From contig JAJRQS010000275.1 in assembly GCA_024280135.1 (NCBI GenBank), forward strand, positions 1 through 11,067: a DNA stretch of 11,067 bases, given 5' to 3'. Below are positions 1 to 11,067 of the stretch, piece by piece. Numbering within the stretch: position 1 is the stretch's first letter; each line of letters starts with the position of its first letter. The DNA is from Bacteroidota bacterium (lineage in GTDB: Bacteria > Bacteroidota > Bacteroidia > Chitinophagales > Saprospiraceae). The position numbers and the translations under genes are program-made. Under the pieces are notes generated by a model. That model was not told the DNA's origin and did not search any database. It saw only the letters and a list, made by a program, of their open reading frames with translations.

Positions 1-422
1 ACCTCTCCCAAAAGCGCAGGCACCTTCTCTATCTGATCAATAGGTACTGTCACTTGACTCATTTGAGTCTCTTTTTGAATCTTTCTTGTTTTGGCGGCAA
101 CGACTGTAACCTCCTCAATGACAGAATTTGGCGTAAGCACAAAATTAATGGTCGTATCTCTATCCAAGAAAAAGGAATGAGCAAGTCCTTCATACCCTAG
201 ATAGGAGGCTATTAATTCAATGTCTCCTTTCGGCAAAGTCAAACTATAAAAGCCATAAGTATTGGAGGTCGCTCCATCACTGGTTTTTAATTCAAATAAA
301 TTGGCCGCAATAAGCTTTTCGCCCGACTCTGAGTCGGAGAAATAGCCACTAATAGTATAATCTTGCGCACCTAAAGCAAAGCAAGCCAGTATAAAACTGA
401 AACTTAATAATAATCTTTTCAT
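1..422 (-). CDS. TonB-dependent receptor, N-terminal part (partial)
   Basis: Reading the minus strand from an ATG at 422 gives 140 codons that stay open to the window edge, so only the start of a much larger outer-membrane protein is present. Residues 1-19 are a signal peptide (MKRLLL..., hydrophobic core, ending LGAQ). About residues 22-98 look like a carboxypeptidase-D regulatory-like beta-sandwich (ISGYFSDSESGE, then TYGFYSLTLPKG and LIASYLGYE), the usual N-terminal extension of SusC-type and related receptors. After VEEVTVVA-like sequence (VIEEVTVVAAKTR), the segment IEKVPALLGE is the typical beginning of the plug domain. Such receptors import large substrates with TonB energy; the substrate cannot be told from this fragment. 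It is transcribed divergently from rpoN. Confidence 0.88.
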   Translation of the reverse strand, partial: MKRLLLSFSFILACFALGAQDYTISGYFSDSESGEKLIAANLFELKTSDGATSNTYGFYSLTLPKGDIELIASYLGYEGLAHSFFLDRDTTINFVLTPNSVIEEVTVVAAKTRKIQKETQMSQVTVPIDQIEKVPALLGE

Positions 423-455
423 TTCGAGGGTTATTAATGGATAAGTTAAGAAGTG

Positions 456-482
456 CAAATATAAGGTAAGTTCCATATGCAA
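456..482 (-). promoter_or_regulatory. Candidate Bacteroidota promoter for the TonB-dependent receptor
   Basis: On the minus strand, TATATTTG (463-456) fits the TAnnTTTG -7 element exactly. A TTG at 482-480 lies 16 bp upstream, close to the usual spacing of the -33 element. Transcription would start near 449 and give a leader of about 27 nt. This is a sequence match only. Confidence 0.45.
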
Positions 483-726
483 TATTGGTATTTAATAAAA
501 CTTTAACGTCTATTGCTATTATTTTACTTATTCACTACAAAATGCGGTCTTGCCCTATTAAGCTTCCTTTTTTGTGCAAGACTCACTCCATGGAAAATTG
601 TATAACAAATAAAAAAAAACATTACCTTTATACTTCATATAAGCCAATGAAGAACAACCAAATTTGGTCAATTCTTCGTTAACTAATTGACTTCGTGCTC
701 ATTAAGTATAACAATGACTTTACAAT

Positions 727-777
727 TATGTGTATGCCAAAAATTGCATTCTACACATATTAGTAATTTATGGCATA
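727..777. repeat. Two interleaved short inverted repeats upstream of rpoN
   Basis: TATGTGTA (727-734) pairs perfectly with TACACATA (752-759), and TATGCCA (733-739) pairs with TGGCATA (771-777). Because they interleave, they cannot both fold as simple hairpins. They may be operator half-sites, or chance in AT-rich DNA. They lie about 110-155 bp before the rpoN start. Confidence 0.35.
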
Positions 778-883
778 TTTTTTGAGGTAAAAGCTTGAAA
801 TGATGCAACATTATTAGCCTCATCAAAGTATAAAACTGACATGTATTGGGATTTTGTTAGTGAATTTAAAAATATAGAAAACG

Positions 884-2461
884 ATGTTTAAACAGACTTT
901 AAGTCAAAAATTATCACAGAAGCTATCCCCACAGCAGATTCAGTTGATGAAATTGCTACAAATCCCTACAGCTACGCTAGAACAAAGAATCCAAGAAGAA
1001 TTAGAAGCCAATCCCGCTCTAGATGAAGGGTACGAAAATGAGGAAGAAATCCAAGGAGAGCATGAAACAGAGTCTGAATCTGACACGGACAATGAATATA
1101 CAGATGAATTTGATGATATCTATACCAATGGAGAACCTGTCAAAGACTCTGTAACCGAAGAACGGGAAGCACCCGAAACTACAGACAAGGAAATTGAACT
1201 GGATGATTACGTCAACGAGTATATGGATGACGATCCCATCATGTATAAGTCAACAGCCGGAACCAAAGATGTAGAAGACAAAGACATTCCTTTTTCGGTA
1301 CAATCTAGTTTTCACGAATATTTGCAGGAGCAATTAGGCACTTTGGATTTTCAAAACGAAAAGCAGCGGGCTATTGCAGAGCAAATAATCGGCAGCATAG
1401 ATAATGATGGGTATTTACGCCGTGAGGTAAGTGCAATGGTGAACGATTTATTGTTTTCACAAAACATAGAAACCACCGAAGAAGAGATCGAAGAGATTTT
1501 AGTTAAAATTCAACGTTTCGACCCTATCGGCATTGGTTCTAGAAACCTGCAAGAGTGTATCACTATTCAATTGAGGCATCTTGAAAAGACGTCTAAGAAC
1601 CTTTCGGAAAAAAATATTGAAGACATTCATCTTGCAATAAAACTTGTCAATAAATACTTTGATGCATTCAGCAAAAAGCATTATAAAAAACTGCTTAAAG
1701 GTCTAGGTATTGACAATGAAAGGCTAAAAGAATTAATTGAAATAATCACTAGCCTCAATCCAAAACCAGCGAGCGGATATGCAAGTGGTAATGCTTCTTT
1801 GAATTATGTAGTACCTGACTTTTTTATCGTTAATAGAGACGGAGAACTAGAGCTTACGCTAAATGGTCGGAACGCACCCGATCTTCGAGTCAACGACTAC
1901 TACAAAGAGATGCTTACTTCTTATGCTAATACAAAAAAGAAGCGCAAACCTTCTAAAGAACAAAAAGAAGCCGTCAACTTTATCAAAAGTAAGATCGATT
2001 CTGCCAAATGGTTTATTGATGCTATTAAGCAGCGATATGATACCATGATGAACACGATGTACTCCATCATGAACTATCAAGACGAATATTTTTTAACTGG
2101 AGATCCTTCTCGTTTGAGACCGATGATTTTAAAAGATATTGCAGAAATCACTGGCCTTGATATTTCAACTGTTTCAAGAGTAGCCAATAGTAAATATGTC
2201 CAAACTGAATTTGGTACAAAACTATTAAAAGAATTTTTCTCAGAATCTATGCAAACTGAAGATGGACAAGAAGTTTCGACTTACGAAGTAAAAAATGTCT
2301 TATCCAAAATCATTAAGGCAGAGGATAAGAAAAAGCCTTTAAGCGACGAAAAACTTATGGATGCCTTGAATAACGAAGGGTATAACATTGCCCGTCGTAC
2401 CGTGGCTAAATATCGAGAACAATTGGATATTCCTGTGGCGCGAATGCGGAAGGAATTGTAA
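884..2461 (+). CDS. rpoN: RNA polymerase sigma-54 factor
   Basis: The product is 525 residues and is complete in all recognisable sigma-54 regions. Region I at the start (MFKQTLSQKLSQKLSPQQIQLMKLL, broken here as residues 1-15 and 16-25) is the glutamine- and leucine-rich segment that contacts AAA+ activators. Residues about 48-140 form the acidic region II, long and rich in Asp/Glu. The core-binding region follows (about 140-350). A helix-turn-helix for the -12 promoter element is at about 418-439 (DIAEITGLDISTVSRVANSK). The RpoN box ARRTVAKYR is at 503-511 and reads the -24 element. Sigma-54 directs core polymerase to TGGCAC-N5-TTGC promoters and needs an ATP-driven activator. The gene appears monocistronic, since a strong terminator lies 23 bp after the stop. 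The 5' sequence is A-rich with no clear Shine-Dalgarno, as is usual in Bacteroidota. Confidence 0.97.
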   Translation: MFKQTLSQKLSQKLSPQQIQLMKLLQIPTATLEQRIQEELEANPALDEGYENEEEIQGEHETESESDTDNEYTDEFDDIYTNGEPVKDSVTEEREAPETTDKEIELDDYVNEYMDDDPIMYKSTAGTKDVEDKDIPFSVQSSFHEYLQEQLGTLDFQNEKQRAIAEQIIGSIDNDGYLRREVSAMVNDLLFSQNIETTEEEIEEILVKIQRFDPIGIGSRNLQECITIQLRHLEKTSKNLSEKNIEDIHLAIKLVNKYFDAFSKKHYKKLLKGLGIDNERLKELIEIITSLNPKPASGYASGNASLNYVVPDFFIVNRDGELELTLNGRNAPDLRVNDYYKEMLTSYANTKKKRKPSKEQKEAVNFIKSKIDSAKWFIDAIKQRYDTMMNTMYSIMNYQDEYFLTGDPSRLRPMILKDIAEITGLDISTVSRVANSKYVQTEFGTKLLKEFFSESMQTEDGQEVSTYEVKNVLSKIIKAEDKKKPLSDEKLMDALNNEGYNIARRTVAKYREQLDIPVARMRKEL

Positions 2462-2483
2462 AATTTTACGAATTAATAGAAAT

Positions 2484-2516
2484 AAAAAAGGTGACCAAAT
2501 GGTCACCTTTTTTTTT
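2484..2516 (+). terminator. Intrinsic terminator of rpoN
   Basis: The stem GGTGACC (2490-2496) / GGTCACC (2501-2507) has a 4-nt AAAT loop. It is extended by an A-tract (2484-2489) pairing with the first of nine Ts (2508-2516). The A/T symmetry means it could also stop minus-strand transcription coming out of the transposase gene. Confidence 0.92.
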
Positions 2517-2529
2517 GTATTGTTTTTTT

Positions 2530-2569
2530 TGAACAGTAGAGGCGTTTTACAAAACGCCTCTACTGTTCA
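2530..2569. repeat. REP palindrome 1, overlapping the transposase stop codon
   Basis: Perfect 19-bp arms (2530-2548 and 2551-2569) are separated by AC at 2549-2550. The inner 28 bp (2536-2563) begin GTAGAGGCGTTTT and end with its complement, matching REP 2 except at one compensated pair. The last codons of the minus-strand transposase (GAA CAG TAG) are read from this element. It lies 13 bp beyond the rpoN terminator, so it may also shape the 3' ends of both transcripts. Confidence 0.92.
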
Positions 2570-3279
2570 GGGTTTTTTCTAATGTAAATACGTATTCGGT
2601 TTAATTCATTTACATCGCGGATAATGCGATCGTGAAAACGGGTTTGCCATGCGAAATCAGGCATATACGTTTTACAAAACGTGTTTTTACGGGATTGACG
2701 GGTCACGGCCGATTTAAATTGACGAATCATCATGGATAATGATTTTGATGATGGTGATATTTTTGAAAAAAATTGGTTTTTGGATGGCGAGGGCGGTGGT
2801 GTGGGGGGCGTGGGCGGTGGTGGCGTGGGTGGCGGCGGCGGGGGTGGTGTGGGCGGTGGTGGCGTGGGCGGTGTGGGCGGTGGTGGCGGCGGCGGGGGTG
2901 GCGTGGGTGGCGTGGGCGGTGGTGGCGGGGGGGGCGGCGGTGGCGTGGGTGGCGGGGGCGGGGGCGTAGAGACGTTTTGCAAAACGTCTCTACCACGATT
3001 GTCACCATCATTAATAATCACAATCCCATGAATATGGTTGGGCATAATTACAAATTCATCCAAAAAAATATGATCCCGAATTTTTTCTGATTCATACCAT
3101 TCATTCCAAACAATCATTCCTAATTCATTCAATTTCATTTTTCGATCAACAATTTCACCGAAATAATTTATACGATTTTTGGTCATGATCGTCACAAAAT
3201 ACGCACCATTAGATGCATAATCGTAATTTTTCAATCTAGCAGACGAAATACGGTATTTTCCACGAAATTTTATAGACAT
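2560..3279 (-). CDS. REP-associated tyrosine transposase (RAYT, Y1/HUH family) with a proline/threonine insert
   Basis: From the ATG at 3279 the product has 239 residues. RAYTs are HUH nucleases that cut and join single-stranded REP DNA through a tyrosine-DNA link. Family features in order: KYRISSARLKNYDY and GAYFVTI near the start (about 9-31), the HUH motif MPNHIHGIV with H82 and H84 on the second core strand, the helix SMMIRQFKSAV (about 183-193), AWQTRFHDRIIRD (about 211-223), and YIRKNP with Y232 as the likely catalytic tyrosine. Between HUH and the helix lies an unusual insert: residues 97-105 come from an in-frame REP (RDVLQNVST), followed by 58 residues of only Pro and Thr (106-163). 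The protein ends right after NPEQ, inside another REP, so the usual short tail is missing. A TTG at 3306 would add 9 residues, but the ATG fits the family start better. Core motifs look intact; activity with this insert is uncertain. Confidence 0.88.
   Translation of the reverse strand: MSIKFRGKYRISSARLKNYDYASNGAYFVTIMTKNRINYFGEIVDRKMKLNELGMIVWNEWYESEKIRDHIFLDEFVIMPNHIHGIVIINDGDNRGRDVLQNVSTPPPPPPTPPPPPPPPPPTPPTPPPPPPPPPTPPTPPPPTPPPPPPPTPPPPTPPTPPPSPSKNQFFSKISPSSKSLSMMIRQFKSAVTRQSRKNTFCKTYMPDFAWQTRFHDRIIRDVNELNRIRIYIRKNPEQ
2665..2684. repeat. Short REP-like palindrome inside the transposase gene
   Basis: ACGTTTT (2667-2673) and AAAACGT (2676-2682) flank AC, with an outer A/T pair at 2665/2684 after a T-G mismatch. 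It matches the centre of REPs 1 and 2 but lacks the GTAG edge. It encodes the residues around NTFCKTYM, just before the conserved AWQTRFHDR motif. It may be the remnant of a REP insertion or chance resemblance. Confidence 0.5.
2791..2964. repeat. G-rich triplet tract encoding a Pro/Thr run
   Basis: The 174 bp consist of 58 triplets that, read on the plus strand, are only GGG, CGG, TGG, TGT or CGT. The minus strand therefore encodes 49 Pro and 9 Thr. By hand count there is no A on the plus strand, 124 G, 27 T and 23 C, about 84% G+C. A 15-bp unit YGTGGGCGGTGGTGG recurs in frame (at triplets 7, 20, 28 and 41), so the tract grew by in-frame duplication. The many G runs give the plus strand (the template for the transposase) G-quadruplex potential. 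Confidence 0.93.
2966..2993. repeat. REP palindrome 2, translated in frame within the transposase
   Basis: A perfect 28-bp palindrome with arms GTAGAGACGTTTT and its complement around GC (2979-2980). It directly abuts the Pro/Thr tract. On the minus strand it is read as part of GRDVLQNVST, with no frame disruption. Compared with REP 1 it differs in the centre dinucleotide and at one base pair in the stem, changed on both arms. Confidence 0.9.
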
Positions 3280-3330
3280 ATGTATCGGTTTAGGTTTCAA
3301 ACCCAAAATATGAATTTATATGGAAAATAT

Positions 3331-3365
3331 CAAATTTATCCTAAATATTAGGGGCGCTTTGCAAA
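3331..3365 (-). promoter_or_regulatory. Candidate promoter for the transposase gene
   Basis: On the minus strand, TAAATTTG (3338-3331) fits the -7 consensus TAnnTTTG. TTTG at 3365-3362, which is part of the REP 3 centre, lies 23 bp upstream, at the long end of the accepted spacing for a -33 element. Transcription would start near 3324, ahead of both possible start codons. Confidence 0.4.
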
Positions 3366-3374
3366 ACGTCCCTA
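3349..3374. repeat. REP palindrome 3, imperfect, between transposase and topB
   Basis: Left arm TAGGGGCGCTTT (3349-3360), centre GC, right arm AAAACGTCCCTA (3363-3374). Eleven of twelve positions can pair: ten Watson-Crick plus one G-T (3354/3369), with a C/A mismatch at 3357/3366. The right edge extends to CTAC (GTAG on the minus strand). Relative to REP 1 it carries a compensated A-T to G-C change (3353 with 3370), so it is a diverged family member. Confidence 0.8.
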
Positions 3375-3380
3375 CCTTTG
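3373..3380 (+). promoter_or_regulatory. Candidate -7 element for topB
   Basis: TACCTTTG fits TAnnTTTG exactly and sits 22 bp before the topB ATG. Its TA comes from the right edge of REP 3. No TTG lies at 17-23 bp upstream; the nearest (3359-3361, in the REP centre) is only 11 bp away, so the -33 part is weak. Confidence 0.4.
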
Positions 3381-3402
3381 TCCTAATTAACACCAACTAA
3401 TC

Positions 3403-5706
3403 ATGAAGGTCTGCATTGCCGAAAAACCTAGCGTTGCTAAAGAAATAGCCAAGATACTTGGGGCTAGTGCTAGGAAAGATGGGTATTTTGAAGGCAATGG
3501 ATATCAGGTGACATGGACGTTTGGCCATTTTTGCACCTTGCATGAACCCCATGATTACAAACCGCATTGGAAGAAATGGTCATTGGACAGTTTACCTATC
3601 CTTCCGGAAAAATTTGAAATAAAACTCATCCAAAACCCAGGGGTCAAAAAGCAATTTGCTGTCATCAAACGCTTATTCAAATCTGCAACAATCGTTATCA
3701 ACTGTGGGGATGCAGGTCAAGAAGGAGAGCTCATTCAGCGTTGGGTTATCAAACATGCAGGATACAAAGGCAAAATCGAAAGGCTTTGGATTTCTTCGCT
3801 GACAACACAAGCCATCCAAAAGGGTTTTCAAAACCTAAAAGATGCATCAGATTACGACCAGCTCTTTTATGCTGGCACTTCTCGTGCCATTGGGGATTGG
3901 CTGTTGGGGATGAATGCGACTAGATTATATACACTTAAATATGGAGGCTATAAGCAAGTGCTATCTGTCGGACGAGTCCAAACCCCTACCCTAGCCATGT
4001 TGGTTAGAAGGCACAAAGAAATAATAAATTTCAAACCCGAGACGTATTATGAATTACATACGATTTATCGTGACGTAGATTTTAATTCTATAAAAGGCAA
4101 ATTCTCCAAAAAAGAAGAGGGACAAGCACTTTTGGACAAAATCACTGGACATCCTTTTGTGATTACCTCCGTTACCAAAAAGAAAGGGAAAGAACATCCC
4201 CCCAAATTATTCGATTTGACGGGATTGCAGGTTTATTGTAATAATAAATTTGGTTTATCCGCAGATAATACTTTAAAGATTGTACAGAAACTTTATGAAC
4301 AAAAAGTAGTCACTTACCCTAGGGTAGATACGACATTTTTGCCTGATGATGTATATCCCCAAGTTCCAGGCATCTTAAAACAATTATCAAACTACCATAC
4401 TTTTACACAGCCCCTCTTGGGAAATAAAATCCGAAAGTCAAAAAAAGTATTTAATAATAATAAAGTTACCGACCATCATGCCATTATCCCGACAGGAGTC
4501 GAAAAAAATCTATTTGGTGATGAGCAAAAAGTCTATGACATCATTACCCGTAGGTTTATTATGGTTTTCTATCCAGATTGTATTGTGTCAAACACAGTAG
4601 TCCTGGGAAAAGTTCAAAAGGTTGAATTTAAAACGACAGGCAAAGAGATATTGGAAGAAGCTTGGCGGGTCGTTTTGCCGAAAGGCCCAAGCATCAAAAA
4701 GAAAAATGAAACCCCTCCTCTACCGAGTTTTACAAAAGGAGAATCGGGCCCACACAAACCCGTATTCATGGAAAAGCAAACGTCTCCACCAAAATACTAT
4801 TCGGAAGCTAGCCTCTTGCGAGGAATGGAAACAGCAGGAAAAAAAGTGGACGACGAAGAACTACGTGAATTAATGAAAGAAAATGGTATCGGCCGTCCTT
4901 CTACTCGTGCCAATATCATTGAAACACTTTTTAGACGCAAGTATGCCAAACGTGTCCGAAAACAAATTCAAGCAACAGACATAGGCATCCAACTCATCGA
5001 CACCATCCAAAACAAACTACTAAAATCTGCCGAACTTACTGGGCAATGGGAACGAAAACTAAAACAAATAGAAGCTGGAGAATACAATGCAGGTACCTTT
5101 ATCAAGGAAATGAAAAACATGGTGGACAATCTGGTAGTCGAAGTGCGTATGGAAAAATCTATTCATAAAATCGCAGCACCTGTCCATGCTACCCACAAAA
5201 AGACTTCTAAGAAAAAACGAAGTACAACAAAGAAAACAACTAAAGAAGTACTTTGTCCAAAATGCAAAAAAGGACAACTATTAAAAGGCAAAACAGCATT
5301 TGGTTGCAGTGAATGGAAAGCAGGCTGCACACTACGAATTCCATTTATGTTTTTAGAAAAGAAAATATCTGATAATCAAGTCAAGCGGCTCGTCCTCAAA
5401 GGTTCTACCGTCACCCTAAAGGGATTTAAAAGAAATGGGCAAAAACTAAATGGGCAAGTTATTTTCAACGATGCATTTCAATTGCTATTAGCGCCCGCTC
5501 ACCAAGTAAAAAAGACATCAAAGAAAACAGTCATCTCCTGCCCAAAGTGCAAAACAGGAACCATCCTAAAAGGCAAGACAGCATACGGATGCAGTCGATG
5601 GAAAGCAGGCTGTGATTTCAGGTTTAATTTTAAGGATATTTATGCGCAAGCTAAAGGACGAAAATTAACTAAAGCATTAGTTATGCAGATTATTGTTGGT
5701 AAATAA
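3403..5706 (+). CDS. topB: DNA topoisomerase III (type IA)
   Basis: The product is 767 residues, longer than the roughly 650 of E. coli TopB. It relaxes or decatenates DNA by cutting one strand through a tyrosine, needing single-stranded DNA and Mg2+. The Toprim domain starts at residue 1, with E7 in CIAEKPSVAKEI and the acidic motif GDAGQEGE at 102-109 (D103, E107, E109). The usual second Asp of DxD is Gly105 here. LSVGRVQTPTLAML (about 187-200) is the type IA core motif. The catalytic tyrosine is Y305 in VTYPRVDTTFLP. ENGIGRPSTRA (about 492-502) is the conserved C-terminal core motif. Two C4 zinc ribbons follow a Lys-rich linker: C618/C621/C635/C642 and C713/C716/C730/C737, each CPKC...GCSxWKAGC, probably binding single-stranded DNA. 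The start is fixed by the Toprim motif. The gene appears alone, between the RAYT unit and a convergent rhodanese gene. Confidence 0.95.
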   Translation: MKVCIAEKPSVAKEIAKILGASARKDGYFEGNGYQVTWTFGHFCTLHEPHDYKPHWKKWSLDSLPILPEKFEIKLIQNPGVKKQFAVIKRLFKSATIVINCGDAGQEGELIQRWVIKHAGYKGKIERLWISSLTTQAIQKGFQNLKDASDYDQLFYAGTSRAIGDWLLGMNATRLYTLKYGGYKQVLSVGRVQTPTLAMLVRRHKEIINFKPETYYELHTIYRDVDFNSIKGKFSKKEEGQALLDKITGHPFVITSVTKKKGKEHPPKLFDLTGLQVYCNNKFGLSADNTLKIVQKLYEQKVVTYPRVDTTFLPDDVYPQVPGILKQLSNYHTFTQPLLGNKIRKSKKVFNNNKVTDHHAIIPTGVEKNLFGDEQKVYDIITRRFIMVFYPDCIVSNTVVLGKVQKVEFKTTGKEILEEAWRVVLPKGPSIKKKNETPPLPSFTKGESGPHKPVFMEKQTSPPKYYSEASLLRGMETAGKKVDDEELRELMKENGIGRPSTRANIIETLFRRKYAKRVRKQIQATDIGIQLIDTIQNKLLKSAELTGQWERKLKQIEAGEYNAGTFIKEMKNMVDNLVVEVRMEKSIHKIAAPVHATHKKTSKKKRSTTKKTTKEVLCPKCKKGQLLKGKTAFGCSEWKAGCTLRIPFMFLEKKISDNQVKRLVLKGSTVTLKGFKRNGQKLNGQVIFNDAFQLLLAPAHQVKKTSKKTVISCPKCKTGTILKGKTAYGCSRWKAGCDFRFNFKDIYAQAKGRKLTKALVMQIIVGK

Positions 5707-5746
5707 ATTTTTGAACCTTAATACGTTTTAAAACATGTTTGCCTAC

Positions 5747-5779
5747 AAAAAAACCACTGCTCCTTTTGGAAGCAGTGGT
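5747..5779 (-). terminator. Intrinsic terminator after the rhodanese gene
   Basis: ACCACTGCT (5753-5761) pairs with AGCAGTGGT (5771-5779); CC/GG continue the stem past a bulged A5770 to a TTTT loop. Read on the minus strand the stem is followed by seven Ts (complement of 5747-5753), 25 bp after the rhodanese stop. On the plus strand only ATTATT follows, so it is a weaker stop for topB, though it may serve both convergent genes. Confidence 0.85.
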
Positions 5780-5803
5780 ATTATTAATCAAATTTGGAAT
5801 TAT

Positions 5804-6262
5804 TTATTTAGGTACAACCTCAGATTCATAACCCGCTTTTAACCAACCTTTCATTCCTCCGGCCAAGTTATAGACTTCTTTGAAACCCATGTTATGCATC
5901 ATATTCATGGCTTTACCTGAACGATTTCCTGAACGACAATACACACCATAAGGCTTAGACTTATCTAACTTACTAAGTCCTGCCTTAAAAGCAGCTCCAT
6001 CTTTCCAGTTAATATTTTTTGGCGTTCCTGGAATAAAACCATAAGGTTTATTGACATCTGAAAATACATTGTCAGATAATCTTTCTTTGGGAGCTCTTAC
6101 GTCAATAGCCGTGAACTTACCTTCATCCATCATTTTTTTGAATGTAGCGGTGTCCACATCCTTGGCAATGCTATTTTTTGCGACAGCAGATTTATCACCA
6201 CAAGAAGACAATCCTAGAGAAAGGAATGCTGCCAAGAAAATAAAAATTAAAGAACGTTTCAT
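5804..6262 (-). CDS. Rhodanese-domain lipoprotein
   Basis: The 152-residue product begins with a lipoprotein signal peptide whose lipobox LSSC puts the lipidated cysteine at C21, so the domain should sit in the periplasm tethered to a membrane. Residues about 34-148 form one rhodanese domain: AIDVRAPKER (52-61), GFIPGTPKNINW (75-86, the equivalent of the usual GHIPGAINI), and the active loop CRSGNRSG with C109 in a six-residue loop typical of sulfurtransferases, then VYNLAGGMKGW (130-140). Such domains carry sulfur as a cysteine persulfide; the donor and acceptor are not evident. The stretch LSDNVFSDVNKPY before the IPG motif is longer than in many single-domain rhodaneses. It lies 45 bp downstream of the porin gene on the same strand and is probably co-transcribed, with a small hairpin in the gap. 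Confidence 0.93.
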   Translation of the reverse strand: MKRSLIFIFLAAFLSLGLSSCGDKSAVAKNSIAKDVDTATFKKMMDEGKFTAIDVRAPKERLSDNVFSDVNKPYGFIPGTPKNINWKDGAAFKAGLSKLDKSKPYGVYCRSGNRSGKAMNMMHNMGFKEVYNLAGGMKGWLKAGYESEVVPK

Positions 6263-6289
6263 CTTTTTTGTTTTTAAGTTTTGAAAAAT

Positions 6290-6305
6290 TGAGCAATACT
6301 GCTCA
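6290..6305 (-). terminator. Small hairpin between porin and rhodanese genes, possible partial terminator
   Basis: TGAGCA (6290-6295) and TGCTCA (6300-6305) form a perfect 6-bp stem with a 4-nt loop, 2 nt past the porin stop. On the minus strand it is followed by ATTTTTC, a short T run. It could reduce read-through into the rhodanese gene or protect the porin mRNA 3' end. Confidence 0.4.
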
Positions 6306-6307
6306 CA

Positions 6308-7585
6308 TTAAAAGTCCACCTGTAGCCTAATCAAATCGGCATTCAATGCTTTCCTTTTATCTATATCACTGTTTTTGTTCGAGCCTGAGATATTGTGGTT
6401 ATACATCAATCTAGTGTGGTTATTTAAGTACCAATTAAAACCAAAACCTATGTCTGTAAGTTCACTATAATAATCTTTCCCGTTAAACAAATCCTCGTAA
6501 TCGGTAATTGACTTATAGTCCATCTTAGAATATCTAACCACTAACTCAAACTCACCCCAATCATGATCCTTAATACAGAAGTTATTATAGGCATGAACCC
6601 GAGAAAAAGCACCGTGTTTAAACCCACGATGACCTTTTGTTAGAAAGAAAGATGCCGTAGTATAAAAACCATTTACATTAAAAGTTTTATCGGTCTTTTT
6701 TCCTGCATCATCTGTAATTTCTGAATTGTATCCCGCAATTTCGTATTCACCTTGAATAGAAAAGCGGCCAAAAATAGCAGCCAATTCAAAGCCCAAATCT
6801 TGCTGGTTTTTCAATAAGCCCGGAATCTTGACATACTCTTCTCCTACTGTATGTACATGACCACCCATGTGATTTTCTGGTCTAAACTTCAAATCATATT
6901 CCTTTGGATGCTCATCACGTACGCGTGATTCAAAGTTAAAACCCAAATGTACTAATTGGTTTTTCTCTTTGTTAACATATACCGGACTTGTCAATCGAGC
7001 CACAAAATGACCGCCCTTATTATTCAACCGACCAACTTTAAAACCTTGGTGGTTATTACCGTTTCCCGCATACGATATTTGCAATCCTAGTTTACCGTTT
7101 AATATTCCCATATTATCATACATGATACCACTGTTCCAACGGAAATTTTGAGTAGATGTCATCATTGCACGCTCTATCATCGGAATATATTTACTACTAG
7201 TCATCATATCTAGACCTGTCGCTTCCGCAAAGCTACCTACCGTTATATTACCACCAATACCTGGAAGCTTTACGAATTTAATATACACGTCTCTATACCC
7301 AATTTTGGATCCAGCAAACTCAAACTGTACTTTATATTTAATATTTTTATAGATTTTGCCAGAGCCTGAAAGATACACCCTGCGAAATTCACTACCTCTA
7401 AAGGTATTTGTTGAATCGGGCGTAATTTCTTGTTTCATGAATTCATAGTCATATTGAATTCTTCCGTGTAAAGCTACAGTAGGCTTTACCTTCACTGGTT
7501 TACTTTCCTCAGTGTTCTCCTGCCCATATGCAGCTTGAAAACCAAAGACAACTATTGCTAGAAGCAAAAATAATATTTTTTTCAT
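6308..7585 (-). CDS. Outer-membrane porin of the phosphate-selective OprO/OprP type
   Basis: The 425-residue product has a signal peptide (MKKILFLLLAIVVFGF, cleavage likely after AAYG at residue 21). The rest is rich in alternating polar/hydrophobic beta-strands and ends in VDF, the terminal phenylalanine used for outer-membrane insertion. Family features include the opening strand ALHGRIQYDYEF, FRRVYLSGSGKIYKNIKYKVQFEFAG (seen as two adjacent strands near residues 67-92), and DVYIKF followed by ITVGSFAEATGLD. This pattern is typical of the porin O/P superfamily, which often passes phosphate or other anions. A loop around 237-245 is histidine-rich (H239, H243, H245). The real substrate cannot be decided from sequence, and family naming does not prove phosphate selectivity. 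It is the first gene of a probable two-gene unit with the rhodanese lipoprotein, and is divergent from the carbonic anhydrase gene. Confidence 0.85.
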   Translation of the reverse strand: MKKILFLLLAIVVFGFQAAYGQENTEESKPVKVKPTVALHGRIQYDYEFMKQEITPDSTNTFRGSEFRRVYLSGSGKIYKNIKYKVQFEFAGSKIGYRDVYIKFVKLPGIGGNITVGSFAEATGLDMMTSSKYIPMIERAMMTSTQNFRWNSGIMYDNMGILNGKLGLQISYAGNGNNHQGFKVGRLNNKGGHFVARLTSPVYVNKEKNQLVHLGFNFESRVRDEHPKEYDLKFRPENHMGGHVHTVGEEYVKIPGLLKNQQDLGFELAAIFGRFSIQGEYEIAGYNSEITDDAGKKTDKTFNVNGFYTTASFFLTKGHRGFKHGAFSRVHAYNNFCIKDHDWGEFELVVRYSKMDYKSITDYEDLFNGKDYYSELTDIGFGFNWYLNNHTRLMYNHNISGSNKNSDIDKRKALNADLIRLQVDF

Positions 7586-7633
7586 GTTGTTTGTTTAAGT
7601 GAATTAAAAAGTGATTCATCTTGTAAATCAGGA

Positions 7634-7641
7634 CAAAAGTA
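7634..7641 (-). promoter_or_regulatory. Candidate -7 element for the porin gene
   Basis: The minus strand reads TACTTTTG, an exact TAnnTTTG match, with an expected start near 7627 and a leader of about 40 nt. The closest TTG upstream is 27 bp away, longer than usual, so a helper protein may be needed. Confidence 0.45.
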
Positions 7642-7661
7642 AAAAGGGAGTCCCCTTTTAA

Positions 7662-7679
7662 TTGTGACCAACATTACAA
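7662..7679. promoter_or_regulatory. Crp/Fnr-like inverted repeat upstream of the porin gene
   Basis: TTGTGA-N6-TTACAA is an 18-bp near-palindrome with a single mismatched pair and the half-site and spacing common to Crp/Fnr-family operators. Its centre is about 43 bp upstream of the start predicted from the -7 element, close to the position used by activators that touch polymerase directly. No regulator gene is in the window. Confidence 0.4.
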
Positions 7680-7807
7680 ATCTATAAATACGTGTTATTC
7701 ATCTCTTCTCTGTCGTTAATCACTATTAGCATAACCTACTCTATATCAGACATTTATACTCATAAAATATTTCTTTTTTCTTAAAAATATGATATTTTCT
7801 ATCTGCC

Positions 7808-7827
7808 TTGATGATAAAAGTCATCAA
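7808..7827. promoter_or_regulatory. Perfect inverted repeat, possible operator upstream of carbonic anhydrase gene
   Basis: TTGATGA (7808-7814) and TCATCAA (7821-7827) are perfect complements with a 6-bp spacer. The length and spacing suit a dimeric regulator. It lies about 116 bp before the carbonic anhydrase start codon. Confidence 0.35.
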
Positions 7828-7901
7828 CAAATTTTTATCAAAAATAATTGTTAACAAAAGTTAAATCAGCCATTATCATGATTCTTTTTTTTAATCCATC
7901 A

Positions 7902-7909
7902 TACCTTCG
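7902..7909 (+). promoter_or_regulatory. Near-match -7 element for the carbonic anhydrase gene
   Basis: TACCTTCG differs from TAnnTTTG at one base and lies 34 bp before the ATG. No TTG is found at the usual -33 spacing. A start near 7916 would exclude the upstream ATG at 7848 from the transcript. Confidence 0.3.
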
Positions 7910-7943
7910 CCCTCCTTTAACATTCATAATAAAAAATAAGACG

Positions 7944-8723
7944 ATGAAGAAAGTAACCCTCCCCTTAATAATGGCTTTAGGCATGTTTTTGGCATCTTGC
8001 ACTGCCACACAAAAGCATATGACCTCTGAACATCATAAAAAGCATTGGAGCTACGATGGAGAAACGGCTCCCGCTTTTTGGGCAACCTTTGAAACTGAAT
8101 CTGAATGTGGTTCACACCAACAGTCTCCAATAAATATAATAACTAAAGAAACAAAAGAAACTGATTCTAATCAATTAAAATTTCACTATACACCCAGCAC
8201 GCTCATCAATAATGTAGTCAACAATGGACACTCCATTCAATTCAATTTTGATGATGGAAACACCATTACTTTTGGCGGAAAAGAGTATGCCCTAAAACAG
8301 TTACATTTTCATGAAAGCTCTGAACATACCATCAATGGAATTAGATATCCGATTGAGATTCACTTAGTCCATGTCAGCTCAGATAATAAAATTGCAGTGG
8401 TTGGGATTTTGGGTTACGAGGGGGATGCCAGTCAACAATTTTCTTATCTAACTCACTTTTTACCCCTTAAGCCCAAGGAAACACAGTTTGTCCACCATAA
8501 ATTTAACTTGTCTGACATATTACCCAAACAAAAAGATTACTACACTTATTCTGGTTCATTAACCACGCCTCCTTGCAGCGAACATGTTAACTGGATTGTT
8601 TTTCAACACCCTATTAGTTTATCCTTAGAACAGGTAGAGAAGATTCATAAAAATATGCCGGATCACAATTACAGACCTACGCAGCCATTAAATGGTCGAA
8701 CTGTTCATTTGAGTAAAGAATAG
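7944..8723 (+). CDS. Alpha-class carbonic anhydrase, lipoprotein
   Basis: The product is 259 residues from the ATG at 7944. It interconverts CO2 and bicarbonate with a zinc-bound hydroxide. The start is chosen because it gives a clean lipoprotein signal (MKKVTLPLIMALG..., lipobox LASC, C19); an in-frame ATG at 7848 would add 32 residues ahead of it. The catalytic site is complete: zinc ligands H121 and H123 in LHFHESSEH and H140 in EIHLVH; E127 and T207 matching the hydroxide-orienting Glu and Thr; H96 in NNGHSIQF matching the proton-shuttle histidine. C55 (ECGSHQQSPINI) and C211 (LTTPPCSE) match the conserved disulfide of secreted bacterial enzymes. It should act in the periplasm or on the cell surface. 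It is divergent from the porin gene and ends at its own terminator. Confidence 0.96.
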   Translation: MKKVTLPLIMALGMFLASCTATQKHMTSEHHKKHWSYDGETAPAFWATFETESECGSHQQSPINIITKETKETDSNQLKFHYTPSTLINNVVNNGHSIQFNFDDGNTITFGGKEYALKQLHFHESSEHTINGIRYPIEIHLVHVSSDNKIAVVGILGYEGDASQQFSYLTHFLPLKPKETQFVHHKFNLSDILPKQKDYYTYSGSLTTPPCSEHVNWIVFQHPISLSLEQVEKIHKNMPDHNYRPTQPLNGRTVHLSKE

Positions 8724-8744
8724 ACTTAGTTCCAACCAAACTCC

Positions 8745-8789
8745 AAATGTAGGTTTGCCAAAATCGTAGGCAAATCTACATTTTTTTTT
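8745..8789 (+). terminator. Intrinsic terminator of the carbonic anhydrase gene
   Basis: A 15-bp stem (8745-8759 with 8769-8783), containing one G-T pair at 8753/8775, has a 9-nt loop and runs into nine Ts (8781-8789). It begins 21 bp after the stop codon. Confidence 0.93.
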
Positions 8790-8952
8790 GCTTATTAATA
8801 TGGGCTATTTTTTTATATTAAAAATTGTTTTTGAATAGTTGCTATTGGAAAACGTTCTTATCGAAATAAGCATCCACTCATAGTTCTTTATAGAAGAGAG
8901 AACCTTCATCTTTGGTAAATTTTATTTTTTTCATTTTTGTTATTTTTCACCA

Positions 8953-9011
8953 AAGGTAAACTCCGTCACGCTTCTGACAGTTTGACCTTGCCAAAAACCA
9001 AGCAAAGGTCA
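8953..9011 (+). repeat. Two mutually exclusive hairpins sharing one arm
   Basis: Hairpin A runs 8953-8989: AAGGT, AAACT and GTCA pair with TGAC, AGTTT and ACCTT around a CGCTTC loop, with CC and G bulges. Hairpin B pairs TGACCTT (8983-8989) with AAGGTCA (9005-9011), plus GC/GC inside across a bulged A. Both use 8985-8989, so only one can form at a time. Confidence 0.5.
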
Positions 9012-9050
9012 TAAAAAAACAACATAACTCACTGAGTATCAATTTTTATA

Positions 9051-9080
9051 AATAGCCAAACATTTCAAACAATAGCCAAA
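9051..9080. repeat. Direct repeat AATAGCCAAA with 20-bp period
   Basis: AATAGCCAAA occurs at 9051-9060 and again at 9071-9080, exactly two helical turns apart, about 180 bp before the helicase start. Confidence 0.7.
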
Positions 9081-9144
9081 ACTCCATCTCATCATATCCT
9101 TTTAGTTTATAAGTGTATCAGGCTGTGAATCAATAGTCGATCCG

Positions 9145-9184
9145 TTTGCAAACGTTTACAAACGTAAGTAAACGTTTATTAACG
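9145..9184. repeat. Four 10-bp tandem repeats with LacI-type operator-like cores
   Basis: Four consecutive 10-mers end in AACG: TTTGCAAACG, TTTACAAACG, TAAGTAAACG and TTTATTAACG. The sequence TGCAAACGTTTACA (9147-9160) fits the LacI/CcpA-type operator pattern TGnAAnCGnTTnCA. TAAACGTTTA (9169-9178) is a perfect palindrome, its centre 20 bp from the first. The block lies just upstream of the predicted helicase promoter. Confidence 0.7.
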
Positions 9185-9251
9185 GATAAATTCAAAAGTT
9201 GACCCCATCTTTGCGGAAGCGAAAAAGTTCATCTACAATAAATAGAAAATC

Positions 9252-11067
9252 ATGACACAAGCAATACCTGTTCCTTCAAAACATCGTACCTTTGAAGCCA
9301 CACGAAGCCATATAACCAATGCTATGAAGAATCCAGAATTAGACCTTGCATGGAATTTTATTGAAAAGACCAATAGAAGCATTTTCTTGACGGGTAAAGC
9401 TGGCACTGGCAAGACTACTTTTTTGCATAAGATTAAAGCAGAATCAAAAAAACGATTAGTCGTAGTCGCACCGACTGGAGTCGCTGCCATCAATGCAAAA
9501 GGGGTAACAATACACTCCTTTTTTCAAATGCCTTTTGGTCCCATTTTGCCGGAAGGCGCACAAAATTCCCATCAGAAAGCGGAGTTTGCACAAAAATTTA
9601 CTAAGAAGAAGTTAGACATCATTCGGTCTTTGGATTTATTGATTATCGATGAGATCAGTATGGTGCGAGCAGATTTATTGGATGGTATTGATCAGGTTTT
9701 GCGTAGATTTAAAAATGGAAAACGGGCGTTTGGGGGTGTACAGGTTTTAATGATTGGTGACTTGCAACAATTGGCTCCCGTTGTAAAACCACATGAATGG
9801 GATTTGTTAAGGGAGCATTATTCAAACCCTTATTTCTTCAGTAGCCTTGCGTTTCAGAAAGTGAATACTGTCGGTATCGAGCTCAAGCATATCTATCGAC
9901 AAGATGACCAAGTTTTTATTGACATTCTCAATGAGATTCGTAATAACAAGTTAAGCCCTGCTTCCGCCAAAAAATTAAATGAGCGCTATATTCCAAATTA
10001 TACAATGCCCAAAGATGAAGGATTCATCACCTTAACAACGCATAACAATCGGGCTGACAGTATGAATCAATCCGAATTATCAAAACTAAAAACAAGTAGT
10101 CGGTTCTTTCAAGCCACTATCGAAGGGAAGTTTCCTGCCCATGCCTACCCGACTCATGAAAAATTAGAATTAAAAATAGGTGCCCAGGTGATGTTTGTCA
10201 AAAACGATAGCCAGCCCGACAAACGATATTTTAATGGAAAGATAGGTACCATTACACAGATGGATGGAGAAGAAATAGTCGTTCGATGCCCTGATGACGA
10301 TTTTGATATTCATGTTAATCGAGAAGTTTGGGAGAACATAAAGTATGCCATCAATGCCAAATCTAAAGCTATAGAAGAGGATAAAGTTGGTTCGTTTACA
10401 CAAATCCCTTTGCGCTTGGCATGGGCGATTACTATTCATAAAAGTCAAGGGCTCACTTTTGAGAAAGCGGTTATAGATGCACAAGCTTCTTTCGCTCATG
10501 GGCAAACTTATGTTGCCTTGAGCCGATGTAAATCACTAGAAGGTATCGTTTTATTAAATCCTATTGGAGACAAAAGTATTATTAGTGATAACAGGGTAAC
10601 CTCTTTTACTAAACATGTGGAAACTCATCTACCTGACCAAAAAGAATTAAACGCTTCCCAACAAGCTTATCAGTTAATGATGATGGAAGAATTATTTAAT
10701 TTTAGCATGCTTCTCTACCCTATCAAGCGTTTAATTTCAATTTATTACAACTTTAAGTCGTCTTTAAAAGGTGCTATTATTGAACCCCTAATGCTTATTC
10801 AAGATGAAGGAATTTTGCCTTTAGAAAAGATTAGTCAATCTTTCAAAGCCCAATTACATAACCTAAGTATCGCTAGTAAAAAATTACCGCAAGAAGATTC
10901 CGTCATTCAAGCAAGACTACAAAAAGGGATTTTGTATTTTTTGAATTTCACCGAAGAAAAAATCCAAAAGCCTTTTTCAGAAATAAGCTATATCACTGAT
11001 AACCAATCCGTTAAAAAGGATTTTCAAAAGCAAATAAAGATTTTTGAGGAAGAGCTTACGCAAAAAA
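9252..11067 (+). CDS. PIF1-like (superfamily 1B) DNA helicase, partial
   Basis: The reading frame from the ATG at 9252 is open for 605 codons to the window edge, so the C-terminus is missing. PIF1-family enzymes unwind DNA 5' to 3' with ATP and act on forks, R-loops or G-quadruplexes. Motifs: Walker A GKAGTGKTT (48-56, K54), PTGVAAINAKGVTIHSFF-type motif Ia region (about 75-92), Walker B IIDEISMV (131-138), GDLQQLAPV (169-177), and the C-terminal helicase motifs IHKSQGLTF (395-403) and YVALSRC (420-426). The remaining 180 residues are a helical extension of unknown role; homologues in Bacteroidota often carry HRDC or helix-turn-helix domains further on, which lie outside this window. An internal ATG at 9324 (MKNPELDLAW) would still keep every motif and is a realistic alternative start. 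The upstream repeats suggest regulation. Confidence 0.93.
   Translation, partial: MTQAIPVPSKHRTFEATRSHITNAMKNPELDLAWNFIEKTNRSIFLTGKAGTGKTTFLHKIKAESKKRLVVVAPTGVAAINAKGVTIHSFFQMPFGPILPEGAQNSHQKAEFAQKFTKKKLDIIRSLDLLIIDEISMVRADLLDGIDQVLRRFKNGKRAFGGVQVLMIGDLQQLAPVVKPHEWDLLREHYSNPYFFSSLAFQKVNTVGIELKHIYRQDDQVFIDILNEIRNNKLSPASAKKLNERYIPNYTMPKDEGFITLTTHNNRADSMNQSELSKLKTSSRFFQATIEGKFPAHAYPTHEKLELKIGAQVMFVKNDSQPDKRYFNGKIGTITQMDGEEIVVRCPDDDFDIHVNREVWENIKYAINAKSKAIEEDKVGSFTQIPLRLAWAITIHKSQGLTFEKAVIDAQASFAHGQTYVALSRCKSLEGIVLLNPIGDKSIISDNRVTSFTKHVETHLPDQKELNASQQAYQLMMMEELFNFSMLLYPIKRLISIYYNFKSSLKGAIIEPLMLIQDEGILPLEKISQSFKAQLHNLSIASKKLPQEDSVIQARLQKGILYFLNFTEEKIQKPFSEISYITDNQSVKKDFQKQIKIFEEELTQK

Follow-up and report, generated by a model that had tools for sequence, protein, structure and literature searches.

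The window, i.e., the whole stretch of 11,067 nucleotides that was analyzed, carries on its minus strand a RAYT gene with REP palindromes both within it and on its two flanks. The features are:

3348..3375, minus strand: upstream REP, imperfect (22/28 self-complementary)
2560..3279, minus strand: RAYT / TnpAREP gene, 239 aa, starting with the ATG at 3279 in a frame that is open from 3306
3028..3045, minus strand: HUH motif MPNHIH, in the strand before the linker (from sequence)
2966..2993, minus strand: internal REP 1, a double-foot palindrome, perfect over 28 bp, codon phase 1, encoding GRDVLQNVST
2786..2965, minus strand: Pro/Thr-rich low-complexity linker, directly after internal REP 1
2686..2739, minus strand: helix alphaC, residues 181-198, whose type tracks the internal palindrome among homologues
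2665..2684, minus strand: internal REP 2, a decayed copy just after alphaC, in a different reading frame (TFCKT)
2584..2586, minus strand: presumed catalytic tyrosine Y232
2536..2563, minus strand: terminal REP (26/28 self-complementary), the palindrome extending to 2530-2569

The window protein scores 55.7 bits against NF047646 (cut-off 80 bits) and 19.9 bits against PF01797 (cut-off 23), and stays under the cut-off in both cases; NF047646 matches 36 of 36 aligned members at E<=0.001. RAYTs are marked by an HUH motif and a single catalytic Tyr within an IS200-like fold. Both sequence hallmarks are present, namely the HUH motif, with P80, N81, H82 and H84 (P-N-H-x-H) invariant across the 36-row alignment, and the tyrosine Y232, invariant in the same alignment, which we take to be catalytic from the known RAYT family. 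The motifs of the window protein read NHIH, WQ and YIRKNP, the last differing at one position (KNP for NNP) from the YIxNNP of subclass 2.4, and the variable insertion between beta3 and alphaC, with an in-frame REP within, is found as well. According to the accessible text of Quentin et al. (2018; PMC6006769), subclass 2.4 corresponds to group 4 in the RAYT classification by Bertels et al. (2017), has in-frame REPs between the HuH and Y motifs, double-foot GTAG...CTAC REPs and the motifs NH[IFV]H / WQ / YIxNNP (Table 1 there), and is abundant in Bacteroidetes and Cyanobacteria. The window gene is alike in insertion, double-foot REP and motifs. Judged by these motif and insertion features, it is an ordinary member of its group and probably belongs to subclass 2.4.

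Toward the C-terminus, almost all rows of the 36-row alignment have a W and a D behind the NP motif. Because the window protein stops at NPEQ, the downstream REP at 2536-2563, whose GTAG supplies the TAG stop of the gene (2560-2562), has probably taken away these last conserved RAYT residues. According to the part of Di Nocera et al. (2013; PMC3733652) used here, GTAG REPs lie in many genes and are translated in frame, and the GTAG is often the TAG stop; the window gene is similar in both respects. However, those REPs, like the Rickettsia RPE elements, occupy many unrelated genes, whereas here it is one family, one part of the gene and the gene's own REP type.

The original prediction, made from the sequence of the window, described a perfect 28-bp palindrome translated in frame between the HUH strand and the next helix, here alphaC, and this is borne out: positions 2966-2993 read GTAGAGACGTTTTGCAAAACGTCTCTAC, 28 of 28 positions are self-complementary, and the codons on the minus strand are GGT AGA GAC GTT TTG CAA AAC GTC TCT ACG. 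The longest perfect arm across the window is 14, and in 100 mononucleotide shuffles the mean was 7.07 and the maximum 13. The same palindrome family was said to border the gene, which it does at 2536-2563 and 3348-3375, although an inverted arrangement of these flanking REPs is unreadable at the window gene because the palindromes are near-symmetric. The Pro/Thr run at 2786-2965 is encoded by G-rich GGTGGC-like repeats in AT-rich surroundings and is possibly an expanding repeat.

The core was further expected to recur in the host genome (G000, an assembly of 2.53 Mb, 79.7% complete). It does so at four sites with at most 3 mismatches, yet three of these are at the RAYT gene itself and only the one at C120:6006-6033 looks intergenic, judged by the surrounding open frames. 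Two other RAYT genes are present in this genome, each with its own different internal palindrome, and one of them is cut by a contig end.

Homologues were collected from relatives, from the order, from the phylum (there among the matches listed) and from a named-genome collection. A first set of 269 profile hits in 276 loci yielded 201 distinct intact genes. After adding 61 from one Flavobacterium-like genus, the final set comprised 336 hits and 262 intact genes, 74 hits having been dropped (18 duplicates, 38 lacking a recognizable C part, 3 lacking HUH, 2 containing N runs and 13 incomplete at the N end). In this non-random sample, fetched mostly by match rank and with a single genus contributing at least 61 genes, a palindrome with a score of at least 8 lies between HUH and the conserved Trp in 212 of 262 intact genes. 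As the remaining 50 have none at that score, the internal palindrome is not essential. Chance levels were obtained by permuting synonymous codons within each gene (40 permutations each; linker levels from the 201-gene set). A score of at least 9 in the linker from HUH to alphaC was reached by 134 of 201 genes versus 4.7 expected, and a score of at least 8 by 158 versus 10.6 expected. Outside the linker, palindromes of at least 9 were found in the N part of 7 genes (2.4 expected), in alphaC of 5 (1.3) and in the C part of 1 (0.65).

Such regularity could result from tolerated self-insertion, an option that the original prediction had already named. In this scenario REPs would multiply near the transposase gene, only the disordered linker would survive an insert, and template-switch repair would keep the palindrome perfect without selection. 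The linker is indeed unstructured and variable with tandem repeats, some linkers hold multiple copies (e.g., L049 and L286), and some palindromes are much longer than the 28-mer (arms of 29 in L015 and of 24 in L011). Long arms are expected from the repair of quasi-palindromes. The accessible text of Quentin et al. (2018; PMC6006769) also leans toward this explanation, since it regards the region of the inserts as peripheral and its influence on activity as small. However, palindromes of at least 12 occur in 99 of 262 RAYT linkers (63 kb) and in only 4 of 466 neighboring ORFs (444 kb); neighboring ORFs are mostly not disordered linkers, and the comparison therefore tests nearness and not tolerance. 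Two further observations speak against self-insertion, the fact that REP type is coupled to alphaC and uncoupled from the C-core, a pattern not required of a neutral insert, and the genomes in which the in-gene copy is the sole exact core. Overall, we consider tolerated self-insertion unlikely, though still a serious competitor.

The coupling was measured in 163 genes with palindromes, comparing same-REP with different-REP pairs matched on N-domain identity; the gene pairs in these tests are not independent. The mean excess identity of same-REP pairs was 0.217 in the alphaC segment (43 columns), 0.001 in the N domain (89 columns) and -0.015 in the C part (29 columns). Toward the end of alphaB, individual N columns stood out as well, namely E88 (0.32), N101 (0.20) and F96 (0.19). 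In partial Mantel tests the correlation between REP and alphaC given N and C was r=0.358 (0 of 1000 permutations as high), for REP and N, controlling for the other two, r=0.165 (0 of 1000), and for REP and C r=0.00 (489 of 1000). Within the N domain, the first half gave r=0.188 (0/300) and the alphaB end r=0.099 (0/300), while beta3, the N-side strand adjoining the linker, gave r=-0.001 (154/300), which disfavors mere nearness as the cause of the coupling. In the sequences compared, REP type is linked most closely to alphaC and weakly to the N domain, and shows no link to the C-core. In the larger gene set, the REP is shared by 162 of the 179 pairs that are similar in both N and alphaC, compared with 200 of the 16042 pairs in which both are dissimilar. 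The coupling of REP and alphaC in these alignments is not absolute: with N>=0.7 and alphaC<0.5, the REP is common to 31 of 161 pairs, at least one of which (L333/L337) shares it because REP residues fall inside the compared segment, and among the 148 pairs with N<0.55 and alphaC>=0.6, 53 have the same REP, compared with the 200 of 16042 given above, and 61 have different REPs.

Structure models of the window protein (mean pLDDT 84.5) and of L155 (81.7) predict no secondary structure across most of the linker (window residues 102-180), and place alphaC at residues 181-198 and 143-160, respectively. The Pro-rich run of the window model has a pLDDT near 80 and was not read as a fold. The top structure match of the L155 model is 4er8, the E. 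coli TnpAREP on a REP hairpin, and from this match and the order of elements alphaC would correspond to helix alpha3 of that protein. As described in the available part of PMC8266576, alpha3 contacts the REP bulge via K82; the E. coli protein (165 residues) is however a group 2 member with a bulged REP and does not belong to subclass 2.4.

The exchange of REP and helix can be followed at one syntenic Flavobacterium-like locus, and all evidence for a swap comes from its eight genes. Their upstream flanks are 80-91% identical; the downstream flanks match too, most pairs at 68-87% identity, and those of L151 and L063 begin at a shifted position. Four genes have a type A REP (AAGGCAATGCCTT-like) and four a type B REP (GATTAATC-like). 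In five A-B pairs the nucleotide identity is 81-90% in the N part and 84-87% at the end of the gene, and 44-50% in the alphaC segment, which is 86-89% identical in two same-type pairs of the locus. The tree of the upstream flanks has a single fully supported branch (100/100) with two A and two B genes on each side. This branch forces two changes of type and the best tree has three, the other inner branches being weak; one clade per type, i.e., a single clade for A, was rejected (p-AU 0.0005). Adding the N domain to the flank tree gives two changes, and the alphaC tree separates A from B. According to these trees, palindrome and alphaC were replaced at least twice at this locus while the flanking gene parts were kept at 81-90% identity.

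The best explanation, to which we assign a probability of roughly 0.6, is that the internal palindrome is a maintained cognate REP that forms one cassette with the reading helix. The transposase would keep its cognate REP in the disordered linker that runs from the HUH strand to alphaC, the helix that would read the DNA, and a replacement at a locus would change hairpin and reader together; the gene would therefore carry a substrate recognizable by its own product, even without a dispersed REP family. AlphaC would have to read the REP in this subclass, the protein would bind or cut the internal copy, and recombination at the REP foot may have made the swap. What speaks for this reading is the position of the palindrome, palindromy above the controls, the use of two frames, the coupling to alphaC and the replacement at one locus, all taken directly from the sequences.

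Somewhat speculatively, the internal REP could itself be the site of a recombination through which transposases of subclass 2.4 trade their reading helices. Single strands cut and rejoined at the in-gene GTAG foot would then swap the cassette of REP plus alphaC, and if this is true, foot recombination would change the specificity of substrate and enzyme at a single stroke and provide a mechanism for REP-type switching. The pair L278/L279 agrees at 54 of the 60 nt to the left of the REP foot and diverges immediately behind GTAGAGAC. In the other three swap pairs inspected, the matches left of the foot are 25/60, 19/45 and 17/45 (right-justified, ungapped), and because three of four pairs are dissimilar there, only L278/L279 shows a clear break at the foot. 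On the right side, each of the four pairs regains identity roughly 20 nt ahead of the Trp codon. We regard this recombination-site reading as a possibility of rather low probability.

If the encoded peptide were what matters, the palindrome would be a by-product. The same peptides do recur within a REP type (e.g., VETRHALSLQ three times), but between REP types they differ. Double-foot palindromes are in phase 0 in 79 cases and in phase 1 in 21; phase 2 is impossible in an open frame because GTAG would then read as a stop. L337 has the identical 28-mer twice and reads it in two frames, as VETHCSASL and RRDALQCVST. Synonymous sites are constrained as well: the same codon is used at shared residues in 86.1% of cases in the palindrome, compared with 54.0% in N, 50.6% in alphaC and 53.2% in C (954 pairs), which shows retention and does not prove selection, because both genes of a pair were chosen for having a palindrome. 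A role of the peptide is thus very improbable, and maintenance of the palindrome as DNA, as part of the cassette reading and jointly with it, explains these sequence patterns best.

The same codon constraint is consistent with a nucleic-acid role of another kind, the control element that had been offered as the second option besides self-insertion. Here the product would bind the hairpin in the mRNA or in replicating single-stranded DNA, and so limit its own expression or mark its own gene. As RNA, the window copy has a folding energy of -15.7 kcal/mol, and 0 of 200 shuffles were as low. On the other hand, translating ribosomes would unfold a hairpin that lies, as this one does, about 290 nt into the coding region, no RNA binding by RAYTs was found in the portion of the literature covered, and the palindrome is missing in 50 of 262 genes. 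We therefore rate a control element as improbable, below self-insertion. The earlier interpretation is supported in part; a cognate cassette is now preferred to both of its options.

The internal palindrome matches the flank of its own gene at >=80% in 56 of 163 genes, compared with 2.1% for randomly drawn flanks of other genes. Genome copies were counted for the GCATGC-centered types, of which 28 of 32 internal palindromes fit the core pattern (L079, L144, L052 and L113 were left out); the counts comprise exact matches, so that diverged copies are missed. In 7 of 28 genomes, the core has no exact copy besides the one inside the gene. For G103, G083 and G890 the location in the RAYT gene is listed, and for G341, G528, G339 and G497 it is deduced from a single core match in the genome together with an internal palindrome that fits the pattern. 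In 20 of 28 genomes the core count is at most 3, and in the other eight it ranges from 4 to 37. Because these counts are low, a dispersed REP family is often absent, at least as exact copies, and for such genomes an in-gene REP offers the transposase a way to keep its substrate. In G892, the genome of L049, the three core matches equal the number of copies inside the gene; their genome positions are not listed.

A REP inside its own RAYT gene is already known in kind from the subclass 2.4 account, as far as covered by the accessible text of Quentin et al. (PMC6006769), which attributes probably little impact to the inserts and is without the alphaC coupling, the in-place swaps and the sole-copy genomes. 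Orthologous RAYTs with different REP classes have been described as orthoswitch by Nunvar et al. (2013; PMC3686654). In the available part of that work flanking REPs are inferred to mutate and the mechanism is left open, whereas here REP and alphaC change together within the gene. The same text only speculates on the switch. Genes with their own REP beside the reading helix, together with natural swaps, are ready-made matched pairs and chimeras for the question of how a changing REP type and a changing RAYT specificity remain matched. The accessible parts of PMC6006769, PMC3733652, PMC2817692, PMC3686654 and PMC8266576 contain no mention of the alphaC coupling or the in-place swap, which may hence be new to print. 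The present analysis adds the regularity over controls, the sole-copy genomes, the alphaC coupling, the in-place swap, the decayed copy and the REP-supplied stop.

Several linkers show further peculiarities. Those of L191, L194, L228 and L027, and also of L325 and L334, contain two imperfectly symmetric palindromes each; the loops of the paired palindromes are (near) reverse complements, e.g., GACCTGCGTGTC and GAACACGCAGGTTC, an arrangement resembling a REP paired with an inverted one on the two sides of the variable linker. The linker of L286 consists of twelve ETRLIA units in tandem, 9 of which hold a GATTAATC-type palindrome of at least 8. In-gene palindromes exceed the 28-mer with arms of 26 bp in L168, 29 in L015, 24 in L011, 24 in L056 and 23 in L129. 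In L337, L338 and L333 a second REP follows alphaC in another frame, in the same region in which the window gene has its decayed copy.
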